Of a stretch of 64,000 nucleotides of DNA, positions 1 to 64,000 are shown one piece after another. The DNA is from Williamsia sp. (GTDB lineage Bacteria > Bacteroidota > Bacteroidia > Chitinophagales > Chitinophagaceae). Under the pieces are notes generated by a model. It had not been told where the DNA came from. It was given only the letters and a program-made list of their open reading frames with translations, and made no database searches. Both the position numbers and the translations under genes were made by a program. Position 1 is the first letter of the stretch; the number at the start of each line of letters is the position of its first letter. Location: the NCBI GenBank assembly GCA_015069695.1, contig JADCRZ010000031.1:1-64000 (forward strand). The letters run 5' to 3'.

Positions 1-41
1 CAATAATAGCTTGTTCGTTGTAGCGCAGTGCAGTAAATTTT

Positions 42-163
42 AGCCCCTTTCAAACAGCCTTGATTTTTTTGCTACTTTTTTTATCAAGAAAAAAAGTAGA
101 CGGAGCCCCCCTTTCAAACAGCCTTGACTTTTTTGGTTCTTTTTGCGTCAAGGCAAAAAGAAC
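42..163. repeat. Tandem pair of hairpin repeats (two diverged ~60-bp units)
   Basis: Unit 1 (42-103) and unit 2 (104-163) share the lead AGCCCC..CTTTCAAACAGCCTTGA, followed by a T-rich hairpin. In unit 1 the stem is CTACTTTTTTT (72-82) with AAAAAAAGTAG (89-99) around the loop ATCAAG. In unit 2 it is GTTCTTTTTGC (136-146) with GCAAAAAGAAC (153-163). In both, the loop is complementary to a CTTGA(T/C) copy just upstream (59-64; 123-128), so a pseudoknot or an alternative stem can form. Unit 2 ends three bases before the stop codon of the DinB-like gene and may act as its terminator. Similar T-rich hairpin repeats are common between genes in Bacteroidota (general knowledge). Confidence 0.75.
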
Positions 164-165
164 AA

Positions 166-624
166 TCATCTCACTCCCCATTCCCATATCCCAAACTGGA
201 TCTTCTTATCAACCAGGTGCCCGTTCTGTTTGAGGGAAAGCAGGATCTGGCCGCGGTGATGGGATTCGTGGGAGATCAGGTAGCCCAGAAAAGCAGTGGG
301 GTGGGGTTTGAAGCCTTTTATCTTTCCCGCTGTAGCTGCTTTTTCAAACAGGCTTTCCATGGCTTTGCCCGATTGTTCCAAGGCCTCAGCAAGAAGGGCT
401 TTGGTGATAACAGTGGTTTCTTCAAATTTGCTGAGGGTGGCAAGTAGTTCCGGGGCTGCTGCCTTCAGCCACAACAGCCGCACGTTGTGTATATGCGCCC
501 ATTGCTTTCCGACAGTTCTGCCTTTTGAAGAAGCCATGTCCGCCAGATGATCTTCATCAATGGCCTGCAGCAGATACAGATTGATGCGGTTGTGTATCTG
601 AAATGTTTCAATAACTTCCTTCAT
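166..624 (-). CDS. DinB-like four-helix metal-binding protein
   Basis: A 152-residue protein of the DinB/YfiT-like superfamily: four-helix proteins that bind one metal ion through three histidines, often with thiol-transferase or unknown activity. Candidate metal ligands are His46 (in AHIHNV), His119 and His122/123 (in HESHHRGQ), with the last histidine in the usual HxxxH-like helix. The open frame extends further upstream, but the ATG at 624 gives the normal family start (MKEVIETF), so the extra 42 residues were dropped. The stop codon lies just beside the hairpin repeat to its left. The gene is divergent from the downstream permease gene. No substrate can be inferred. Confidence 0.8.
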   Translation of the reverse strand: MKEVIETFQIHNRINLYLLQAIDEDHLADMASSKGRTVGKQWAHIHNVRLLWLKAAAPELLATLSKFEETTVITKALLAEALEQSGKAMESLFEKAATAGKIKGFKPHPTAFLGYLISHESHHRGQILLSLKQNGHLVDKKIQFGIWEWGVR

Positions 625-786
625 AGATCTATTTTGCCGGAGGAAAATAATCAAATAGTTTTGTTCGATCGAATAATTCTTGTTTGTTACAAGGGTCCGT
701 TTTGTTTGCACAAGCAGTCTTGTTTGCCCGTATGAGCCCATTTTTTTCACCCATGCCTTATCTGTCCGCCTTTAAATATCTTCTGC

Positions 787-1893
787 ATGCCGCAGCCTTA
801 TAACCAGTTCAAAGCGATGCTGGCCATTACCAAAGCCAGCTTCCGCTCTATACTCCGGAGTCCTACTTCTGTGGTGTTCAACATTGCTTTCCCGCTTATA
901 TTTATCCTGGTATTTGGATTTATAGGAGGCGGAAGCCGTATTTCGCTGCACGTCAGCTTCAATAAAAATGCCGATACATCCAACGCCATCTACCAGGCCA
1001 TTAAAAGCGTGAGCGGCATTTCTATCGTACAGGAAGAGGATAAAAAGATCCAGGAAGACCTGGAAAAAGGCCGGCTCGATGCAGTGATCAACCTGCAAAA
1101 AAATACAACTGCCTCACCGGCTTATACCATCAACATCAAAACCTCAGAGGCCGTCAATCCGCAAAATACCCGTGTCCTGGAGTCTATCCTTACCTCTATC
1201 ATCAGCGGGATCGACAAACAGATTTATCCGGTAACACCCACCTTCGCAGCCATTAACCAGCATGTTGAAAAAGTAAAGGGCAGAACCTACCGCACCATTG
1301 ATTTTATTTTGCCGGGACAGCTGGGCTTTTCCCTGCTAAGCGCGGGGGTGTTCGGGGTGGCGTTCCTGTTTTTCAATCTCCGGCAAACCCTGGTCTTAAA
1401 ACGGTTTTTTGCCACCCCCATCAACCGCTCATACATTGTTTTTGGCGAGGGGTTGAGCCGTGTCCTGTTCCAGCTGATCACTTCTGTCATCATCCTGCTT
1501 GAGGGGTATTTCTTTTTTAAATTTACCCTGGTGCACGGGGCCATCACGTTTTTTGAACTGCTGTTCCTCAGCTTCCTGGGGCTCATGGTATTTATGGGAT
1601 TCGGCTTTATCGTGAGCGGGCTTTCCAAAAGCGAAAGCTCTATTCCGCCTTTGGCCAATCTGATCACGCTTCCCCAGTTTTTATTGTCCGGAACCTTTTT
1701 CTCGATCGATGTGTTCCCATCCTGGCTGCAGCCTATCTGCCGGGTACTGCCACTCACGCATCTCAACAATGCCATGCGGAATGTGGCTTTTGAAGGTGCT
1801 CATCTGATTGACTGTGGAAAAGAAATCGGTATCCTGCTCCTGTGGGGTGCAGTGACATACCTGGTTGCCGTAAAAGTATTCCGCTGGGAATAG
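787..1893 (+). CDS. ABC-2 type transporter permease, orphan
   Basis: A 368-residue integral membrane protein with the ABC-2 permease layout: one membrane segment near residues 25-48, a soluble external domain of about 120 residues, then a block of about five membrane segments from residue 178 to the end. Proteins of this class export drugs, lipids or polysaccharides, or act in gliding and secretion, with a separate ATPase. No ATP-binding gene is adjacent, so the partner must be encoded elsewhere. The start at 787 (MPQPYNQFKAML) could alternatively be the ATG at 817, which gives MLAITKASF, also a plausible N-terminus. It is followed after 84 bp by an SRPBCC gene on the same strand. Confidence 0.85.
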   Translation: MPQPYNQFKAMLAITKASFRSILRSPTSVVFNIAFPLIFILVFGFIGGGSRISLHVSFNKNADTSNAIYQAIKSVSGISIVQEEDKKIQEDLEKGRLDAVINLQKNTTASPAYTINIKTSEAVNPQNTRVLESILTSIISGIDKQIYPVTPTFAAINQHVEKVKGRTYRTIDFILPGQLGFSLLSAGVFGVAFLFFNLRQTLVLKRFFATPINRSYIVFGEGLSRVLFQLITSVIILLEGYFFFKFTLVHGAITFFELLFLSFLGLMVFMGFGFIVSGLSKSESSIPPLANLITLPQFLLSGTFFSIDVFPSWLQPICRVLPLTHLNNAMRNVAFEGAHLIDCGKEIGILLLWGAVTYLVAVKVFRWE

Positions 1894-1977
1894 GGAAGAC
1901 GATTGCAGGTAGGGGCGATAGATGGGATACCGGATACAAAAAGCTGAGACCCAGCAGTGAAAGCTTAGCGCATAAAT

Positions 1978-2472
1978 ATGAAGATCATCAAATTAGCCAT
2001 CATAAGTTTTGTCGTGCTGTTTTTGCTGATGACAGCCATGTTATCCCTGCTTCCCCGCACCATCCGGATCTCAAGGGCCATCAACATAAACGCATCCAGG
2101 GAACAGGTGCGCGCCAGATTGGTGGATTTACAGGGGTGGAGCGAATGGAACGAATATGTAAAAGCAATGAACCATCCGCAGGTAAAAGCAGACAGCATCT
2201 ATTCAGATCAACTCAGCATTGCTGTTCGCGCCATCCATCCTGCATCTGTTGAAACGGCCTGGCACCAGCAGCGCAACGGCAAAACTTTTCCCGGCGTTTT
2301 TAACCTGATACAAGGCGGATCAGTTACGGCCGTTCAATGGTATTTTGATTTTCACTTCAAATGGTATCCATGGGAAAAGCTCAGCAGCATCACGTATGAT
2401 AAGCAGATCGGCCCGCAAATGGAACAGTCGCTGGAAAACCTGAAGCGGTCGATGGAAAAGCCCGCACCCTGA
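1978..2472 (+). CDS. SRPBCC-family protein with N-terminal membrane anchor
   Basis: A 164-residue protein with a hydrophobic helix at residues 5-25 followed by a START-like/polyketide-cyclase fold. Typical signs are the INASREQVRARLVDLQGWSEW segment (about 36-56), in which a helix leads into the Trp-rich strand common to this family, and the C-terminal helix GPQMEQSLENLKR. SRPBCC proteins bind hydrophobic ligands in a deep pocket; the ligand here is unknown. The anchor would place the domain outside the cytoplasmic membrane. It lies between the ABC permease and the susC-like gene on the same strand but probably is not part of the sus operon, since 128 bp with a likely leader separate them. 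Confidence 0.75.
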   Translation: MKIIKLAIISFVVLFLLMTAMLSLLPRTIRISRAININASREQVRARLVDLQGWSEWNEYVKAMNHPQVKADSIYSDQLSIAVRAIHPASVETAWHQQRNGKTFPGVFNLIQGGSVTAVQWYFDFHFKWYPWEKLSSITYDKQIGPQMEQSLENLKRSMEKPAP

Positions 2473-2600
2473 TCTTTTTTTCCAGGAAGTAATTACTGAA
2501 GCAGAACCATTCCTATAAATCCCGGGTTGGATTATGCAGCTATTCCGCAATTTTACGGGTCAATGTATAACCGTTAACTACAAACGATCAAACAATCATT

Positions 2601-5600
2601 ATGAGAAAATACAGACTCTTTTTATGTATCTGCACCCTGCTCTTTGCCGGGCCCCTTGCTGCACAGATACGTGTAAGCGGTGCGGTCACGGGCCCAAACG
2701 GGGAAGGTCTTCCTGGTATCACTGTAGCGATCGCCAACTCCGGCGTGGGAGCAGCTACGGATGCCAATGGGAAATACAGCTTCACGACCAATTTACCGGC
2801 CGGCAACTATACCCTTCAGTTCAGCGGTGTAGGCTTTAAATCCGGTGAAGCTTCGCTGCGCATTGGCAGCGGGCAGTCGTATGTAGTGAACAGCCAGCTC
2901 ACAACCGATGCGCTGGGGTTGGATGAAGTGGTGGTTACAGGTACATCACAAGGAACAACCAGAAGACAATTGGGAAGTTATATCAGTACCGTAAAAGCTG
3001 ACGAGCTCACCAAAGGCGCCACCGGCAACGTACTGGCTGCCCTGCAGGGAAAAACAGCAGGCGCACAGATCATCCAGAACAGTGGTGATCCAGGCGGAGG
3101 CATATCTGTGCGGTTAAGAGGCATCAGCTCTGTAGGAAGCTCATCAGAACCACTGTATATTGTAGATGGCGTGATCGTAAACAATGCCACGTCACGTGTT
3201 ACCAATACCTCCGGCAATTATGACGGTACCAACTTTATCGGCGCCATTGGCCAGAACAGGTTGGCCGACATCAACCCTGCCGATATTGAACGCGTAGAAG
3301 TGCTGAACGGGGCCGCTGCCGCTGCGATCTACGGCTCCAGGGCCAACGCCGGCGTCGTGCAGATCTTTACAAAAAGAGGTGCCGGTGGTGCACCTAAAGT
3401 AGGCTTCTCAACCACTATCCTTGCCAACCAGATCAGAAAAAAAGTAGCCGTCAACCAGGCCCCTATCAAGTTCGGCGGATCGCCTGATGTGCAAACGCAG
3501 GACATTCTTACGCCTACACTCACCAATACCACCCCCGTCAACCGCTACGATTACAATGATTATATCTTCCGTACCGGATTGGGAACAGACAACAACGTTT
3601 CTGTAAGCGGCGGCAACGACAAAACAAAATACTATGTATCAGGTTCTTACTACTATAACCAGGGCATCGTAAAGAATACCGATTTCAGACGCTATAGCTT
3701 CCGCAGCAACATTGATCAAACAATCAGCAGCAAGCTCAGCTTTTCACTGGGACTGAACTATATCAACAGCGCCTCCAATGAAAAACCGGATGGCAATTCA
3801 TTTTTTTCTCCGCTTAATTCCATCAACATCATTGGTAACTTCCACGACATACAAACCCGGGATGCACTCGGCAACATAAAAGCCATCGGCGAAAGAGGCC
3901 GTGTAAATCCGGTTTCTATTATTGAAGACATCAAGCAGCGGGAAGAAACCAACCGCGTGCTGGCAAACACCAGCCTGAAATGGAGGCCCATTAAGCACCT
4001 GACCATCGATTACACATTGGGGATAGACAATTACGCACAACGCGGCACCACCTATATTCCTCCCTTCGCCTACAATGTAAACACGGCTTTTTACGGTGGC
4101 GGCTTGTCGCTTGATCCTACACAGAACGGATATGCCAGTGCGGCAACCTTTTCCTTCTTCCAGATGAACAATGAATTGAATGCAACTTATCAGGCCGATA
4201 TTACCAAATCACTTAGTTCAACTACCCAGGCAGGTTATTCCCTGCAGTATGAAAAAAACAGCTATACGCTTTTACAGGGAAGAGGGTTGGCACCTTTTGT
4301 GCAAACCGTAACAGGCGCCAGCACCAAGCTCGACCCGGCAGATGCAAGAAGCGAATTGTCTATTTCAGGCGTTTACCTGCAACAGAATTTCAAATACAAC
4401 AACAATCTTTTTCTGACAGGTGCTGTAAGGGTAGACGGATCATCTGTTTTTGGTACAGACCAGCGCAACCAGGTATATACAAAAGCAAGCGGCAGTTATG
4501 TACTTTCAGGAACCGATTACTGGCAAACACTCAATGTGGGCTCCTGGTGGGATCTATTTAAGATCAGGGCTGCTTATGGCGAGTCAGGCAACTTAACGGG
4601 CATTGGTGCTTACGACCGTTTCAATGCTTATTCCAGCACCTCTTTCCTGGGAAGAACTTCCTTTTATTCCTCTGCCACGCTGGCCAATACAAACGTAAAA
4701 CCTGAACGGCAGAAAGAGCTTGAGTTTGGAACCGACCTGGCTTTTTTCAAGAACAGGCTCAGCCTCCAGTTCAATTATTACATCAAGAAAGTAAGTGACC
4801 TGTTGTTCCCGCGCGTAATTGCACCCACCACTGGTTTTTCCAGCTTGCTCGACAACATCGGCTCGCTGCAAAACAGGGGTTTTGAAATTGTGCTGAACGG
4901 ATCGCCGGTGGCAAGCAAAAATGTTCATTGGGACATAACAGGCATCTTTAACCGAAACAGGAACAAGGTCCTGAATACAGGACAAGCCCTGATCCTGTAC
5001 AGCACCAATGCCGGTGCGCCCGTAGCACTGCTGCAGGGCTATCCGGTAGGCGTGTTCTATGGAACTTTCTTTGCAAAAGACAACAGCGGCAACCTGGTAA
5101 AAAGCACGGCAGGCATTCCGTTGCAGGAGCTGGGTGTTCAGAATAGTCCGCTCTCCTACACGCCCCAGCGAAACGCCAGCGGACAGCCTTCCGGCTCTAC
5201 CGTACGCAAGATCATCGGTGACCCCAATCCGGATTATACAGCGAGCCTGGTAAACGAAGTAAGTTATAGAAAGCTGAACCTGCGCGTACAGCTGGATGCT
5301 GTTCAGGGCGTAGATGTGTTTAATGCAGACTGGAGAACCCGGCAGGGGGTAGGCAATGGAAAAGTCGCTGAACAGGAAGACCTGGGGCAGGTTCCCCGTG
5401 GCTACGTTTCCGGGGTATATGGCGTAGAGGAATGGAGAATAGATGATGGTTCCTTTGTAAAGCTCCGTGAGGTATCGCTGGGGTATAACTTTGGCCAGCT
5501 CGGAAGGGCGTTCAGCGGCCTGACACTTTCCTTAAGTGGCCGCAACCTGATATCCTGGGACAATTACAAAGGGTATGATCCGGAAGTGAATGCTGCCGGA

Positions 5601-5684
5601 CAAAGCACCGTTTTAAGAGGCATTGATTTCGGCGCGGTACCCATCCCCCGCACATTCAGTTTTGGCATCCAGGCAAAATTCTAA
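2601..5684 (+). CDS. SusC/RagA family TonB-linked outer-membrane transporter
   Basis: A 1027-residue TonB-dependent transporter. Residues 1-21 are a signal peptide (ending LAAQ). Residues about 22-105 are a carboxypeptidase-regulatory-like beta domain (VSGAVTGPNGEGLPGITV). A plug domain follows around 110-240, with the RLRGISSVGSSSEPLYIVDG and ERVEVLNGAAAAAIYGSRA signatures, and then a 22-strand barrel ending in a C-terminal Phe (PRTFSFGIQAKF). SusC proteins import oligosaccharides, peptides or other nutrients through the outer membrane with a SusD lid. The susD partner follows after 17 bp, so the two form an operon. No glycoside hydrolase, anti-sigma or hybrid sensor gene is adjacent, so the substrate cannot be told. 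Confidence 0.95.
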   Translation: MRKYRLFLCICTLLFAGPLAAQIRVSGAVTGPNGEGLPGITVAIANSGVGAATDANGKYSFTTNLPAGNYTLQFSGVGFKSGEASLRIGSGQSYVVNSQLTTDALGLDEVVVTGTSQGTTRRQLGSYISTVKADELTKGATGNVLAALQGKTAGAQIIQNSGDPGGGISVRLRGISSVGSSSEPLYIVDGVIVNNATSRVTNTSGNYDGTNFIGAIGQNRLADINPADIERVEVLNGAAAAAIYGSRANAGVVQIFTKRGAGGAPKVGFSTTILANQIRKKVAVNQAPIKFGGSPDVQTQDILTPTLTNTTPVNRYDYNDYIFRTGLGTDNNVSVSGGNDKTKYYVSGSYYYNQGIVKNTDFRRYSFRSNIDQTISSKLSFSLGLNYINSASNEKPDGNSFFSPLNSINIIGNFHDIQTRDALGNIKAIGERGRVNPVSIIEDIKQREETNRVLANTSLKWRPIKHLTIDYTLGIDNYAQRGTTYIPPFAYNVNTAFYGGGLSLDPTQNGYASAATFSFFQMNNELNATYQADITKSLSSTTQAGYSLQYEKNSYTLLQGRGLAPFVQTVTGASTKLDPADARSELSISGVYLQQNFKYNNNLFLTGAVRVDGSSVFGTDQRNQVYTKASGSYVLSGTDYWQTLNVGSWWDLFKIRAAYGESGNLTGIGAYDRFNAYSSTSFLGRTSFYSSATLANTNVKPERQKELEFGTDLAFFKNRLSLQFNYYIKKVSDLLFPRVIAPTTGFSSLLDNIGSLQNRGFEIVLNGSPVASKNVHWDITGIFNRNRNKVLNTGQALILYSTNAGAPVALLQGYPVGVFYGTFFAKDNSGNLVKSTAGIPLQELGVQNSPLSYTPQRNASGQPSGSTVRKIIGDPNPDYTASLVNEVSYRKLNLRVQLDAVQGVDVFNADWRTRQGVGNGKVAEQEDLGQVPRGYVSGVYGVEEWRIDDGSFVKLREVSLGYNFGQLGRAFSGLTLSLSGRNLISWDNYKGYDPEVNAAGQSTVLRGIDFGAVPIPRTFSFGIQAKF

Positions 5685-5701
5685 CTTCTACAATCAAACA
5701 T

Positions 5702-7009
5702 ATGAAACGCATTATATCAACTTCTTTATCCTGTTCTCTCTGCGCCGTTCTGTTGCTCACGGCAGTCTCCTGTAAAAAAAATTATTCCGATCCTTCCCGG
5801 GCTACGGAGGAGCAGGTATTCCAGAGTGCCGCCGGCTTAACAGGCGCCAGTGTAGGTCTGCAGCGTGTGTACTCGCTCGGCAGGGCCAGCTCCCTGTACA
5901 ACATTATCAGCACAACCGGACTGGTTACGCGTGAGCTTACCCTGCTCAATGCCGGTAACCTGCCTGAATACCAGCTTAGCACCGGCGGTGCTGCAGTGGA
6001 CGGAACCAATACAATGCTGGCAGGTTTGTGGACTAGCAGCAACAAGATTATTTACGACGCCAATAACATCATCAGGGGCACCGCCATTCTATCAGACAAA
6101 GGATATATAAGCGGATTGATTGGCTATACCACCATTTTCAAAGCTCTCTCCATTGGTGCCCTGTCTATGTACTGGGAAAGAATTCCTGCGGGCATCGGTA
6201 CAAACGTAACTTTCATCACCCGGGCAGAAGGTTTTACCAAAGCTGTTGCCACCATTGACAGCGCGCTTACCCTGATCAATGCCAATGCAATCAGCAGTTC
6301 TTTTACCGCAAATATACCGGCAGGTGTAGATATCGTCAACACGCTGCAGGCGCTGAAAGCCCGTTATTCCCTCTATGCAGGCAATTACGCGCAAGCCCTG
6401 GCAGCCGCCAATGCAGTAGACCTGACCAAGAGATCCACCATGAATTTCGAAGCAGGCAATCCCAATCCGATCTATGATGTGTCGGGTTCAAATTACAACG
6501 TGTACCAACCCATTGATTCAACGATGGGACTGCCGGGTGATTTAAAACCTGACCTGGCAGACAAGCGCGTGCCCTTTTACATGGTGCTGAGCGGTTCTCC
6601 CGCTGCGCGTTTTCTGATGAAAGGATTCAGCAGCGGCCCTGCTGTGGCCGTTCCCATTTACCTGCCCGGCGAGATGACCCTGATCAAGGCCGAATGTTAC
6701 GTCCGGCAAGCCACTCCTGATTTGACGAATGCCTTAAGCGAGTTGAATAAGGTTATCACCAAACAGCCTGCTGCCGATCTATTCGGGGTAGGTGCAGGCC
6801 TGCCTGCTCTACCTGGTACCCTCACCCAGGCCCAGCTGCTGGATCAGATCTACCGCAACCGCTCTATCGAATTATTCATGTCAGGCCTGAAGCTCGAAGA
6901 CATGCGCCGCTTCAACCGCCCCACCACCGAGCGAACAAGAAACCTCATGCCTTATCCTTTCCGGGAACGGGACAACAACCCCAATACCCCCGCCGATCCG
7001 GCGTTTTAG
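5702..7009 (+). CDS. SusD/RagB family nutrient-binding outer-membrane lipoprotein
   Basis: A 435-residue surface lipoprotein that forms the lid of the SusC transporter encoded 17 bp upstream. The signal peptide ends in AVSC, with Cys24 as the lipidated residue. The body is rich in helical TPR-like segments (ALKARYSLYAGNYAQALAAA at about 220), and the C-terminus carries the family's IYRNRSIELFMSGLKLEDMRRF element, where SusD proteins usually read E...E...G.R..D..R. It is rather short for the family, which often runs 450-600 residues. The stop codon TAG at 7007-7009 runs straight into the palindromic repeat at 7009. The barrel and lid pair imply uptake of an undetermined oligomer. Confidence 0.93.
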   Translation: MKRIISTSLSCSLCAVLLLTAVSCKKNYSDPSRATEEQVFQSAAGLTGASVGLQRVYSLGRASSLYNIISTTGLVTRELTLLNAGNLPEYQLSTGGAAVDGTNTMLAGLWTSSNKIIYDANNIIRGTAILSDKGYISGLIGYTTIFKALSIGALSMYWERIPAGIGTNVTFITRAEGFTKAVATIDSALTLINANAISSSFTANIPAGVDIVNTLQALKARYSLYAGNYAQALAAANAVDLTKRSTMNFEAGNPNPIYDVSGSNYNVYQPIDSTMGLPGDLKPDLADKRVPFYMVLSGSPAARFLMKGFSSGPAVAVPIYLPGEMTLIKAECYVRQATPDLTNALSELNKVITKQPAADLFGVGAGLPALPGTLTQAQLLDQIYRNRSIELFMSGLKLEDMRRFNRPTTERTRNLMPYPFRERDNNPNTPADPAF

Positions 7010-7134
7010 TCTGAACCAGGATTTACAGGATCAGAGGGATTCGTGTAATCCTGGTTCAGACAAAAAGCCTCCGCAAGATGATCAAAGGACTACAATCCCC
7101 GAATCCCTCTAATCCTGTAAATCCTGGTTCAAGA
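7009..7134. repeat. Palindromic repeat, copy 1 (convergent gene ends)
   Basis: The whole gap between the susD-like gene and bioA is a nested palindrome. The outer arms are 7009-7042 and 7100-7134 (GTCTGAACCAGGATTTACAG against the near-complement ending GGTTCAAGAC). An inner perfect 15-bp inverted repeat uses GTCTGAACCAGGATT (7009-7023) and AATCCTGGTTCAGAC (7047-7061), so two alternative hairpins are possible. The element begins on the last base of the susD stop codon, and bioA ends four bases beyond its right arm. It probably terminates transcription from both sides. Related copies lie at 45570-45729, 57953-58166 and 63037-63122. Confidence 0.85.
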
Positions 7135-7137
7135 CAG

Positions 7138-8418
7138 TCAAGGTTCCAGATATTCCTCCACAGCCCCATACACCCGCTCCAACTCCTCTTCTGTAATACA
7201 ATAAGGCGGCATAATGTAAACTGTATTGCCCAAAGGCCGCAGGTAAATGTTTCTTTCGAGCATAAAGGCGGTGATGTGTTGGCCGATGTTGTTGAGGTAG
7301 TTATTGCTTTCGCTGTTGTATTCAAATGCAAGAATGGTTCCGATGGTGCGGATATTTTTTACGGCAGGATGTTTTTTAATTTTTTGCGCGAAGGAGAGAT
7401 GTTGGTTGGCAATGCGCTGTACTTTTTCAAGGGTTTGTTCTGTTGTGAATAAATCCAGGCTGGCCAGGGAAGCAGCACAGGCCAGGGGGTTGGCAGTGAA
7501 GGAATGACCGTGGAAAAAAGTTTTCAGGCGGTCGGTGGTTTGAAAGGCGGCTGTTATTTTTTCGGTGCAGGCAGTAACGCCCAGGGCCATGGTGCCGCCG
7601 GTGAGACCTTTTGATAAGCAAATAATATCGGGCTTTGTGGGCACCTGCTCGCTGGCAAATAAGGAGCCTGTTCTTCCAAATCCCGTCATCACTTCATCGG
7701 CGATGCAGATGATGTCATGCTCGCGGCAGGTAACCAGCAGCTGATCAAGTAAATCAGCCTGATAGACGTTCATGCCACCTGCACCCTGCAGGAGCGGTTC
7801 ATAAATAAACGCAGCAACTTGCGCGCTTTGATCAATCATTGTTTGTTGAACAGCCTGTGTATTCTCTGCATCCGGAACATCAATAAAAATAACCTCAAAC
7901 AGCTTATCCCGAAAGGCAAGGGTAAAAACACTCCGGTCGCTCAGGCTCATGGTGCCGAATGTATCACCGTGATAGCTCTTGTTAAAAGCAATGATCTTGT
8001 TTCTTTGAGGAGGCTGCTCCGGAGATGGCTGTTTATTCCACCAGTATTGCAGCGCCATTTTTACGCCTACTTCTACGGCTGTAGATCCGTTGTCGGAGTA
8101 AAATACTTTGGAGAATCCGGCGGGCAGCAAGCTAATGAGCCTTTCTGCGAGCTCAACAGCGGGCCGGTGGGTGAACTGGGTAAAGATCACCTGCTCAAGC
8201 TGCATCGCTTGTTCGTAAAGCTTGCGGGCGATATAAGGATGTGCATGTCCATGAATGGTGACCCACCAGCTGCTGACTGCATCGATGTACCGGTTTCCGG
8301 CTTCATCAACCAGGTAAACCCCTTCTCCCTTTGCGACCGGAATGGGCACTACAGGCGAGAGCAGGGAAGTGTAAGGATGCCAGATATATCGTTTGTCTTT
8401 GTCTTGTAAAGATTGCAT
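7138..8418 (-). CDS. bioA: Adenosylmethionine-8-amino-7-oxononanoate aminotransferase (BioA)
   Basis: A 426-residue PLP enzyme of biotin synthesis. It moves an amino group from S-adenosylmethionine to 7-keto-8-aminopelargonate to give 7,8-diaminopelargonate. Diagnostic features are the N-terminal IWHPYTS motif, SSWWVTIHGHAHP (about 49-61), the cofactor-binding SDNGSTAVE (108-116), the acidic DEVMTGFGRTG (241-251) and the Schiff-base Lys270 in CLSKGLTGG. The rest of the biotin pathway is not in the window. The last codons (LEP then TGA) lie at the edge of the palindromic repeat. It is divergent from the lipoprotein gene at 8463, with only 44 bp between, so promoters must be very close. Confidence 0.96.
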   Translation of the reverse strand: MQSLQDKDKRYIWHPYTSLLSPVVPIPVAKGEGVYLVDEAGNRYIDAVSSWWVTIHGHAHPYIARKLYEQAMQLEQVIFTQFTHRPAVELAERLISLLPAGFSKVFYSDNGSTAVEVGVKMALQYWWNKQPSPEQPPQRNKIIAFNKSYHGDTFGTMSLSDRSVFTLAFRDKLFEVIFIDVPDAENTQAVQQTMIDQSAQVAAFIYEPLLQGAGGMNVYQADLLDQLLVTCREHDIICIADEVMTGFGRTGSLFASEQVPTKPDIICLSKGLTGGTMALGVTACTEKITAAFQTTDRLKTFFHGHSFTANPLACAASLASLDLFTTEQTLEKVQRIANQHLSFAQKIKKHPAVKNIRTIGTILAFEYNSESNNYLNNIGQHITAFMLERNIYLRPLGNTVYIMPPYCITEEELERVYGAVEEYLEP

Positions 8419-8462
8419 AGCGAGGGTATAAATTTATATGTAATTTGGACAAAACTCTTTGT

Positions 8463-9320
8463 ATGCCTCTTAAGGTGTTGTGCTGCCTCCTGCTTGTTTC
8501 CTTTTTTTTGATCGATTGTAACAATGCTGACAAAACAAGTGCCTCTGCCGGAGGCGATTCTGCCGAAGCAGAAAAAGATTCTGTGGTCTCCGAAGAATTT
8601 GCCTATGCAAATTGCTATGAAAATTTTTTTAAAGGGCTGCCCAAATGGAAAGATTCGGCTGCTGTTTCCCTTCAGCTGCAAAGCGGACAACGTGTAACGG
8701 TCGCGCAGTTTTTTACAGATGAATTTATGGGCCCTTCTTCCCGGTACGGGGAAAAAGACCTGGATGGGGACGGAACAACCGAGCTGGTTATTTACAATAA
8801 TACCGGTGGTGCGCATTGCTGTGACGATTATACCGTCTTTCAAAAAAACAATGATAAGGAGTATGGGTTCAAGGCGCATCTTGCCGGCAGCATTTGCATT
8901 GATGCTGTAACCAATCATTTTACTTTTTCATTCAATGAAATGCTGGGTTATTTTTTTGGATGTTACGCCTGCGGATTTGATGATAGCACATCGGCATTCC
9001 GTACCATGCGTGAAATTGAATTAAAGTACAATGGTGGTAAGCTGGAGCCTGTTCCTTATGATGCCGCCGCAGAAAAGCAAAATATCACCAACCTGGAAGC
9101 GCTGCAGAAACACGGGTTTGAGAAGATGGAAGACATGATGGACAATGGCTGGAGAAAAGAGTTTGCCATGAATGCAGCCGTGTGGCATTACAACCACGGA
9201 AAAGAATGGGCGGCAACAGAAAAGCTGTTTCGGCAGTACTATACTTTCCCCGATATAGAAAAAATATGGACAGAATTTCACACCCTCCTCTCCGAAGCCA
9301 GCAAAGACAATACATTTTGA
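8463..9320 (+). CDS. Uncharacterised secreted lipoprotein
   Basis: A 285-residue protein of unknown function. The N-terminus is a lipoprotein signal with Cys19 (SFFLIDC; Asp before the Cys is unusual but tolerated in Bacteroidota) and a Ser/Ala/Asp-rich linker. The frame is open from 8445, but the ATG at 8463 places the hydrophobic core correctly. In the middle, DLDGDGTTELVIY (about 98-110) resembles a calcium-binding FG-GAP/EF-hand-like loop, followed by HCCDDYTVF; cysteines recur in GCYACGFD, so a disulfide-bonded fold is likely. The second half is helical. It lies between bioA (divergent) and the sigma factor gene downstream on the same strand (63 bp). Confidence 0.75.
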   Translation: MPLKVLCCLLLVSFFLIDCNNADKTSASAGGDSAEAEKDSVVSEEFAYANCYENFFKGLPKWKDSAAVSLQLQSGQRVTVAQFFTDEFMGPSSRYGEKDLDGDGTTELVIYNNTGGAHCCDDYTVFQKNNDKEYGFKAHLAGSICIDAVTNHFTFSFNEMLGYFFGCYACGFDDSTSAFRTMREIELKYNGGKLEPVPYDAAAEKQNITNLEALQKHGFEKMEDMMDNGWRKEFAMNAAVWHYNHGKEWAATEKLFRQYYTFPDIEKIWTEFHTLLSEASKDNTF

Positions 9321-9383
9321 TGTGCCCCAGCCCGTGCAACGATCCACGCAAAACCCTTGTCAAACCCCTGCAAGGAGATCCTG

Positions 9384-9947
9384 ATGACCGATCAGCAGAA
9401 ACTGATAAAAGACTGTTTACGAGGTAAACCCCCCGCGCAGCGGCAATTGTATGACCAGTATGCCGGCTTTATGCTGGGCGTATGTTACCGTTATACCAAG
9501 TCGATGGAAGATGCGGAAGATGTGCTGCAGGAGGGCTTTGTAAAAGTTTTTACCTATCTGGCCCAATACAAGGCAGATGGGGAGCTGGGTGCCTGGATCA
9601 GGCGCATCATGGTAAACACGGCGATCAATTACCTGAAAAAACACAAGCGTTATCAAACCGAGTTGCTTTTCTCTGATCCCGCACTGCATCCGGTAAGTGC
9701 CGACAATCCGGAAGTAGACCTGAGTGCAAAAGAGCTGGCTGAGCTGATCAGGCAGCTGCCACCGGGTTTTCAGACAATTTTCAACCTGCATGCAGTAGAA
9801 GGGTATTCGCACGTTGATATAGGAAAGCTACTGGGTATTCATGAAGGTACTTCCCGCTCGCAATATGCCCGGGCAAGGGCGCTGCTGATCAGCTGGATAA
9901 AAAAAAATGATATTGACAGTAAAATTGAATCTTATGCACGACCATGA
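9384..9947 (+). CDS. ECF RNA polymerase sigma factor
   Basis: A 187-residue sigma-70 family factor of the extracytoplasmic-function type. Region 2 is YDQYAGFMLGVCYRY..EDAEDVLQEGFVKVF, with the usual WIRRIMVNTAINYLKKHKR end. Region 4 is LPPGFQTIFNLHAVEGYSHVDIGKLLGIHEGTSRS. The open frame starts with TTG at 9357, but AAGGAG at 9372-9377, placed seven bases before the ATG at 9384, decides the start; this is one of few clear Shine-Dalgarno sites here. Its 3' end overlaps the next gene by 14 bp, so the two are co-translated. The downstream product has a membrane-anchored N-terminus and is the likely anti-sigma partner. Confidence 0.9.
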   Translation: MTDQQKLIKDCLRGKPPAQRQLYDQYAGFMLGVCYRYTKSMEDAEDVLQEGFVKVFTYLAQYKADGELGAWIRRIMVNTAINYLKKHKRYQTELLFSDPALHPVSADNPEVDLSAKELAELIRQLPPGFQTIFNLHAVEGYSHVDIGKLLGIHEGTSRSQYARARALLISWIKKNDIDSKIESYARP

Positions 9948-11373
9948 TTTTGAAAAGCAGGTGCATCAAAAAATGGAAGAGCTCCAGCTGAGCCCCTCCT
10001 ATACTGTCTGGGAGCGGGTGGAAGAAAAGCTGCATAAGAAAAAACGCAGGCGTATCGTATTTTGGGTTCCTTTTCTGCTGGCAGGTTTACTGATAGGTGG
10101 ATATTATTGGATGCAGGATGGGATAAATACAAAACAGGCAGAAACTTTTTCAACCAATCCGGTTTCATCACCGGCCCATAGCGCAGAAAAAGCTCCGGTA
10201 ACAACAGAAACGAATGTCGGGACCCCTAACCCCAAACCATCGCTAGTAGCTACTTCCTTACAACCGGCTGCCAGAATTCCTGCACGTATCAAAGAACAAA
10301 AACAAGTGGCTTCTGCAGCCACTTTGCCGCATGCAGCTCCTTTATCTCCGGAACTTGGTGAAACCAACAAAGCCGGTAAAAACAAAGGGGATCGTGCACA
10401 AGAAAACCAACCGGCAATTGTAGCTGTAAAAACTCCGGTGGAAGAGAAGAAATCAGAAGAGAAAAAATCGGCTGCCACCTCCGGAACAGCTGAAGAAGAG
10501 ACTGGCAAAGTTGTCACCGGTGCAGTGATTCTGAAAGATCCCTCTGCTGCAACTGTATCTACTATACTCCCTTTGCGTGAACCTGCGCAGGGTATATCTG
10601 CTTCTGTTCCTGCAGGAGAGCTGGCTGCCCGGACGATCAGGCTCACAACAAAAAGTCGTTTTCATTGGGGTATTAACCTGGAACTCATGAAAACCTCTGT
10701 CAACAAGGGTAGTTTGGGCAAATTGTTCAGTCAGAGCCTGGCTGCCGCCGACCAGTTCTCAACTCCTGGTACAATTCCGGGTAATGTGGGTAGTACCGTA
10801 CCTGGCCCTTCAGCTATCCAGGCTGCTACCGGTTTCTCAGCCGGTTTTTTTCTCAACCGGGAGCTTACCTCCAGGCTGACTTTATCAACAGGCCTTAATT
10901 ATGCACTCTTTGCCAATTCTGTTATGATAGGAAGCAGCCGAAGCAGTTCAAGCCAGTTCTTTAATTCAACCGGTATAGAGCGGTATTATCTTGCCGGAAC
11001 CAGCATCACCGGCAGCAAGTACACAAACAAATACCACTTCATCGAACTGCCTGTATTGTTGCAGGTGCAGCTCAACCGGGGAAAACTTCCTGTAATCTGG
11101 GAAGGCGGCTTGTCGCTGTCGCGGCTGCTTGCAAGCAATGCTTTGCATTACAACAGCAGTGTCGGTGGCTATTACAAAGACAACAGCCTGATCACCCATA
11201 CGCAAGTAGGTGTGCTAACCGGCTTGCAAATAAAAGCATTTGCCAATGCAAGGTTCCCTGTACTGGTGGGTCCGCAGATCCAGATTGGTCTTAGCAATCT
11301 TTCAGCCGGAACCACCAGCGAAAGGAATCATCTTGCACAGTACGGACTTCAGATCAGTACTGTTATAAAATAA
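9934..11373 (+). CDS. Anti-sigma-like membrane protein with C-terminal outer-membrane beta-barrel
   Basis: A 479-residue protein translationally coupled to the sigma factor (14-bp overlap, ATG at 9934). Residues 1-40 form a short charged helical segment (FEKQVHQKMEEL..WERVEEKLHKKKRRR) facing the cytoplasm. Residues 41-60 are a membrane helix (IVFWVPFLLAGLLIGGYYWM). Residues about 61-235 are a Pro/Ala/Thr/Lys/Glu-rich extended linker. Residues about 239-479 have the alternating pattern of an outer-membrane beta-barrel (FHWGINLELM, GFSAGFFLNRELTSRLTLSTGLNY, QIQIGLSNLSAG). Such proteins beside ECF sigma genes are known in Bacteroidota. The anti-sigma role is inferred from position and topology, as no zinc-binding anti-sigma motif is visible. 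Confidence 0.75.
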   Translation: MHDHDFEKQVHQKMEELQLSPSYTVWERVEEKLHKKKRRRIVFWVPFLLAGLLIGGYYWMQDGINTKQAETFSTNPVSSPAHSAEKAPVTTETNVGTPNPKPSLVATSLQPAARIPARIKEQKQVASAATLPHAAPLSPELGETNKAGKNKGDRAQENQPAIVAVKTPVEEKKSEEKKSAATSGTAEEETGKVVTGAVILKDPSAATVSTILPLREPAQGISASVPAGELAARTIRLTTKSRFHWGINLELMKTSVNKGSLGKLFSQSLAAADQFSTPGTIPGNVGSTVPGPSAIQAATGFSAGFFLNRELTSRLTLSTGLNYALFANSVMIGSSRSSSSQFFNSTGIERYYLAGTSITGSKYTNKYHFIELPVLLQVQLNRGKLPVIWEGGLSLSRLLASNALHYNSSVGGYYKDNSLITHTQVGVLTGLQIKAFANARFPVLVGPQIQIGLSNLSAGTTSERNHLAQYGLQISTVIK

Positions 11374-11387
11374 GAAGAAAAGATTTT

Positions 11388-12257
11388 TTACTGCCGTAAA
11401 CTTGGATCATTAAAGGTATCTCCTTGTCTGAGATCACCGGTTTGGTACCCTTTTTTAAACCAGTAAACACGTTGTGCGGATGTGCCATGTGTAAAGGCAT
11501 CAGGCACGATTCTACCCTGCGCTTCCTGTTGCAGGCGATCGTCGCCAATGGCATTTGCCGCATTGAGGGCTTCTTCTATGTCACCTGGTTCTATGATGCT
11601 TCGCTGATCGGCACTTTTTATGTTGCGCAACCGGTTGGCCCATACGCCGGCGTAAAAGTCTGCCTGCAGCTCCAGCATAACAGAATAGCGGTTGTATTCG
11701 GTTTCGCTGAGCTGCGAACGCAAGCGCTGCATCTTTGCGGAAGTGCCCATCAGGTCCTGTACATGATGGCCTACTTCATGCGCGATTACATAGGCCATGG
11801 CAAAATCGCCGGGTGCATTAAACCGGTTTTGCAGCTCTTCGTAAAAAGAAAGATCAATATACACTTTCTGGTCTGCCGGGCAGTAAAAAGGACCAGATGC
11901 CGAACTGGCGCCACCACAACCCGACTGGGTACCATCGCGGAAAAGCACCAGGGTGGGATCGGTGTACTGACTGCCGTTTTCTTTGAAAACTTGTCCCCAT
12001 ACATCTTCCGTGTATCCCAAAACTACTTTTACAAACTGGGCTCTTTTATCATCTGCAGCAGTTTCCTGGGCACTCATGGACTGCCCGCCACCACCCATGG
12101 GAACAGATTGAGGAAGCTGTGATGGGTCTCCTCCTAAAAGAAAATTAATGACTAAGGCAATTACGCCCAGGATGCCTCCACCGGCCAGAATACTACCGCC
12201 AGATATGCCTCTGCGGTCATCAACGTTGGAGCTTTCCCTTCCGCCTTCCCATAACAT
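11388..12257 (-). CDS. Neutral zinc metallopeptidase, YpfJ-like family
   Basis: A 289-residue membrane-anchored protein. The start at 12257 (MLWEGGRESSNVDDRRG) gives the standard family N-terminus, so the longer frame beginning at 12389 was rejected. A hydrophobic helix lies at about 23-42 (GGSILAGGGILGVIALVINFLLGG). The catalytic zinc motif is HEVGHHVQ (about residues 172-179) with Glu as general base. The nearby LQADFYAGVW probably supplies the third ligand region, and ALNAANAIGDDRLQ is conserved. The family is widespread but its substrates are unknown. It is convergent with the sigma/anti-sigma operon, with 14 bp between. Upstream is a terminator that isolates it from the lipoprotein gene at 12434. 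Confidence 0.9.
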   Translation of the reverse strand: MLWEGGRESSNVDDRRGISGGSILAGGGILGVIALVINFLLGGDPSQLPQSVPMGGGGQSMSAQETAADDKRAQFVKVVLGYTEDVWGQVFKENGSQYTDPTLVLFRDGTQSGCGGASSASGPFYCPADQKVYIDLSFYEELQNRFNAPGDFAMAYVIAHEVGHHVQDLMGTSAKMQRLRSQLSETEYNRYSVMLELQADFYAGVWANRLRNIKSADQRSIIEPGDIEEALNAANAIGDDRLQQEAQGRIVPDAFTHGTSAQRVYWFKKGYQTGDLRQGDTFNDPSLRQ

Positions 12258-12280
12258 AGTGTATAGATTTAAGGTGTTAT

Positions 12281-12320
12281 AAAAAATATAGTGCTGACCT
12301 GTTAAAGGCAGCACTATATT
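12281..12320 (-). terminator. Rho-independent terminator of the 12434-12682 lipoprotein gene
   Basis: A perfect 12-bp stem, AATATAGTGCTG (12285-12296) with CAGCACTATATT (12309-12320), and on the minus strand a T run from the A tract at 12281-12286. It lies about 110 bases beyond the end of the lipoprotein gene. Confidence 0.75.
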
Positions 12321-12346
12321 CTTATTACTAAAAATAATGCCACAAG

Positions 12347-12394
12347 GTGCGATACTCCTGCAGGCTACATCTTTATAAGCAGGGGACATCGCAC
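12347..12394. other. Structured 3'-UTR element, possible small RNA
   Basis: Nested inverted repeats: outer arms GTGCGAT (12347-12353) and ATCGCAC (12388-12394), inner arms CTCCTGC (12355-12361) and GCAGGGG (12379-12385, with one G-T wobble). It lies between the stop codon of a minus-strand lipoprotein gene and that gene's terminator, the arrangement typical of a 3'-UTR-derived small RNA. No promoter was identified, so this is structure only. Confidence 0.35.
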
Positions 12395-12433
12395 AACTTT
12401 GATTTGCGGTGCGGCACTGTTGAGAAAATAAAT

Positions 12434-12682
12434 TTATTTTCCTTTCTGAGAAGTATGATCGAGCGTATCTGTTTTTCCCTTGGACGTATCTGTCAGGGTA
12501 CCCGGGCCAGGTGTGCCACCGGTATTGTCAACACCGGTTCCTTTTTCACCTCTTGTGTCACCAGCTGTGTCTGCATTCACAGTGGTTGAATCGGCCGTGT
12601 TGCCGGTCGTTGAATTTTGTTCTGGACTGTTGCACGACAGAAGAAAAAAGCCGAGCAGGAGTGCGGAAAAAAGCTGTCTCAT
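12434..12682 (-). CDS. Small Ser/Thr-rich lipoprotein, first of three
   Basis: An 82-residue predicted lipoprotein. The start at 12682 (MRQLFSALLLGFF) puts the hydrophobic core and LLSC lipobox in order, with Cys17 lipidated; the longer frame from 12706 is less likely. The mature part is low-complexity, rich in Thr, Ser, Gly, Asp and Asn, with no recognisable domain (STTGNTADSTTVNADTAGD). It ends in HTSQKGK. The two genes upstream (12781-13062 and 13462-13692) encode proteins of the same build, so this is a small tandem family. The function is unknown; a flexible surface or periplasmic filler role is only a guess. Confidence 0.7.
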   Translation of the reverse strand: MRQLFSALLLGFFLLSCNSPEQNSTTGNTADSTTVNADTAGDTRGEKGTGVDNTGGTPGPGTLTDTSKGKTDTLDHTSQKGK

Positions 12683-12780
12683 AATTTGTTTTTTCAGTGT
12701 TAACAATAGCGTGAACTATTACCGGACGGAGAACAATGCATCATCGTTGTCCTCCATCCGGCGATATAGACTTTGGTAAA

Positions 12781-13062
12781 TTACCGGCTTGAACCTGGTC
12801 TTGCTCCGGATGTGTCTCTTGTACCCATGCGTGAGCTGTCTGCTGTTGAACCATGGAAGCCTGTATCTGCTGAACCGGTACCCTGCATACTTGAATTGCC
12901 CATGCCACCGGCACCTTGTGTGTCAGTGCCGCCTGTACTGCCCGTACTCACTGTGTCTGAACCCATGGTTGATGTAGAATCTCCACTTGTGCTACTGTCT
13001 GAATTGCTGTTACATGCTGCCGTGCATAGCGCTACGAAAGCTACCAAAAAGATCTTTTTCAT
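12781..13062 (-). CDS. Small Ser/Gly/Thr-rich lipoprotein, second of three
   Basis: A 93-residue predicted lipoprotein: signal peptide MKKIFLVAFVALCTAAC with Cys17 as lipid site, followed by a disordered tail of Ser, Thr, Gly, Asp and Met (repeated GSDTVSTGSTGGTD-type runs) ending in GARPGSSR. No domain is visible. It has the same direction and style as its two neighbours, and the signal peptides are similar while the tails have diverged, as expected for tandem duplicates under weak constraint. There are 98 bp to the downstream gene, enough for its own promoter. Confidence 0.7.
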   Translation of the reverse strand: MKKIFLVAFVALCTAACNSNSDSSTSGDSTSTMGSDTVSTGSTGGTDTQGAGGMGNSSMQGTGSADTGFHGSTADSSRMGTRDTSGARPGSSR

Positions 13063-13461
13063 GCTACTGCCGTTAGGTTAATAAATTGGATGAAATTTCA
13101 GATAGAGTGTATTCAACTATTCTGCCACTTGAATTTTGGCTGATGGTAAGAACAAAGACAATAAAAAAAGGTGTGCATAGTACCCAAACAGCTGAAAGAG
13201 AGAAGAAACGTTGCAATCGTTCTACAGTGGGGAAATCAAAGCAGGCTTTTTGTTGTAAAGCTCAAATTGGTACAAAGTATCAAGTCCGGTTTACATGCAC
13301 GCGTATTGTTCGTGGATGCATAGGAGTTAGCATACGGGAAAACAGGTATTAGAATTACCCAGCCGATCAAGTAAAACAAAAAAGCCATCTGTTTACAGAT
13401 GGCTTTAAACAAAAACTATATAGAGCGATAAGTTGCATTGCAACTTAACACATGCACATGA
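13063..13461. other. Intergenic region (about 400 bp) with 3' hairpins only
   Basis: Between two small lipoprotein genes. The right part holds a hairpin (AAGTTGC at 13430-13436 with GCAACTT at 13440-13446) and the terminator at 13376-13406. The left 300 bases contain a plus-strand open frame (13086-13352) with Cys/Arg/Lys-rich composition and no family resemblance, which I do not believe to be a gene. Promoter elements for the gene at 12781-13062 must lie here, but I could not fix them. Confidence 0.5.
13376..13406 (-). terminator. Rho-independent terminator of the 13462-13692 gene
   Basis: A perfect 11-bp stem AAAGCCATCTG (13381-13391) with CAGATGGCTTT (13396-13406) and a TTTA loop. On the minus strand it is followed by a T-rich tract. 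Confidence 0.85.
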
Positions 13462-13692
13462 TTAATGTGGTATAGAATCTCTTTTTGTAGTTGATGTGTC
13501 TCTTCCTCTTGAAGTATCTGTACCGCTACCGGTAGTGCTGCTCGTAGTAGAAGAGTCTGTGCTTATTGCAGAGCTGTCTGACTGGCTCATCGTGGATGAG
13601 TCTGCAGATGTTCCGGTAGACGACTGCGAAGTTTCGCAAGATGTGATACCAATGCCTGCCACAAGCACAGCTAATAGAATGATTCTTTTCAT
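13462..13692 (-). CDS. Small Ser/Thr-rich lipoprotein, third of three
   Basis: A 76-residue predicted lipoprotein with signal peptide MKRIILLAVLVAGIGITSC (Cys19). The mature part is almost entirely Ser, Thr, Asp and Gly (SSTGTSADSSTMSQSDSSA), with a short basic end (TTKRDSIPH). It is the most Ser/Thr-rich of the three. It has its own terminator at 13376-13406, so it is probably a single-gene unit. No function can be assigned. Confidence 0.7.
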   Translation of the reverse strand: MKRIILLAVLVAGIGITSCETSQSSTGTSADSSTMSQSDSSAISTDSSTTSSTTGSGTDTSRGRDTSTTKRDSIPH

Positions 13693-13854
13693 AAATTATT
13701 TTTTAATGTTTCAGCTGCCAGTTAATTAGTTAACAAAATAGGTTTAGCAAGTATCTTGCCAACTTGCCTTATAACCTGGCAAACAGGTAAAACTATCTAC
13801 AGTCCCTTCCAATGGCTGCGGCAAAACTCATATCTGAAATAAACCCATTCTTAA

Positions 13855-14322
13855 TTATAGTACCAAAACGCCGTTTGCAACAAACTGGGTTTCTTTTTTA
13901 GGTTCTTTGATCTTGTCGATCTCGGCCTTGCTCATGTGGGCGTCTGCTGCGTAATGTTTCTGTTGCTTCACAGACATGTCTTTTATATCAGCCGTACCTG
14001 CTATCACCACTTCTTTGTCTACAATATTGGCAGGCATAAAAAATTCGTAATCCTTAAAAGTAACCATGATCTTTTCGCCGTCATCTTTTTTGATCTTCAT
14101 CCAACAGCCTTTTTTCAGGCATACATCAGTTACTTTTCCTTTGATCTTTCCTGTAAATTGGTTGTTTTTTACTTTGCTGTCCAGATCGCTTGCAGCAATG
14201 GCACCTTCTGCGGTAATGGGGGCTCCATACTGCGCGCCCTTTTCAGCCGGTGCGGCAGTAGACTGCGCTCGGATAGAAAAAAATGCAAAAAGGCATGCAA
14301 ATGCCAAAAGGGTTCTTTTCAT
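13855..14322 (-). CDS. DUF4920 domain protein, secreted
   Basis: A 155-residue protein with a signal peptide (residues 1-19, ending IRAQ) and one DUF4920 domain. The domain is OB-like and shows GKIKGKVTDVCLKKGCWMKIK (about 58-78), with the paired cysteines of VCLKKGCW conserved, then MVTFKDYEFFMPANIVDKEVVIAGTA. The biochemical role of the family is unknown; the Cys pair suggests metal or redox binding. It lies 62 bp downstream of lptC on the same strand and may be the last gene of the coaX-lptC operon, although the gap could hold its own promoter. Confidence 0.88.
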   Translation of the reverse strand: MKRTLLAFACLFAFFSIRAQSTAAPAEKGAQYGAPITAEGAIAASDLDSKVKNNQFTGKIKGKVTDVCLKKGCWMKIKKDDGEKIMVTFKDYEFFMPANIVDKEVVIAGTADIKDMSVKQQKHYAADAHMSKAEIDKIKEPKKETQFVANGVLVL

Positions 14323-14384
14323 ATTCAGGTCTTTTTTGTGTGAGCAAGTTATAAAATAAACAGGATACAGCCCTCCGGAGTGGA

Positions 14385-14948
14385 TTATTGGAGGCCTTCC
14401 CGGGGAACCTGTATGATGCCGGTTACGCTGTCGAGGTTAAACCAGCTGAGGTCCTGTGCTGCCTTCATGCCTTTCCCGTAGATCATTTTATCAGGCTGCC
14501 GGATCCTGACTGCCTTGTCGGTATAAAACTGTTGCAGCTGCTGGTCCCACCACAGTTCCCGGCACCAGAGTGTATCGCCTTTCAGGTTAGATGCCACCAC
14601 ACTGTCTTTCAGAAAAACTTTTTGCTCGTTTTCCTTGTACTTGCCGTACCGTGCGTCCAGCCTGCTTTCTATGCGCAATGAATCATCAAAAAAGTCAACA
14701 TGAAGAGTGCGGGGAAATTCTACATAAGGTGTGTCTATCTGGTACCGCCTCATGAGGGGGGCCACCAGCTTTGCCTTCATCCGGGCCGACTGGCTTAAGT
14801 AACTTTCAATCTGGTAGCCTTCTTCTACAGAAGTTTTTTTATCTGTTAAAGCATTTACCTCCTTCATATCATTCTCACAGGCAGACAGAAGAAAGAGGGC
14901 TAAAAATAAGTTGCGGGTTTTCCGGTATGTTTTCTTACCGGTTGCCAT
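14385..14948 (-). CDS. lptC: LPS export periplasmic protein LptC
   Basis: A 187-residue LptC. It belongs to the LptBFGC complex that extracts lipopolysaccharide from the inner membrane and passes it to LptA. After a short basic N-terminus, a hydrophobic segment ends in LLSAC, so this LptC may be a lipoprotein (Cys24) rather than anchored by a helix. The body has the jelly-roll features of the family: SARMKAKLVAPLMRRY, YVEFPRTLHVDFFDD, ARYGKYKENEQKVFLKDSVV and ELWWDQQLQQFYTDKAVRI. Its start overlaps the stop of the preceding outer-membrane-protein gene by one base (TAATG), so translation is coupled. Confidence 0.93.
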   Translation of the reverse strand: MATGKKTYRKTRNLFLALFLLSACENDMKEVNALTDKKTSVEEGYQIESYLSQSARMKAKLVAPLMRRYQIDTPYVEFPRTLHVDFFDDSLRIESRLDARYGKYKENEQKVFLKDSVVASNLKGDTLWCRELWWDQQLQQFYTDKAVRIRQPDKMIYGKGMKAAQDLSWFNLDSVTGIIQVPREGLQ

Positions 14949-16297
14949 TAGTTATACTTGCGTTTGATAAACCAAAGATCGCTCAAGGTAAAGCCGGCTG
15001 CTACGCGAAACAGGTTTTCGCTGATCAAGTTATCCTTGTTCCCTCTTTTTCCATATTCAAGGCTGATGTTGATATAGGAAAACTGGTTTGTGTAAGGATT
15101 TTTGCGCACCGGTAAACCAAAGCCGGCAGAAGCACCGAACTGGGGAAGCTCCTTGCCTACATGGATATAATCGGGTCCAAAATAAAATCCGGCCCGGTAA
15201 GTCACGCGGCTCCAGTAGCTGGTGGCACTGTACAGGTTGGGCGTTACCTGGCCACCCACTTTGATCAGCCAGCTCTTGGCAGTTGAATCTTTCTGGCCGA
15301 AGAACTGATAGTCGCTCCAGGAAGTGGTAGTGAAATCAGCCCCGATCTGCCATTTGTCAATTTTTTCCAGCATAAACCCGCCGCCGATGGTAGCCGGGTA
15401 CATCAGCTCGCCTTTTTGTCCGTTGAGGGAGTAAACACTGTCTACCCGGTATATTCCGCCGTTTGCATCGTAGTTGTAGGTGTTGACCTCAGTGTCTTTG
15501 TTGGCGTTGTATTTCCGCTTTACGGTTCCATAGGCGCCCAGGTGCAGGATCGTTGTTTTGTTAAGCTGGGCCTGGTACTGTGCACCCAGATCCAGAAAGA
15601 TGCCGCCGAAAGTGGCTTTGGTTTCGTAATTGGCTTTGTAATAAATGTTGTCGGCAGAATCAGGCAGGTAGATATTGCGTGTGCTGTAATCCTTTGTGCC
15701 AAAGAAATAGCCTGTATTAAAGCCAATCGAGAAGTTTTTGAAAGATTTGCCCATACCTGCATATACCTGGTACGAGCCGCCAATACCTTCGAACAAATGG
15801 GTGATGCTGTCAAAACCAGCCAGCTTTTCGTCTCTCTGGATCTTGTAGTTGACCCGGGTAACCGGGCGCAGGCCGAGCGTCATACCTAAGCCATGTTTGC
15901 GGTTCAGGGGAAGTCCCAGCTGAACATAAGAGATAATGGCACTTTTTGAATTGAACTTATCGCCTTGTGAAACCGAGTTGATGGTACGGCTGTCTACTTC
16001 AAACCCCAGGTCAAAAGAAGTAATCCGCATTCTGGAATAAGAAGCAGGATTTAAGAAATTAACCGTCTGTACTTTGGGAATTCCCCGCTCATCATAGCGT
16101 TTATCATAGTCTACATAAGCTGCGGCCACGCCACCCATGCCGCGGTTGATGATGCTTGTATTGGGAACCAGATCTCCCATTCCATAACGTGAGTAGGGAG
16201 AGTTTTCCTGACCCCGGGAAAACAGGGAAAAGCCGCAAAAGACGAGGAGGATAGGGATTTTATATGTCGGAGCCCAGGTTGTATTCACTGATTGCAT
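14948..16297 (-). CDS. Outer-membrane beta-barrel protein of the coaX-lptC cluster
   Basis: A 449-residue protein with a signal peptide (about 1-30, ending LFSRGQ) and a barrel-like body: ENSPYSRYGMGDLVPNTSIINRGMGGVAAAYVD, then repeated amphipathic strands such as GLGMTLGLRPVTRVNYKI and NFSIGFNTGYFFGTKDY, ending FTLSDLWFIKRKYN. The SPYSRYGxGDL start recurs in Bacteroidota proteins encoded beside coaX and lptC. It may be a FadL-like transport barrel, but no substrate can be named. The ATG at 16297 lies within the end of coaX (38-bp overlap) and its stop overlaps the lptC start, so the three genes are tightly coupled and the protein may serve the lipid envelope. Confidence 0.75.
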   Translation of the reverse strand: MQSVNTTWAPTYKIPILLVFCGFSLFSRGQENSPYSRYGMGDLVPNTSIINRGMGGVAAAYVDYDKRYDERGIPKVQTVNFLNPASYSRMRITSFDLGFEVDSRTINSVSQGDKFNSKSAIISYVQLGLPLNRKHGLGMTLGLRPVTRVNYKIQRDEKLAGFDSITHLFEGIGGSYQVYAGMGKSFKNFSIGFNTGYFFGTKDYSTRNIYLPDSADNIYYKANYETKATFGGIFLDLGAQYQAQLNKTTILHLGAYGTVKRKYNANKDTEVNTYNYDANGGIYRVDSVYSLNGQKGELMYPATIGGGFMLEKIDKWQIGADFTTTSWSDYQFFGQKDSTAKSWLIKVGGQVTPNLYSATSYWSRVTYRAGFYFGPDYIHVGKELPQFGASAGFGLPVRKNPYTNQFSYINISLEYGKRGNKDNLISENLFRVAAGFTLSDLWFIKRKYN

Positions 16298-17030
16298 AGA
16301 GACCCTTAAAGATTAAATTAGGGTCGGCAAATATCTGTTTTTTCATGTGTGGGACAAAACGGGCTGCATTGCCCCCGGTTAAAACGACGTTAAAGTTGCT
16401 GTATTTTTTGCCGTATTCGTCGATAAATCCATCAATTTCGTAGAGCATTCCGGCAATTACACCACTGAGGATATTGGTTGCCGTATCATACCCTACCAGC
16501 GGAAAGTTCCAGTCTTCGGTTATCAGCGGAAGCTTAGCGGTAAATGTCTGCAAAGATTTAAAGCGCATCTCCATCCCGGGTGAAATACCTCCCCCCAAAA
16601 ATTCATGGTACTTATTGATAAAATTATAGGTGATGCAGGTGCCCAGTCCGATGGCCAGGTTGTTGCGTGCCGGAAAGAGCTGCACGCAGGCAGCAGCCAG
16701 GGCAAGCCTGTCGGCCCCAATGGTGTGCGGACTGCCAACCGGCGTGGTAAAGGGAAGTCTGGTAAGATGGGATAGTTTATGAAAACGGGTCCTTGCTGCA
16801 AGCAGTTCTTCCAGGGCGGCATTGTGATGAATAACAGATGATAAGATAGACTTGACCGGTTTGTACTCGTCGAGAATTGGTTCAATCGCTTCTACAGAAT
16901 CGTTTTCAAGCACGCCCTCTCTCTCCAGCGTACGGCCAACGAATATGGCCCATTTAAGGCGGGTATTTCCAAAATCAAAACAAAGGGTGTTGGTCAAGGT
17001 AGAATTTTTAGCGGGAGGTTCAGAGTTCAA
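16260..17030 (-). CDS. coaX: Type III pantothenate kinase (CoaX)
   Basis: Phosphorylates pantothenate in the first step of coenzyme A synthesis. As read from 17030 it has 256 residues. Family marks are FDFGNTRLKWA (about 18-28; phosphate loop), IGADRLALAAA, GLGTCITYNFI and FLGGGISPGMEMRFKSL, then VVLTGGNAARF near the end. No ATG precedes the first motif. The start must be TTG at 17030 (11-bp overlap with the LON gene) or TTG at 16997, which would give a more family-like short N-terminus (LTNTLCFDFGN). It is the second gene of the operon LON-coaX-OMP-lptC. Confidence 0.92.
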   Translation of the reverse strand: MNSEPPAKNSTLTNTLCFDFGNTRLKWAIFVGRTLEREGVLENDSVEAIEPILDEYKPVKSILSSVIHHNAALEELLAARTRFHKLSHLTRLPFTTPVGSPHTIGADRLALAAACVQLFPARNNLAIGLGTCITYNFINKYHEFLGGGISPGMEMRFKSLQTFTAKLPLITEDWNFPLVGYDTATNILSGVIAGMLYEIDGFIDEYGKKYSNFNVVLTGGNAARFVPHMKKQIFADPNLIFKGLYAISEYNLGSDI

Positions 17031-17664
17031 ACCCGGAAGCCGAGAGGTTCTTGAAATGGCCGTTCAGTTTTACTTTTTCTTTGAGCGTTTCCATTTCCGC
17101 CAGTACCGGCAGTACTTTGGTAAGATGTCTTTTTAAATATTCCTGCCGCTGCACTTCCTGCATCAGCCCTAGCAGTTCATACTCCTGCTGCAGGGAAAGC
17201 CCGGCATGATGGGCCAGCAAGTAACTGTTAAGCTGCTCATCCGGCTTTTTAAAATCTTTGGTTACGTTGAGCATGCGGTGCAGTTCGCGGACGGCATTCA
17301 GCACTTTTTGCATCAGCACCTTCTTGCCTGCATCTTCCTGGTTAACCGGATATTCTACGATAGCGCCATTGTACAGTTTATCCGGTATTTCCTTGATCAC
17401 TTCCAGTATCCTGAAAACCCGTTCGCCCCTGGTTACAATGTCCATTTCTCCATTGTCGTAGCGGGTGGTAATGTCTACAATAGATACCAGTGTGCCCAGC
17501 TCGTTAAGGCGGCTGTTGATGACGGAAGGAATGCCAAACGACTTTTTCTGGGAGGCGCACTCTTCAATCAGCTGTTTGTACCGGGGCTCAAAAATGTGCA
17601 GGTTCAATTCCTCTCCGGGATACACTACAATGCTCAAAGGGAATATCGGAATAAAATTTATCAT
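17020..17664 (-). CDS. LON peptidase substrate-binding domain protein
   Basis: A 214-residue stand-alone LON N-terminal domain, without the AAA ATPase or protease parts. Typical features are the start FIPIFPLSIVVYPGEELNLHIFEPRYKQLI and the GTLVSIVDI..DGxxDIVTRGERVFRI strand pattern around residues 57-86. These proteins are related to cereblon-like ligand-binding domains and probably bind degradation substrates or other proteins, but their role is unsettled. It is the first gene of the coaX operon and is divergent from the glycosyltransferase gene at 17829, with about 165 bp between for both promoters. Confidence 0.9.
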   Translation of the reverse strand: MINFIPIFPLSIVVYPGEELNLHIFEPRYKQLIEECASQKKSFGIPSVINSRLNELGTLVSIVDITTRYDNGEMDIVTRGERVFRILEVIKEIPDKLYNGAIVEYPVNQEDAGKKVLMQKVLNAVRELHRMLNVTKDFKKPDEQLNSYLLAHHAGLSLQQEYELLGLMQEVQRQEYLKRHLTKVLPVLAEMETLKEKVKLNGHFKNLSASGFEL

Positions 17665-17828
17665 AGCTCAACTTTCGCGTGCAATCTAATATTTTGTGAC
17701 CAATCCGGATCACTAACAACCAGAGTCGATGGCTGTTTAAGCAAGCAGAAAAATCTCCTTGCAGATCCAATCTGTTAGCCCTGCAATAATTTCTCCAGAA
17801 CAGCTATTTTTGCTCCCGCTTGAAATGG

Positions 17829-18851
17829 ATGCCTGACAATATTATTCTCAGCCGCACAGACAGCATTGGCGATGTGGTGCTTACCCTGCCGGTGGCCAAA
17901 GTGCTCAAGGACCATTTCCCTACGATCAAAATTGCCTTGCTTGGAAGGGAATATACCCGGCAGGTAGCAGAAGCCTGCGTGCATATAGATCAGTTTATAG
18001 AGTACCGGGAATTTCTGCAGCACCCTGTAAAAATAGCCGGTGAGCTGCCCCAGTGTATTGTGCACGTGCTTCCGGAAAGGCAGGTAGCCACAAGAGCCAA
18101 AAAGTTGCGCATACCTTTGCGCATCGGCACTACCAACCGCTTGTATCACTGGAAAACCTGCAACCGCCTGGTGAGGCTCAGCCGAAAAAACTCACCCCTT
18201 CACGAAGCACAGCTTAACCTCCGCTTACTGGAGCCTTTAGGCATTGCGCAAAATTTCCAGCTTGAAGAAATCGGGCAGTGGTATGGCCTGGAACCCTTGC
18301 CTGTACTGCCTGAGCACGTAGCTGCGCTTGTACAGAAAGACAGGTACAATCTGATCCTGCATCCCCGATCCAGGGGAAGCGCCCGTGAGTGGGGCCTGCC
18401 CAATTTTATCCAGCTGATCCACTCACTCGACCCCCAGGTTTACCGTATATTTATTTCCGGCACAAAGGAGGAACAAAAAAGCCTGTCTGCGCTGTTTGAA
18501 GCCGTGGGCAACCAGGTAACCGACCTCACTGGCCGGCTTACACTTACTGAACTGATTTCCTTTATAGCGCATTGTGACGGATTGGTGGCCTGCAGCACCG
18601 GCCCCCTGCACCTCGCGGCAGCCCTGGGCAAGGATGCCCTGGGAATTTATGCACCCCTGCATTCCATCCATCCGGGCCGGTGGAAACCTGTTGGACCCAA
18701 AGCCCAGGTCTTTGTAGTAAACCGGGCATGCGCCGATTGCAAAGGAATGAAAGCTCCCTGCCATTGCATCGAAGAAGTAAGCTGGAGGAGCATCCTGGAT
18801 GAACTGGACAGGCGCTCTGCTGCCAAAGTATTGCCGGTAGAAAAAGTATAA
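17829..18851 (+). CDS. Glycosyltransferase family 9 (heptosyltransferase-like)
   Basis: A 340-residue GT-B enzyme of family 9. The N-terminal ILSRTDSIGDVVLTLPVAKVLK is the characteristic loop and helix, and the C-terminal half has HPRSRGSAREWGLPNFIQLI (nucleotide-sugar region) and ACSTGPLHLAAALGKDALGIYAPLHSIHPGRW. It probably transfers a heptose or related sugar from an ADP-sugar to lipopolysaccharide core in the cytoplasm. The open frame begins with TTG at 17820, but the ATG at 17829 matches the family start. A TATTTTTG sequence lies only about ten bases before it, so the leader would be very short if that is the -7 element. The next glycosyltransferase gene follows after 11 bp. Confidence 0.9.
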   Translation: MPDNIILSRTDSIGDVVLTLPVAKVLKDHFPTIKIALLGREYTRQVAEACVHIDQFIEYREFLQHPVKIAGELPQCIVHVLPERQVATRAKKLRIPLRIGTTNRLYHWKTCNRLVRLSRKNSPLHEAQLNLRLLEPLGIAQNFQLEEIGQWYGLEPLPVLPEHVAALVQKDRYNLILHPRSRGSAREWGLPNFIQLIHSLDPQVYRIFISGTKEEQKSLSALFEAVGNQVTDLTGRLTLTELISFIAHCDGLVACSTGPLHLAAALGKDALGIYAPLHSIHPGRWKPVGPKAQVFVVNRACADCKGMKAPCHCIEEVSWRSILDELDRRSAAKVLPVEKV

Positions 18852-18862
18852 ATGGATCTTGT

Positions 18863-19789
18863 ATGGAAGAACCGCTTGTTTCCATTGTGGTATGCACGTA
18901 TAACGGAGAGCGGTTTATTGAAGACCAGCTCAGGTCTTTGCTGCAGCAAACTTATCAGCACATAGAGATCATTGTTTCAGATGATGCATCTTCCGACGGA
19001 ACGGTTTCGCTTCTTTCCTCCTATTCCTCCCATCCCAAATGCAGGGTGCTGCTGCACAAGGAAAATGTAGGCTTTATCAAAAATTTTGAAAGGGGCATGG
19101 CAGTGGCCACGGGTACGTACATCGCCCTGTGCGACCAGGATGATAGCTGGTTGCCGGAGAAGATCCAGCTGCTGTGCCAGCACATCGGCGATAGTTCAGG
19201 CGTGTACTGCGACAGTGAACTGATCAATGAGCGGGGTGAGCGGCTGGGAAAGAAAATTTCTGACATTAAACATATGTATTCGGGCACCGATGCCCGGGGA
19301 TTTGTGATAACAAACATGGTATCCGGGCATGCCCTGATGATCAGGCGGGAAGTATTGAACCGCGCGCTGCCACTGCCTTCCAGTGTGTTCCATGATGAGT
19401 GGCTGACCGTACACGCCACCGTGCTGAACGGGATCAGGTATGTAGATAAACCGCTTGTTTTGTACAGGCAGCATGAAAAAAACATTACGCAGATCGTCAT
19501 GAACAAACGGGCCCGCTCCCGTACCAGGAATAACCGGTGGAATGCGCTCCTGAGAAAGCTGCAATGGATCAGCTTGCTGGGCAGCATCCAGCGGGAGGAA
19601 GACAAACCTTTTTACACCAGACTGTACGGGCTTTTTGAGCAGAAAAAAAAGGGCCGGTTTGTATGGCCACTGTTTTTCTTCTTACTCAAACACCGCCAGC
19701 CGCTTTTTCAGCACACCAGAAAGAATTTCATCAGCCAGCTGGTAGAAATCAGAAAGCTGGCCAGGGGGGAACAGAAGGAAGAAGATTGA
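18863..19789 (+). CDS. Glycosyltransferase family 2
   Basis: A 308-residue GT-A glycosyltransferase. The start MEEPLVSIVVCTYNGERFIEDQLRSLL leads into the nucleotide site VSDDASSDGT (about 37-46) and the metal-binding CDQDDSW (about 90-96). FHDEWLTVHA (about 172-181) resembles the catalytic ED-type motif, and a basic C-terminal region follows. It is similar to rhamnosyl- or galactosyltransferases of polysaccharide synthesis; sugar and acceptor are unknown. It is in an operon with the GT9 gene 11 bp upstream. It ends at 19789, one base before the stop codon of a convergent gene, with no intergenic space. Confidence 0.9.
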   Translation: MEEPLVSIVVCTYNGERFIEDQLRSLLQQTYQHIEIIVSDDASSDGTVSLLSSYSSHPKCRVLLHKENVGFIKNFERGMAVATGTYIALCDQDDSWLPEKIQLLCQHIGDSSGVYCDSELINERGERLGKKISDIKHMYSGTDARGFVITNMVSGHALMIRREVLNRALPLPSSVFHDEWLTVHATVLNGIRYVDKPLVLYRQHEKNITQIVMNKRARSRTRNNRWNALLRKLQWISLLGSIQREEDKPFYTRLYGLFEQKKKGRFVWPLFFFLLKHRQPLFQHTRKNFISQLVEIRKLARGEQKEED

Positions 19790-20683
19790 TTATCTGTAAA
19801 ACGCACCCTTCATGCGTTTAAAAATGTGTTTGGCTTTTAAAGCGAACGAATCCTTGGGCTCTGCCAGCGGACCTGTATACGCCTGGCCGCGGCGCAGGTA
19901 ATACTTGGAAAAGCTGTTCTGGGTAATGCCCCATTTCCCGATAAAAATATAGTAGCCCTTTCCCTTGTGCAGCCGCTTGGATGATATCTTTCCAAAATGA
20001 TAAACCCGGCTCGCTTCTATGCCTTTAAAAATCCGGACCCCTGCCTGCCACAGCTTCATGGAAAAATCGGGGTCGGAAAGCATGCCTGGTGAGAATTCCG
20101 TGCTGTAGCCTCCTACCAGGTCCCACACATCTTTGTGAACGATGTTGGGTGGCCAGGTAGCTCCCTGCCAGTCGTGCATAGGCAGACCCGCATATTCCTG
20201 CAGCAGCGTCTGTTCATCAAACGAGTGGATGTCGGTGCCATAATTCCCTGCAATAGAGCAGTTGCTTTGCACTTTTGGCTCAATGGCGGTAGTGGAAATA
20301 AAAAAATAAGGATGCCCGATGCGCTGCACTTCCTGCCACAACGCAGTATCCCAGCCGGGACAAACATACATGTCGTCATTCAGGTAAAGGATGTAAGGTG
20401 TTGTAGCCAGGGTTCTGCAGCTGTTGAGGGCATAACAAACACCAATGTTTTTTTCGCTGTATGAATAGTCAATATCGGGCTGTTGCTCGATCCATTCCCG
20501 CGTGCCGTCGGTTCCTTCATTGATGTGGACAATAAGCTGGTAAGAAAGTTTTGAATTTTTGCGGATGCTGCCGATACAGAGCTGTAAATAAGGAAGATTG
20601 TTCCACGTGGGGATCAGAATAGAGAATATGGCATCGGTGCTGTTGCTCCTTTGAACGGTTGTCAGCTTTGCGGGGGGAATCAT
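19790..20683 (-). CDS. Glycosyltransferase family 2
   Basis: A 297-residue GT-A enzyme. After a short leader come FSILIPTWNNLPYLQLCIGSI (about 20-40), IVHINEGTDGTREWIEQ, and YLNDDMYVCPGWD (the DxD-like metal site at about 99-111). LSDPDFSMKLWQAGVRIFKG (about 212-231) holds the acidic catalytic helix. It probably extends a surface glycan together with the two enzymes encoded to its left. It is convergent with the preceding GT2 gene with zero spacing, so the two could interfere in transcription. About 155 bp separate its start from meaB, which runs the other way. Confidence 0.88.
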   Translation of the reverse strand: MIPPAKLTTVQRSNSTDAIFSILIPTWNNLPYLQLCIGSIRKNSKLSYQLIVHINEGTDGTREWIEQQPDIDYSYSEKNIGVCYALNSCRTLATTPYILYLNDDMYVCPGWDTALWQEVQRIGHPYFFISTTAIEPKVQSNCSIAGNYGTDIHSFDEQTLLQEYAGLPMHDWQGATWPPNIVHKDVWDLVGGYSTEFSPGMLSDPDFSMKLWQAGVRIFKGIEASRVYHFGKISSKRLHKGKGYYIFIGKWGITQNSFSKYYLRRGQAYTGPLAEPKDSFALKAKHIFKRMKGAFYR

Positions 20684-20838
20684 ATGCTTGTAATAAAGCC
20701 TATTTTTGAAAAAAACAGATTAATGCATGCCAAGATAACCACTTCTTTACTATCTATCACGGTTGAGTTGCAGCAGATTGGATGTTGTGCTGACGGATGG
20801 GCTTATTCGTCCTTTGCTATCTTAACGCAGTTTGAGGC

Positions 20839-21741
20839 ATGAATTCTTGGAAAGAACTATACCGGCAGCTGGAAGCGGGCAATTTCAGGGCAGTGGCCCG
20901 CGCTATTTCGCTGGTGGAAAATAGCGTGGAAGGCTACCAGGATTTCCTCGAAACTCTGCACCCATCCGCGACCAAGCTGGTAGGGGTTACCGGCCCGCCG
21001 GGCGCAGGCAAAAGCACCCTGGTGGATGCGCTGATTGGTGAATGGATAGCCAGGGAGCAGTCTGTGGCCGTGGTTTGTGTAGATCCTTCTTCTCCCTTTA
21101 ACCAGGGCGCCCTGCTGGGCGACAGGATCCGGATGAGCAGCTGGTACAACCATCCCGGGGTATTTATTCGCTCACTCGCCACCCGCGGCTCACTGGGCGG
21201 ACTGCATCCAAAGATCATCGAGATCACCGATGTGCTGAAGGCCGCCCGGTTTGATGCTATTCTGGTAGAAACAGTAGGTGTTGGGCAAACAGAAATAGAG
21301 ATCGCCGGGCTGGCTGATACCACTGTACTGGTGCTGGTACCCGAGGGAGGAGATGATGTACAGGCCATGAAATCAGGTTTGATGGAAGTAGGAGACTTGT
21401 TTGCCGTCAACAAGGCCGACCGGCCCGGGGCAGATGGACTTGTGAAGCATCTTCGCCAGATGCTTTCGCCGCCTTTTAATACCCGGCAGCAGGCTGCGCC
21501 CATCTTAAAAACCGTTGCCGCTCAAAAACTGGGTGTACCTGAACTGTTCGGGCACATCATCGCACACCAGCAAAAACCTGCTTCCCCCAAAAAGGAAGGA
21601 TTGCTGCTGGAAAAAGCCTATCAGCTGATCCAGCATGAAAAGATGAAGGGGATTGATAAGGAAGGGCTGCAAAAAAAGCTTGCCGGACAAGCCGGGCAAC
21701 CCGGTTTCAACCTGTACCGCTTTGTAAAAGAGTTTCTGTAA
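20839..21741 (+). CDS. meaB: Methylmalonyl-CoA mutase-associated GTPase MeaB
   Basis: A 300-residue G3E-type GTPase that loads and protects adenosylcobalamin on methylmalonyl-CoA mutase. The P-loop is GPPGAGKST (52-60), CVDPSSPFNQGALLGDRIRM (80-99) is the switch I region, ETVGVGQTE (144-152) the switch II region, and NKAD (191-194) the guanine-specific motif. Length and motif order are complete. The mutase genes are not in the window. The gene is followed after 133 bp by rplK, an unusual neighbour; rplK has its own promoter there, so the two are probably separate units. Confidence 0.95.
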   Translation: MNSWKELYRQLEAGNFRAVARAISLVENSVEGYQDFLETLHPSATKLVGVTGPPGAGKSTLVDALIGEWIAREQSVAVVCVDPSSPFNQGALLGDRIRMSSWYNHPGVFIRSLATRGSLGGLHPKIIEITDVLKAARFDAILVETVGVGQTEIEIAGLADTTVLVLVPEGGDDVQAMKSGLMEVGDLFAVNKADRPGADGLVKHLRQMLSPPFNTRQQAAPILKTVAAQKLGVPELFGHIIAHQQKPASPKKEGLLLEKAYQLIQHEKMKGIDKEGLQKKLAGQAGQPGFNLYRFVKEFL

Positions 21742-21755
21742 ACCCAAAAATCCTT

Positions 21756-21786
21756 TTGCTTAAATCAGCAATCTGTTCTACATTTG
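21756..21786 (+). promoter_or_regulatory. Bacteroidota-type promoter for the rplK operon
   Basis: TTG at 21756-21758, a 20-base spacer, then TACATTTG at 21779-21786, matching the TTG/TAnnTTTG consensus of the Bacteroidota primary sigma factor. A start near 21793 would give a leader of about 80 bases. Confidence 0.7.
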
Positions 21787-21825
21787 CAGCCCCAAAGAAA
21801 AAGTTCTTTTGAATTAGGCTTGGGA

Positions 21826-21850
21826 GTTTGCCGGCGATAGGGCCGCAAAC
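21826..21850 (+). promoter_or_regulatory. Leader hairpin upstream of rplK
   Basis: GTTTGC-C-GGC (21826-21835) pairs with GCC-GCAAAC (21842-21850), leaving one bulged base, in the untranslated leader of rplK. In other bacteria the L11-L1 mRNA leader binds ribosomal protein L1 for feedback control. This hairpin is a candidate for that, by position only. Confidence 0.4.
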
Positions 21851-21874
21851 GTTATTACCAAAAATTGTAAATAC

Positions 21875-22318
21875 ATGGCAAAAGAAATCTCAACGTACGT
21901 AAAGTTGCAGGTTAAAGGCGGCCAGGCCAACCCGGCGCCCCCGATCGGTCCTGCACTCGGTTCAAAAGGTATCAACATCATGGAGTTCTGCAAACAGTTC
22001 AATGCAAGAACCCAGGATAAAGTCGGAAAAGTTCTCCCCGTTCTTATTACCGTTTACACCGACAAGAGTTTTGAGTTTATCATCAAAACACCTCCTGCCG
22101 CTGTTCAGCTGATGGACGCAGCAAAAATTCAAAGCGGCTCCAAAGAGCCCAACCGTTCCAAAGTTGGTAAAGTTACCTGGGCACAGGTAGAAGCAATCGC
22201 AAAGGATAAAATGCCCGACCTGAATTGCTTTACGCCTGAAAGCGCGATGCGCATGGTGGCCGGTACAGCCCGCAGCATGGGCCTTACGGTAGAAGGAAAA
22301 GCTCCCTGGGACAATTAA
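21875..22318 (+). CDS. rplK: 50S ribosomal protein L11
   Basis: A 147-residue L11, part of the GTPase-associated centre with L10 and L7/L12 on the 23S rRNA. It starts [32 protein letters not shown] with the conserved PPIGPALG, continues with [13 protein letters not shown], and ends in the RNA-binding domain ([12 protein letters not shown]). Length is normal. It is first in a four-gene unit, rplK-rplA-rplJ-rplL. The usual upstream neighbours nusG and secE are absent; meaB is there instead. Confidence 0.98.
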
Positions 22319-22346
22319 TTTTCTCTGACCTAAAAACTTTTGAACG

Positions 22347-23039
22347 ATGTCTATTGCAAAAAAAAGAAAGGAAGTCAACAAGAAGGTAGACTCCAACAAA
22401 ATATATTCTCTCAAAGACGCATCTACGCTGGTAAAAGAAGTAAATACCTGTAAGTTCGATGCTTCCGTTGATCTGCACATCCGTCTGGGCGTTGATCCTA
22501 AAAAAGCTGACCAGGCCATCCGCGGAACAGTAAACCTGCCACACGGTACCGGTAAAACCAAAAGGGTCCTTGTTCTGTGCACGCCTGATAAAGAAGCAGA
22601 AGCAAAAAGTGCCAATGCTGACTACGTAGGACTGGATGAGTTTATCCAGAAAATTGAAGGTGGCTGGACAGATGTGGATGTTATCATCGCTACTCCTTCG
22701 GTGATGCCCCGCATCGGCCGGTTGGGTAAAGTGCTGGGTCCGCGCAACCTGATGCCGAACCCAAAAACAGGTACGGTAACCAACGACATCGCTAATGCGG
22801 TAAATGAAGTAAAGGGCGGTAAAATCGCTTTCAAGGTAGACAAGGCAGGCATTATCCACGCCTCTATAGGCAGGGTAAGCTTTAATCCTGATAAGCTGAC
22901 TGAGAACAGCCAGGAGTTTATCAATGCCATCATCAAGCTGAAACCATCTTCTGCCAAAGGCGCTTACCTGCGCGGCATCAGCATGGCCAGCTCAATGAGC
23001 CCCGGTATTGCCATCGACACCAAAGCATTTGCCATTTAA
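22347..23039 (+). CDS. rplA: 50S ribosomal protein L1
   Basis: A 230-residue L1, which binds the 23S rRNA L1 stalk and helps tRNA leave the E site; in other bacteria it also represses its own mRNA. It starts [15 protein letters not shown] and contains the signature [21 protein letters not shown] (about 128-148) and the C-terminal [20 protein letters not shown]. Length is normal. There are 28 bp between it and rplK and 70 bp, with a folded leader, before rplJ. Confidence 0.98.
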
Positions 23040-23049
23040 TCTATTTCAA

Positions 23050-23096
23050 GCACTGCTGCGCTGCAGAACAAACTGGGTTTGATCCGGAGCGCAGAC
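23050..23096 (+). promoter_or_regulatory. Candidate L10 leader (autoregulatory structure) before rplJ
   Basis: CTGCGCT (23056-23062) pairs with AGCGCAG (23088-23094), enclosing an asymmetric purine-rich interior that could hold a kink-turn. It ends 15 bases before the rplJ start. The ribosomal protein L10(L12)4 complex binds such a leader in many bacteria to repress rplJ-rplL. Assignment rests on position and shape. Confidence 0.45.
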
Positions 23097-23109
23097 CAAA
23101 AAAAGCGAC

Positions 23110-23655
23110 ATGACAAAAGATCAGAAGAACGAAATCATTGAAGTGCTGAAAGGCAAGTTCTCTCAGTACAACAACTTCTATATTACCAATACAGAATCTC
23201 TGACCGTTGAGCAGGTGAACAAACTGCGCGGCATCTGCTTCAGCAAGCAGGTGGAAATGAAAGTAGCAAAGAATACGCTCATTAAAAAAGCCCTGGAAAC
23301 AATCGACAATGAACGTTTCAGCGGTATATACGAATCCTTGAACGGCGTAACAGCCCTCCTGTTCAGTGAGAATGCCAAGGAGCCTGCGATGATTATCTCC
23401 GATTTTCGCGACAGCAGCAAAACAGAAAAACCTGTTTTAAAAGCCGCCTTTATTGATGGCGCTGTGTACACGGGCAATGACCAGCTAAGCTCGCTGAAAG
23501 AACTGAAGAGCAAGCAGGATCTGATCGGCGAACTGATCGGACTGCTGCAGTCACCTGCGAAAAACGTGATCAGCGGACTGAACGCTGGCAGCAAACTGGC
23601 CGGTATCGTAAAAGCATTGGAAGAAAGAGGCGAGCCTGCTGAACAAGCAGTTTAG
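23110..23655 (+). CDS. rplJ: 50S ribosomal protein L10
   Basis: A 181-residue L10, the base of the L7/L12 stalk. The N-terminal domain binds rRNA (MTKDQKNEIIEVLKGKFS.., VEMKVAKNTLIKKALE at about 54-69), and the C-terminal helix that holds L7/L12 dimers ends KLAGIVKALEERGEPAEQAV. Length is normal for the family. It lies between rplA and rplL on the same strand, with a likely autoregulatory leader directly upstream. Confidence 0.97.
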   Translation: MTKDQKNEIIEVLKGKFSQYNNFYITNTESLTVEQVNKLRGICFSKQVEMKVAKNTLIKKALETIDNERFSGIYESLNGVTALLFSENAKEPAMIISDFRDSSKTEKPVLKAAFIDGAVYTGNDQLSSLKELKSKQDLIGELIGLLQSPAKNVISGLNAGSKLAGIVKALEERGEPAEQAV

Positions 23656-23757
23656 TTCCCTCCTGATTATAAGCCCAGGCCTGGGGGTCAATCAAAGGCA
23701 AATTTTTTTAAACTCCCGCCGGAGCAAAAGCTGTGAAGGCGGTAAAAATCAACAACT

Positions 23758-24141
23758 ATGGCAGATTTGAAATCATTCGCAGAACAGTTGGTGAACCTGA
23801 CTGTAAAAGAAGTAAACGAACTCGCAAAAATCCTGAAGGATGAGTATGGCATCGAGCCTGCAGCCGCTGCAGTAGCAGTAGCTGGTCCGGGTGCTGGCGC
23901 AGCTGCAGCTGCACCTGAAGCCGCTGAAAAAACATCTTTCAACGTTGTATTGAAAGCCGCTGGTGCCAACAAGCTCAACGTGGTGAAAATAGTAAAAGAC
24001 CTGACTGGTCTTGGACTGAAAGAAGCCAAAGAACTGGTTGATGGCGCTCCGAAACCCATCAAAGAAGGCGTTGCCAAAGCTGAAGCCGAAGAACTGAAGG
24101 CTAAGCTGGCTGATGCTGGTGCAGAAGTTGAGATCCAGTAA
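23758..24141 (+). CDS. rplL: 50S ribosomal protein L7/L12
   Basis: A 127-residue L7/L12, present as dimers on L10 and needed for recruiting translation factors. The N-terminal dimer helices ([22 protein letters not shown]), an Ala/Gly-rich hinge (about 37-58) and the globular domain [40 protein letters not shown] are all present. The 100-bp gap after rplJ contains a CCCAGGCCTGGG palindrome followed by a T-rich stretch, which may adjust expression. A strong terminator follows, so rplL is the last gene of this unit; rpoB is not co-transcribed by it. Confidence 0.98.
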
Positions 24142-24168
24142 TCTCTTTCACAGTAAAAGGTATTATAG

Positions 24169-24199
24169 GCCGGAGTTTAACAGCTCCGGCTTTTTTATT
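24169..24199 (+). terminator. Rho-independent terminator after rplL
   Basis: GCCGGAG (24169-24175) pairs with CTCCGGC (24184-24190) around an 8-base loop, followed by TTTTTT. It ends the rplK-rplL unit and cuts the usual read-through towards rpoB. Confidence 0.9.
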
Positions 24200-24261
24200 T
24201 GCAGCAATCTAGCGGGATAATGGGATATTTGGGTACTAAGATCCTGACCCAACCCCTTACA

Positions 24262-25932
24262 ATGAAAAAAGTTCTTATTGCCCTGGCCGTCCTGCTGGTT
24301 ATTGCCGTTGGTATATTCCTGTATCTGCGCAGCGGCAAAATAAAAGAAGACTTAGAACCCTTTCTTAAAAAGAAGATAAGCGATCTGGTTGTAGATGCAT
24401 CAGATAGCTTGTACCACCTCTCTGTGGAAAGGTTTGAAACAGACATCACCGACAGCCTTATCCTGATCAATGCCCACCTGTATCCCGACACCATATTGTA
24501 TGCGCAAATGGAAAAGGAGCAACGGGCTCCGAATGACCTGTTTGATGTTACCATCCGCCGCCTGGCTATCAGCGATCTTACGCCCACCGCCTTTGTAGGC
24601 GGTAATACCATTGATATAGGTACGCTCTTTATTGATAAGCCGGTTGTAAAAGTGTGGCATAAAAAACAACCCTACAACATCCCGGATGGTGATTCTTCCA
24701 AAACAATCTGGCAGCAAATCAAAAAAGACATCAAGCGGATCCGGGTTGATACAGTCATGTTGAATGAGGTTGACTTTGTGTATACCAACAAGAGCCGCCA
24801 AAACAAACAAACCCGCTTCCTGGACGTAAACCTGCTTTTTACCGACATCCTCCTGGATTCCACGACCCAGTTCGACCGCCAGCGGTTTTTCTTTACAAAA
24901 ACCGGCCGGATCGGCTTTAAAAAATACAGTCTCAACACCGAAGACGGTCTGTACCAGCTGAACATAGATAAGGTGCAGGTACAAACCCATACAAAGGAAA
25001 TCCAGTTGTCACAGGTGCAGTTTAAACCCCGCTTGTCGAAAAAAGATTTTTACAACCGGGTAAAAGTGTCCAAAGACATCTACGACCTGGCGATCGGGCA
25101 GGTAGACCTCAGGAATGTAGACTGGTGGAGCAGCATGGCGGAAGAATCCCTGCTTGTACACAGGCTGGACTTGAAAAATGGAGAGATCAGGATTTACAAA
25201 GACCGCTCCAAGCCGGCTGAGCCTGAATCAAAGCTGGGCAAGTACCCGCACCAGCTTCTCCTGAAAGCGCCGTTGCAGCTAAAGATTGATTCGGTACAGG
25301 TTGATAACCTGGATGTTGCCTATACAGAACTAAATCCAAAGTCAGGACAAACAGGTACCATCTCCTTCAACCGCATTCATGCTACCATCGACCATGTTAC
25401 CAATATACCGGAGGAAGTAAGGGCAGGTCTTTTTTGCACAGTGCGTGCCCGGGCCCTGTTTATGAAAAAAGCCTCCCTGAAAGCCGAGTTCGGGTTCGAC
25501 CTGCTCAGGGCTTCCAAGGGAAATTTCAAGGTAAGTATGTCGATGGGGCAAATGGCAGGAACAGACCTGAACAGCATCACGGTTCCGCTGGGGTTGGTAA
25601 AGGTAAACAGCGCCAATATCAAGAGTCTGGATGCAACTATAACAGGAAACAACTATTCGGCAAGCGGTACGGTAAAGTTTTTATACAATGATTTGAATAT
25701 TACCGCGTTAAAAGAATCGGGCGATACGCTGAAAAAGCGGGGGCTGCTGAGCTTTATTGCCAACAATTTTGTTTTAAGAAAGGAAAATCCGCTGGGGTGG
25801 CAGCCTGTGCGTACAGAGCAGGCGAGCTACCAGCGTAATATGCAAAAGTCATTTTTTAACCTGGTGTGGAAAACCATCTTTGCGGGAACTGGAAAAACGA
25901 TCGGTTATAAAATAAAAAAAGAAAGGATTTAA
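24262..25932 (+). CDS. AsmA-like/DUF748-type anchored periplasmic protein
   Basis: A 556-residue protein with an uncleaved N-terminal membrane helix (KKVLIALAVLLVIAVGIFLYL) and a long, beta-rich periplasmic body. Repeated stretches such as DVTIRRLAISDLTPTAF, IRVDTVMLNEVDFVYTN, LKIDSVQVDNLDVAYTEL and VKVNSANIKSLDATITGNNY have the strand-and-turn rhythm of AsmA/DUF748 proteins, which bridge the envelope and are linked to lipid transport or outer-membrane homeostasis. The frame opens at a TTG (24199) inside the terminator; the ATG at 24262 is preferred. Its position between rplL and rpoB is abnormal: it separates genes that are adjacent in nearly all bacteria. Confidence 0.7.
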   Translation: MKKVLIALAVLLVIAVGIFLYLRSGKIKEDLEPFLKKKISDLVVDASDSLYHLSVERFETDITDSLILINAHLYPDTILYAQMEKEQRAPNDLFDVTIRRLAISDLTPTAFVGGNTIDIGTLFIDKPVVKVWHKKQPYNIPDGDSSKTIWQQIKKDIKRIRVDTVMLNEVDFVYTNKSRQNKQTRFLDVNLLFTDILLDSTTQFDRQRFFFTKTGRIGFKKYSLNTEDGLYQLNIDKVQVQTHTKEIQLSQVQFKPRLSKKDFYNRVKVSKDIYDLAIGQVDLRNVDWWSSMAEESLLVHRLDLKNGEIRIYKDRSKPAEPESKLGKYPHQLLLKAPLQLKIDSVQVDNLDVAYTELNPKSGQTGTISFNRIHATIDHVTNIPEEVRAGLFCTVRARALFMKKASLKAEFGFDLLRASKGNFKVSMSMGQMAGTDLNSITVPLGLVKVNSANIKSLDATITGNNYSASGTVKFLYNDLNITALKESGDTLKKRGLLSFIANNFVLRKENPLGWQPVRTEQASYQRNMQKSFFNLVWKTIFAGTGKTIGYKIKKERI

Positions 25933-25957
25933 TTTTTTTATTCAGAAAAAAGTTTTA

Positions 25958-25984
25958 TTGGTGTCTCTTTCTTAGTTACCTTTG
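25958..25984 (+). promoter_or_regulatory. Bacteroidota-type promoter for rpoB
   Basis: TTG at 25958-25960, a 16-base spacer and TACCTTTG at 25977-25984. It predicts a start near 25991 and a leader of about 130 bases, so rpoB can be transcribed on its own. Confidence 0.65.
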
Positions 25985-26123
25985 CACTCCATTTGTATTT
26001 TAAGGGTAATAGGCTATCAGCAAGTCATAAGCGCTTTGTCTGAAATGTATGTGCAAGTACATGATTCAGTAGCTGTTATCAGTTGGCTAGACGATTCGAA
26101 AACAAAACAGGTTTAAACCAGAT

Positions 26124-29100
26124 ATGTCTTTAACAAATCTCCAAAAAAGGGTCAGCTTTGGTAAAATTAAAAATTTAGCACCTGCCCCTGATCTACTCGA
26201 AGTCCAAATCCAATCCTTCAAAGAATTTTTCCAGCTCGAAACTACGCCCGACAAACGAAATAATGAAGGGCTTTTCCGTGTGTTCAAGGAAAATTTTCCA
26301 ATTACCGACACCCGCAACATTTTCATGCTGGAATTCCTGGATTACTTCATTGATCCGCCGCGCTATACGATCGAAGAGTGTATGGAACGCGGTCTTACTT
26401 ATGCAGTTCCCCTGAAAGCCAAACTGCGCCTCAGCTGTAACGATGAGGAGCATGTTGACTTTCAGACAATCATCCAGGACGTGTTCCTGGGTAACATCCC
26501 TTACATGACGCCCCGGGGAACCTTTGTGATCAACGGTGCCGAGCGTGTGGTTGTTTCCCAGCTTCACCGCTCACCGGGTGTGTTCTTTGGCCAGTCCATC
26601 CACCCCAACGGTACCAAAATTTATTCCGCCCGCGTAATTCCTTTCAAAGGTGCGTGGATGGAATTTGCGACAGACATCAACAACGTGATGTTTGCCTATA
26701 TCGACCGTAAGAAAAAATTCCCGGTAACCACCCTGCTGCGCTCTATCGGCTACGAAACCGATAAGGACATCCTCGAACTGTTTGGCATGGCCAACGAGGT
26801 GAAGGCTGATAAAAAAGCCCTGCAGGAATACGTAGGCAAAAAGCTCGCTGCCCGCGTGCTCCGCACCTGGGTAGAAGATTTTGTGGATGAAGATACCGGT
26901 GAAGTGGTGTCTATCGAACGCAATGAAGTGGTGCTGGAGCGTGATACCATCCTCGATGAAGAAGCCATCGACATGATCACGGAAATGGATGTGAAAAGCG
27001 TTTTCATCCAGAAAGAAGAAATGAGCGGTGATTACTCCATTATCTACAACACCCTCAACAAAGATACTTCCAACTCCGAGCTGGAAGCGGTGCAGCATAT
27101 TTACCGCCAGCTGCGCGGTGCCGACGCGCCCGATGATGAAACCGCCCGCGGTATCATCGACAAGCTGTTCTTCAGCGACAAGCGCTACGACCTGGGTGAA
27201 GTCGGCCGCTACAAGATCAACCGGAAGCTCAACCTGAACTACCCGCTTGACCACAAAGTACTGACCAAGGAAGACATCATCGCCATCATCAAATACCTGG
27301 TGCTGCTCACCAACGGCAAATCGGAAATCGACGACATCGATCACCTGAGCAACCGCCGTGTGCGCACCGTGGGTGAACAACTGTACGCCCAGTTCGGGGT
27401 GGGCCTGGCCCGTATGGCCCGTACCATCCGCGAACGCATGAACGTGCGCGACAATGAGGTGTTCACACCGGTTGACCTGATCAATGCAAGAACACTTTCT
27501 TCCGTTATCAACTCGTTCTTTGGAACCTCGCAGCTGTCCCAGTTCCTCGACCAGACCAATCCACTGTCGGAGATCACGCACAAACGCCGTATCTCTGCCC
27601 TCGGACCCGGCGGTTTGAGCAGGGAAAGAGCAGGCTTTGAAGTTCGTGACGTGCACTACTCCCATTATGGCCGCCTGTGCACCATCGAAACACCCGAAGG
27701 TCCGAACATCGGACTGATCTCTACCTTGTGCGTACATGCCAAGATCAACGAAATGGGCTTTATCGAAACGCCTTACCGCAAAGTAAGCGACGGTAAAGTA
27801 GAAATGAAAAAGCTCACCTACCTGAGCGCCGAAGAAGAAGATACAGCCAAGATCGCGCAGGCAAACGCCGACCTGGATGAGAAAGGGAACTTCGTGGAAG
27901 ATAAGATCGTTTCCCGCCAGACAGGTGATTTCCCGATCCTCGAAAAAACAGAAGTGGAGTACATGGACGTGGCGCCCAACCAGATCGTAGGGCTGAGTGC
28001 TTCGCTGATCCCCTTCCTGGAACATGACGATGCCAACCGTGCCCTGATGGGTTCAAACATGCAACGCCAGGCTGTTCCGCTGATCCGTCCTGAATCACCG
28101 ATCGTAGGTACCGGTTTGGAAGGCAAAGCTGCCCGCGATGCCCGTATCCAGATCCATGCAGAAGGCGACGGTGTGGTAGAGTTTGTAGATGCCAACGAAA
28201 TCCACGTTCGCTATACAAGAAACGAAACACAAAAGCTGGTAAGCTTTGAAGACGACCTGATCGTTTACAGGCTGACCAAATTCATCAAAACAAACCAGGA
28301 AACTTCTATCAACCTGAAGCCCGCCGTAAAGAAAGGCCAGCAGGTAAAAGAAGGCGACTTCCTGACAGAAGGATACGCCGTACAAGCCGGTGAGCTGGCC
28401 CTGGGCCGCAACCTGAAAGTGGCTTTTATGCCCTGGAAAGGTTACAACTTCGAGGATGCTATCGTGATCAGCGAAAAGGTAGTGCGTGAAGACCTGTTCA
28501 CATCTATCCATATCTCTGAATACGAGCTGGAAGTACGTGATACCAAATTAGGTGAGGAAGAGCTGACCCCGGATATTCCCAACGTATCGGAAGAAGCTAC
28601 CAAAGACCTGGATGAAAACGGTATCATCCGCATCGGAGCCCATATCAAAGAAGGCGACATCCTGATCGGTAAGATCACGCCCAAAGGCGAAAGCGATCCG
28701 ACCCCGGAAGAAAAGCTGCTGAGAGCCATCTTCGGTGACAAAGCCGGTGATGCCAAAGATGCTTCGCTGAAAGCACCGAATGGTGTGGAAGGTGTGGTGA
28801 TCGACAAAAAACTGTTCCAGCGCGCCAAGAAAGACAAGAACGGAAAAGTGCGGGAAAAGGCAGCGATCGACAAGCTGGAAAAGGTTCACGACAAGAACGA
28901 ACTGGATCTGAAAGAACTCCTGCTGAGCAAGCTGCAGGTGCTGCTGAAAGACTTTACTTCTGCCGGTGTCAACAACAATTTCGGTGAAGTCATGATCGGC
29001 AAGGGTGCCAAGTTCACGGCCAAAAACCTGAGCAGCATCGACTATCTCAATGTCAATCCGCTGGGTTGGACAAGCGATGAAAAGACCGATGACCTGATCA

Positions 29101-29927
29101 ACACCCTGCTGCACAACTACAGCATCAAATACAACGAAGAGCTGGGCCGTTACAAAAGGGAAAAGTTCAACATCTCTATCGGTGATGAACTGCCTGCCGG
29201 CGTGCTGAAACTGGCCAAGGTTTACCTGGCTGTTAAACGCAAGCTGAAAGTAGGTGATAAGATGGCGGGCCGCCACGGTAACAAGGGTATTGTAGCCAAG
29301 ATCGTGCGCGCAGAAGACATGCCTTTCCTGGAAGACGGAACACCGGTCGATATCGTACTGAACCCGCTGGGTGTACCATCGCGTATGAACCTGGGACAGA
29401 TCTACGAAACCGTACTAGGCTGGGCCGGTGAAAAGCTGGGCATGAAGTTCGCCACGCCGATTTTCGACGGAGCGACTGTAGAAGAAATCGCAGGTCATAT
29501 CTCACAGGCTGGTCTGCCAAGCTTTGGCCACACCTACCTGTACGATGGTGAAACCGGCGACCGCTTCGACCAGAAAGCAACGGTGGGTATCATCTATATC
29601 ATCAAGCTGCACCACATGGTGGATGATAAGATGCACGCCCGCTCTATCGGACCATACAGCTTGATCACACAGCAGCCGCTGGGTGGTAAAGCACAGTTCG
29701 GTGGACAGCGTTTCGGTGAAATGGAAGTATGGGCCCTGGAAGCCTACGGTGCCTCCAACATCCTCCAGGAGCTGCTGACACTCAAATCAGATGACATCAT
29801 CGGTCGCGCAAAGACCTATGAAGCCATTGTAAAGGGTGACAACATCCCCCGGGCCGGCATCCCTGAATCTTTCAACGTACTGGTACACGAGTTGAGAGGT
29901 CTGGGACTGGATCTGAAGTTTGATTAA
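26124..29927 (+). CDS. rpoB: DNA-directed RNA polymerase subunit beta
   Basis: A 1267-residue beta subunit of normal length for Bacteroidota. Recognisable parts are the protrusion and lobe, the rifampicin-binding region ([34 protein letters not shown], about 460-493), [25 protein letters not shown], the [10 protein letters not shown]-like [14 protein letters not shown], the active-site [12 protein letters not shown], the flap, and the C-terminal [18 protein letters not shown]. All are intact. It has its own promoter and is followed by a strong terminator and then a convergent oxidoreductase gene; rpoC, almost always the next gene, is missing. Confidence 0.98.
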
Positions 29928-29948
29928 TATTTTTAAGCAATAGATTAA

Positions 29949-29985
29949 AAGCCATCCTGTGCGAGCAGGGTGGCTTTTTTGTTTG
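29949..29985 (+). terminator. Rho-independent terminator after rpoB
   Basis: AGCCATCCTG (29950-29959) pairs with CAGGGTGGCT (29966-29975, one mismatch-tolerant T-G pair), followed by TTTTTT. It ends rpoB transcription before the convergent oxidoreductase gene, so a distant rpoC is not reached from here. Confidence 0.9.
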
Positions 29986-30004
29986 GTTTAGGCAGGGAGG
30001 CACA

Positions 30005-31063
30005 CTATACTCTACTCAGCACCTTCTTGAACCTATGAACATCCACATCTGCTGATAAGGCTGTCCCTTTCGAAATATATTGAACAAATTGCGCAGCAAA
30101 ATATGGCGCCAGCGAGCAGCCTTTTGTTCCCATGCCATTAAAGATGCCTATAGTGGGATGCAGGGGATGAAAGCCTACAAAAGGTCTGCGTTCCAACGTA
30201 GCCGGGCGGATGGAAGCCCAGTGATCTACAACTGTAAAGGGGACTTTAAGAAAGGTGTTAAGCTGCTCTACTGTTTTCTCTCTGAACAACGTCGTGGGCT
30301 GATCATGCTCAAACTGCCATTCATAAGATGAGCCTGCCCAGAATAAATCCTCTCCCCAGGGAACTAAGTTCAGTCCCCTTTTCAGGATATGTGTTCCGGG
30401 CAGGTCCTTTATTTTCACAATCAGCGCTTCTCCTTTGTTGGGTGCAAAGGGAAGATTTTTAAAGTAAGGGTTCTCTGCCCCGGCAGTGCCATCGCAAAAA
30501 ATGATCTTTTCTGCGGTGATGTTCTTATAAGTGATCCTGTTGTTTTCGACTGAAAGTTGGGCAATATCGAAATACGCTTCTAACAGAAAATTACGCTTAA
30601 CGAGCTTTTTCCGGAAAGCCTCTATGAGCTTCACCACATCCACCAGATAACAAGGATGGATAATGCCATATTCAAAATCGTAATTCAAATACGCGCTCCA
30701 CTCTATAATATCTTTTTGGAGGGAAAGGTATTGTCCATCTTCTTCCAGCCTGTTTAAAAAAGCCAGCCGCATCTGGGGAGAGGGAAAGAAATCAATCACA
30801 TCTTTCTGCTCAATACATTCAATGCCTAATTCGAGTCCTAATCCAATATACGATTTCAACAAAAACGGCAGCAGCTCATCGATCATCCAGGTTTTTACCA
30901 GCCGCCGGCCGGTAACCGGATTGATGATGCCTGAAGCTATTTTAGATGCGCTGAATGGCCTTGGCTCATCAATTACAAGGAACGACTGCCCGGCTTTCTG
31001 TAGCTCATAACATAAGAGTGTTCCGCAAATGCCTTGGCCGATGATGAGGTTTTCAGTGTGCAT
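30005..31063 (-). CDS. FAD-dependent oxidoreductase, DAO family
   Basis: A 352-residue flavoenzyme of the D-amino-acid oxidase/glycine oxidase-like family. The dinucleotide-binding start is NLIIGQGICGTLLCYELQKAG (Gly9, Gly11, Gly14), followed by the acidic end of strand 2 (VIDE). Later come IIFCDGTAGAENPYF (about 178-192) and the C-terminal FAD-contact PFVGFHPLHPTIGIFNGMGTKGCSLAP. Substrate is unknown, though secondary amines or amino acids are typical. The ATG at 31063 places the FAD motif at the N-terminus as usual, and the longer frame from 31204 is rejected. It is convergent with rpoB and co-directional with the upstream barrel gene. Confidence 0.88.
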   Translation of the reverse strand: MHTENLIIGQGICGTLLCYELQKAGQSFLVIDEPRPFSASKIASGIINPVTGRRLVKTWMIDELLPFLLKSYIGLGLELGIECIEQKDVIDFFPSPQMRLAFLNRLEEDGQYLSLQKDIIEWSAYLNYDFEYGIIHPCYLVDVVKLIEAFRKKLVKRNFLLEAYFDIAQLSVENNRITYKNITAEKIIFCDGTAGAENPYFKNLPFAPNKGEALIVKIKDLPGTHILKRGLNLVPWGEDLFWAGSSYEWQFEHDQPTTLFREKTVEQLNTFLKVPFTVVDHWASIRPATLERRPFVGFHPLHPTIGIFNGMGTKGCSLAPYFAAQFVQYISKGTALSADVDVHRFKKVLSRV

Positions 31064-31185
31064 AATTTTATATAAAATAATCTTGTTGTGGAACCGGATA
31101 AACAGGTCTCCTTGCAAGAAAAAGGGCAACCACTTACATCTGGTGAAATCATTTTCATTGGCGTCTGCCTTCAACCTGGAAGGAG

Positions 31186-31716
31186 CTACTTTGCAGCAAG
31201 CCATTGAAAGAGGCTGAAAATTGCTTTCAGGTTCACTCTTCCCTCCGCATCGCCTCCAACTACATCAATGCCTGCATCAATAAAGCGATTATTCTTTAAT
31301 ATGAATCGCTTGCCAGCTCCCACTGTAAAGGAGATCGATGCGTAAGTGTCTCGCAACTCGATGTCAGTTCCAAGCAGGCCATTTATGAAGAACCCGGAGG
31401 AGCCGAATTGATATTTGTAGCCGCCCTGAAGTGTAAGAAGCGTGAGCCTTTTGGCGCCGTACGGATTAAAGATGTATTTGTAACCCCAGGATGCTAAAGT
31501 CGCTTTAAGGAGCAGGGCACTTTTATCTGAAAGATTGTATTGCCCGACGGCCTCCAAACCAAATCCAGGATTCAGGTTACTTCGTCCGCCCCCGCTTTCT
31601 GTTGCAAGCGGGAACGAAATCAGCGGACCTGCAGCAATGCTTTTTGCACCTTTTTGCGCCCGGCCTGCGAGAAAAAAGACTGCTAACAGCAACGTGAAAA
31701 TGGCTCTTGCTTTCAT
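31186..31716 (-). CDS. Small outer-membrane beta-barrel protein
   Basis: A 176-residue protein with a signal peptide (1-20, ending AGRAQ) and about eight predicted beta strands typical of small OmpW/OmpX-like barrels: GPLISFPLAT, GFGLEAVGQYNLS, ALLLKATLASWGYKYIF, LLTLQGGYKYQF, FINGLLGTDIEL, ISFTVGAGKRF. The C-terminal strand is shorter than usual. No function can be given. It has the same direction as the alpha-2-macroglobulin gene upstream (52 bp) and the oxidoreductase downstream, but shared function is not evident. Confidence 0.7.
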   Translation of the reverse strand: MKARAIFTLLLAVFFLAGRAQKGAKSIAAGPLISFPLATESGGGRSNLNPGFGLEAVGQYNLSDKSALLLKATLASWGYKYIFNPYGAKRLTLLTLQGGYKYQFGSSGFFINGLLGTDIELRDTYASISFTVGAGKRFILKNNRFIDAGIDVVGGDAEGRVNLKAIFSLFQWLAAK

Positions 31717-31768
31717 TGGTTATGAGGTTTTAATAGTTTTTAACGTAAAGCGCAGCTGCAGGAGCTGT

Positions 31769-34700
31769 TTATTCCACATTTACCCGTACGCCTTCGCTAT
31801 GGCTGGTAAACTCCGGCGCGTACATGCATTGGGCAGTGGTAATGCCGTTGCTGAAGTTGCCGGTGTGCGTGACGAACAGGGAGTATTCAAATACATAGCT
31901 TCCTTTGGGCAGCCGGCTGAAAAAGAAATTGGTGCTGGCGTCGCGGGTACTTTCATAGTAGCCCAGGCCGCCCTGCCATTTGTAGGAACTAAGCACGTTA
32001 ACAGGTTCCATGCAGCTGGCGCGCATGTCTTTTAAGTGCACGTATTCCATGTCACGGTCTGCACGCAGCTCTATCCTGACCTTTATTTTTGTTCCGGGAT
32101 GCAGGATGGCGCCGTCGGTGACGAGTTGCAGCAGGGGACCGCGGTCGGAATTGCTTTCTATAAACAATTTTTTGTTTATCTGCAGGGCGGTGGCTGATTG
32201 GGTGATCTTGTCCAGGTTTTCAAAATACTGCCAGTATACAGCACCCCAGGATGGAGTTGTTGTTTGTTGGTTCTGATTTTGGATCTTTACAGAGATATCG
32301 CCCATGGAAGCATTGATAAATTGCGGTTCGAATGTTTTTTTGAAATAACCGGTGCCTGCTTCCCCTTTCTGGTCGGTGCTTTTGACGGACTTGTCGCCCA
32401 GCTTGATTTCTACTATCGGTTCGCTGTTCAACTGATCGAGAGAGCCGCCTTTTTGCGCAGCTGAAGGCGATTGAAGCAAGATAGCGTAACAGGCATCTGC
32501 CGTAGCTTTGGTGGTGCGCCAGTTCTGGGTTTGTTTTTGTTTGAGGAGCCAGGTGGTGAGGTCGGAGACCACTTGTTTGTTTTTGCTGATCTCGGAAAAA
32601 GCTTCTATCAGCAGGCTCTGTGTTTCGATAGGGGCCTGGTACCAGTAATAACCCGGCCGCACTTCCTTCCAGTACATACCCATTTCCTCGTTCACAGTGG
32701 CATTCTGCTGCAGCGAGCGGATAATATCCTGAGCAGTTTTTACATCGCCTGTTCTGTTTAGTGCCAGCGCGATCATGCCCTGCATGTATTTATTTTGTTG
32801 CAGCCAGTATTGCTGAGTTTGTTTGCGGAAGAAATTAACTGCCGTGAATGATTCGCCGGGAATGCCGTACTCGGGGAAGAAGCTGCGCATGTAGAGATAC
32901 TGGATCTGGGTATACTGCAGGTGTGAAAGCGAAAGATTTGCCTTGCTCTTAATAATTTGCTGGTAATCTTCCATGATCCTTTTATCAAGGTATTGAATAG
33001 CTGGTTGAACAAGCGCAGAAAGCTGCGCCGAATCTTGTCCGGGCCAGGCACCCAACCTTCTCAGATGACCAATACCGGTGATGATGTATTGAGTGATAAA
33101 GCGGTCGTCGCGGTCGCCGCGGAACCAGGGGAAGCCGCCGTTGGGCAATTGAAACTGTTGCAGTTTGCTGATGGTTGATTGCAGCTCGCGGCTCATCCGG
33201 TCCATGTCGAAGAGCAGGGCAATGTTCTTTTTTTGCTGTGCTTCTGATTTTGCCTGCAGCACCCAGGGCGTTTCTTCAAGCAGCAGGGACTTCAGTTCCT
33301 GGTTTTTCTGCAGGTTGGATAGCAGGGCAGCGGAAGAGTCCTGGCCTCCCTGTGCAGTCTTATTCCACTCATCAAATATCCTTTTCAGGCGGGGAGATGC
33401 ATTGGCAACCTTTGAGGCCAGCGCGTTGGCGTAAAGGCGGTTAAAGGTTTGTTCGGCGCATTCATAGGGATACTCCGTCAGATAGGGCAGGGCCTGAACC
33501 GCATACCAGACCGGGTTGCCGGTGTATTCAACCGTGAGGGCAAAATGCTGCAGGGTTTCGCTGTTGCCGGATTGCAGCAGTTTATCAAAGCGAAAATTCT
33601 TTGCTGCATTGCCGCGCATGGGCAGGGGCACGCTTTCTGTGACCAGCATGCTGTTCTTCAATACCGGCAGCGAAGCTTCTTCTCCGTCGCCGATGGTTTC
33701 GTTGCCGGTCTTTACGCTGGCGGTAAAGCGGTATACGAGTGCGCTGGTGTATTGATAGGGAACCTGAACGGTAAAACTGGCCGGTACACTCTTTCCTGCT
33801 TCTGCGGTGAAGTACTGGTTGGCGGTCATGTTCTGGAACCAGCCATCAACCGGCTGCAGGGTAGCTGCATTGAGCAGCTCCAGGTGGACAGTGCCGGTTA
33901 GTTCTTTGCCTGTCAGGTTCACGATCTTGGTGCTTAGCTCGATATGATCGCCTTCGCGCAGGAAGCGGGGTACATTAGGCTGCACCATGAGTTGTTTTTG
34001 TGTTACGAGGTCTTTGGTACTGTAGCCGAAAGCCGCCTCTTTTGTGTGTGCCAGGGCCTGGAACTTCCAGCGGGTAAGGGCCTCGGGCATGGTGAAGGAA
34101 AATTCAATGTTGCCGGCTGCATCGGTGTGAAGGTTTGGGAAGAAGAAGGCGGTTTCTGCGAAGTTTTTGCGGGGTTGGATAGGAGAGGTAGACTTTGTAA
34201 TTTCAGTCTCTTTTGCTTTAGGTATACGTACACCGGAAACTATCACTTCTCCTTGAACAGTAATCTCGTTTACTACACCATCTTGGTCTACCTGAACTCC
34301 AGGCAGCTTCTTTAACAAATCTTCCGCTTTTTCCTGGTTAACCGACTTAGGTACGTTGTAAAACATCTTAACATCACCGTTCGGTGCAATAGCTCCCATC
34401 CTTACGCCGCTGATCATTAAATTATTCTCAAAACCTAAGTCCAAAAGTTGGTCATAGCTCTTCAAATATGCCATAAAGTCATCTAGGAAATACCTTCCAT
34501 TCATCTGAACAGAACCAAAGTCACTTCTACCACTCCATCCACCTCGCTGAAAGTAAGTAGGCCATATGTTTGGTTCATTCCAACTATGGGGTTTAAACTG
34601 ATCAAGTGATGCATCGTACATGGAGGCGAGCATATCAACTGCTACTTTTTCATTCTTATAACCGCTGATTTTTACCTTCCATCTTTCTTCACTTCCAGGC

Positions 34701-37700
34701 AGGGTTTTGTCCCGGAACGTTTCATAAGAAATGCTCAATTCTTTGTTCGTCCAGGGAACGGAGATAACATGAGAGCTGCTGTAAAAGCGGTTATTTTTTA
34801 CAAAGAAGTTATACACGCCGAAACCACCGCGATCGTTTTCAGTAGCAATAAAGTTGAATGATTTTTTTTCTTTGTTCAAACTGATAAACCGATATTGATC
34901 CTCAGTTGTTGGCCGGTTGCCATTTACTCTTTCATCACCTCTGCTTGAATCAATTTGCTGGATCACAAACAAGTCGCTGGCAGAAGAACCGATTATTACG
35001 GTGGAAGTTTCTCCAGGTTCTATAATCTTGTTTCTCTGTGCATCCCAGGAGTAGCTGGGTACAGGAAGTGCATTGCTCTTGTCATCGTATAGTTGAATAA
35101 ACTGAACAGCTTTTACTTCTTCTCCATACCTGTCGGTTGTTACTGCCTCAATTATATAACTGCCTTGCGCAACCGGAAAATTTTTAAGTGTCATCTGTCC
35201 GTTCGCCCGCGTGGAATCATTGGCCTCCCATACTTTCTCTCCTTTACCCCAGGTATGGTAATCACTTTCATGCTTGTATTCATCAGCGGGAAAATATTTT
35301 GTAAATTCTTCCTGGTTCATCACAAACTGATCGGGCTGTTGCCAATAGCGTTCCCGGATCAGGCGGTCGGGTGACTGCAAGCGGAAGATCGAAACTCGAA
35401 CCAGTGATGGCTGAAAATCACCATTGATGTTCTGTGTGGTGATAAGTAAGCTTTTCAGGCTATCTGCGGGGACGGTTTCATCACCGGTAGATGTGGCTAC
35501 CTTAATCTGTAACGCTTTGTATGATACTAAAACAGTCTTTTCTCCGCTCCGCGTCTCCCCATTCACGTCCGTAACATCGGCAATGATTTTGTAATCAAAA
35601 ACAGGATCCAGCTGTTTGCTGATCGTAAGATCAGGAATGGCTTTGAAGCGGATGGTGAACTTGCCACCCGCATCAGTAGTCGCTATTCCGCTGGTAATTT
35701 CTAGGTTGCTGCCACGGGGAAGCCACCGGCCGTATAACCAGGGATAGATAAACCGGGGTTGCCTTACTACCCGGTACTTTACCTGTGCCCCGTCGATGTT
35801 GTTGCCTGCATAAGCTTGGGCAGAGCCAGTAATGGCAATGCTGTCATTAACCTTGTATACCTCTTTGATGGGTTCGTACTCCACAGAAAACCTGGGGCGC
35901 TTGTATTCTTCTACTGAGAAATCAGCCTGCCCATCCAGTTCTTCCCTGATATAAAATTCGCCTGTTAATCCATTCTCCGGCAACCGGAACTTGCCGGAGT
36001 AAGAACCAAACTCATTTGTGGTGAGTTCCAAAGAATCGATCTTTTCGCCATTGGCATTGTAAAGTGCAACTTGTGCCTTGTGATCAGGGTAGGCTTTGCT
36101 CCGCTTCGAAGTGAAATCTTTTGTAATAATGATTCCCTTAAAGTACACGGTTTGTCCGGGCCGGTAGATGGAGCGGTCTGTAAAGAAAAAAATGCTAGCC
36201 TGGTCTTTTTCATATGCAGCAGCGCTGACTTGCTTTGCCACCTGTTCATCATTATAAATTATATATTCACTGCTTTCACCAAACAAGTGATCCGCGTTGT
36301 AGGTAACTTCCAGCTGTGTACTTTCCTGTTGTTTTTTTTGTCCGGTAAGCTGCACAAACCCGTTTTCATTGCTAAGCTTTTTCTCTCCCTTTGTAAGTGT
36401 ATAACGGCGTGTGCTGTAATCATATTTCCTGTACCAAACCTGCACAGTTGCCTTCGCCAATGGTTTGCCTGTTTCCCGGTGAAGCAAAAAATAATCATTG
36501 CCCCTGTTCACATAGCTGATATTGGATACATACACTTGTCCGGCTGCCAGTGGGTTTTTATCCAGGAAAAAATTTTCATTCAGACTTCCGATGAGCACAT
36601 AGCTACCAACCGGAAGCGCATCTACTTTTATTTCTGCACTGTGCTTCTGGTAATCATTGGTTGCAGGCAGTACCTGGCTCCAACTGCGGATAGGTTTTAC
36701 AGCAATCAATTGCTTCCAGTATGCATCGTCATTGTTATCCCGGCTTTTCAATGCATCTGTTAGCGGAATGATCCTGAAGTAGAGCTGTGTAAAATTCCGG
36801 TATTGCACCAGTGCTCTGAATGGCTGTTCCGGGATATTCACTGTTTCTGTTGTTATGCTCAGATCCCTGTGCTGTATCTGATTCAGGAGATTAAAGCAGT
36901 TTACTTTGCCTTCACTTTCTGCGCCTTGCTTTAGTATCCTTTCACATATCTTCACTGCTTCCAGGTATTCATAACGGCCTGTAGTATCCTTAAACGGCTC
37001 ATATCTTCCTGCTCTCTCAGCATGCTCCTGCGCGATCAAATACCAAGCCTGTGCAGCAGCCGGCGCATCTCCCCACATATCAGCCACACGCTTTAATGCA
37101 GCCGCATACAGGTCATCTTTGTTGGGCATGACCGCATACTGGTGCACAAATTCAATGCGGAGCAGATCCGCATCAATCAGGGCATCTGGCTTGGTATCGC
37201 CGGCATGAAACTGAAGCAACTGCTGGAAGATCAGCAGGGCTTTGCGGTGAAGAGAGAGTGAATCAGCAGTAGTAATTTTCAGCTTCGCAAAAGTAGCGGC
37301 ATCAGAAAATAAACCTTCTTCCTTCAGCTCAAATGCATACGCCGGTTTGTTGATGTCACGCTCATCGCTCCGGAAATAATCAAGCGCTTTGTGCGCCAGC
37401 AAATCATACAGCGTAGGACGGAGCGCACGCATATTGCCCTTTATGATGATAGGGTCGTAAGATTGCAGTGCAGTCTGTTGCAGTAATTTTTCTTTTTCGA
37501 TTGAAGCCAGGTAAAGTGCACCAATCTTTGCATGCAAATCATTGATGCTCCAGGTGGCAATATCACCCTGCTGAAAATTCTGTGTCTGTGTTCTGTTATA
37601 TAATTGATAACGGTGCTGTTGAAAGTAGTTGAGATACCTTTCAGCGAGCAAGCTGGTCAGGATAGATTTTACCGGCTCCGCAGCTGTCAGGATTTCTTTA

Positions 37701-37984
37701 TCAAGCAATTGGATGCTGCCTTTTTGTGCGTCTTCATCTACCTGTTCACTCAACTGCATTTTATATACGAGCGCCTTGATCAGTTGCGCCTGCTGCCCTT
37801 CCTTTTTGGCCAGCGTATAAATCTTTTCCACCTCAGCAAGCGCTGATTTCGGCAAGCCTTTTTTGCTGATCAGCTCGTCTGCTTTTTTCCAGAGCGTATC
37901 ATATTTACTGTTGTTCTGTGCCTGCATGGTAAGGGTTACAAGAGATAAAAGGATCAGAAAGAAAATTTGTTTGTTCAACCACAT
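31769..37984 (-). CDS. Bacterial alpha-2-macroglobulin with thioester and plug-like insert
   Basis: A 2071-residue secreted protease trap. A signal peptide (1-22, ending LTMQAQ) is followed by a helical N-terminal region of about 350 residues, then macroglobulin beta domains (MG2-like YRPGQTVYFKGIIITKD around 610). The intact thioester motif CAEQ is at Cys1509 (codon 33458-33460) in the alpha-helical thioester domain, and a C-terminal receptor-like domain completes it. Around residues 1190-1260 a segment reads DLLKKLPGVQVDQDGVVN and VQGEVIVSGVRI, resembling the start of a TonB-receptor plug; it lies just before FPNLHTDAAGNIEFSFTMPEALTRWKF, where a bait region is expected. It is long for the family. 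DNA from about 34200 to 36900 looks poorer in G+C than the rest of the gene. Confidence 0.92.
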   Translation of the reverse strand: MWLNKQIFFLILLSLVTLTMQAQNNSKYDTLWKKADELISKKGLPKSALAEVEKIYTLAKKEGQQAQLIKALVYKMQLSEQVDEDAQKGSIQLLDKEILTAAEPVKSILTSLLAERYLNYFQQHRYQLYNRTQTQNFQQGDIATWSINDLHAKIGALYLASIEKEKLLQQTALQSYDPIIIKGNMRALRPTLYDLLAHKALDYFRSDERDINKPAYAFELKEEGLFSDAATFAKLKITTADSLSLHRKALLIFQQLLQFHAGDTKPDALIDADLLRIEFVHQYAVMPNKDDLYAAALKRVADMWGDAPAAAQAWYLIAQEHAERAGRYEPFKDTTGRYEYLEAVKICERILKQGAESEGKVNCFNLLNQIQHRDLSITTETVNIPEQPFRALVQYRNFTQLYFRIIPLTDALKSRDNNDDAYWKQLIAVKPIRSWSQVLPATNDYQKHSAEIKVDALPVGSYVLIGSLNENFFLDKNPLAAGQVYVSNISYVNRGNDYFLLHRETGKPLAKATVQVWYRKYDYSTRRYTLTKGEKKLSNENGFVQLTGQKKQQESTQLEVTYNADHLFGESSEYIIYNDEQVAKQVSAAAYEKDQASIFFFTDRSIYRPGQTVYFKGIIITKDFTSKRSKAYPDHKAQVALYNANGEKIDSLELTTNEFGSYSGKFRLPENGLTGEFYIREELDGQADFSVEEYKRPRFSVEYEPIKEVYKVNDSIAITGSAQAYAGNNIDGAQVKYRVVRQPRFIYPWLYGRWLPRGSNLEITSGIATTDAGGKFTIRFKAIPDLTISKQLDPVFDYKIIADVTDVNGETRSGEKTVLVSYKALQIKVATSTGDETVPADSLKSLLITTQNINGDFQPSLVRVSIFRLQSPDRLIRERYWQQPDQFVMNQEEFTKYFPADEYKHESDYHTWGKGEKVWEANDSTRANGQMTLKNFPVAQGSYIIEAVTTDRYGEEVKAVQFIQLYDDKSNALPVPSYSWDAQRNKIIEPGETSTVIIGSSASDLFVIQQIDSSRGDERVNGNRPTTEDQYRFISLNKEKKSFNFIATENDRGGFGVYNFFVKNNRFYSSSHVISVPWTNKELSISYETFRDKTLPGSEERWKVKISGYKNEKVAVDMLASMYDASLDQFKPHSWNEPNIWPTYFQRGGWSGRSDFGSVQMNGRYFLDDFMAYLKSYDQLLDLGFENNLMISGVRMGAIAPNGDVKMFYNVPKSVNQEKAEDLLKKLPGVQVDQDGVVNEITVQGEVIVSGVRIPKAKETEITKSTSPIQPRKNFAETAFFFPNLHTDAAGNIEFSFTMPEALTRWKFQALAHTKEAAFGYSTKDLVTQKQLMVQPNVPRFLREGDHIELSTKIVNLTGKELTGTVHLELLNAATLQPVDGWFQNMTANQYFTAEAGKSVPASFTVQVPYQYTSALVYRFTASVKTGNETIGDGEEASLPVLKNSMLVTESVPLPMRGNAAKNFRFDKLLQSGNSETLQHFALTVEYTGNPVWYAVQALPYLTEYPYECAEQTFNRLYANALASKVANASPRLKRIFDEWNKTAQGGQDSSAALLSNLQKNQELKSLLLEETPWVLQAKSEAQQKKNIALLFDMDRMSRELQSTISKLQQFQLPNGGFPWFRGDRDDRFITQYIITGIGHLRRLGAWPGQDSAQLSALVQPAIQYLDKRIMEDYQQIIKSKANLSLSHLQYTQIQYLYMRSFFPEYGIPGESFTAVNFFRKQTQQYWLQQNKYMQGMIALALNRTGDVKTAQDIIRSLQQNATVNEEMGMYWKEVRPGYYWYQAPIETQSLLIEAFSEISKNKQVVSDLTTWLLKQKQTQNWRTTKATADACYAILLQSPSAAQKGGSLDQLNSEPIVEIKLGDKSVKSTDQKGEAGTGYFKKTFEPQFINASMGDISVKIQNQNQQTTTPSWGAVYWQYFENLDKITQSATALQINKKLFIESNSDRGPLLQLVTDGAILHPGTKIKVRIELRADRDMEYVHLKDMRASCMEPVNVLSSYKWQGGLGYYESTRDASTNFFFSRLPKGSYVFEYSLFVTHTGNFSNGITTAQCMYAPEFTSHSEGVRVNVE

Positions 37985-38001
37985 AGCTGGTTCTATTTAA
38001 T

Positions 38002-38009
38002 CAAAGTTA
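38002..38009 (-). promoter_or_regulatory. Possible -7 promoter element for the macroglobulin gene
   Basis: On the minus strand this reads TAACTTTG, a match to TAnnTTTG, 18 bases before the ATG. No TTG lies at the proper distance, so support is partial. Confidence 0.3.
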
Positions 38010-38212
38010 GGGTTATCCGCTAAGGATGCACGGATAGACAAGTTTACATACTGTGTATGCAAGTTTAGTGCATGGTTGGTGTACATGCCAGCAGTTGAAA
38101 AATAAGAAAAGGGCCTTTAACTTTTAATTGGCAAAACACGGATAAACCAATTCTTTCAACTTCCCTCTATCACTGTACAAACCAATTGATAAAAAAATAA
38201 AACTTAAGCAAA

Positions 38213-38668
38213 ATGAAATCCTTTATTACAATGCTCGCAGCCCTGGTTATTACCGCTACTACTTTTGCAACACCTCCCGGTTCCAGCCGCTTAACCGTTG
38301 TTAACACAGACAATAAAAATCTTCGTGTGATCATCGACGGTAATCGGTACGATGGCATCGGAAACAATCTCTCGCTCGCCAACATCGGCATGGGCCGTCA
38401 CAATATCCGCATCTTTCAGGTCAAACGTGGCTTCTTTGGTGGCGAACGGCTCATCTACTCTTCTTCTATCTTCCTCAAACCCGATACCCAACTTAGCCTG
38501 ATCGTAAAACGTGATGGTGATGTAGCAGTCAACGAACAAAGCAACCGCTGGGACAACAGGGGACGGGATGATCGTTATGGCCGTGACGACAGAAACGGTA
38601 ACTACGGAAGAGACAAAGATTATGGCCGGAGTGATGATCGCAGAAACAACAACTACCCTAAGTTCTAA
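38213..38668 (+). CDS. Small secreted protein with Arg/Asp/Gly repeat tail
   Basis: A 151-residue secreted protein. The signal peptide is about 1-19 (ITATTFAT). Residues about 25-105 form a PEGA-like beta domain (RLTVVNTDNKNLRVIIDGNRYD..IGMGRHNIRIFQ), as seen in Bacteroidota DUF4476-related proteins. The last 40 residues are a highly charged, repetitive tail of RDDRYG/RDDRNG/RDKDYG-like units ending NNNYPKF, unlike neighbouring genes. Function is unknown. It is convergent with sucD, separated from it by two terminators. Confidence 0.7.
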   Translation: MKSFITMLAALVITATTFATPPGSSRLTVVNTDNKNLRVIIDGNRYDGIGNNLSLANIGMGRHNIRIFQVKRGFFGGERLIYSSSIFLKPDTQLSLIVKRDGDVAVNEQSNRWDNRGRDDRYGRDDRNGNYGRDKDYGRSDDRRNNNYPKF

Positions 38669-38737
38669 ACCTCTCTGAGGTCTCTATGAAAACGTTTACC
38701 TCTTGCTGATTACCCGTCCGCAGAAAGACAGATGAAG

Positions 38738-38763
38738 ATCCCTCCCCAACCGGAGGGATTTTT
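38738..38763 (+). terminator. Rho-independent terminator after the 38213-38668 gene
   Basis: ATCCCTCC (38738-38745) pairs with GGAGGGAT (38752-38759), followed by a T run on the plus strand, so it mainly terminates the small secreted protein gene. Confidence 0.85.
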
Positions 38764-38799
38764 CTTTGCATTGATAAACAGGCAACGGGTTTTATAAAG

Positions 38800-38829
38800 C
38801 AAAAAGCAGCGCCCTCGCGCTGCTTTTTT
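38800..38829. terminator. Bidirectional terminator between convergent genes
   Basis: AGCAGCGC (38805-38812) pairs with GCGCTGCT (38817-38824), flanked by an A tract on the left and a T tract on the right, so it can act on both strands; on the minus strand it terminates sucD. Confidence 0.88.
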
Positions 38830-38848
38830 ATCCAAGCTCTTAACTATC

Positions 38849-39721
38849 TTATTTATTGATCACCTCCGCCATTTTCTTTCCGATATCAGCCGGGCTTTTT
38901 ACCACATAAATGCCACACTCTTCCATGATCTTCATCTTTGCCTCTGCTGTATCATCAGCACCGCCGATGATGGCGCCTGCATGGCCCATCCTGCGGCCGG
39001 GAGGCGCGGTTTGTCCGGCGATAAAGCCAACCACCGGCTTACTGCCATTTTCCTGTATCCAGCGGGCGGCATCGGCTTCCATGCTGCCACCAATTTCCCC
39101 GATCATCACAATGCCATCTGTATCCGGATCATTCATCAACAGTTCTACCGCTTCTTTGGTAGGAGTACCAATGATCGGATCGCCTCCAATTCCAATAGCG
39201 GTGGAAATACCCAGTCCCGCCTTCGCTACCTGGTCGGCTGCTTCATACGTGAGTGTACCTGATTTTGATACGATCCCGATCCGGCCTGCCTTGAAAACAA
39301 AACCAGGCATGATGCCGACCTTGCATTCGTCGGCTGTAATAACACCCGGACAGTTCGGCCCTATCAGGCGGATATTCTTTCCTTTGATATAGTTTTTTGC
39401 ATTGACCATGTCCTGGACAGGAATGCCTTCCGTGATACAAACGATCAGCCGGATATCAGCATCGGCCGATTCCATGATGGCGTCTGCTGCAAAAGCAGGC
39501 GGAACAAAAATGATGGAAACATCAGCCCCTGTTTCTTTTACACATTCAGCTACCGTGTTAAATACGGGTCTGTCTAAATGCTTGGTGCCTCCTTTGCCCG
39601 GCGTAACGCCTCCTACCACCTGTGTACCATAGTCGATCATTTGGGTGGCATGAAACGTTCCTTCTGTGCCGGTGAAACCCTGTACCAGTATTTTGGAATC
39701 TTTGTTTACTAAAACAGACAT
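38849..39721 (-). CDS. sucD: Succinate-CoA ligase [ADP-forming] subunit alpha
   Basis: A 290-residue alpha subunit of succinyl-CoA synthetase, which makes ATP (or GTP) from succinyl-CoA in the TCA cycle. It starts at 39721 ([24 protein letters not shown]); the frame is open a little further but this start is family-like and near the promoter. The CoA-binding Rossmann part ([16 protein letters not shown]) is followed by GPNCPGVI and by the phosphohistidine loop [12 protein letters not shown] near residue 240. The beta subunit gene sucC is not adjacent. Its own promoter lies at 39743-39771. Confidence 0.97.
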
Positions 39722-39742
39722 GTTGCGTTGGATTGGTTGCAG

Positions 39743-39771
39743 CAAATGTAGGGGAAAAATCAGGAGTGCAA
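39743..39771 (-). promoter_or_regulatory. Bacteroidota-type promoter for sucD
   Basis: On the minus strand, TTG (39771-39769), an 18-base spacer and TACATTTG (39750-39743), 21 bases before the sucD ATG. It matches the -33/-7 consensus and lies in the 68-bp gap after mlaF. Confidence 0.75.
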
Positions 39772-39789
39772 ACTGATTTTCAGCAGGGC

Positions 39790-40638
39790 CTACTGTTTGT
39801 TTCCATCAATAAAGGGACTGGCGTCCGGATTGTTGATCAACTCATCCATGTTCCGGTCGTTGTCGATCTTTCCGGTCACTTCCAGCATGCGCATGTCTTT
39901 GGCATCCCGTAAAAATTCGGAAGCAAAAATGAAGGTGTTCAGCTTGTCGTTTTTGCTGAAAATAATTTCCTTGTTATTCCCTTCCCATTCTTTTTCGCCC
40001 TGGTGCATGTAGATGATGTTATCTCCTATCTCCATTACACTGTTCATGTCATGCGTGTTGATAACCGTGGTGATCTTGTTTTCATCGGTAATGTCGTGAA
40101 TCAGCTTGTCGATGACCATCGAAGTCTGCGGGTCGAGGCCGGAGTTGGGTTCGTCGCAGAATAAATATTTTGGCTGCAATACAATGGCCCTGGCGAGCGC
40201 CACCCTTTTTTTCATGCCTCCGCTGATCTCGGCAGGAAATTTCTTGTTTGCTTTTTCCAGGTTTACCCTGGCCAGTACCTCATCTACTTTTCTGCGTTTA
40301 GCTTTGTAGGAATCATTGGTGAACATATCAAGCGGGAACATCACATTGCGTTCCACGTTGAGGCTGTCGAACAGGGCCGATCCCTGAAACAGCATGCCAA
40401 TTTCTTTTCTTACTTCCTTCCGTTCATCATCCGACATGGTAATAAACTGGCGGTCGTCATATAAGATGTCCCCGCTATCGGGTGTAAACAAGCCGATCAG
40501 GCATTTCATCAACACCGTTTTTCCACTGCCGCTGCTGCCGATGATCAGGTTGCACTTTCCTCCCTGCATCACGGCACTCACATCTTTGATGATGGTTTTC
40601 TCGCCGAAACTTTTCTTTACATGTCTTAGTTCTATCAT
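39790..40638 (-). CDS. mlaF: MlaF-like ABC transporter ATP-binding protein
   Basis: A 282-residue ATPase of the MCE/Mla phospholipid transport family. Walker A is GSSGSGKT (about 34-41), the Q-loop is [13 protein letters not shown], the signature is ISGGM, Walker B is [12 protein letters not shown] and the H-switch is NTHD. The [11 protein letters not shown] region is typical of MlaF. It works with the MlaE permease encoded just upstream (53-bp gap). The MCE-domain partner (MlaD) is not next to it, unlike in many genomes, and must be elsewhere or absent. The gene ends before the sucD promoter. Confidence 0.92.
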
Positions 40639-40691
40639 ACCAAATATTTTATCAAAATCGGATACGGTCTCAGCCAGGGTATCCGGATTTA

Positions 40692-41435
40692 TTACAGCAA
40701 AAGGGCAGACAGCACATAATCTGCGATCAGGATCAGGATACAGCTCACCACTACCGACCGCGTGCTTGAACGCCCGATCTCCAGCGAGCCGCCCTGTACG
40801 TAATATCCGAAATAAGCCGGAATAGAAGAAATGATAAATGAAAATGTGTAAGCTTTTACCAGGGCAAAAAACACATTGTAGGGCACAAAATTAGACAGCA
40901 GCCCCTTGTGAAAGTCTTCTGACGAAACAATGCCGGAAGCAACGGCCGCTATTTGTCCGCCCAGGATGCCCAACGCACTGGCAATGATCACCAGCATAGG
41001 AATGACCAGAAAGGCGGCTACGATCTTGGGCATTACCAGGTAAGCTTTTGTGTTGATGCCCATGATCTCCAGGGCATCGATCTGTTCGCTCACACGCATA
41101 TTGCCCAGCTCACTGGCGATCTTGCTTCCTACCACGCCTGCCAGCACGATACAAACCAGGGTGGGCGCAAACTCCAGGATTACCGTATCACGGACGATCT
41201 GGGAGATGGAAGATTTGGGGATGAGCGGGCTAACCAGCTGGTAAGCAGTTTGCACGGCAGATACGGCCCCTATAAAAAATGAAATAATGACAACAATGCC
41301 CAGGGAGCCAATGCCGATATCGGAACACTGGTGCATAAACTCTTTCCAGTATACTTTCCAGTTCTCCGGTCTTTTAAACATGCCTTTCAGCAGCAAAAAG
41401 TAGCGTCCGACTCCGTTAAAAAATTTCATGAACAT
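40692..41435 (-). CDS. mlaE: MlaE-like ABC transporter permease
   Basis: A 247-residue membrane protein of the MlaE family (about five membrane segments), with the conserved VRDTVILEFAPTLVCIVLAGVVGSKIASELGNMRVSEQIDALEIMGIN segment (about 80-127), which holds the family's GxxxxELGxM..EQIDAL motif. It moves phospholipids across the periplasm together with MlaF and an MCE protein. The start is ATG at 41435 or 41429. Only 11 bp separate it from the end of the malic enzyme gene upstream, so the three genes form one operon. Confidence 0.92.
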   Translation of the reverse strand: MFMKFFNGVGRYFLLLKGMFKRPENWKVYWKEFMHQCSDIGIGSLGIVVIISFFIGAVSAVQTAYQLVSPLIPKSSISQIVRDTVILEFAPTLVCIVLAGVVGSKIASELGNMRVSEQIDALEIMGINTKAYLVMPKIVAAFLVIPMLVIIASALGILGGQIAAVASGIVSSEDFHKGLLSNFVPYNVFFALVKAYTFSFIISSIPAYFGYYVQGGSLEIGRSSTRSVVVSCILILIADYVLSALLL

Positions 41436-41446
41436 GGATTAATTTC

Positions 41447-43783
41447 TTATGCGTCTTTCTTTTTAAACCGCTTCCACCACCGTGACCGTTTGATCAGCTC
41501 TTCAGCTGATACTTTGGATTTTGTTTGGGCATCAATGATAGAGATCAGCGCCATATTATAGATGCTTCTGACCGAGCTTCCCAGCTGCAGCACATGCACC
41601 GGCTTCTTTAATCCTAACAAAATCGGGCCAATGGCATCGGCACCCCCGACTTCCTTGAGCAGGTTATAGGCAATGTTGCCGGCAGCGAGGTTGGGAAAGA
41701 TCAGCACGTTCACATCCTGTCCTACCAGTTCGCTGAAGGGATAGTTGTCGCGCAGGATGTCGTTGGTAAACGGCAGGCTTGCCTGCATTTCACCATCCAC
41801 AATCAGGGAAGGGCTCCGGCGTTTGATGATGTCGCGGGCTTCCGCTACCAGCCTGGCTTCCGGCGAGTTGCTGCTGCCAAAGTTTGAATAGCTCAGCAGG
41901 GCAATGCGTGGTGTAAGGTTAAAGGTTCGCACCTCGCGCGCTACCATCAGGGTAATATCGGCCAGCTCTTCTGCAGTTGGATTGAAGTTTACGGTGGTAT
42001 CGGCCAGGAAGAGAGGTCCTTTCTTGGTAACCAGCAGATACATGCCGGCAATTTTTTTCACGCCATCTTCTGTACCCACAATTTGCAGGGCAGGGCGGAT
42101 GGTATCGGGATAATTCCTGGTGAGGCCTGAGATCATGGCATCGGCATCGCCGGTTTCAACCATCATGCAGCCAAAGTAGTTGCGGTCGCGCATTACCTTG
42201 ATGGCTTCGTAATGGTTGACGCCCTTGCGCTGGCGTTTGCGGAAATAAGCTTCGCCGTATTGCCGTCTTTTCTGCTCCTGGCTGCTGCTGCCCGGGTCGA
42301 TGATAGGCAGCTCATCAATATCAATGCTGTTTTCCTGGGCAATCGTTCTGATCTTGTCTTCTTCCCCCAGCAGGATCGGGTAGGCCACGCCTTCTTCAAA
42401 AACGCTTTGGGCTGCCTTCAGCACCTTTACATTATCAGCTTCCGCAAATACCAGCCGGCGCGGATCGCGGCGGGCTTTGTTGCCGATTACGCGCAGCAAC
42501 TGGTTATCCAAGCCCAGCCGGCGGTTCAGCTCTTCGGTATAGGCTTCCCAGTTCTCGATCTTTTTCTGTGCCACACCGCTGTCCATGGCAGCACGGGCTA
42601 CAGCGGGTGATACGGTGGCCAGCAAGCGGGGATCGAGGGGTTTGGGAATGATGTAGTTGGGACCAAAGGAAATGGTCCTTTCGTTGTAGGCAAGGTTCAC
42701 GATGTCGGGCACGGTTGTGCGGGCCATTTCTGCCAGGGCCCGAACCGCAGCCAGCTTCATGGCTTCGTTGATCTGGGTGGCACGCACATCCAATGCACCG
42801 CGAAAGATAAACGGGAAGCCCAGCACATTGTTGACCTGGTTGGGATAATCGCTGCGGCCGGTTGCCATGATAATATCCTTGCGGGTGTTGATAGCGGCAT
42901 CGTACGGAATTTCCGGGTCGGGGTTGGCCATGGCAAACACGATCGGGTTTTTGGCCATGCTGCGCACCATATCAGGTGTTACCACATTGCCTACGCTGAG
43001 CCCGATAAAAACATCGGCATCTTTCATGGCCTGGGCCAGCGTGATGCCGGGTTTGCCATGGGCAAACTGGCGTTTGGTTTCATCCAGATCCGTGCGACCT
43101 GCATGAATCACGCCGTTGATGTCGAACATCGTGAAGTTTTCCGGGTTGGCACCCAGGGCCTTGTAGAGCAGCACACAGGCCATGGCGGCGGCACCGGCGC
43201 CGTTTACCACAAAGCGGGCCCGGTTGATCCGTTTTTTCTGGATCTCAAGTGCGTTTAACAAGGCAGCACTGCTGATGATGGCGGTGCCGTGCTGGTCGTC
43301 GTGCATCACCGGGATCTTCAGTTGTTCCCTGAGCTCACGTTCTATATAAAAACATTCCGGTGATTTGATGTCTTCCAGGTTGATGCCGCCGAAGGTGGGT
43401 TCCAGGGCTTTTACGATCTGTACAAACTTCTCGGGGTCTTTTTCATTTACTTCAATGTCGAACACGTCTATATCAGCAAATATCTTGAACAAGACGCCTT
43501 TGCCCTCCATAACGGGTTTGCCGGCTTCGGGGCCAATATCGCCCAACCCAAGCACCGCCGTACCATTGCTGATTACCGCCACCAGATTTCCTTTGGCGGT
43601 GTATTTGTATACTTCTTCTACGTTGTTGAAAATTTCCTTGCAGGGTTCCGCTACGCCGGGTGAGTAAGCGAGCGATAAATCCTGTTGTGTTTTTGCATCT
43701 TTTGTTGGTACGACTTCGATTTTACCGGGACGGCCTTTGGCATGGTAATCGAGGGCTTGTTCTTTCCGTGAAGATTTCTGCAT
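41447..43783 (-). CDS. maeB: NADP-dependent malic enzyme with phosphotransacetylase-like domain
   Basis: A 778-residue MaeB-type enzyme that oxidatively decarboxylates malate to pyruvate with NADPH production. Residues about 1-430 are the malic enzyme part: [26 protein letters not shown]-like [33 protein letters not shown] and the dinucleotide loop [13 protein letters not shown]. Residues about 440-770 resemble phosphotransacetylase, a regulatory domain in this family that senses acetyl-CoA; its own catalysis is not expected. It is the first gene of the operon maeB-mlaE-mlaF, linking carbon flux with envelope lipid transport, perhaps only by chance. Confidence 0.96.
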
Positions 43784-43934
43784 ACTTGGGTTTTAATCAG
43801 GATAGTCGTTACCGATGGCAGGCAATTAGTTGATAACAACGTTAATTTGCCGTGCAAAGTACGAAAATGCGGGTCAATCAGTCATATCATTATGCAACGT
43901 TGCTGTATAATACCATGTCAGAAAGAAAAAAGAT

Positions 43935-44339
43935 ATGCTGAATAGATTCCTGCGATCTCTTTGCTTCTTGCTCTTTTTGACCGCTTGCGAAAAAACTGAA
44001 ACAGCCTCTGATAACCAGTTGGACGATCTTATATTTGAAAAGACAAACACACCTGTCAGCCAAACGCAAAAGGAGGGAATCACGTCACAGGTAAAGGCCT
44101 ACGGACCTAATCTGTGTTACAGGTTTTCAAACCTGGATATTCAAGAAATCGGTACACGGGAGTTTGAGATCAGGGCCAAAGCAACCAATGCAGGCAGCAA
44201 AAATGGCGTGGCCTGCGCGCTGGCTTTGTATTATATAGATACAACAATTAAGATCAATGCAACCACAACAGGAAAATACCTGCTGCGCTTTTACAACAAG
44301 CAACAACTCTTTAAAACAGATACAGTACAGGTAAATTAA
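43935..44339 (+). CDS. Small uncharacterised lipoprotein
   Basis: A 134-residue predicted lipoprotein. The signal ends FLTAC with Cys18, followed by an Asp/Glu/Thr linker. The rest is beta-rich (LCYRFSNLDIQEIGTREFEIRAKATNAG, YLLRFYNKQQLFKTDTVQVN) with no family I recognise. It lies alone between maeB, which runs the other way with 150 bp between, and the M20 amidohydrolase, with which it is convergent: the two stop codons are one base apart. It may be an outer-membrane lipoprotein of the short type common in this phylum. Confidence 0.65.
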   Translation: MLNRFLRSLCFLLFLTACEKTETASDNQLDDLIFEKTNTPVSQTQKEGITSQVKAYGPNLCYRFSNLDIQEIGTREFEIRAKATNAGSKNGVACALALYYIDTTIKINATTTGKYLLRFYNKQQLFKTDTVQVN

Positions 44340-44340
44340 C

Positions 44341-45525
44341 CTAACCCATTTCCACACTTGCACCCAGCCAGGCCATAGCGCCCATGCCGATTTCAATGGC
44401 CCGTTCGTCCACGTTGAATGTAGGAGTATGCACGCCGGAAGTAATGCCCCGTTCCTGGTTCATCACTCCAAGGCGGTAAAAACAGCCTGGTATGGCCTGC
44501 GAGTAGTAGCCGAAATCTTCGGCACCCATCCGCAGCTCGGTCTCCAGTACATTTTCATCACCCATATAAAGCGATGCCTGGCGGCGGGCAATCAGATTCA
44601 GCTGTTCGTTGTTGTACACCGTAGGATAGCCTACGTCTATGTGCAGGTCGATTTCAGCACCCATGCCTTGTACCAGGGAAGTAGCCTGTTTGCGGATGAG
44701 CTCATGCGCCTTGAACCGCCAGCCTTCATCCATGGCCCTGAACGTACCCATCAGCTTTACCTCGCTCGGGATTACATTGGTTGTATATCCACCCTGGAAT
44801 GATGATATAGAGAGTACGGAAGGAGAGAAGGGATCTTTGTTGCGGCTGATGATCTGCTGCAGGGCAACCACCAGGTGGGAAGCGATCAGGATGGTATCAA
44901 CCGTCGTATGCGGTGCTGCGGCATGACCGCCTTTGCTTCTGATCGTGATGTATAATTCATCGGCGCTGGCCATTACTTTGCCGCCGCGAAAACTCAGCTT
45001 TCCAATTTCCAGTCCGGGATGCACGTGCAGTCCGAATATGGCAGCCGGCGCCGGATTTTCCAGCACGCCTTCTTTGATCAGGATGCTGGCCCCGCCCGGA
45101 TTGCGTTCTTCACCAGGCTGGAAGATCAGCTTTACCGTTCCCTCCCAATCTTCCTTTAACTCGTTCAGGATCTTGGAAGCGCCGAGCAGAACGGATGTAT
45201 GCACATCATGTCCGCAGGCATGCATTACACCGGCTTTTGTTGATTTATAGGGAACATCATTTTCCTCCTGGATAGGCAGCGCGTCCATGTCGGCACGCAG
45301 GGCAATGGTCTTTTTTTCCGGATTCTTTCCTTTTATTAATCCAACTACACCGGTACCGGCTTTTACTTCAAAGGAGATACCGTATTGGGTGAGTTTACTT
45401 TGAACAAAGCGGGATGTTTCAAATTCCTGGTAGCTCAGTTCCGGATGAGCATGCAGGTGCCGCCGTATCTCGATGGTTTCCTGTGCATACCGGCGGGATA
45501 GATCGTGTATTTTTTCTGTAAGCAT
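44341..45525 (-). CDS. M20 family amidohydrolase (N-acyl amino acid hydrolase-like)
   Basis: A 394-residue zinc/manganese-dependent amidohydrolase of the IAA-Leu/hippurate hydrolase type, which removes acyl groups from amino acids or peptides. The start at 45525 (MLTEKIHDLSRRYAQE) is family-like; the longer frame to 45726 runs through a palindromic repeat and is rejected. Metal and catalytic motifs are ALRADMDALPIQEEN, HACGHDVHTSVLLGA and GAEDFGYYSQAIPGC (about 350-364); the dimerisation domain with the RSKGGHAAAPHTTVD motif is in the middle. Its promoter would have to lie beside the palindrome at 45570-45729. Confidence 0.93.
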   Translation of the reverse strand: MLTEKIHDLSRRYAQETIEIRRHLHAHPELSYQEFETSRFVQSKLTQYGISFEVKAGTGVVGLIKGKNPEKKTIALRADMDALPIQEENDVPYKSTKAGVMHACGHDVHTSVLLGASKILNELKEDWEGTVKLIFQPGEERNPGGASILIKEGVLENPAPAAIFGLHVHPGLEIGKLSFRGGKVMASADELYITIRSKGGHAAAPHTTVDTILIASHLVVALQQIISRNKDPFSPSVLSISSFQGGYTTNVIPSEVKLMGTFRAMDEGWRFKAHELIRKQATSLVQGMGAEIDLHIDVGYPTVYNNEQLNLIARRQASLYMGDENVLETELRMGAEDFGYYSQAIPGCFYRLGVMNQERGITSGVHTPTFNVDERAIEIGMGAMAWLGASVEMG

Positions 45526-45569
45526 AATCCCGGACCTCCGGCCCGGGCGGCGAAGATAGGAATTTGTCT

Positions 45570-45729
45570 GTCTTGAACCTTGATTTACAGGATTTTTGGG
45601 ATGCGGGGATTGTGGGTTTGCAGTGAGTCGGTTAGCTTGCTGGTAATGACTTTGCTGGTTTGATGATCCATTTAACTTCAATCTCACAATCCCCGCATCC
45701 CAAAAATCCTGTAAATCAAGGTTCAAGAC
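45570..45729. repeat. Palindromic repeat, copy 2: perfect 45-bp inverted repeat
   Basis: Left arm 45570-45614 (beginning GTCTTGAACCTTGATTTACA) and right arm 45685-45729 are perfect inverted complements over 45 bp with a 70-base spacer. The outer ends carry the family core TTGAACC..GATTTACAGGAT. The right arm ends on the stop codon of the SPOR-protein gene, and the left arm is 44 bp before the M20 gene start on the same strand, so it may stop or modulate read-through between the two. Perfect arms suggest recent origin or active correction. Confidence 0.88.
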
Positions 45730-46151
45730 TATGGTTCAGACCCTTCCAGCTTGATCTCAACAACATCCCTTACCAGGAAAACATTGTTGTCGAAATTGCT
45801 GGCCATGTCTTTCATGTATTCGTCGGCTTCTTGCTTGGTTTTGAAATTGCCGACACGGATGCGGTAGTAAGGAGCCTGGTAGATCAGGTAAGCTTTTAGC
45901 TCAGGATATAAGCGGTATGCCTTTGTTTTGGCATCGAGGGCTGCATTGCGGTCGATGGTATTGAGAATCTGAATGCGGTAACCAGGTACGTTGCGGCGGG
46001 CGCTGCGCGTAGTTTCTTCGTTGATCTGGGCTTGCTTTTTTACCAGCAGGGCCACCCGCGGGTCTTTGTGCACAACTACAAGACCAGAATCCGACTGGGC
46101 ACTGAGCTTGAGTGAGGTCACCAGGGTAATCAGCAGCAGGAGTTTTTTCAT
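45729..46151 (-). CDS. SPOR domain protein, secreted
   Basis: A 140-residue protein: signal peptide (about 1-18, LKLSAQ), a short linker and a C-terminal SPOR domain (about 55-130) with PGYRIQILNTIDRNAALDAK and YRIRVGNFKTKQEADEYMKDM. SPOR domains bind denuded peptidoglycan glycan strands at division sites and elsewhere. The protein ends GSEP followed by TAG; these codons and the stop lie at the edge of the palindromic repeat. It is co-directional with deoC upstream (44 bp) and the M20 gene downstream. Confidence 0.88.
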   Translation of the reverse strand: MKKLLLLITLVTSLKLSAQSDSGLVVVHKDPRVALLVKKQAQINEETTRSARRNVPGYRIQILNTIDRNAALDAKTKAYRLYPELKAYLIYQAPYYRIRVGNFKTKQEADEYMKDMASNFDNNVFLVRDVVEIKLEGSEP

Positions 46152-46195
46152 GGTGTACGTATAGACAGGCTCTGTTTAGCAAGTATCCTGCCAAA

Positions 46196-46870
46196 TTAGT
46201 AGTCGCTGCCACGGTTGTCAGGCGCTCCGTTTACGATCGCTACGCTGGCGCTGCACCCCAGTCTGGAAGCGCCCGCCTCTACCAGCGAACGGGCAAACCC
46301 ATAATCCCGGATGCCTCCTGAAGCTTTTATTTTTACCCGGTCCGGCAGGTGCTGCCGCATCAGCTTTACTGCCTCTACGGTAGCTCCTCTTTCAGCGTAA
46401 CCGGTGGAGGTTTTCATAAAATCAATCGGCAGCGCACCAATGCCGGAGCAGCACCGGACAATCTCTTCTTCTGTAAGCATGCCACTTTCAATAATCACCT
46501 TAATCCTCTTTTGCTTGTTGTGTACCACTTCAGTCAGCAGGGATACTTCTTTCACAATATAATCCCAGTCATTCATCCTGAGCGCAATAAGGTTGATGAC
46601 CATGTCCAGTTCATCGGCCCCATCAATCAGGGCCAGCACGGCTTCAGCCAGTTTTGCTTCAGTAGCGGAGTAGCCAAACGGAAAACCAATTACAGCAGCA
46701 ATCTGAACCGGCGTGGGAGCCAGCAGGACTTTTGCCCGCTTTACAAAGGGGGGTGGAACGCAAACAGCAAAAAAACGGTGGGTGGCAGCTTCGGTGCACA
46801 GCTGCTCTATCTCTGCCAGGGTCGCAAAGGGCTTTAGCAGGGTATGGTCGATGTAAGAGGCTAAATTCAT
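46196..46870 (-). CDS. deoC: Deoxyribose-phosphate aldolase
   Basis: A 224-residue class I aldolase that splits 2-deoxyribose 5-phosphate into acetaldehyde and glyceraldehyde 3-phosphate in nucleoside breakdown. Start ATG at 46870 (MNLASYIDHTLLKPFAT); the open frame begins one codon earlier with TTG. The Schiff-base lysine is in DFMKTSTGYA (about 151-160), and the second catalytic lysine in VKIKASGGIRD. Size and motifs are complete. Other deo genes are not nearby. It is divergent from the amidohydrolase pair beginning at 46964, with 93 bp between. Confidence 0.95.
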   Translation of the reverse strand: MNLASYIDHTLLKPFATLAEIEQLCTEAATHRFFAVCVPPPFVKRAKVLLAPTPVQIAAVIGFPFGYSATEAKLAEAVLALIDGADELDMVINLIALRMNDWDYIVKEVSLLTEVVHNKQKRIKVIIESGMLTEEEIVRCCSGIGALPIDFMKTSTGYAERGATVEAVKLMRQHLPDRVKIKASGGIRDYGFARSLVEAGASRLGCSASVAIVNGAPDNRGSDY

Positions 46871-46963
46871 CAAAAATTAAGTTTTTTTATAAATCGTTTT
46901 ATTCGGTTGGCCAATTGAAGTAATTTAGATTTTTCTATAGAAATGTAAATCAAAATTAGACTT

Positions 46964-49900
46964 ATGAGAAAACTTACCGAGTTACCCGTGCGAAAGCATG
47001 CTATTTTTCTGTTTCTCGCATTTCTGCTTTTTACAAAAGGACGTGCGCAAACAACCTACCCTGTCAATGGTATAGCAGAACCAAAGGAAGGGTTGTATGC
47101 GTTTACCAATGCCACTATTGTAAAAGATGCCCAAACAACCCTGAACAATGCCAGCATGGTTATTAAAAACGGTAAAATTGTGGCCGTCGGTGCTAATATA
47201 ACCATTCCCAAAGAAGCTGTTACCATTGATTGCAAGGGAAAATGGATCTCTCCTTCTTTTGTAGATATATTCAGTGATTACGGCGTTGCGGCTCCGCAGC
47301 AGACGGGTGGTGGATTTGCCAGATTCGGTGGTGGGGGCGGCTTTCCTGCTCCCCAGATCGCTTCCGCAACCAAGGGTGCCTTTGGTTGGAACCAGGCCAT
47401 CAAGCCTGAAGTAGATGCTTCCAAACTTTTTTCTGTTGATAATGCCAGGGCAAAAACTTTCCGCGACATTGGGTTTGGTACTGTGCTGATTCACCAGAAA
47501 GATGGCCTTGCCCGCGGTACGGGCGCTGTAGTTACCCTGGGTGACATGAAGGAAAATATGCTGGTGGTAAAAGAAAAAGCTGCTGCCCTTTATTCCTTCA
47601 GCAAAGGCACTTCTACCCAAAGCTATCCTAATTCTATGATGGGTTATATTGCCCTTCTCAGGCAAACTTACCTGGATGCAGAATGGTACAAAACAAAACC
47701 TGCTTCAGAAGGAACCAATATCAGCCTGGAAGCATGGCTCGGTAACCAGGGTATTCCACAGATATTTGATGCCGGTGATAAATGGAACGACCTGCGCGCT
47801 GACAGGATCGGAGATGAATTTGGCGTTCAGTATATTATCAAAGGCGGTGGAAACGAATACCAGCGCATCAAAGAAATTGCTTCTACAAAAGCCCCGTTCA
47901 TCTTAACCCTGAACTATCCGCAGGCCATGGATGTGGAAGACCCCAATGATGCCCGCTTTGTTTCGCTGGAAGATATGAAACACTGGGAAATGGCGCCTTC
48001 CAACCCGGCCGCACTGGAAAAAGCCAATATTCCTTTTTGCCTTACAGCGGCTGAACTGCGTGATCCCAAACAGTTTATGACCAACCTGCGCAAAGCCATA
48101 GACTATGGTTTAACTGAAACCAGAGCCATGGAAGCGCTTACCAAAACACCCGCTACCCTGCTGGGTATCTGGGATAAGGTCGGAAGCCTTGATGCAGGTA
48201 AGCTGGCCAATTTCCTCGTTACTTCAGGTCCGGTTTTCAACGAAAGAACTGTCGTATACCAGAACTGGGTACAGGGCGAAAGGTATCCGGTGAATGAAGC
48301 AAACTGGAACGATGTAAGGGGCTTGTACAAACTGGCCATCAACGGTCCTTCCGGTACCCAGAACTATACGCTTGATGTAAAGAGTAGCAACGCTGCCAAT
48401 GTAATCGGGCAGGATACGCTTACCGGCAAGTTCAGTTTTACAGGTAAGATGATAGACCTGAGCTTTGGCCTGGTAAAAAGCAGAGGCGGTAGCGGCGGAT
48501 TTGGTGGTGGAGGCCGTGGCGGAGCTGGAGGCGGCGGTTTTGGTGGCGGCGCTGCTGCTGGTCCTGCCGGAGCCACGATCCGTTTGAGCGGTGTGGCCAA
48601 TGGCACTGAGTGGAACGGCACCGGTTTGGATACTGCCGGCAATAAACTGACCTGGACAGCTACTTTCCAAAGCGCGAGCACAGCCAGAAACGATAGCAGC
48701 AACCGGAGAAGACAACCTATCCGCATGGGTAAGGTAACCTATCCGTTTGATGGCTACGGCTGGGAGGAACTGCCTGCACAACAGAACCTGCTTATTAAAA
48801 ACGCCACTGTATGGACCAATGAACAGGAAGGCAAGCTGGAAGCTACAGATGTGCTGGTGAAGAATGGAAAGATCGCCCAGATCGGTAAAAACCTGAGCGA
48901 TGCATCCGCAAAGGTGATTGATGCAACCGGCAAACACCTGACCACCGGCATCATTGACGAACATTCGCATATCGCGGCTTCTTCCATCAATGAAGGCGGC
49001 CAGTCAGTAACATCTGAAGTAAGGATTGCCGATAACCTCAATCCGGATGATATTAATATTTACCGCCAGCTGAGCGGCGGCGTCACCACTTCGCATATCC
49101 TGCACGGTTCGGCCAATACCATCGGCGGACAAACCCAACTGATCAAACTGCGGTGGGGCGCCAATGACGACGACATCAAGTTCAAGAATGCCGATCCGTT
49201 TATCAAATTCGCACTGGGTGAAAACGTAAAACGCACTACTTCGCAAAACAACAACCGCTTCCCCGATACGCGCATGGGCGTGGAAGAAGTGATGGTTGAT
49301 GCATTCACAAGGGCAAGAGATTATGAAAAAGCCCTCGCTGATAAAAAGAATCCTGTACGGCGCGACCTGGAACTGGAAGCCCTGCTGGAGATCTTAAACA
49401 AAAAGCGGTTCATCACCTGCCACTCCTATATACAAAGCGAGATCACCTCCACCATGCGGGTGGCCGAGAAATTCAACTTCACCGTGAATACGTTCACGCA
49501 TATCCTGGAAGGCTACAAAGTGGCTGACAAGATGAAAAAGCATGGAGCCAATGCATCTACCTTCTCCGACTGGTGGGCGTATAAAGTGGAAGTGCAGGAT
49601 GCGATCGCGTACAACGCGGCTATCATGTACCAGATGGGCATGAATGTATGTATCAACTCCGATGATGCAGAAATGGCCCGCCGCCTGAACCAGGAAGCTG
49701 CCAAAACAGTCAAGTATGGCGGTGTACCCGAAGAAGATGCGCTTAAGATGGTAACGCTGAACCCGGCCAAAGCCTTGCATGTAGCCGATCGCGTTGGCAG
49801 CATCAAGGTAGGTAAGGACGCAGACCTGGTTATCTGGAGCGATCATCCGCTGAGCATTTATGCCAAGGCAGAAAAAACCATTGTGGATGGTATCGTGTAT

Positions 49901-50116
49901 TTCGACCGGGACCGTGATGCAGAGTTGCGCAAGCAAATCGCATCTGAACGCAACCGGCTGGTGCAGAAATTATTGGCTGAAAAAAGAAGCGGCACGCCGA
50001 TGGAACGTGCCCAACCCAGCGTATCTGTATTGATGTACTGCGGCGATCACGAGGCACACAACGGCATTGTTACCGTTGAATACGATGGATCGGACGTAAA
50101 CCAATCTAACCAATAA
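46964..50116 (+). CDS. Double-module secreted amidohydrolase-superfamily protein
   Basis: A 1050-residue protein with a signal peptide (about 1-28, FTKGRAQ) and two imidazolonepropionase-like modules. Module 1 (about 35-450) has the beta-sandwich and lid (NGKIVAVGANITIP) but where the metal-binding HxH should be it reads SFVDIFSDYGV, so it probably has no catalytic metals. Module 2 (about 600-1030) has IIDEHSHIA with His667/His669, a catalytic-like SDDAEMA and ALHVADRVGSIKVGKDADLVIW. Gly-rich stretches lie at about 114-130 and 507-540. The next gene, 12 bp downstream, encodes another such module, so they form an operon and probably a complex. Substrate unknown. Confidence 0.88.
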   Translation: MRKLTELPVRKHAIFLFLAFLLFTKGRAQTTYPVNGIAEPKEGLYAFTNATIVKDAQTTLNNASMVIKNGKIVAVGANITIPKEAVTIDCKGKWISPSFVDIFSDYGVAAPQQTGGGFARFGGGGGFPAPQIASATKGAFGWNQAIKPEVDASKLFSVDNARAKTFRDIGFGTVLIHQKDGLARGTGAVVTLGDMKENMLVVKEKAAALYSFSKGTSTQSYPNSMMGYIALLRQTYLDAEWYKTKPASEGTNISLEAWLGNQGIPQIFDAGDKWNDLRADRIGDEFGVQYIIKGGGNEYQRIKEIASTKAPFILTLNYPQAMDVEDPNDARFVSLEDMKHWEMAPSNPAALEKANIPFCLTAAELRDPKQFMTNLRKAIDYGLTETRAMEALTKTPATLLGIWDKVGSLDAGKLANFLVTSGPVFNERTVVYQNWVQGERYPVNEANWNDVRGLYKLAINGPSGTQNYTLDVKSSNAANVIGQDTLTGKFSFTGKMIDLSFGLVKSRGGSGGFGGGGRGGAGGGGFGGGAAAGPAGATIRLSGVANGTEWNGTGLDTAGNKLTWTATFQSASTARNDSSNRRRQPIRMGKVTYPFDGYGWEELPAQQNLLIKNATVWTNEQEGKLEATDVLVKNGKIAQIGKNLSDASAKVIDATGKHLTTGIIDEHSHIAASSINEGGQSVTSEVRIADNLNPDDINIYRQLSGGVTTSHILHGSANTIGGQTQLIKLRWGANDDDIKFKNADPFIKFALGENVKRTTSQNNNRFPDTRMGVEEVMVDAFTRARDYEKALADKKNPVRRDLELEALLEILNKKRFITCHSYIQSEITSTMRVAEKFNFTVNTFTHILEGYKVADKMKKHGANASTFSDWWAYKVEVQDAIAYNAAIMYQMGMNVCINSDDAEMARRLNQEAAKTVKYGGVPEEDALKMVTLNPAKALHVADRVGSIKVGKDADLVIWSDHPLSIYAKAEKTIVDGIVYFDRDRDAELRKQIASERNRLVQKLLAEKRSGTPMERAQPSVSVLMYCGDHEAHNGIVTVEYDGSDVNQSNQ

Positions 50117-50127
50117 AACAAAGAGAA

Positions 50128-51468
50128 ATGAAAAAAATACTATTGGCGCTCAGCTTGTTTGCAACAGCAGGTGCCTTCGCGCAGGAGGATGTATACCCTT
50201 CCAAATCGGAGAATCCGCATTTTGTGATCACCAATGCAACGATCCATGTAGGCAACGGACAGGTTGTTCAAAACGGTTCCATTGAAGTAAACAATGGCAA
50301 GATCGTGAGCGTAGGGTCGGGCACGGCTGTACCGCCGGGTGTGGTAACCATCGATGCCAAGGGAAAACAGGTTTATCCTGGTTTGATCCTGCCTGTGAGC
50401 GACCTGGGTTTAAAAGAAATCGGGAGTGGCGTACGCGGGTCGAATGATGTGGAAGAACTGGGTGATTACAATCCCAGTGTTCGCTCCATTGTTGCCTACA
50501 ATACCGATTCAAAGATCATCAACACACTCAAAGCAAACGGCATCCTGCTGGCAGGTGTAGCACCCCAGGGCGGCACTATTTCAGGATCTTCCTCCGTGGT
50601 GCAGCTCGATGCCTGGAACTGGGAAGATGCAGCGTACAAGATGGATGATGCCATTCACATGAACATGCCCAGCCTGGTGAGCAGGGGCCGTGGGCGCCGC
50701 GGTGGTGGCGGTTTCCCGGGTGGATTTCCCGGAGCCCAGGGCCAGGGAGCCGGTGTTGATCCGGAAACACAGGCATTGCAGAAAATAGAAGAAGTAAAAG
50801 GTTTTTTCCGCGAGGCAAAAGCTTACTCCCTCGAAGCTTCGCACAAGGAAACCAATTTAAAGTATGAAGCTGTAAAAGGATTGTTTGATAAAAAGCAAAA
50901 GCTCTTTGTCCACGCCAACCAGGTAAAGCAAATGCTGGTGGCCATCGATTTTGTAAAAGAATTCGGGTTTGATGTCGTGATCGTAGGGGGCAGCGAAAGC
51001 TGGCAGATCGCTGACCTGCTCAAACAAAACAACATCGCCGTGGTGCTGCAGGCTGAACATTCCCTGCCTGAAACAGAGGATGATGATGTTGACCAGCCTT
51101 ACAAAACACCGGCAGTCCTGCAAAAAGCAGGTGTGTTGTTCGCACTGAACGACAACAATGAAGAAACGCGCTACCGCAATCTTTCTTTCAATGCAGGTAC
51201 AGCAGCTGCTTACGGATTGGGCAAGGAATCTGCCCTGCAGGCCATCACGCTCAATCCCGCCAAGCTGTTGGGTGTGGCCGACAGAACCGGTTCGCTCGAG
51301 GTAGGCAAGGATGCCAATATTGTGATTGCAGAAGGTGATATCCTGGACATGAAGTCGAGCAATGTAGAAAGCGCTTTTATCCAGGGCAGAATGGTCAGTC
51401 TGAACAACAAACAAAAACAACTGTACGAACGCTATATTTATAAATATGGCTTGAAGAAAGGATTCTAA
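50128..51468 (+). CDS. Secreted amidohydrolase-superfamily protein, degenerate metal site
   Basis: A 446-residue protein with a signal peptide (1-18, AGAFAQ), the N-terminal strands NATIHVGNGQVVQNGSIEVNNGKIVSVGSG and the C-terminal LLGVADRTGSLEVGKDANIVIAEGD of imidazolonepropionase-like amidohydrolases. In place of the usual PGxIDxHxH it has YPGLILPVSDLGL, so the metal site is probably lost. A Gly-rich segment (about 186-209, GRGRRGGGGFPGGF) interrupts the barrel. It resembles module 1 of the preceding protein and is transcribed with it. It may be a non-catalytic partner; this is inference. Confidence 0.85.
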   Translation: MKKILLALSLFATAGAFAQEDVYPSKSENPHFVITNATIHVGNGQVVQNGSIEVNNGKIVSVGSGTAVPPGVVTIDAKGKQVYPGLILPVSDLGLKEIGSGVRGSNDVEELGDYNPSVRSIVAYNTDSKIINTLKANGILLAGVAPQGGTISGSSSVVQLDAWNWEDAAYKMDDAIHMNMPSLVSRGRGRRGGGGFPGGFPGAQGQGAGVDPETQALQKIEEVKGFFREAKAYSLEASHKETNLKYEAVKGLFDKKQKLFVHANQVKQMLVAIDFVKEFGFDVVIVGGSESWQIADLLKQNNIAVVLQAEHSLPETEDDDVDQPYKTPAVLQKAGVLFALNDNNEETRYRNLSFNAGTAAAYGLGKESALQAITLNPAKLLGVADRTGSLEVGKDANIVIAEGDILDMKSSNVESAFIQGRMVSLNNKQKQLYERYIYKYGLKKGF

Positions 51469-51486
51469 AGGAAAGAGATAATAAAC

Positions 51487-51525
51487 TAAAAGCGGGCCTT
51501 CAACAATAATGAAGGCCCGCTTTTA
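51487..51525. terminator. Bidirectional terminator between amidohydrolase and hxpB-like genes
   Basis: A perfect 15-bp stem (51487-51501 with 51511-51525; TAAAAGCGGGCCTTC and its complement) around a 9-base loop, with A and T tracts at either end. It lies between two convergent genes and can work on both strands. Confidence 0.9.
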
Positions 51526-51536
51526 TTTGCAGGAGG

Positions 51537-52190
51537 CTATAATTTCTTTAAAAGCTCGTCATTAAAGTTCAGCAGGGAATCCAGGCACAGGTCTGCCGCG
51601 CCCCACTTTGCTTCTTTAAATTGCCCGGGCACCGGCACGGCCACACATTTCATGCGGGCAGCTTTAGCCGCGATCATGCCGTTGAAAGAATCTTCAAAAC
51701 AAACACAGTTCAGCGGCGAAGCATTTAGTGCCGCAGCACAATTTATATATACCTGCGGATGTGGTTTCCCAAAGGGAAGGTACTCTGCAGAAGCAATCGC
51801 ATCCAGCAAATGGGCAATTCCCAGCTTCTCTGCCACTACGTCTACCAGCCGCAGCGGGGATGAGGTGGCCAGTCCGATCTTGAAACCGTGTTCCCGGAAA
51901 AAGTTGATGATGTAATGGGTGCCGGGAAAAGCGATGGCATCCTGCCGGATGTATTCAATGGCTTTGTGCTCGATGGTGCTAACGGCTTCTTCCTTATGAG
52001 TGTTGTCGATGCTAAAATAATTGAACCAGTATTCAATCCATTCCGGGGTTCTGAGTCCGGTCGTACCATAGTACTGTTCAATCGTAATGGTAGCCCCATA
52101 AAGCTGCAATGTGTCCATGCCTGCTTTTTGCCAGAGCGGCTCCGAATCTATCAGCAATCCATCCATGTCGAAGATGACCGTATCAAGCAT
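51537..52190 (-). CDS. HAD-family sugar-phosphate phosphatase (HxpB-like)
   Basis: A 217-residue HAD hydrolase of the beta-phosphoglucomutase/phosphatase group. Motif I is VIFDMDGLLIDSEPLW (about 4-19; Asp8 nucleophile and Asp10), motif II LATSSPLRLVD, motif III and IV KPHPQVYINCAAALN and CVCFEDSFNGMIAAKAA. The small alpha-helical cap at 20-85 fits hexitol or 2-deoxyglucose-6-phosphatases (HxpB/YniC). It probably dephosphorylates sugar phosphates in the cytoplasm. Convergent with the amidohydrolase gene; divergent from the acyltransferase gene, with 111 bp between. Confidence 0.9.
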   Translation of the reverse strand: MLDTVIFDMDGLLIDSEPLWQKAGMDTLQLYGATITIEQYYGTTGLRTPEWIEYWFNYFSIDNTHKEEAVSTIEHKAIEYIRQDAIAFPGTHYIINFFREHGFKIGLATSSPLRLVDVVAEKLGIAHLLDAIASAEYLPFGKPHPQVYINCAAALNASPLNCVCFEDSFNGMIAAKAARMKCVAVPVPGQFKEAKWGAADLCLDSLLNFNDELLKKL

Positions 52191-52301
52191 GCGCTATTTT
52201 TGGGGGCAAAGATACTCGCCTGGTATTGTAAGCTGGCACGAATCTTATGGTAAATACCGTAGATTCGTATTAGTATTAGATTGTTAGCCAAACTATACCA
52301 C

Positions 52302-53066
52302 ATGCGTTCCTTCATTGAGCGACTCAAATCGACCCGGCTGCTGCGAAAAATAATTTATTTTATCGTAGGTGTGTTTTCCTATCCCGGTTTAGTTTTATTC
52401 AACCGCCTGCACATCAAAGGAACGGAACACTTGCGCAGCCTGCCCGGGAAAAATGTGTTGTTTGTAAGCAATCATCAAACTTATTTCGCAGATGTGATCA
52501 CCTTTCTCCACATTTTTGCGGCTGTCAAATGGGGAAAAAAAGACAGGCTAGGCATCCCTTATTACCTGCTTAACCCTTTTACTCATGTATATTATGTAGC
52601 AGCGGAAGAAACGATGAAAGGCAGTTGGCTTAGCCGCTTGTTTGCATTGGCCGGCGCGCTGACCGTGAAGCGGACCTGGCTCCCACAAGGCAAAGAAGTA
52701 AGGAAAGGATTGGACCCTTCTGATACCAGGAAGATATACCGGGCGCTGGAAAGCAACTGGGTCATCACTTTCCCGCAAGGTACTACCCGCCCCTTCGCAC
52801 CCGGCAGAAAAGGGACCGCTGCCATCATCAAGCAAGTACAGCCTATTGTAGTACCTGTAGTGATCAACGGTTTCTGGCGCGCATTTGACAAAAAAGGATT
52901 GAAGCTGAAGAAAAAGGGTTCGCGGCTCTCTGTTACATTTAAAGCTCCCCTGCAAATAGATTATGAAGCTTCTGCCGAAGTGATCACCGAACAACTGATG
53001 GATGCCATCCAGCAAAGCAAAAAATTTATGATGAAGGGCCGGCATCATCATGTGGCAAAGTCCTGA
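52302..53066 (+). CDS. Lysophospholipid acyltransferase (PlsC-like)
   Basis: A 254-residue 1-acyl-glycerol-3-phosphate acyltransferase-like enzyme. An N-terminal hydrophobic stretch (IIYFIVGVFSYPGLVLF) is followed by VLFVSNHQTYFADVITFLHIF (about 52-72), the equivalent of motif I. The canonical spacing is NHxxxxD; here five residues stand between His and Asp (NHQTYFAD). Motif III is FPQGTTRPFAPGRKG (about 156-170). It probably acylates a lysophospholipid or sphingoid-type lipid at the membrane. The frame opens at TTG 52281, but the ATG at 52302 (MRSFIERL) is preferred. Confidence 0.85.
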   Translation: MRSFIERLKSTRLLRKIIYFIVGVFSYPGLVLFNRLHIKGTEHLRSLPGKNVLFVSNHQTYFADVITFLHIFAAVKWGKKDRLGIPYYLLNPFTHVYYVAAEETMKGSWLSRLFALAGALTVKRTWLPQGKEVRKGLDPSDTRKIYRALESNWVITFPQGTTRPFAPGRKGTAAIIKQVQPIVVPVVINGFWRAFDKKGLKLKKKGSRLSVTFKAPLQIDYEASAEVITEQLMDAIQQSKKFMMKGRHHHVAKS

Positions 53067-53191
53067 GCATTCCCCTGTTTAATATCCCACTTACCGCCTC
53101 CCGATTGTTCCAATCCTGTCAGGACAGCAACCTATACCTCCCGCTATTGCCGGGCATAATTTTTATATTATGTATGCTTTAAACTTACTTT

Positions 53192-54112
53192 ATGGCAGAA
53201 AATAACAATCAGGGAAAAACTGCGCTCATAACCGGCGCTACCAGCGGGATTGGCTACGAGCTGGCGAAGCTGTTTGCCAAGGATGGATATGATCTTGTAC
53301 TCGTAGCACGTGCTGCAGACCGTTTGCAGGCGGTATCAGAAGAGTTTAAGCAGCAATACGATGTAGAAGTGCATACCATTGAAAAAGATTTGTTCACACC
53401 AGGTGCTGCCAGGCAGGTTTATGATGAAACGAAAAAATCAGGACTTACCATAGATGCACTGGTAAACAATGCCGGACAAGGTGAATACGGCAGATTTATC
53501 GATACTGATCTTGACCGTGAAATTGACCTGGTACACCTCGACATTATTTCCGTGATCAGTTTAACCAAGTTCTATCTTAAAGAGATGGCCGACCGCAATG
53601 AAGGCAAAATTTTGCAGCTGGCTTCTAATTTGTCGAAGGCTCCTACACCCCTGATGTCGGTGTATGCCGCTTCCAAAGCATTTGTGCTGTCGTTTACGGA
53701 AGCCCTGATCGAAGAGATGAAAGAAAGCGAAGTTATCATCACCGCGCTGCTGCCAGGCCCGACAGACACTGACTTTTTCCACAAGGCTGGCGCAGAGGTT
53801 TCTGTTACATACAAGGAAATGCCGATCTACGATCCGGCAGAAGTAGCCAAAGCAGGTTATAAGGGATTGATGAGCGGAAAGAGCAAAGTTATTCCCGGCG
53901 CCATGAACAAGGCAGAAGCTGCCATGGGCACCGTATTACCCGATGGAGCTGTTACAGCCATGATGAGCAAGCAAATGAAACCCAGCGAAAAAGAAGGCGG
54001 CAGAGAAGCCATTTCCCATCCTGCTTCTGCTGCAGAAAGAGCAAGCATGCACAGCAGGGAAGGAGATTTGCGGGGACATGAAGGACATGTTCACGAGGAG
54101 CAAGGTGCTTAA
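53192..54112 (+). CDS. Short-chain dehydrogenase/reductase (SDR)
   Basis: A 306-residue oxidoreductase with the classical SDR motifs: TGATSGIGYELAK (about 14-26; NAD(P) binding), NNAGQG (about 93-98), and the catalytic YAASKAF (Tyr and Lys) with the upstream ASNLSKAPTP. LPGPTDTDFFHKAG is the conserved PG region. The C-terminal 60 residues (KQMKPSEKEGGREAISHPASAAE.., HEGHVHEEQGA) form a His/Glu-rich tail not found in a typical SDR. The substrate is unknown. A cis effect on the molybdenum hydroxylase genes starting 114 bp downstream is possible, but a link is unproven. Confidence 0.88.
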   Translation: MAENNNQGKTALITGATSGIGYELAKLFAKDGYDLVLVARAADRLQAVSEEFKQQYDVEVHTIEKDLFTPGAARQVYDETKKSGLTIDALVNNAGQGEYGRFIDTDLDREIDLVHLDIISVISLTKFYLKEMADRNEGKILQLASNLSKAPTPLMSVYAASKAFVLSFTEALIEEMKESEVIITALLPGPTDTDFFHKAGAEVSVTYKEMPIYDPAEVAKAGYKGLMSGKSKVIPGAMNKAEAAMGTVLPDGAVTAMMSKQMKPSEKEGGREAISHPASAAERASMHSREGDLRGHEGHVHEEQGA

Positions 54113-54226
54113 TAAACATACATGTGCCTGCCGGATGTTGCAACAGAGGCTTTAACGATCCGCATTGTTACACCGCCAGGCACATCTTCATTGTACACCG
54201 GTTCGCCATTTAAAATTGACCTTACT

Positions 54227-54745
54227 ATGAGTAACACAGTACAAGAAAAAACCACCCTTGCTGCCCAGCCGCTTGCTGAACCCCTGCCGGTTCATCTGCG
54301 CATCAATGGGGAAGACCATCGCCTGCAGCTGCGGCCCTGGGTGAGCCTGCTGGATGCCCTGCGGGAATACATCGGTTATACCGGCACCAAAAAAGGATGC
54401 GACCATGGGCAATGCGGCGCTTGTACCGTGTTAGTTGATGGCGTGCGCATCAATGCCTGTATGACCCTGGCTGTTATGCGAGACGGGCAGGAGATTACGA
54501 CCATTGAAGGGCTGGCCAACGGAGATAAGCTTCACCCGCTCCAGGCTGCTTTTGTTGAGCACGATGCATTTCAGTGCGGCTATTGTACGCCAGGGCAGAT
54601 ATGCTCTGCCGTTGGATTGATCAAGGAAGGCCGGGCTAAGACCCGGGACGACATCCGGGAACTGATGAGTGGCAATATTTGCCGCTGTGGTGCATATACC
54701 AATATTGTTGATGCGATTGAAAGTGTAACAGGAGGAACGATATGA
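54227..54745 (+). CDS. Molybdenum hydroxylase small subunit ([2Fe-2S])
   Basis: A 172-residue electron-transfer subunit of a xanthine dehydrogenase/aldehyde oxidoreductase. The plant-ferredoxin-like [2Fe-2S] site is KGCDHGQCGACTVL (about 50-63) with a fourth Cys in INACM; the second site is FQCGYCTPGQI (about 107-117) and NICRCGAYTNI (about 145-155). The start at 54227 (MSNTVQEK) is used; the frame is open from 54122 but the extension has no Tat twin-arginine signal, so the complex is probably cytoplasmic. The stop overlaps the next start by 4 bp (ATGA). E. coli PaoA is a similar protein. Confidence 0.93.
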   Translation: MSNTVQEKTTLAAQPLAEPLPVHLRINGEDHRLQLRPWVSLLDALREYIGYTGTKKGCDHGQCGACTVLVDGVRINACMTLAVMRDGQEITTIEGLANGDKLHPLQAAFVEHDAFQCGYCTPGQICSAVGLIKEGRAKTRDDIRELMSGNICRCGAYTNIVDAIESVTGGTI

Positions 54746-55728
54746 ATCCATTTACCTACTCAAGACCAACCGACGTGCCGGCCGCCGTGCAGGATGTAGC
54801 AACGCATGCAGAAGCAAAATTTATAGCAGGCGGTACCAACCTCCTCGACCTGATGAAAGAGAATGTGATGAAGCCCCATCACCTGGTCGATATATCGAGG
54901 CTGGCCCTGAACAAGATTGAAGAAAACGGAAAAGGCGGACTCCGGCTGGGAGCGCTTGTAACCAATGCCGCTACCGCTTACCATCCCGAAGTGGAAAAGC
55001 GCTATCCGCTGTTATCAAAAGCGATCCTGGCAGGTGCTTCTCCCCAGCTCCGCAATATGGCTACGGATGGCGGCAATCTGTTGCAGCGCACCCGCTGTTA
55101 TTATTTCTACGATGTAGCAACACCCTGTAACAAACGGGAACCAGGCAGCGGCTGCTCTGCCATCAAAGGATACAACCGCATCCATGCCATTTTAGGTGCC
55201 AGCGAGCAATGCATTGCCACCCACCCTTCCGATATGTGCATAGCCCTTGCGGCGTTGAATGCTACTGTACTGGTTACCAGCAAGCGGGGAGATCGCAGTA
55301 TTCCGTTTGCTGAATTTCACAGGCTGCCCGGTGATACGCCGCAGCTTGATAATACCCTTGAGCCAGATGAAATTATTACGGCTATCGACCTGCCGGAAAA
55401 AGGATTCGCCGAAAACCACACTTACCTGAAAATACGTGACCGGGCTTCCTATGCCTTTGCCCTGGTATCTGTAGCAGCGGCATTGGAGCTGGAGGGAAAT
55501 ACGATCCGGGAAGCACGCATTGCCTTGGGCGGCGTAGCACACAAACCCTGGCGGAACGAAGCAGCAGAAGCATCGCTGGCAGGTAAGCCTGCAACAAAAG
55601 AAAACTTTCAGCAGGTTGCGGGCATGATCATCAGCGGCGCAAAAGGATACGAACACAACCAATTTAAAATCGAACTGGCAAAGCGGGCCATTGTACGGGC
55701 ACTTAGCCAGGCAGCAAAATTGATCTGA
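54742..55728 (+). CDS. Molybdenum hydroxylase FAD subunit
   Basis: A 328-residue FAD-binding subunit that carries electrons between the FeS clusters and an acceptor. The FAD motif is FIAGGTNLLDLMKE (about 28-41), and ATDGGNLLQRTRCYYFYD..PCNKREPGSGCSAIKG (about 112-147) carries cysteines as in E. coli PaoB, where an added [4Fe-4S] cluster sits. Start ATG 54742 is preceded by GGAGG at 54731-54735, a clear Shine-Dalgarno, and lies inside the stop region of the small subunit gene. The large subunit follows after two bases. A paoABC-like operon is implied. Confidence 0.93.
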   Translation: MNPFTYSRPTDVPAAVQDVATHAEAKFIAGGTNLLDLMKENVMKPHHLVDISRLALNKIEENGKGGLRLGALVTNAATAYHPEVEKRYPLLSKAILAGASPQLRNMATDGGNLLQRTRCYYFYDVATPCNKREPGSGCSAIKGYNRIHAILGASEQCIATHPSDMCIALAALNATVLVTSKRGDRSIPFAEFHRLPGDTPQLDNTLEPDEIITAIDLPEKGFAENHTYLKIRDRASYAFALVSVAAALELEGNTIREARIALGGVAHKPWRNEAAEASLAGKPATKENFQQVAGMIISGAKGYEHNQFKIELAKRAIVRALSQAAKLI

Positions 55729-55730
55729 CA

Positions 55731-57965
55731 ATGTCATCCACCAATTACGTAGGCAAACCGGTTAGCCGGGTCGATGGTTATGCCAAGGTTACCGGGCAGG
55801 CACGGTATGCAGTAGAGCATCATGTTCCCAATTTATTGTATGGTTTTATTGTAAACAGTGCCATTGCAAAAGGCTCTGTCACCACCCTTGATACCAGTGA
55901 AGCCTTAAAAGTACCCGGTGTGGTGCAGGTGTTTACGCACAAGAACACCCCAAGCCTGGCCTGGTTCGACCGCAGTTATAAAGACCAGGATTCGGTTCCT
56001 GGTTCGCCATTCAGGCCGCTGCACAGTGAGAAGATCCGGTTTAGCATGCAGCCCATAGCACTGGTGGTGGCAGAAACGTTTGAGCTTGCGCGTTATGCCT
56101 CCACGCTACTAAAAATTGAATACAAAGAAGAGTCATCCTCCACCAATCTGAGCGAATCGCTTCCCCAAGCGCATGAAGCGCCCAAAGGAAAAGAAGGTTA
56201 TATGCCGCCCAAGTCGCGCGGCCATGCAAAAAAAGCTTTTTCTGCCGCACCGGTCAAGATACAGGCAGAATATATCCATGGCGCCGAGCACCACAATCCG
56301 ATGGAGATGCACGGCAGCATGGCCATCTATGAGAAAGGAGGAAAACTGCTCGTGTATGATAAGACGCAAGGAGTTGCCAATACCCAGGAGTATGTCAAAA
56401 AAGTATTTGGCTTATCAAAAGACGATGTAAGGGTTTTGTCGCCCTATGTAGGAGGGGCTTTTGGCTCGGGCTTGCGTCCGCAGTACCAGCTGTTCATGGC
56501 GGTGCTGGCAGCGCTTGAGCTCAAACAGTCTGTAAAAGTATCGCTTACCCGGCAGCAAATGTTTTCTTTTGGCCACCGGCCAAAAAGCCTGCAGCGCTTG
56601 GCGTTGAGTGCTGCCAGCGATGGAACCCTGCAATCTATCGAGCATACATGCTATAGCGAGACCTCCCGGTTCGAAGATTACACGGAGGTAGTTGTAAACT
56701 GGTCGGGGCTTCTGTACCAGTGCGCGAATGTAGAACTGGACTACCAGCTGGTGAAGCTGGATGTGTACACGCCAATCGATATGCGCGCGCCGGGTGCTGT
56801 AACAGGTATATATGCGTTGGAATGCGCCATGGATGAGCTGGCTGTTGCATTGAACATAGATCCGCTCGATCTCCGGTTAAGAAATTATGCACCGGAGGAC
56901 CAGAATGAGAAAAAGCCTTTTTCCAGCAAAGAGTTAAGAGCCTGTTACCTGCAGGGCGCTGAAAAGTTTGGCTGGAACAAAAGGAACAAGGAGCCCCGCT
57001 CTATGCGCGAGGGCAACCAACTGGTGGGCTGGGGTATGGCCAGTGCTTCCTGGGACGCCCAGCAGCAAAAATGTGCTGCAAAAGCCTTGTTGACGCCCGA
57101 TGGAAAACTAACCGTCAGCAGCGGCACGGCTGACATCGGCACAGGCACCTATACGATCATGACGCAAATTGCCGCGGAAACCCTTGGCCTCCCCATTGAG
57201 CAGGTAGAGTTCAAGCTGGGCGACAGCTCGCTGCCTGAAGCTCCGCTGGAAGGCGGCTCCTGGACAGCTGTTTCTGTAGGCTCGGCCGTAAAAGCTACAT
57301 GTGAAGAGGTCGGACAGAAATTGCTCAAGCTGGCCAAAAAGAAAAAAGACTCGCCACTGGCAAATGCCGGCGCGGAAGACGTTGTATTTGAAAATGGCTA
57401 TATCATCCTGAAGAAGGATCCTGCTGCAGCTGTTTCCATTCTTGATATCATACGGGATGAAAGGGAAGACATCGAAGTAGAATCTGCTGCTATGCCCGGT
57501 ATGATAGATAAACTGAAATATTCATTTCATTCCCACTCAGCTGTTTTTGCCGAAGTAAAAGTGGATGAAGACCTGGGTACCATTCACGTAACCCGTGTAG
57601 TGAGCGCCATCGCAGGCGGACGCGTCTTAAATCCAAAAACGGCCCGCAGTCAGATATTGGGGGCTGTGGTCTGGGGCATCAGCATGGCCTTGCAGGAAGA
57701 CTCCGTGATCGATCACAATTTCGGCCGCTTCATGAACCACAACTATGCAGAGTACCATGTTCCGGTAAATGCCGACATTCAAAATATAGAAGTCATTTTT
57801 GTAGAAGAAGAAGACGACATCATCAACCCCTTGGGCGCAAAAGGCCTGGGTGAGATCGGCATCGTGGGCGTAGCCGGCGCCATCGCCAACGCTGTCTACC
57901 ATGCCACCGGCAAACGCATCCGGAAGTTGCCGATTCAGTTGGATAACGTGCTGTCTGAACCATGA
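55731..57965 (+). CDS. Molybdenum hydroxylase large subunit (molybdopterin)
   Basis: A 744-residue catalytic subunit of the PaoC/YagR type. It starts YVGKPVSRVDGYAKVTGQARYAVEH. Molybdopterin-contact regions are SPYVGGAFGSGLRPQ (about 236-250), IDMRAPGAVTGIYALECAMDEL and GGSWTAVSVGSAVKATCEE. The catalytic glutamate is Glu708 in GLGEIGIVGVAG. It probably oxidises aldehydes or aromatic heterocycles; substrate not determined. Accessory genes such as xdhC-like maturation factors are not in the window. The last codons, LSEP then TGA, come from a palindromic repeat that forms the following intergenic region. Confidence 0.94.
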   Translation: MSSTNYVGKPVSRVDGYAKVTGQARYAVEHHVPNLLYGFIVNSAIAKGSVTTLDTSEALKVPGVVQVFTHKNTPSLAWFDRSYKDQDSVPGSPFRPLHSEKIRFSMQPIALVVAETFELARYASTLLKIEYKEESSSTNLSESLPQAHEAPKGKEGYMPPKSRGHAKKAFSAAPVKIQAEYIHGAEHHNPMEMHGSMAIYEKGGKLLVYDKTQGVANTQEYVKKVFGLSKDDVRVLSPYVGGAFGSGLRPQYQLFMAVLAALELKQSVKVSLTRQQMFSFGHRPKSLQRLALSAASDGTLQSIEHTCYSETSRFEDYTEVVVNWSGLLYQCANVELDYQLVKLDVYTPIDMRAPGAVTGIYALECAMDELAVALNIDPLDLRLRNYAPEDQNEKKPFSSKELRACYLQGAEKFGWNKRNKEPRSMREGNQLVGWGMASASWDAQQQKCAAKALLTPDGKLTVSSGTADIGTGTYTIMTQIAAETLGLPIEQVEFKLGDSSLPEAPLEGGSWTAVSVGSAVKATCEEVGQKLLKLAKKKKDSPLANAGAEDVVFENGYIILKKDPAAAVSILDIIRDEREDIEVESAAMPGMIDKLKYSFHSHSAVFAEVKVDEDLGTIHVTRVVSAIAGGRVLNPKTARSQILGAVVWGISMALQEDSVIDHNFGRFMNHNYAEYHVPVNADIQNIEVIFVEEEDDIINPLGAKGLGEIGIVGVAGAIANAVYHATGKRIRKLPIQLDNVLSEP

Positions 57966-58166
57966 TTCTAAGGATTGAAAGATAAGTGGATGGAGTAAAG
58001 AAGCGTTTATCTTTCCGCTTTGTCATTCCGCACAGGGCGCAGGATCAGCCTGCCGGTGCAACAGTCACAGCGCCCTTACGGGATGACAAAACAAAAAAAG
58101 CAACCTTATACACCCGTATCCAATCCTCTTCATCTGATGATCCCTGAAATCAAGGTTCCAGACAAT
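57953..58166. repeat. Palindromic repeat, copy 3 (degenerate), with a second palindrome inside
   Basis: Outer arms: GTCTGAACCATGATT (57955-57968 region, covering the stop of the large subunit gene) and AAATCAAGGTTCCAGAC (58148-58164 region, covering the stop of the HD-Pnk gene). The arms have diverged further than in copy 2. Inside lies a separate inverted repeat: TTTGTCATTCCG..GGGCGC (58019-58040) with GCGCCC..CGGGATGACAAA (58070-58090). The nested structure fills the gap between two convergent genes and may stop transcription from both. Confidence 0.7.
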
Positions 58167-59256
58167 ACACCACCTCATGCGCCTCCTCCAATAGAGGTAC
58201 TTCCAGTTTATCAATGAGCTTTTCTATTATTTGCCTGGGTAGCGCCGCCTCCCGGTTGTTGTTTTGCTGGTGCAGCTTTTTATAAGCGGCTTCTATGTAT
58301 ACAATCCTGACAAAGGCTTTGTAGGTAACAAAAAGTTCGATAAGCTGATCACGCAGTTGGCGGGTAATGTTGGTCGCATTCCAGACAAAATCTTTTTGTG
58401 CCCGCAGATGGGCCCTTGCTTGTTCCTTCGCCAGCTGGATAACTGTACCATTGCCGCTTTTATCGGTTGGTGAAATTTTATGGGCTCTTCGGATATCATC
58501 AAGGTTGATAACAGGCCAGTCCCTGTAATGCTGTTTTGTGTACGTGTCCTTTCCCGCTCCGGGTAAACCCGATAGCAAGACCACTGTGGACCCGAACTCA
58601 TCAAACGGTACAAAATCAGGATAGCTGTCTTCTCTTTTGAAATAATAAAACTTCGCATGGGCAGTGGAAAAGGGATATGGCCTGCCCCAGCATCCTGTTT
58701 CCTCACACAAAGCCTGGAAAAGCCCGATCCGGTAAAGCAGCTCCTGCTGGTCAGGCGCTATTCTTCCCAGCACATCGGCAGATGCCAGCATCGCGAGCAG
58801 TTTTGTATCTACCTGCAGACTGGCCTGGATAACAGCTTTTTGTGGATCCTTTTTTTCCAGGGCCCACAAGGGAAGTCCGTGATAGCGAACCAGGGAGCAT
58901 ACCTGTTCCCTGATCCGGAACGGAGCGGAAAGCCGGTACAGCAGGCTGCGGCTTGTTAGCGCACCCCTTTTTGCATGACCTTTAGACGTGATGGTTCCAT
59001 CAGGTTCTGTTACTGTTGTGGAGCGTTTTTCCACATCGTGCAAAAGAGCGGCGGCCTGCAGGATATGCTGGTCTTGTACCGGTAAATCCTGATAACCACT
59101 TACCTGCTCCAGGGCTTTCAATACCAGCTGGGTGTGGATAGCTACATCGCCTTCGGCATGATAACGGGCGTCCTGCGGCACGCCTTTCATACCTTGTACC
59201 CAGTCAAACTCCTTCTCAAGCAAGAACCATTGCATATGTTCAATCAGTTGCCACAT
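58150..59256 (-). CDS. HD-Pnk: HD phosphoesterase fused to 5'-OH polynucleotide kinase
   Basis: A 368-residue two-domain protein. The N-terminal HD domain (about 1-190) has RYHAEGDVAIHT, AALLHDVEKRST (His73-Asp74) and SADVLGR. The C-terminal P-loop kinase has SGLPGAGKDTYTKQH (about 229-243) and NLDDIRR (251-257). The order matches HD-Pnk enzymes, which remove 3' or 2',3'-cyclic phosphates and phosphorylate 5'-OH ends; the prototype from Runella slithyformis was characterised biochemically. The start at 59256 is chosen because AAGGAGG lies just upstream on the minus strand and overlaps the ligase stop by 17 bp. The C-terminal LEP and TGA fall in the palindromic repeat. Confidence 0.9.
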   Translation of the reverse strand: MWQLIEHMQWFLLEKEFDWVQGMKGVPQDARYHAEGDVAIHTQLVLKALEQVSGYQDLPVQDQHILQAAALLHDVEKRSTTVTEPDGTITSKGHAKRGALTSRSLLYRLSAPFRIREQVCSLVRYHGLPLWALEKKDPQKAVIQASLQVDTKLLAMLASADVLGRIAPDQQELLYRIGLFQALCEETGCWGRPYPFSTAHAKFYYFKREDSYPDFVPFDEFGSTVVLLSGLPGAGKDTYTKQHYRDWPVINLDDIRRAHKISPTDKSGNGTVIQLAKEQARAHLRAQKDFVWNATNITRQLRDQLIELFVTYKAFVRIVYIEAAYKKLHQQNNNREAALPRQIIEKLIDKLEVPLLEEAHEVVYCLEP

Positions 59257-59950
59257 AGTTGCCTCCTTCCTGTATAAGGGGGGCACGTTTCCAATGACGG
59301 GTCCAGTGTTCATCGGTTTTGACGTGCCCTTTTCTTACATATTTAAATACATTGTTTTTAAATGCTTCTGTTGCGTAGTGAGCCATATTGCGGCTCACGA
59401 TGCCTTCCATGCTGGCAGGCTTTCCTGTAACCGCGTCTACCGGATCGTACCGGCCAGGACCCGCCGTCAGCTGCAGCAGGTCTTCTTCGAACCTGCTTTT
59501 GCTTGCCGGCGTTGTTGTAATTGACAGCTCCGGAACAGTAGGCAGGTCAAGCAGGGCTGCATAGAATTTTGTTTCTTCCCAGCTAAGCCAGATCCCTTTT
59601 TCCCGCACGGCAAATACATAAAAATGATGGTCAAGCTGCCGGTACTGAAGCGAATGGATGGCATAGCAATTTTCCAGGAACACTTCCAACTCGCCCAGCT
59701 CCCGCCTGATCTGCCCCCAGTACTGGCGGATGGTTGTTGTCCAGGGTGAAGCAGTGGGTGCCGCATGCGAGCGTGCAAATACACCAAACCTGCTCAGGCA
59801 GTTGTTTTCACCATCCATTTTTTCGGTATGAACCAGCTTGTCAATGCGCTGCACATCAAGCCAGTAATCGTGGTTGATCCTGTCGTCACTTGTGGTGCCG
59901 GGTGAAAAAGGATAATGATAGGTACGGCCGTATTTTTCACTTTGTGCCAT
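59240..59950 (-). CDS. ATP-dependent RNA/polynucleotide ligase
   Basis: A 236-residue nucleotidyltransferase of the covalent ligase superfamily. Motif I is TEKMDGENN, where Lys44 becomes adenylated; motif III-like HHFYVFAVREKG (about 106-117), motif IV MEGIVSRN (about 175-182) and motif V FKYVRKGHVK (about 199-208) follow. It has the compact size of a ligase without added domains, similar to T4 Rnl2-like enzymes. In HD-Pnk operons the ligase seals ends healed by the partner. Here HD-Pnk follows with a 17-bp overlap, so the two are translated together. No damage-inducing ribotoxin gene is adjacent. Confidence 0.9.
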   Translation of the reverse strand: MAQSEKYGRTYHYPFSPGTTSDDRINHDYWLDVQRIDKLVHTEKMDGENNCLSRFGVFARSHAAPTASPWTTTIRQYWGQIRRELGELEVFLENCYAIHSLQYRQLDHHFYVFAVREKGIWLSWEETKFYAALLDLPTVPELSITTTPASKSRFEEDLLQLTAGPGRYDPVDAVTGKPASMEGIVSRNMAHYATEAFKNNVFKYVRKGHVKTDEHWTRHWKRAPLIQEGGNYVATD

Positions 59951-60275
59951 AATCTTGCATAAAAAATGTGTTGACCTGCAACACGCCTATTAATCGGATA
60001 GGGTGATGTGAGGACAACAAAAAAGATAAGTCCTGAAATTAAAGTAGATAAACAGCTTCATGGCACGCGTCAAAGGGATGCGTACAAATGAAGATGAGGA
60101 AGAGGAATGCAATTACATACAGGCAGCTTGAAAAGGATGGGCAACTTATTTGCAGGGGCAAATTTCATTGAAAAAATCTAATAAGCAAAATCGGCTATGC
60201 CGCATTGTGGTAAGCTGCATTTTTTCACAGGGGAAACTTGTCGGAATATTTCTACATTTAAGCAAAATAGCCATT
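59951..60275. other. Intergenic region between divergent genes
   Basis: About 325 bp between the ligase gene (minus) and the SMP-30-like gene (plus). It must hold both promoters, but I could not fix one; a TACATTTA at 60252-60259 resembles a -7 element without a good -33. Short open frames here have no family features. No repeat or RNA gene is evident. Confidence 0.4.
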
Positions 60276-61241
60276 ATGAAATCAGGGGTATGTATAGTCT
60301 TTGTCGCTGCCTGGATGGGGTTGGCGGGCTTTTGTGAGCGCGGGTTTTCTGCTGGACCAGGGGTTTCGTCATCTTCTTCCGTTCAACATGATACAATTAC
60401 GCCGGGCAGCAGCAAGTTATTTGCAAGTGATGCCAAGCTGCAACCTATTTCAGCGCAGTTCAGCTTTACCGAAGGACCGGCAGTTGATAAAAAAGGAAAC
60501 ATATTCTTTACAGATCAGCCCAATAACAAGATCTGGAAATATGCTACTGATGGCACGTTGTCTCTTTTCATGGAGGGAGCGGGCCGGTCGAACGGCTTAT
60601 ATTTTGACCGGAAGGGCAACCTGCTTTCCTGTGCGGATGAGAAGGATGAGCTGTGGTCGATCAGTCCGGATAAAAAGATCACGGTGCTGGTGAAGGGTTT
60701 CAAAGGCCACCGCCTCAATGGCCCGAATGATCTGTGGATGGATCCCAAAGGAGGCATCTACTTTACGGATCCTTATTACCAGCGGTCTTACTGGGATCGT
60801 ACCTCGCCTGATCCTGAACTGAAAGGAGAAAAGTTATATTACCTGCCGAATGGCAAGAACGAGCCGGTGCTTGTTGACAGCAACCTGGTGCGGCCCAACG
60901 GGATCGTGGGCACGCCGGATGGTAAATCACTTTATGTGGCCGATATAAAGGCCAACAAAACATACCGCTACAAAATCAACCCGGACGGATCACTGCAGGA
61001 CCGGCAGCTTTTTATCAGCCAGGGTTCCGATGGCATCACGCTCGACAGCAAAGGCAATCTGTACCTGACAGGAAACGGGGTGACCATCTACAATGGAACG
61101 GGAGAAAAGATCGACCATATTGATGTGCCCGCCAAATGGACAGCCAATCTTTGCTTCGGTGGAAAAAACCGGACTGACCTGTTTATCACCGCATCGGAAT
61201 CTATTTTTGTGTTTCCTATGCTGGTAAAGGGCGTAGAGTAA
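60276..61241 (+). CDS. SMP-30/gluconolactonase family protein, secreted
   Basis: A 321-residue six-bladed beta-propeller. An N-terminal signal-like stretch (VCIVFVAAWMGLAGF) precedes the propeller. Metal-binding and active-site features are FTEGPAVDKKGNIFFTD (about 65-81, with Glu as metal ligand), GRSNGLYFDRKGNLLSC, GHRLNGPNDLWMDPKGGIYFTDPYY (about 147-171) and SQGSDGITLDSKGNLYLTG. It is probably a lactonase or related hydrolase; substrate is unknown. The ATG at 60276 is chosen over the open TTG at 60150. It is convergent with the carboxylesterase gene, with 146 bp between, including a small ATGTTCC hairpin at 61293-61310. Confidence 0.88.
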   Translation: MKSGVCIVFVAAWMGLAGFCERGFSAGPGVSSSSSVQHDTITPGSSKLFASDAKLQPISAQFSFTEGPAVDKKGNIFFTDQPNNKIWKYATDGTLSLFMEGAGRSNGLYFDRKGNLLSCADEKDELWSISPDKKITVLVKGFKGHRLNGPNDLWMDPKGGIYFTDPYYQRSYWDRTSPDPELKGEKLYYLPNGKNEPVLVDSNLVRPNGIVGTPDGKSLYVADIKANKTYRYKINPDGSLQDRQLFISQGSDGITLDSKGNLYLTGNGVTIYNGTGEKIDHIDVPAKWTANLCFGGKNRTDLFITASESIFVFPMLVKGVE

Positions 61242-61387
61242 ACCCTTCTGTCGTTCTGCGGTACCAAACTGAATTTGAGCGTATGGTATCCTATGTTCCT
61301 ACCGGAACATGGAAGGCTATACTCCTGAATTCAATTTGATATCAAATCCCGTTTATCTGAAAAAGATTAGAAGGAATCTGCTTTAAG

Positions 61388-63016
61388 CTATTTATCCTTT
61401 CGCAAAGTTTCAAAGAAAAGATATCCTTGCCTGTTTTTTTCCGGTTCGGCCCTTGTGTGCACGTCTATGTTCATGACGCCAACCGGACCGCTGCCGGAAG
61501 CCGCCGGCCATAGGGGAAGACCTGTTCCGTTTGGATTGCCGGTTTTAATAAAATTGGCGAAATACGCCTGCATAACGGCAGATATGGTAAAGTCTTCAGA
61601 TTGCCAATCGTACACGTGGTTGGTAGGCAGGTTGCCCAGGGCATATTCTATTTCTGCTGAATGAGAGGCTCCGTGGTTGGCTGCAACCCTGTTGGCAGCT
61701 ATAATGGAATCTTTCCCGGCTGATACACCTGCTTCTATCAGGAGCTTGGCTTTGGCCAGCTTTGTAATAGGGCGGGGCCGTGCATAAAAATAGCGATATA
61801 CTGGCTTGCCGCCTGTCTTGGTTTGCAGCTCGCACCATTTCCAGGTACCATATCCAATAAACTGGTCGGAAGCCCATTTGGTAGCAATGGCTTCTACTTC
61901 TGCATCGGAAGAGGCATTGTATCCCTTCAGCGCGGCAGCTGACTGATCGCCATAGCGTTTCTGCATGGCTTGCGTATAATTGGCGAGGGTGGGGGCATCC
62001 TGTCCGAGGATAGATCTGTAGTTTCCTTCTTCAGAGTTCCAGCCGGCCAGCAGGGGTACATGCGCTTGCTCACCGGCAGTATAGATTTGAAGCGGTGATT
62101 TGGGAAAGAAGTACCCATCCACTGTTACCGGAAATCTTCCGGCCCCGGGCTTTTCGGCCGCTTCCAGCAGCTGTTGTGCTGGGATGGCCCGGAGATCAGC
62201 CAGGGACTTGGCACCGAGGCTTTCGGCAAACTGTACACCCAATTTTTCTGCGTCTGCGAGGGGTGTTGGTGCATTGAGGCCAAGCAGGGAGCCGCTTTCT
62301 CCAATAGCACCTGCGATTAAATTCCTGGACAGGGGAGAAGCCATCTGGGCACTCACAGAAAACGATCCGGCTGATTCGCCGGCGATGGTAACTTTAGCCG
62401 GGTCGCCGCCAAAGGCAGCGATGTTTTGTTGCACCCAGTGCAGGGCTGCACTTTGATCAAGCAGGCCGTAGTTGCCCGAAGCATGATGCGCGGACTCTTT
62501 CGTAAGCTCCGGGTGGGCAAAGAATCCGAATACAGAAAGCCGGTAATTTACGGTAACTGCAACAATGCCTTTTCTGGCCATGCTTTCTCCATCGTAGCGG
62601 TATTCAGAACCATCACCTGCCCGGAAGCCGCCGCCAAAAAAATAAACCAGTACAGGCAGCCGTTCAGAAAAAGTTTTGGCCGGTGTCCACACATTGAGAT
62701 AAAGGCAATCTTCATTTACGCCCTCCGAGCGAAACATCATATCACTATAGAGCGGCAGCTGCATGGCCCTTGGACCAAACTTGTCTGCCTTGCGCACGCC
62801 CTGCCAGTTTGCAGGTGCTTGCGGCTCACGCCAGCGCAGCTCGCCCACAGGGGGCTTGGCAAATGGCACACCTTTAAAAATGCTGATCCCCGAACTGTTA
62901 ACCCCCTCCAGCAAACCATTGCCGGTTTTCACCCGGGGCGCAACATCATTATTTGATTGAGCAAGCAACAAGGAGGAAACAAGCAAAGTAATCGTTAAAA
63001 AAGCCAGTTTTTTCAT
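61388..63016 (-). CDS. Type-B carboxylesterase, secreted
   Basis: A 542-residue alpha/beta-hydrolase of the carboxylesterase/lipase family with a signal peptide (about 1-19, SSLLLAQ). The nucleophile is the serine in IAGESAGSFS (about 205-214), the acid is the glutamate in WNSEEGN (about 324-330) and the histidine lies in GASHSAEIEY (about 440-449). The oxyanion loop is YFFGGGFRAG, and NEDCLYLNVWTP is the usual family motif with disulfide-forming Cys. Substrate is unknown; xenobiotic or storage esters are typical. Alone on its strand, it is preceded by a palindromic repeat. Confidence 0.93.
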   Translation of the reverse strand: MKKLAFLTITLLVSSLLLAQSNNDVAPRVKTGNGLLEGVNSSGISIFKGVPFAKPPVGELRWREPQAPANWQGVRKADKFGPRAMQLPLYSDMMFRSEGVNEDCLYLNVWTPAKTFSERLPVLVYFFGGGFRAGDGSEYRYDGESMARKGIVAVTVNYRLSVFGFFAHPELTKESAHHASGNYGLLDQSAALHWVQQNIAAFGGDPAKVTIAGESAGSFSVSAQMASPLSRNLIAGAIGESGSLLGLNAPTPLADAEKLGVQFAESLGAKSLADLRAIPAQQLLEAAEKPGAGRFPVTVDGYFFPKSPLQIYTAGEQAHVPLLAGWNSEEGNYRSILGQDAPTLANYTQAMQKRYGDQSAAALKGYNASSDAEVEAIATKWASDQFIGYGTWKWCELQTKTGGKPVYRYFYARPRPITKLAKAKLLIEAGVSAGKDSIIAANRVAANHGASHSAEIEYALGNLPTNHVYDWQSEDFTISAVMQAYFANFIKTGNPNGTGLPLWPAASGSGPVGVMNIDVHTRAEPEKNRQGYLFFETLRKDK

Positions 63017-63036
63017 AGAGGCAATTTAGGTATTTT

Positions 63037-63122
63037 TCTGAACCATGATTTACAGGATGAGGAGGGATTGTCTGAACCATGATCCAGACATTTCCTTCCA
63101 TCCTGTAAATCATGGTTCAGAC
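63037..63122. repeat. Palindromic repeat, copy 4
   Basis: The left arm TCTGAACCATGATTTACAGG.. (63037-63058) and the right arm (63100-63121) are perfect inverted complements over 22 bp. A second partial copy (GTCTGAACCATGATCCAGAC) sits in the spacer around 63070-63089, so alternative pairing is possible. The right arm contains the stop codon (TGA at 63117-63119) of the response-regulator gene; its left end is 21 bp before the carboxylesterase start. Both genes are on the minus strand, so it may insulate them. Confidence 0.85.
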
Positions 63123-63773
63123 AATTTTGTAAATCCCCTTCTTGATAGCGAATATCACAACGCCGGCCATGCTTTTGGCGCCGATTTTACGGGAGATGTC
63201 CTTTCGATAGCTGTCTACGGTGTGGATGCTGAGGTGCAGCTCTGCGGCAATTTCTTTGCTGGTGAGTTCTTTGCAGATGCAGTGAATGATTTGCTTTTCT
63301 GTTTCAGACAAAACCAGCTTGGTGTTTTTATGCGGATTAAAGCCGCTGGCTGAGATGCGCCGGATGGTGTCGAACGAAATGGTTCTGCTGTAATAAGGCT
63401 GGTGGTGATAAACGGTTTCAATGGCTTCCAGGATCTCATCCTTGCCTGCATTTTTCAGCAGGTAGCCCATGGCGCCGGCTTCCAGTACATCTACTACCAT
63501 GTAATCGTAGTTGTCCATGGTGAGCGCCAGCATCCTGATGTAAGGATACAGGCGGGCTACATGTTTAATAGCTTCGATACCGCCCATGTTGGGCATATGA
63601 ATGTCCAGCACAATCACATCCGGCTGCACTTGGGTGAGCAATCCCAGGAGTTGCAATCCATCTTCTGCCTCACCGATAAGATGGATATTCTTTTCCCGTC
63701 TCAACATCATCTTCAACCCTTCCAAATAAGCAGGATGGTCATCTGCTATCACCACTGAAATCTTCTCTTCCAT
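63117..63773 (-). CDS. LuxR/NarL-family response regulator
   Basis: A 218-residue transcription factor. The receiver domain (about 1-125) has VVIADDHPAYLEGL with the acidic pair, phosphoacceptor aspartate in VIVLDIHMPNMGG (about 50-62) and the conserved lysine in LLKNAGKDE. The C-terminal LuxR HTH (about 150-212) contains LTSKEIAAELHLSIHTVDSYRKDISRKIG. The cognate histidine kinase gene ends 4 bases upstream on the same strand and probably controls it. Regulated genes are not shown. The last codon and stop lie in the palindromic repeat. Confidence 0.95.
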   Translation of the reverse strand: MEEKISVVIADDHPAYLEGLKMMLRREKNIHLIGEAEDGLQLLGLLTQVQPDVIVLDIHMPNMGGIEAIKHVARLYPYIRMLALTMDNYDYMVVDVLEAGAMGYLLKNAGKDEILEAIETVYHHQPYYSRTISFDTIRRISASGFNPHKNTKLVLSETEKQIIHCICKELTSKEIAAELHLSIHTVDSYRKDISRKIGAKSMAGVVIFAIKKGIYKIV

Positions 63774-63777
63774 AGCT

Positions 63778-64000
63778 TTATACTGGTAAAGGAATTTCTA
63801 TCGTATAAGAAACACCTTTGTCTTTCTGCGCATCTAAAAACAAACGGCCATTTAAAATATCTACCCGGTTAACGATGTTTTTCAACCCAAACCCCCAGGC
63901 GCTTTCTACCTCCTGCAGGTTGAAGCCGTCGCCATTGTCTTTCATGTGGATCTTCATCCATTGTTCTTCCTGCACGATCTGGAGGTAAAACTTTGTAGCC
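63778..64000 (-). CDS. Two-component sensor histidine kinase (3' part only)
   Basis: The window edge cuts this gene; only the C-terminal ATPase part (about 74 residues) is visible and the frame is open to the edge (ATKFYLQIVQEEQWMK). MKDNGDGFNL is the G1-like box and GFGLKNIVNRVDILNG the G2-like box of the HATPase domain of LytS/NarX-type kinases. It is the partner of the response regulator 4 bp downstream. Its input domain lies outside the window. Confidence 0.88.
   Translation of the reverse strand, partial: ATKFYLQIVQEEQWMKIHMKDNGDGFNLQEVESAWGFGLKNIVNRVDILNGRLFLDAQKDKGVSYTIEIPLPV

Follow-up and report, generated by a model that had tools for sequence, protein, structure and literature searches.

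Envelope-protein-like pieces in the bait region of a thioester macroglobulin from the Chitinophagaceae and in the baits of its relatives

Introduction

What does a bacterial protease trap hold out as bait, and why should part of that bait read like an outer-membrane receptor? The question is raised by a gene in the window analysed here, a stretch of 64,000 nucleotides of contig JADCRZ010000031.1 (assembly GCA_015069695.1, Williamsia sp., placed by GTDB in the Chitinophagaceae). A sequence-only reading of this DNA had pointed to a thioester macroglobulin with a plug-like start at the bait position, and had proposed that a plug-derived peptide serves there as protease bait or as a docking piece for an outer-membrane partner.

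Results

The window protein is a thioester macroglobulin. Pfam recognises its MG2, A2M and bMG10 domains, all above cut-off, and the CAEQ motif is present at Cys1509, where it had been noted; CxEQ occurs in 33 of 35 aligned macroglobulin rows, the window row counted. Within the window's family, 172 of 294 genomes have macroglobulin matches at E ≤1e-75. The features of the gene are as follows.

31769..37984, minus strand: macroglobulin gene, single open frame, 2071 aa
37919..37984, minus strand: N-terminal signal sequence, residues ~1-22 (by eye; no lipobox cysteine)
35942..36193, minus strand: MG2 domain, residues 598-681 (Pfam PF01835, 1.7e-19)
34184..34579, minus strand: bait region, residues 1136-1267 (bounds set by flank profiles; pLDDT <50 in about two thirds)
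34217..34381, minus strand: plug-like segment, residues 1202-1256 (core KAEDLLKKLPGVQVDQDG, residues 1219-1236; from receptor matches, profile score and model)
33881..34153, minus strand: A2M domain, residues 1278-1368 (Pfam PF00207, 3.5e-21)
33449..33460, minus strand: CAEQ thioester motif, residues 1509-1512 (from position in the protein and CxEQ in aligned relatives)
31811..32185, minus strand: bMG10 domain, residues 1934-2058 (Pfam PF17973, 4.6e-33)

Both DLLKKLPGVQVDQDGVVN and VQGEVIVSGVRI are found in the 2071-aa frame, in which AEDLLKKLPG starts at residue 1220, SGVRIPK runs up to 1256 and ETAFF, of the A2M domain, begins at 1277.

The plug-like start was borne out by receptor matches. 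A search of the whole own genome with residues 1180-1273 (E ≤10) returned 13 non-self matches, the best at E 5.5e-5, in frames of 815-1016 aa, and all 13 are TonB receptors with the plug pattern as judged by eye, with Pfam run on L044, the receptor closest to the segment. Because the first donor profile had used the window's own matches and was thus partly circular, a receptor profile was rebuilt on 30 OMP_b-brl_3 receptors of two further genomes; these were selected by their barrel and not by the motif, and their N-terminal parts were used. This independent profile matches residues 1202-1248 of the window bait at 24.3 bits, a score reached by none of 5,020 shuffled and none of 2,510 non-bait stretches (0 of 7,530 together; best control 20.3 bits). 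The resemblance is real, and the stretch inside the bait matches the start of an OMP_b-brl_3-type TonB receptor plug, of which the first ~45 residues are represented and the whole plug and the barrel are absent.

Pfam Plug (PF07715) has no match in the window bait, and neither Pfam nor NCBIfam shows a plug in the whole window protein. L044 likewise lacks a Pfam Plug match at E 0.001 (673 aa searched). Run with phmmer against PDB sequences, the window bait matched no receptor and the bait of an own-genome paralogue matched SusC/RagA; tblastn against plasmids gave nine records, three of them annotated as TonB receptors, all at E ≥0.07. The window core is identical to a receptor at 15 of 18 residues, with just 2 of 15 codons identical, and the residues were therefore kept or regained as synonymous sites ran down. 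No recent copying of DNA into the window bait was seen from the 13 own-genome receptors compared.

As a whole, the predicted structure of residues 986-1392 resembles macroglobulins of the A2M/C3 kind in Foldseek (5a42, 4u48 and 4rtd). Most of the bait has pLDDT <50 (model residues 165-231 and 264-291), a low confidence that we read as disorder. The plug-like part is modelled as a small helix-strand-strand unit at pLDDT ~60, and the model does not assign it to an MG domain with confidence. In the model of L126, the plug part falls below pLDDT 50 and is uninformative on its fold.

Related macroglobulins were surveyed through 275 frames, of which 3 were dropped at cutting; the remaining 272 baits collapsed to 251 distinct ones. 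With six profiles, a recognisable envelope-protein piece was found in 75 of the 251, a broader pattern than the sequence-only reading had noticed: SusC N-terminal domain, Ton box or plug in 46 baits, TonB linker in 18, and also GldN, LptD and other TonB receptors. At ≥12 bits, the SusC profile matched 46 of 251 baits (among controls, none of the 5,020 shuffled stretches and 2 of the 2,510 from outside baits), the TonB profile 17 and the GldN profile 3 (for both, no shuffled and no non-bait stretch). TonB matches at ≥10 bits number 19 in 18 baits; all fall within columns 82-155 of the 277, and thus in the linker that joins the N-terminal part to the C-terminal domain. SusC plugs are represented by their C-terminal half in 13 baits, from the window's family, the Flavobacteriales and others; one of these is the own-genome paralogue L138, which adds a Ton-box-like stretch and whose SusC signature scores 41.9 bits, under the cut-off of 46.2. 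By a loose pattern, Ton-box-like segments occur in 38 of 272 baits, and by eye a GRxxGV-type piece precedes the Ton box in several, the reverse of receptor order.

A whole-genome donor search found a donor for 8 of 34 baits; for 7 it lies in the own genome, and for L207 solely in further genomes of the set. All these donors are envelope proteins, namely SusC/TonB receptors, GldN or LptD, as identified by Pfam and NCBIfam on sample donors and by frame size alone for most SusC-type rows; one shuffled stretch scored E 0.003 in this search. The TonB-type bait is closest to its own-genome TonB (83%), and the GldN-type bait is 68% identical to its own GldN as against 75% to that of a sister genome. 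As judged from profile matches, these comparisons demonstrate mosaic baits in relatives of the window protein.

Comparison of close relatives demonstrates wholesale bait replacement between some of them: four named pairs have exchanged baits while their A2M domains are still 94-95% identical, and some close relatives lack the modules or carry swapped ones. On a 250-row tree the presence of a module switches at least 50 times, somewhat fewer label changes than in 200 shuffles (50 vs 56-70). Of 8 hand-picked sister pairs that carry modules, 7 have a module dN/dS of ~0.13-0.5, and the sequence is therefore constrained between replacements. Fast point change was not seen in 12 hand-picked pairs, where dN stayed below dS (two cells having no dS) except in the L214/L216 bait outside the module (dN 0.05, dS 0, 35 codons). 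Among close pairs, module identity exceeds that of the rest in 11 of 15 where both carry the module and in 13 of 23 where one does, so that modules are not clearly better kept; among more distant pairs that both have it, the module is above the rest in 28 of 37 and 277 of 345, counts from non-independent pairs whose modules are alike by definition.

Discussion

A piece like the cell's own receptors in the window bait, together with other envelope pieces in many relatives, suggests a trap that offers imitations of the cell's own components as bait. Our best explanation, held tentatively and at somewhat less than an even chance, is a thioester protease trap of the periplasm with a quickly replaced patchwork as bait; the patchwork resembles the cell's own envelope machines and would act as their decoy. 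In this reading the patches derive from the cell's own periplasm-facing segments, an OMP_b-brl_3-type plug start in the window and, in relatives, SusC Ton box and plug, TonB linker, GldN or LptD, and a protease that attacks the envelope would set off the trap. Once inside the periplasm, a protease directed at the exposed linkers of envelope machines would also cut the look-alike, and the cut would change the shape of the macroglobulin and allow the CAEQ thioester to bond to the protease. For the window protein, both the periplasmic location and a working trap are predicted. The trapped proteases would presumably be those that attack the imitated proteins; resident proteases would probably spare the bait, its shared origin shielding it from enzymes that already spare such segments. 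A wider version, in which a Bacteroidota immune-like periplasmic trap exchanges its bait as whole own-envelope cassettes, with self-mimicry as trigger in an arms race with the proteases of predators or rivals, seems to us possible and rather doubtful.

The envelope donors, the SusC, TonB and GldN matches in baits as against controls, the position of all TonB matches in the linker and the constraint on modules favour the decoy. So does PMC7782687, which describes an unstructured Ton box in the SusC N-terminal domain when isolated and reports that earlier crystals had suffered proteolysis of the SusC plug. Several observations count against the decoy. With six profiles, 176 of 251 baits have no recognisable donor; modules are not clearly better kept than the rest of the bait in close pairs; the GldN-type bait shows that a closer donor can lie outside the own genome; no recent DNA copy of an own receptor was seen for the window; and whole plugs, which are folded in their donors, suit a disordered bait less well. 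For the apo transporter, PMC7782687 places the Ton box tucked into the barrel and unexposed, which also speaks against a decoy.

Perhaps, on the other hand, donor identity is functionally irrelevant, and baits are filled by frequent in-frame capture, the survivors being pieces that already live in the periplasm unfolded, uncut and free of misfolding. We consider this doubtful, if well worth entertaining. It would fit the wholesale replacements and the presence of unstructured linkers (Ton box, TonB linker) among the commonest pieces; baits also bear change, since the human A2M bait has been engineered into selective inhibitors (PMC8267569). The constraint seen in 7 of 8 sister pairs sits poorly with indifferent filler, as does a window core that keeps its residues and not its codons, and by a rough estimate TonB, GldN and LptD look too rare per genome for random capture. 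Chance likeness of a low-complexity bait, a very improbable reading, could appeal to the failure of the Pfam Plug and PDB sequence searches, to the shuffled stretch at E 0.003 and to the two non-bait stretches at ≥12 bits in the SusC search, and it is disfavoured by the 7,530 controls below the window score and by 13 matches that are all TonB receptors by eye.

Could the segment instead dock the trap? A plug or Ton box piece that binds TonB or another envelope partner would place it at outer-membrane machines; TonB binds the Ton box (PMC7782687), Ton-box-like segments recur by the loose pattern, and an anchor may be required where no lipobox is present. The plug-like peptide, which lies within the bait, can still be read as protease bait, whereas the docking role proposed beside it is weakened, because plug pieces are joined in this bait family by several other kinds of fragment, and some close relatives lack or have swapped them. 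Pieces of the TonB linker, GldN and LptD are not expected to bind TonB, a SusC-profile match at ≥12 bits is absent from 205 of 251 baits, the window's among them, and module presence flips at least 50 times. Docking to TonB as a general role is unlikely, and we think little of docking overall. Still less probable, and already disfavoured, is a single ancestral plug insertion that decayed in most lineages. The C-terminal SusC-plug half shared by 13 baits across the window's family, Flavobacteriales and others, and label changes somewhat below the shuffles, would suit it; several receptor classes (SusC, OMP_b-brl_3 and a third), unrelated donors (TonB, GldN and LptD) and the GRxxGV-type piece ahead of the Ton box would not.

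If baits do copy named envelope proteins, as the decoy explanation has it, the cutting targets of the attackers can be read from the bait sequence, and baits swapped between sister species make the target question of bacterial macroglobulins testable. Protein segments would then also have been rebuilt repeatedly out of the cell's own genes. Our searches of the open-licence PMC literature, where 'SusC' is an unspecific term, turned up no account of macroglobulin baits that contain parts of receptors or of TonB.

Among known systems, the window protein is closest in plan to the type I bacterial alpha-2-macroglobulins, E. coli ECAM and Salmonella SaA2M, with which it shares the MG2, A2M and bMG10 domains, the CxEQ thioester, a low-confidence, putatively disordered bait directly before the A2M domain, and the Foldseek likeness of its model (5a42, 4u48, 4rtd). 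ECAM has an inner-membrane lipoprotein anchor, whereas the window signal peptide ends without a cysteine (by eye), which makes the protein less like ECAM and leaves its membership of the superfamily unaffected. The pbpC gene that adjoins type I genes was not recognised by eye among frames of ≥120 aa at 28-42 kb, and the window protein differs from ECAM and SaA2M in its receptor-plug-like bait sequence and its length of 2071 aa. From the side of the TonB receptors, the window bait is similar to the opening ~45 residues of an OMP_b-brl_3-class plug (L044), and the L138 bait carries the C-terminal plug half and Ton-box-like stretch of the SusC/RagA class; unlike a receptor, the window protein has neither barrel nor complete plug domain, and the segment sits inside a macroglobulin. 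Eukaryotic macroglobulins and thioester proteins have a quickly changing bait between conserved domains, and the baits described here likewise change quickly in that position. What sets them apart from the eukaryotic baits is that they hold recognisable pieces of named envelope proteins and that some have been replaced outright.

A receptor-like stretch in the bait of the window macroglobulin

The bait of the window macroglobulin, the segment ahead of the A2M domain that proteases are meant to cut, resembles part of a TonB receptor.

31769-37984, minus strand: macroglobulin gene, 2071 aa, single open frame
Residues 598-681: MG2 domain (Pfam)
Residues 1278-1368: A2M domain (Pfam)
Residues 1509-1512: CAEQ motif, as claimed in the sequence-only reading
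Residues 1934-2058: bMG10 domain (Pfam)

By eye, the N-terminus resembles a signal sequence and the lipobox cysteine is absent. Among relatives, 49 of 59 show a match to the protein at E up to 0.001, part of them weak, while its A2M part, used as a profile, matches 172 of 294 same-family genomes (E up to 1e-75). Two loci of the same macroglobulin type, L033 and L034, are without CxEQ (L034 reads CADQ); judging from these, forms in which the thioester is absent may exist. Elsewhere in the window, positions 3282-3374 of the plus strand carry a SusC signature over cut-off within a 1037-aa frame.

When residues 1180-1273 were searched against the whole own genome (E up to 10), 13 matches besides self were obtained, all in frames of 815-1016 aa and all TonB receptors showing the plug pattern by eye. 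A first donor profile, built from these matches, gave the window bait 30.8 bits; because such a profile is circular, a second was derived from two other genomes, using 30 receptors selected by barrel. With it, residues 1202-1248 score 24.3 bits, a value reached by 0 of 7,530 controls (top control 20.3), and the plug likeness proposed earlier is thereby upheld. In the proposed check against plug families, Pfam found no Plug in the 2071-aa protein; an NCBIfam scan of the protein gave zero matches. The best own-genome match, L044, carries OMP_b-brl_3 and CarboxypepD_reg and itself lacks Pfam Plug over the 673 aa compared, and the missing Plug match in the window bait therefore weighs little.

The window core shares 15 of 18 residues with L044 and the same codon at 2 of those 15, and agrees with the other 12 own-genome receptors in 1-4 codons. 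The segment is therefore not a recent copy of any receptor compared here; the codons indicate that core residues were retained or regained as synonymous sites changed.

A structure model of residues 986-1392 (alignment of 35 rows) has a mean pLDDT of 70.6, with the MG part good and model residues 165-231 and 264-291 below 50. For the plug-like part the model gives one helix at 232-240 followed by strands at 245-247 and 253-258 (model numbering), at pLDDT about 60. An ordinary MG strand pair, the outcome named earlier as speaking against a plug, was not predicted, although local confidence is low. Foldseek matches of the model were macroglobulins and complement C3/C5.

Envelope-protein pieces in other baits

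In total, 272 baits were cut out, 251 of them distinct, in a set weighted towards the family of the window, which supplies 148 of the 250 rows in the tree. Among the first 34, Pfam Plug matched three (best 1.6e-9), and the SusC profiles TIGR04056 (best 6e-24) and TIGR04057 (best 1.4e-12) three each. An own-genome paralogue on contig C186 (L036, L138) has a plug within its bait, which phmmer matched to SusC and RagA structures (1.8e-9); its SusC signature is under the NCBI cut-off.

The 251 baits, along with 5,020 shuffled sequences and 2,510 stretches from outside baits, were scanned with donor profiles, and scores of at least 12 bits were counted. The SusC profile matched 46, 0 and 2 of these, respectively, the TonB profile 17, 0 and 0, the partly circular OMP-type plug profile 4, 0 and 0, and the GldN profile 3, 0 and 0. 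After profiles for LptD, for a third class of receptor and, in broader form, for GldN were added, with thresholds of 10 or 12 bits, one piece or more was located in 75 of 251 baits. The C-terminal half of the SusC plug occurs in 13 baits, and L126 and L154 hold N-terminal domain, Ton box and plug in a single run.

The TonB, GldN and LptD pieces were unexpected. A 30-aa bait piece with the recurrent motif (by eye) FTPPKIVKDEEV matches 281-288-aa frames in all five genomes searched; one, L328, is TonB (TonB_C 7e-20), and the other four resemble it by eye. All 19 TonB matches at 10 bits or more are to the TonB linker, and none of the 19 is to the C-terminal domain. The motif VPDLKADPDGSKGIMRDE traces to GldN, pieces of GldN and LptD are joined in the L248 bait, and the L297 bait agrees with an LptD piece at 15 of 18 positions (donor family LptD_2).

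Several further features were seen. The first third of many baits (window residues ~1136-1180; xxPxIWPxY...W...F...YDxL) is often retained while the remainder varies, and may help to hold the bait in place. A loose pattern finds DGVxD-type stretches in 15 of 272 baits (e.g. L204, L218, L260, L272); they resemble the thrombospondin type 3 repeats that occur in OmpA-type linkers. A second macroglobulin type (G020:C22:242922-243599, in a 1948-aa frame matching the A2M part) gave a Ton-box-like bait match at E 0.06, and such pieces may occur in further types. TIGR04057 was also found below cut-off in frames short for receptors, at G000:C216:3070-3156 (590 aa) and G000:C90:11779-11865 (646 aa), which could represent truncated genes or plugs standing alone.

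Less biased donor searches

Sixteen baits, one per genus and chosen at random, were joined as a query against their own 16 genomes (E up to 1). At least 112 non-self rows resulted, at least 111 of them on L207, L223, L230 and L288; among the matches listed, one row lay outside these (E 0.35), the 906 shuffled residues gave none, and L207 had no donor match in its own genome. Matches of L207, L223 and L230 are mostly frames of about 1000-1250 aa, part shorter, classed by size, save that L410 among them has Pfam Plug; that of L288 is a 353-aa frame aligning as GldN. A second set, 18 baits selected for no module at 5 bits, gave 30 non-self rows against their own genomes (E up to 5): 19 on L200 (third receptor class), three on L248, one each on L309 and L297, three within bait starts of macroglobulins, and three without explanation, one of which (E 0.003) fell among the shuffled residues. 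Across both sets, the second selected against known modules, a donor was found for 8 of 34 baits, 7 in the own genome; these donors are envelope proteins.

Bait turnover among relatives

Of 21 pairs with fourfold-site identity of at least 60%, six (L006 in two) have variable-part identity of 0.25 or less, the 95% level of random pairs. In L028/L270, identity is 0.81 at fourfold sites, 0.95 in A2M and 0.23 in the bait. DNA likeness of the variable part is not above shuffles in L028/L270 (23 vs 24, n=50) or L006/L237 (22 vs 28), and is near shuffle level in L223/L224 (24 vs 23) and L197/L209 (29 vs 25). The bait is retained in L214/L216, L023/L312, L057/L217 and L282/L283. Eight sister pairs carry modules, and dN/dS within these is about 0.13-0.5 for seven pairs and 0.03/0.04 for L214/L216, with values below 0.1 in the A2M flanks. 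Replacement rather than fast point change therefore seems to be the main way in which baits change. A FastTree tree of 250 rows requires no fewer than 50 switches of the label "any module", against 56-70 in 200 shuffles.

What the pieces may do

The pieces have in common that they face the periplasm, and many are linkers or domain edges. This position is known topology for the TonB linker, Ton box and plug start, and we infer it for the GldN and LptD pieces. Perhaps the bait imitates segments cut by envelope-attacking proteases, whereas resident proteases would spare it; this would fit, and we advance it tentatively as the leading explanation. The main rival, that baits are tolerated filler, captured in frame with the donor's identity irrelevant to function, seems to us somewhat less likely. 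In the SusC protein Bt1763, the Ton box (DEVVVTG) has no structure in the isolated N-terminal domain, although the apo form keeps it tucked inside the barrel; in crystals obtained earlier, the plug had undergone proteolysis (PMC7782687).
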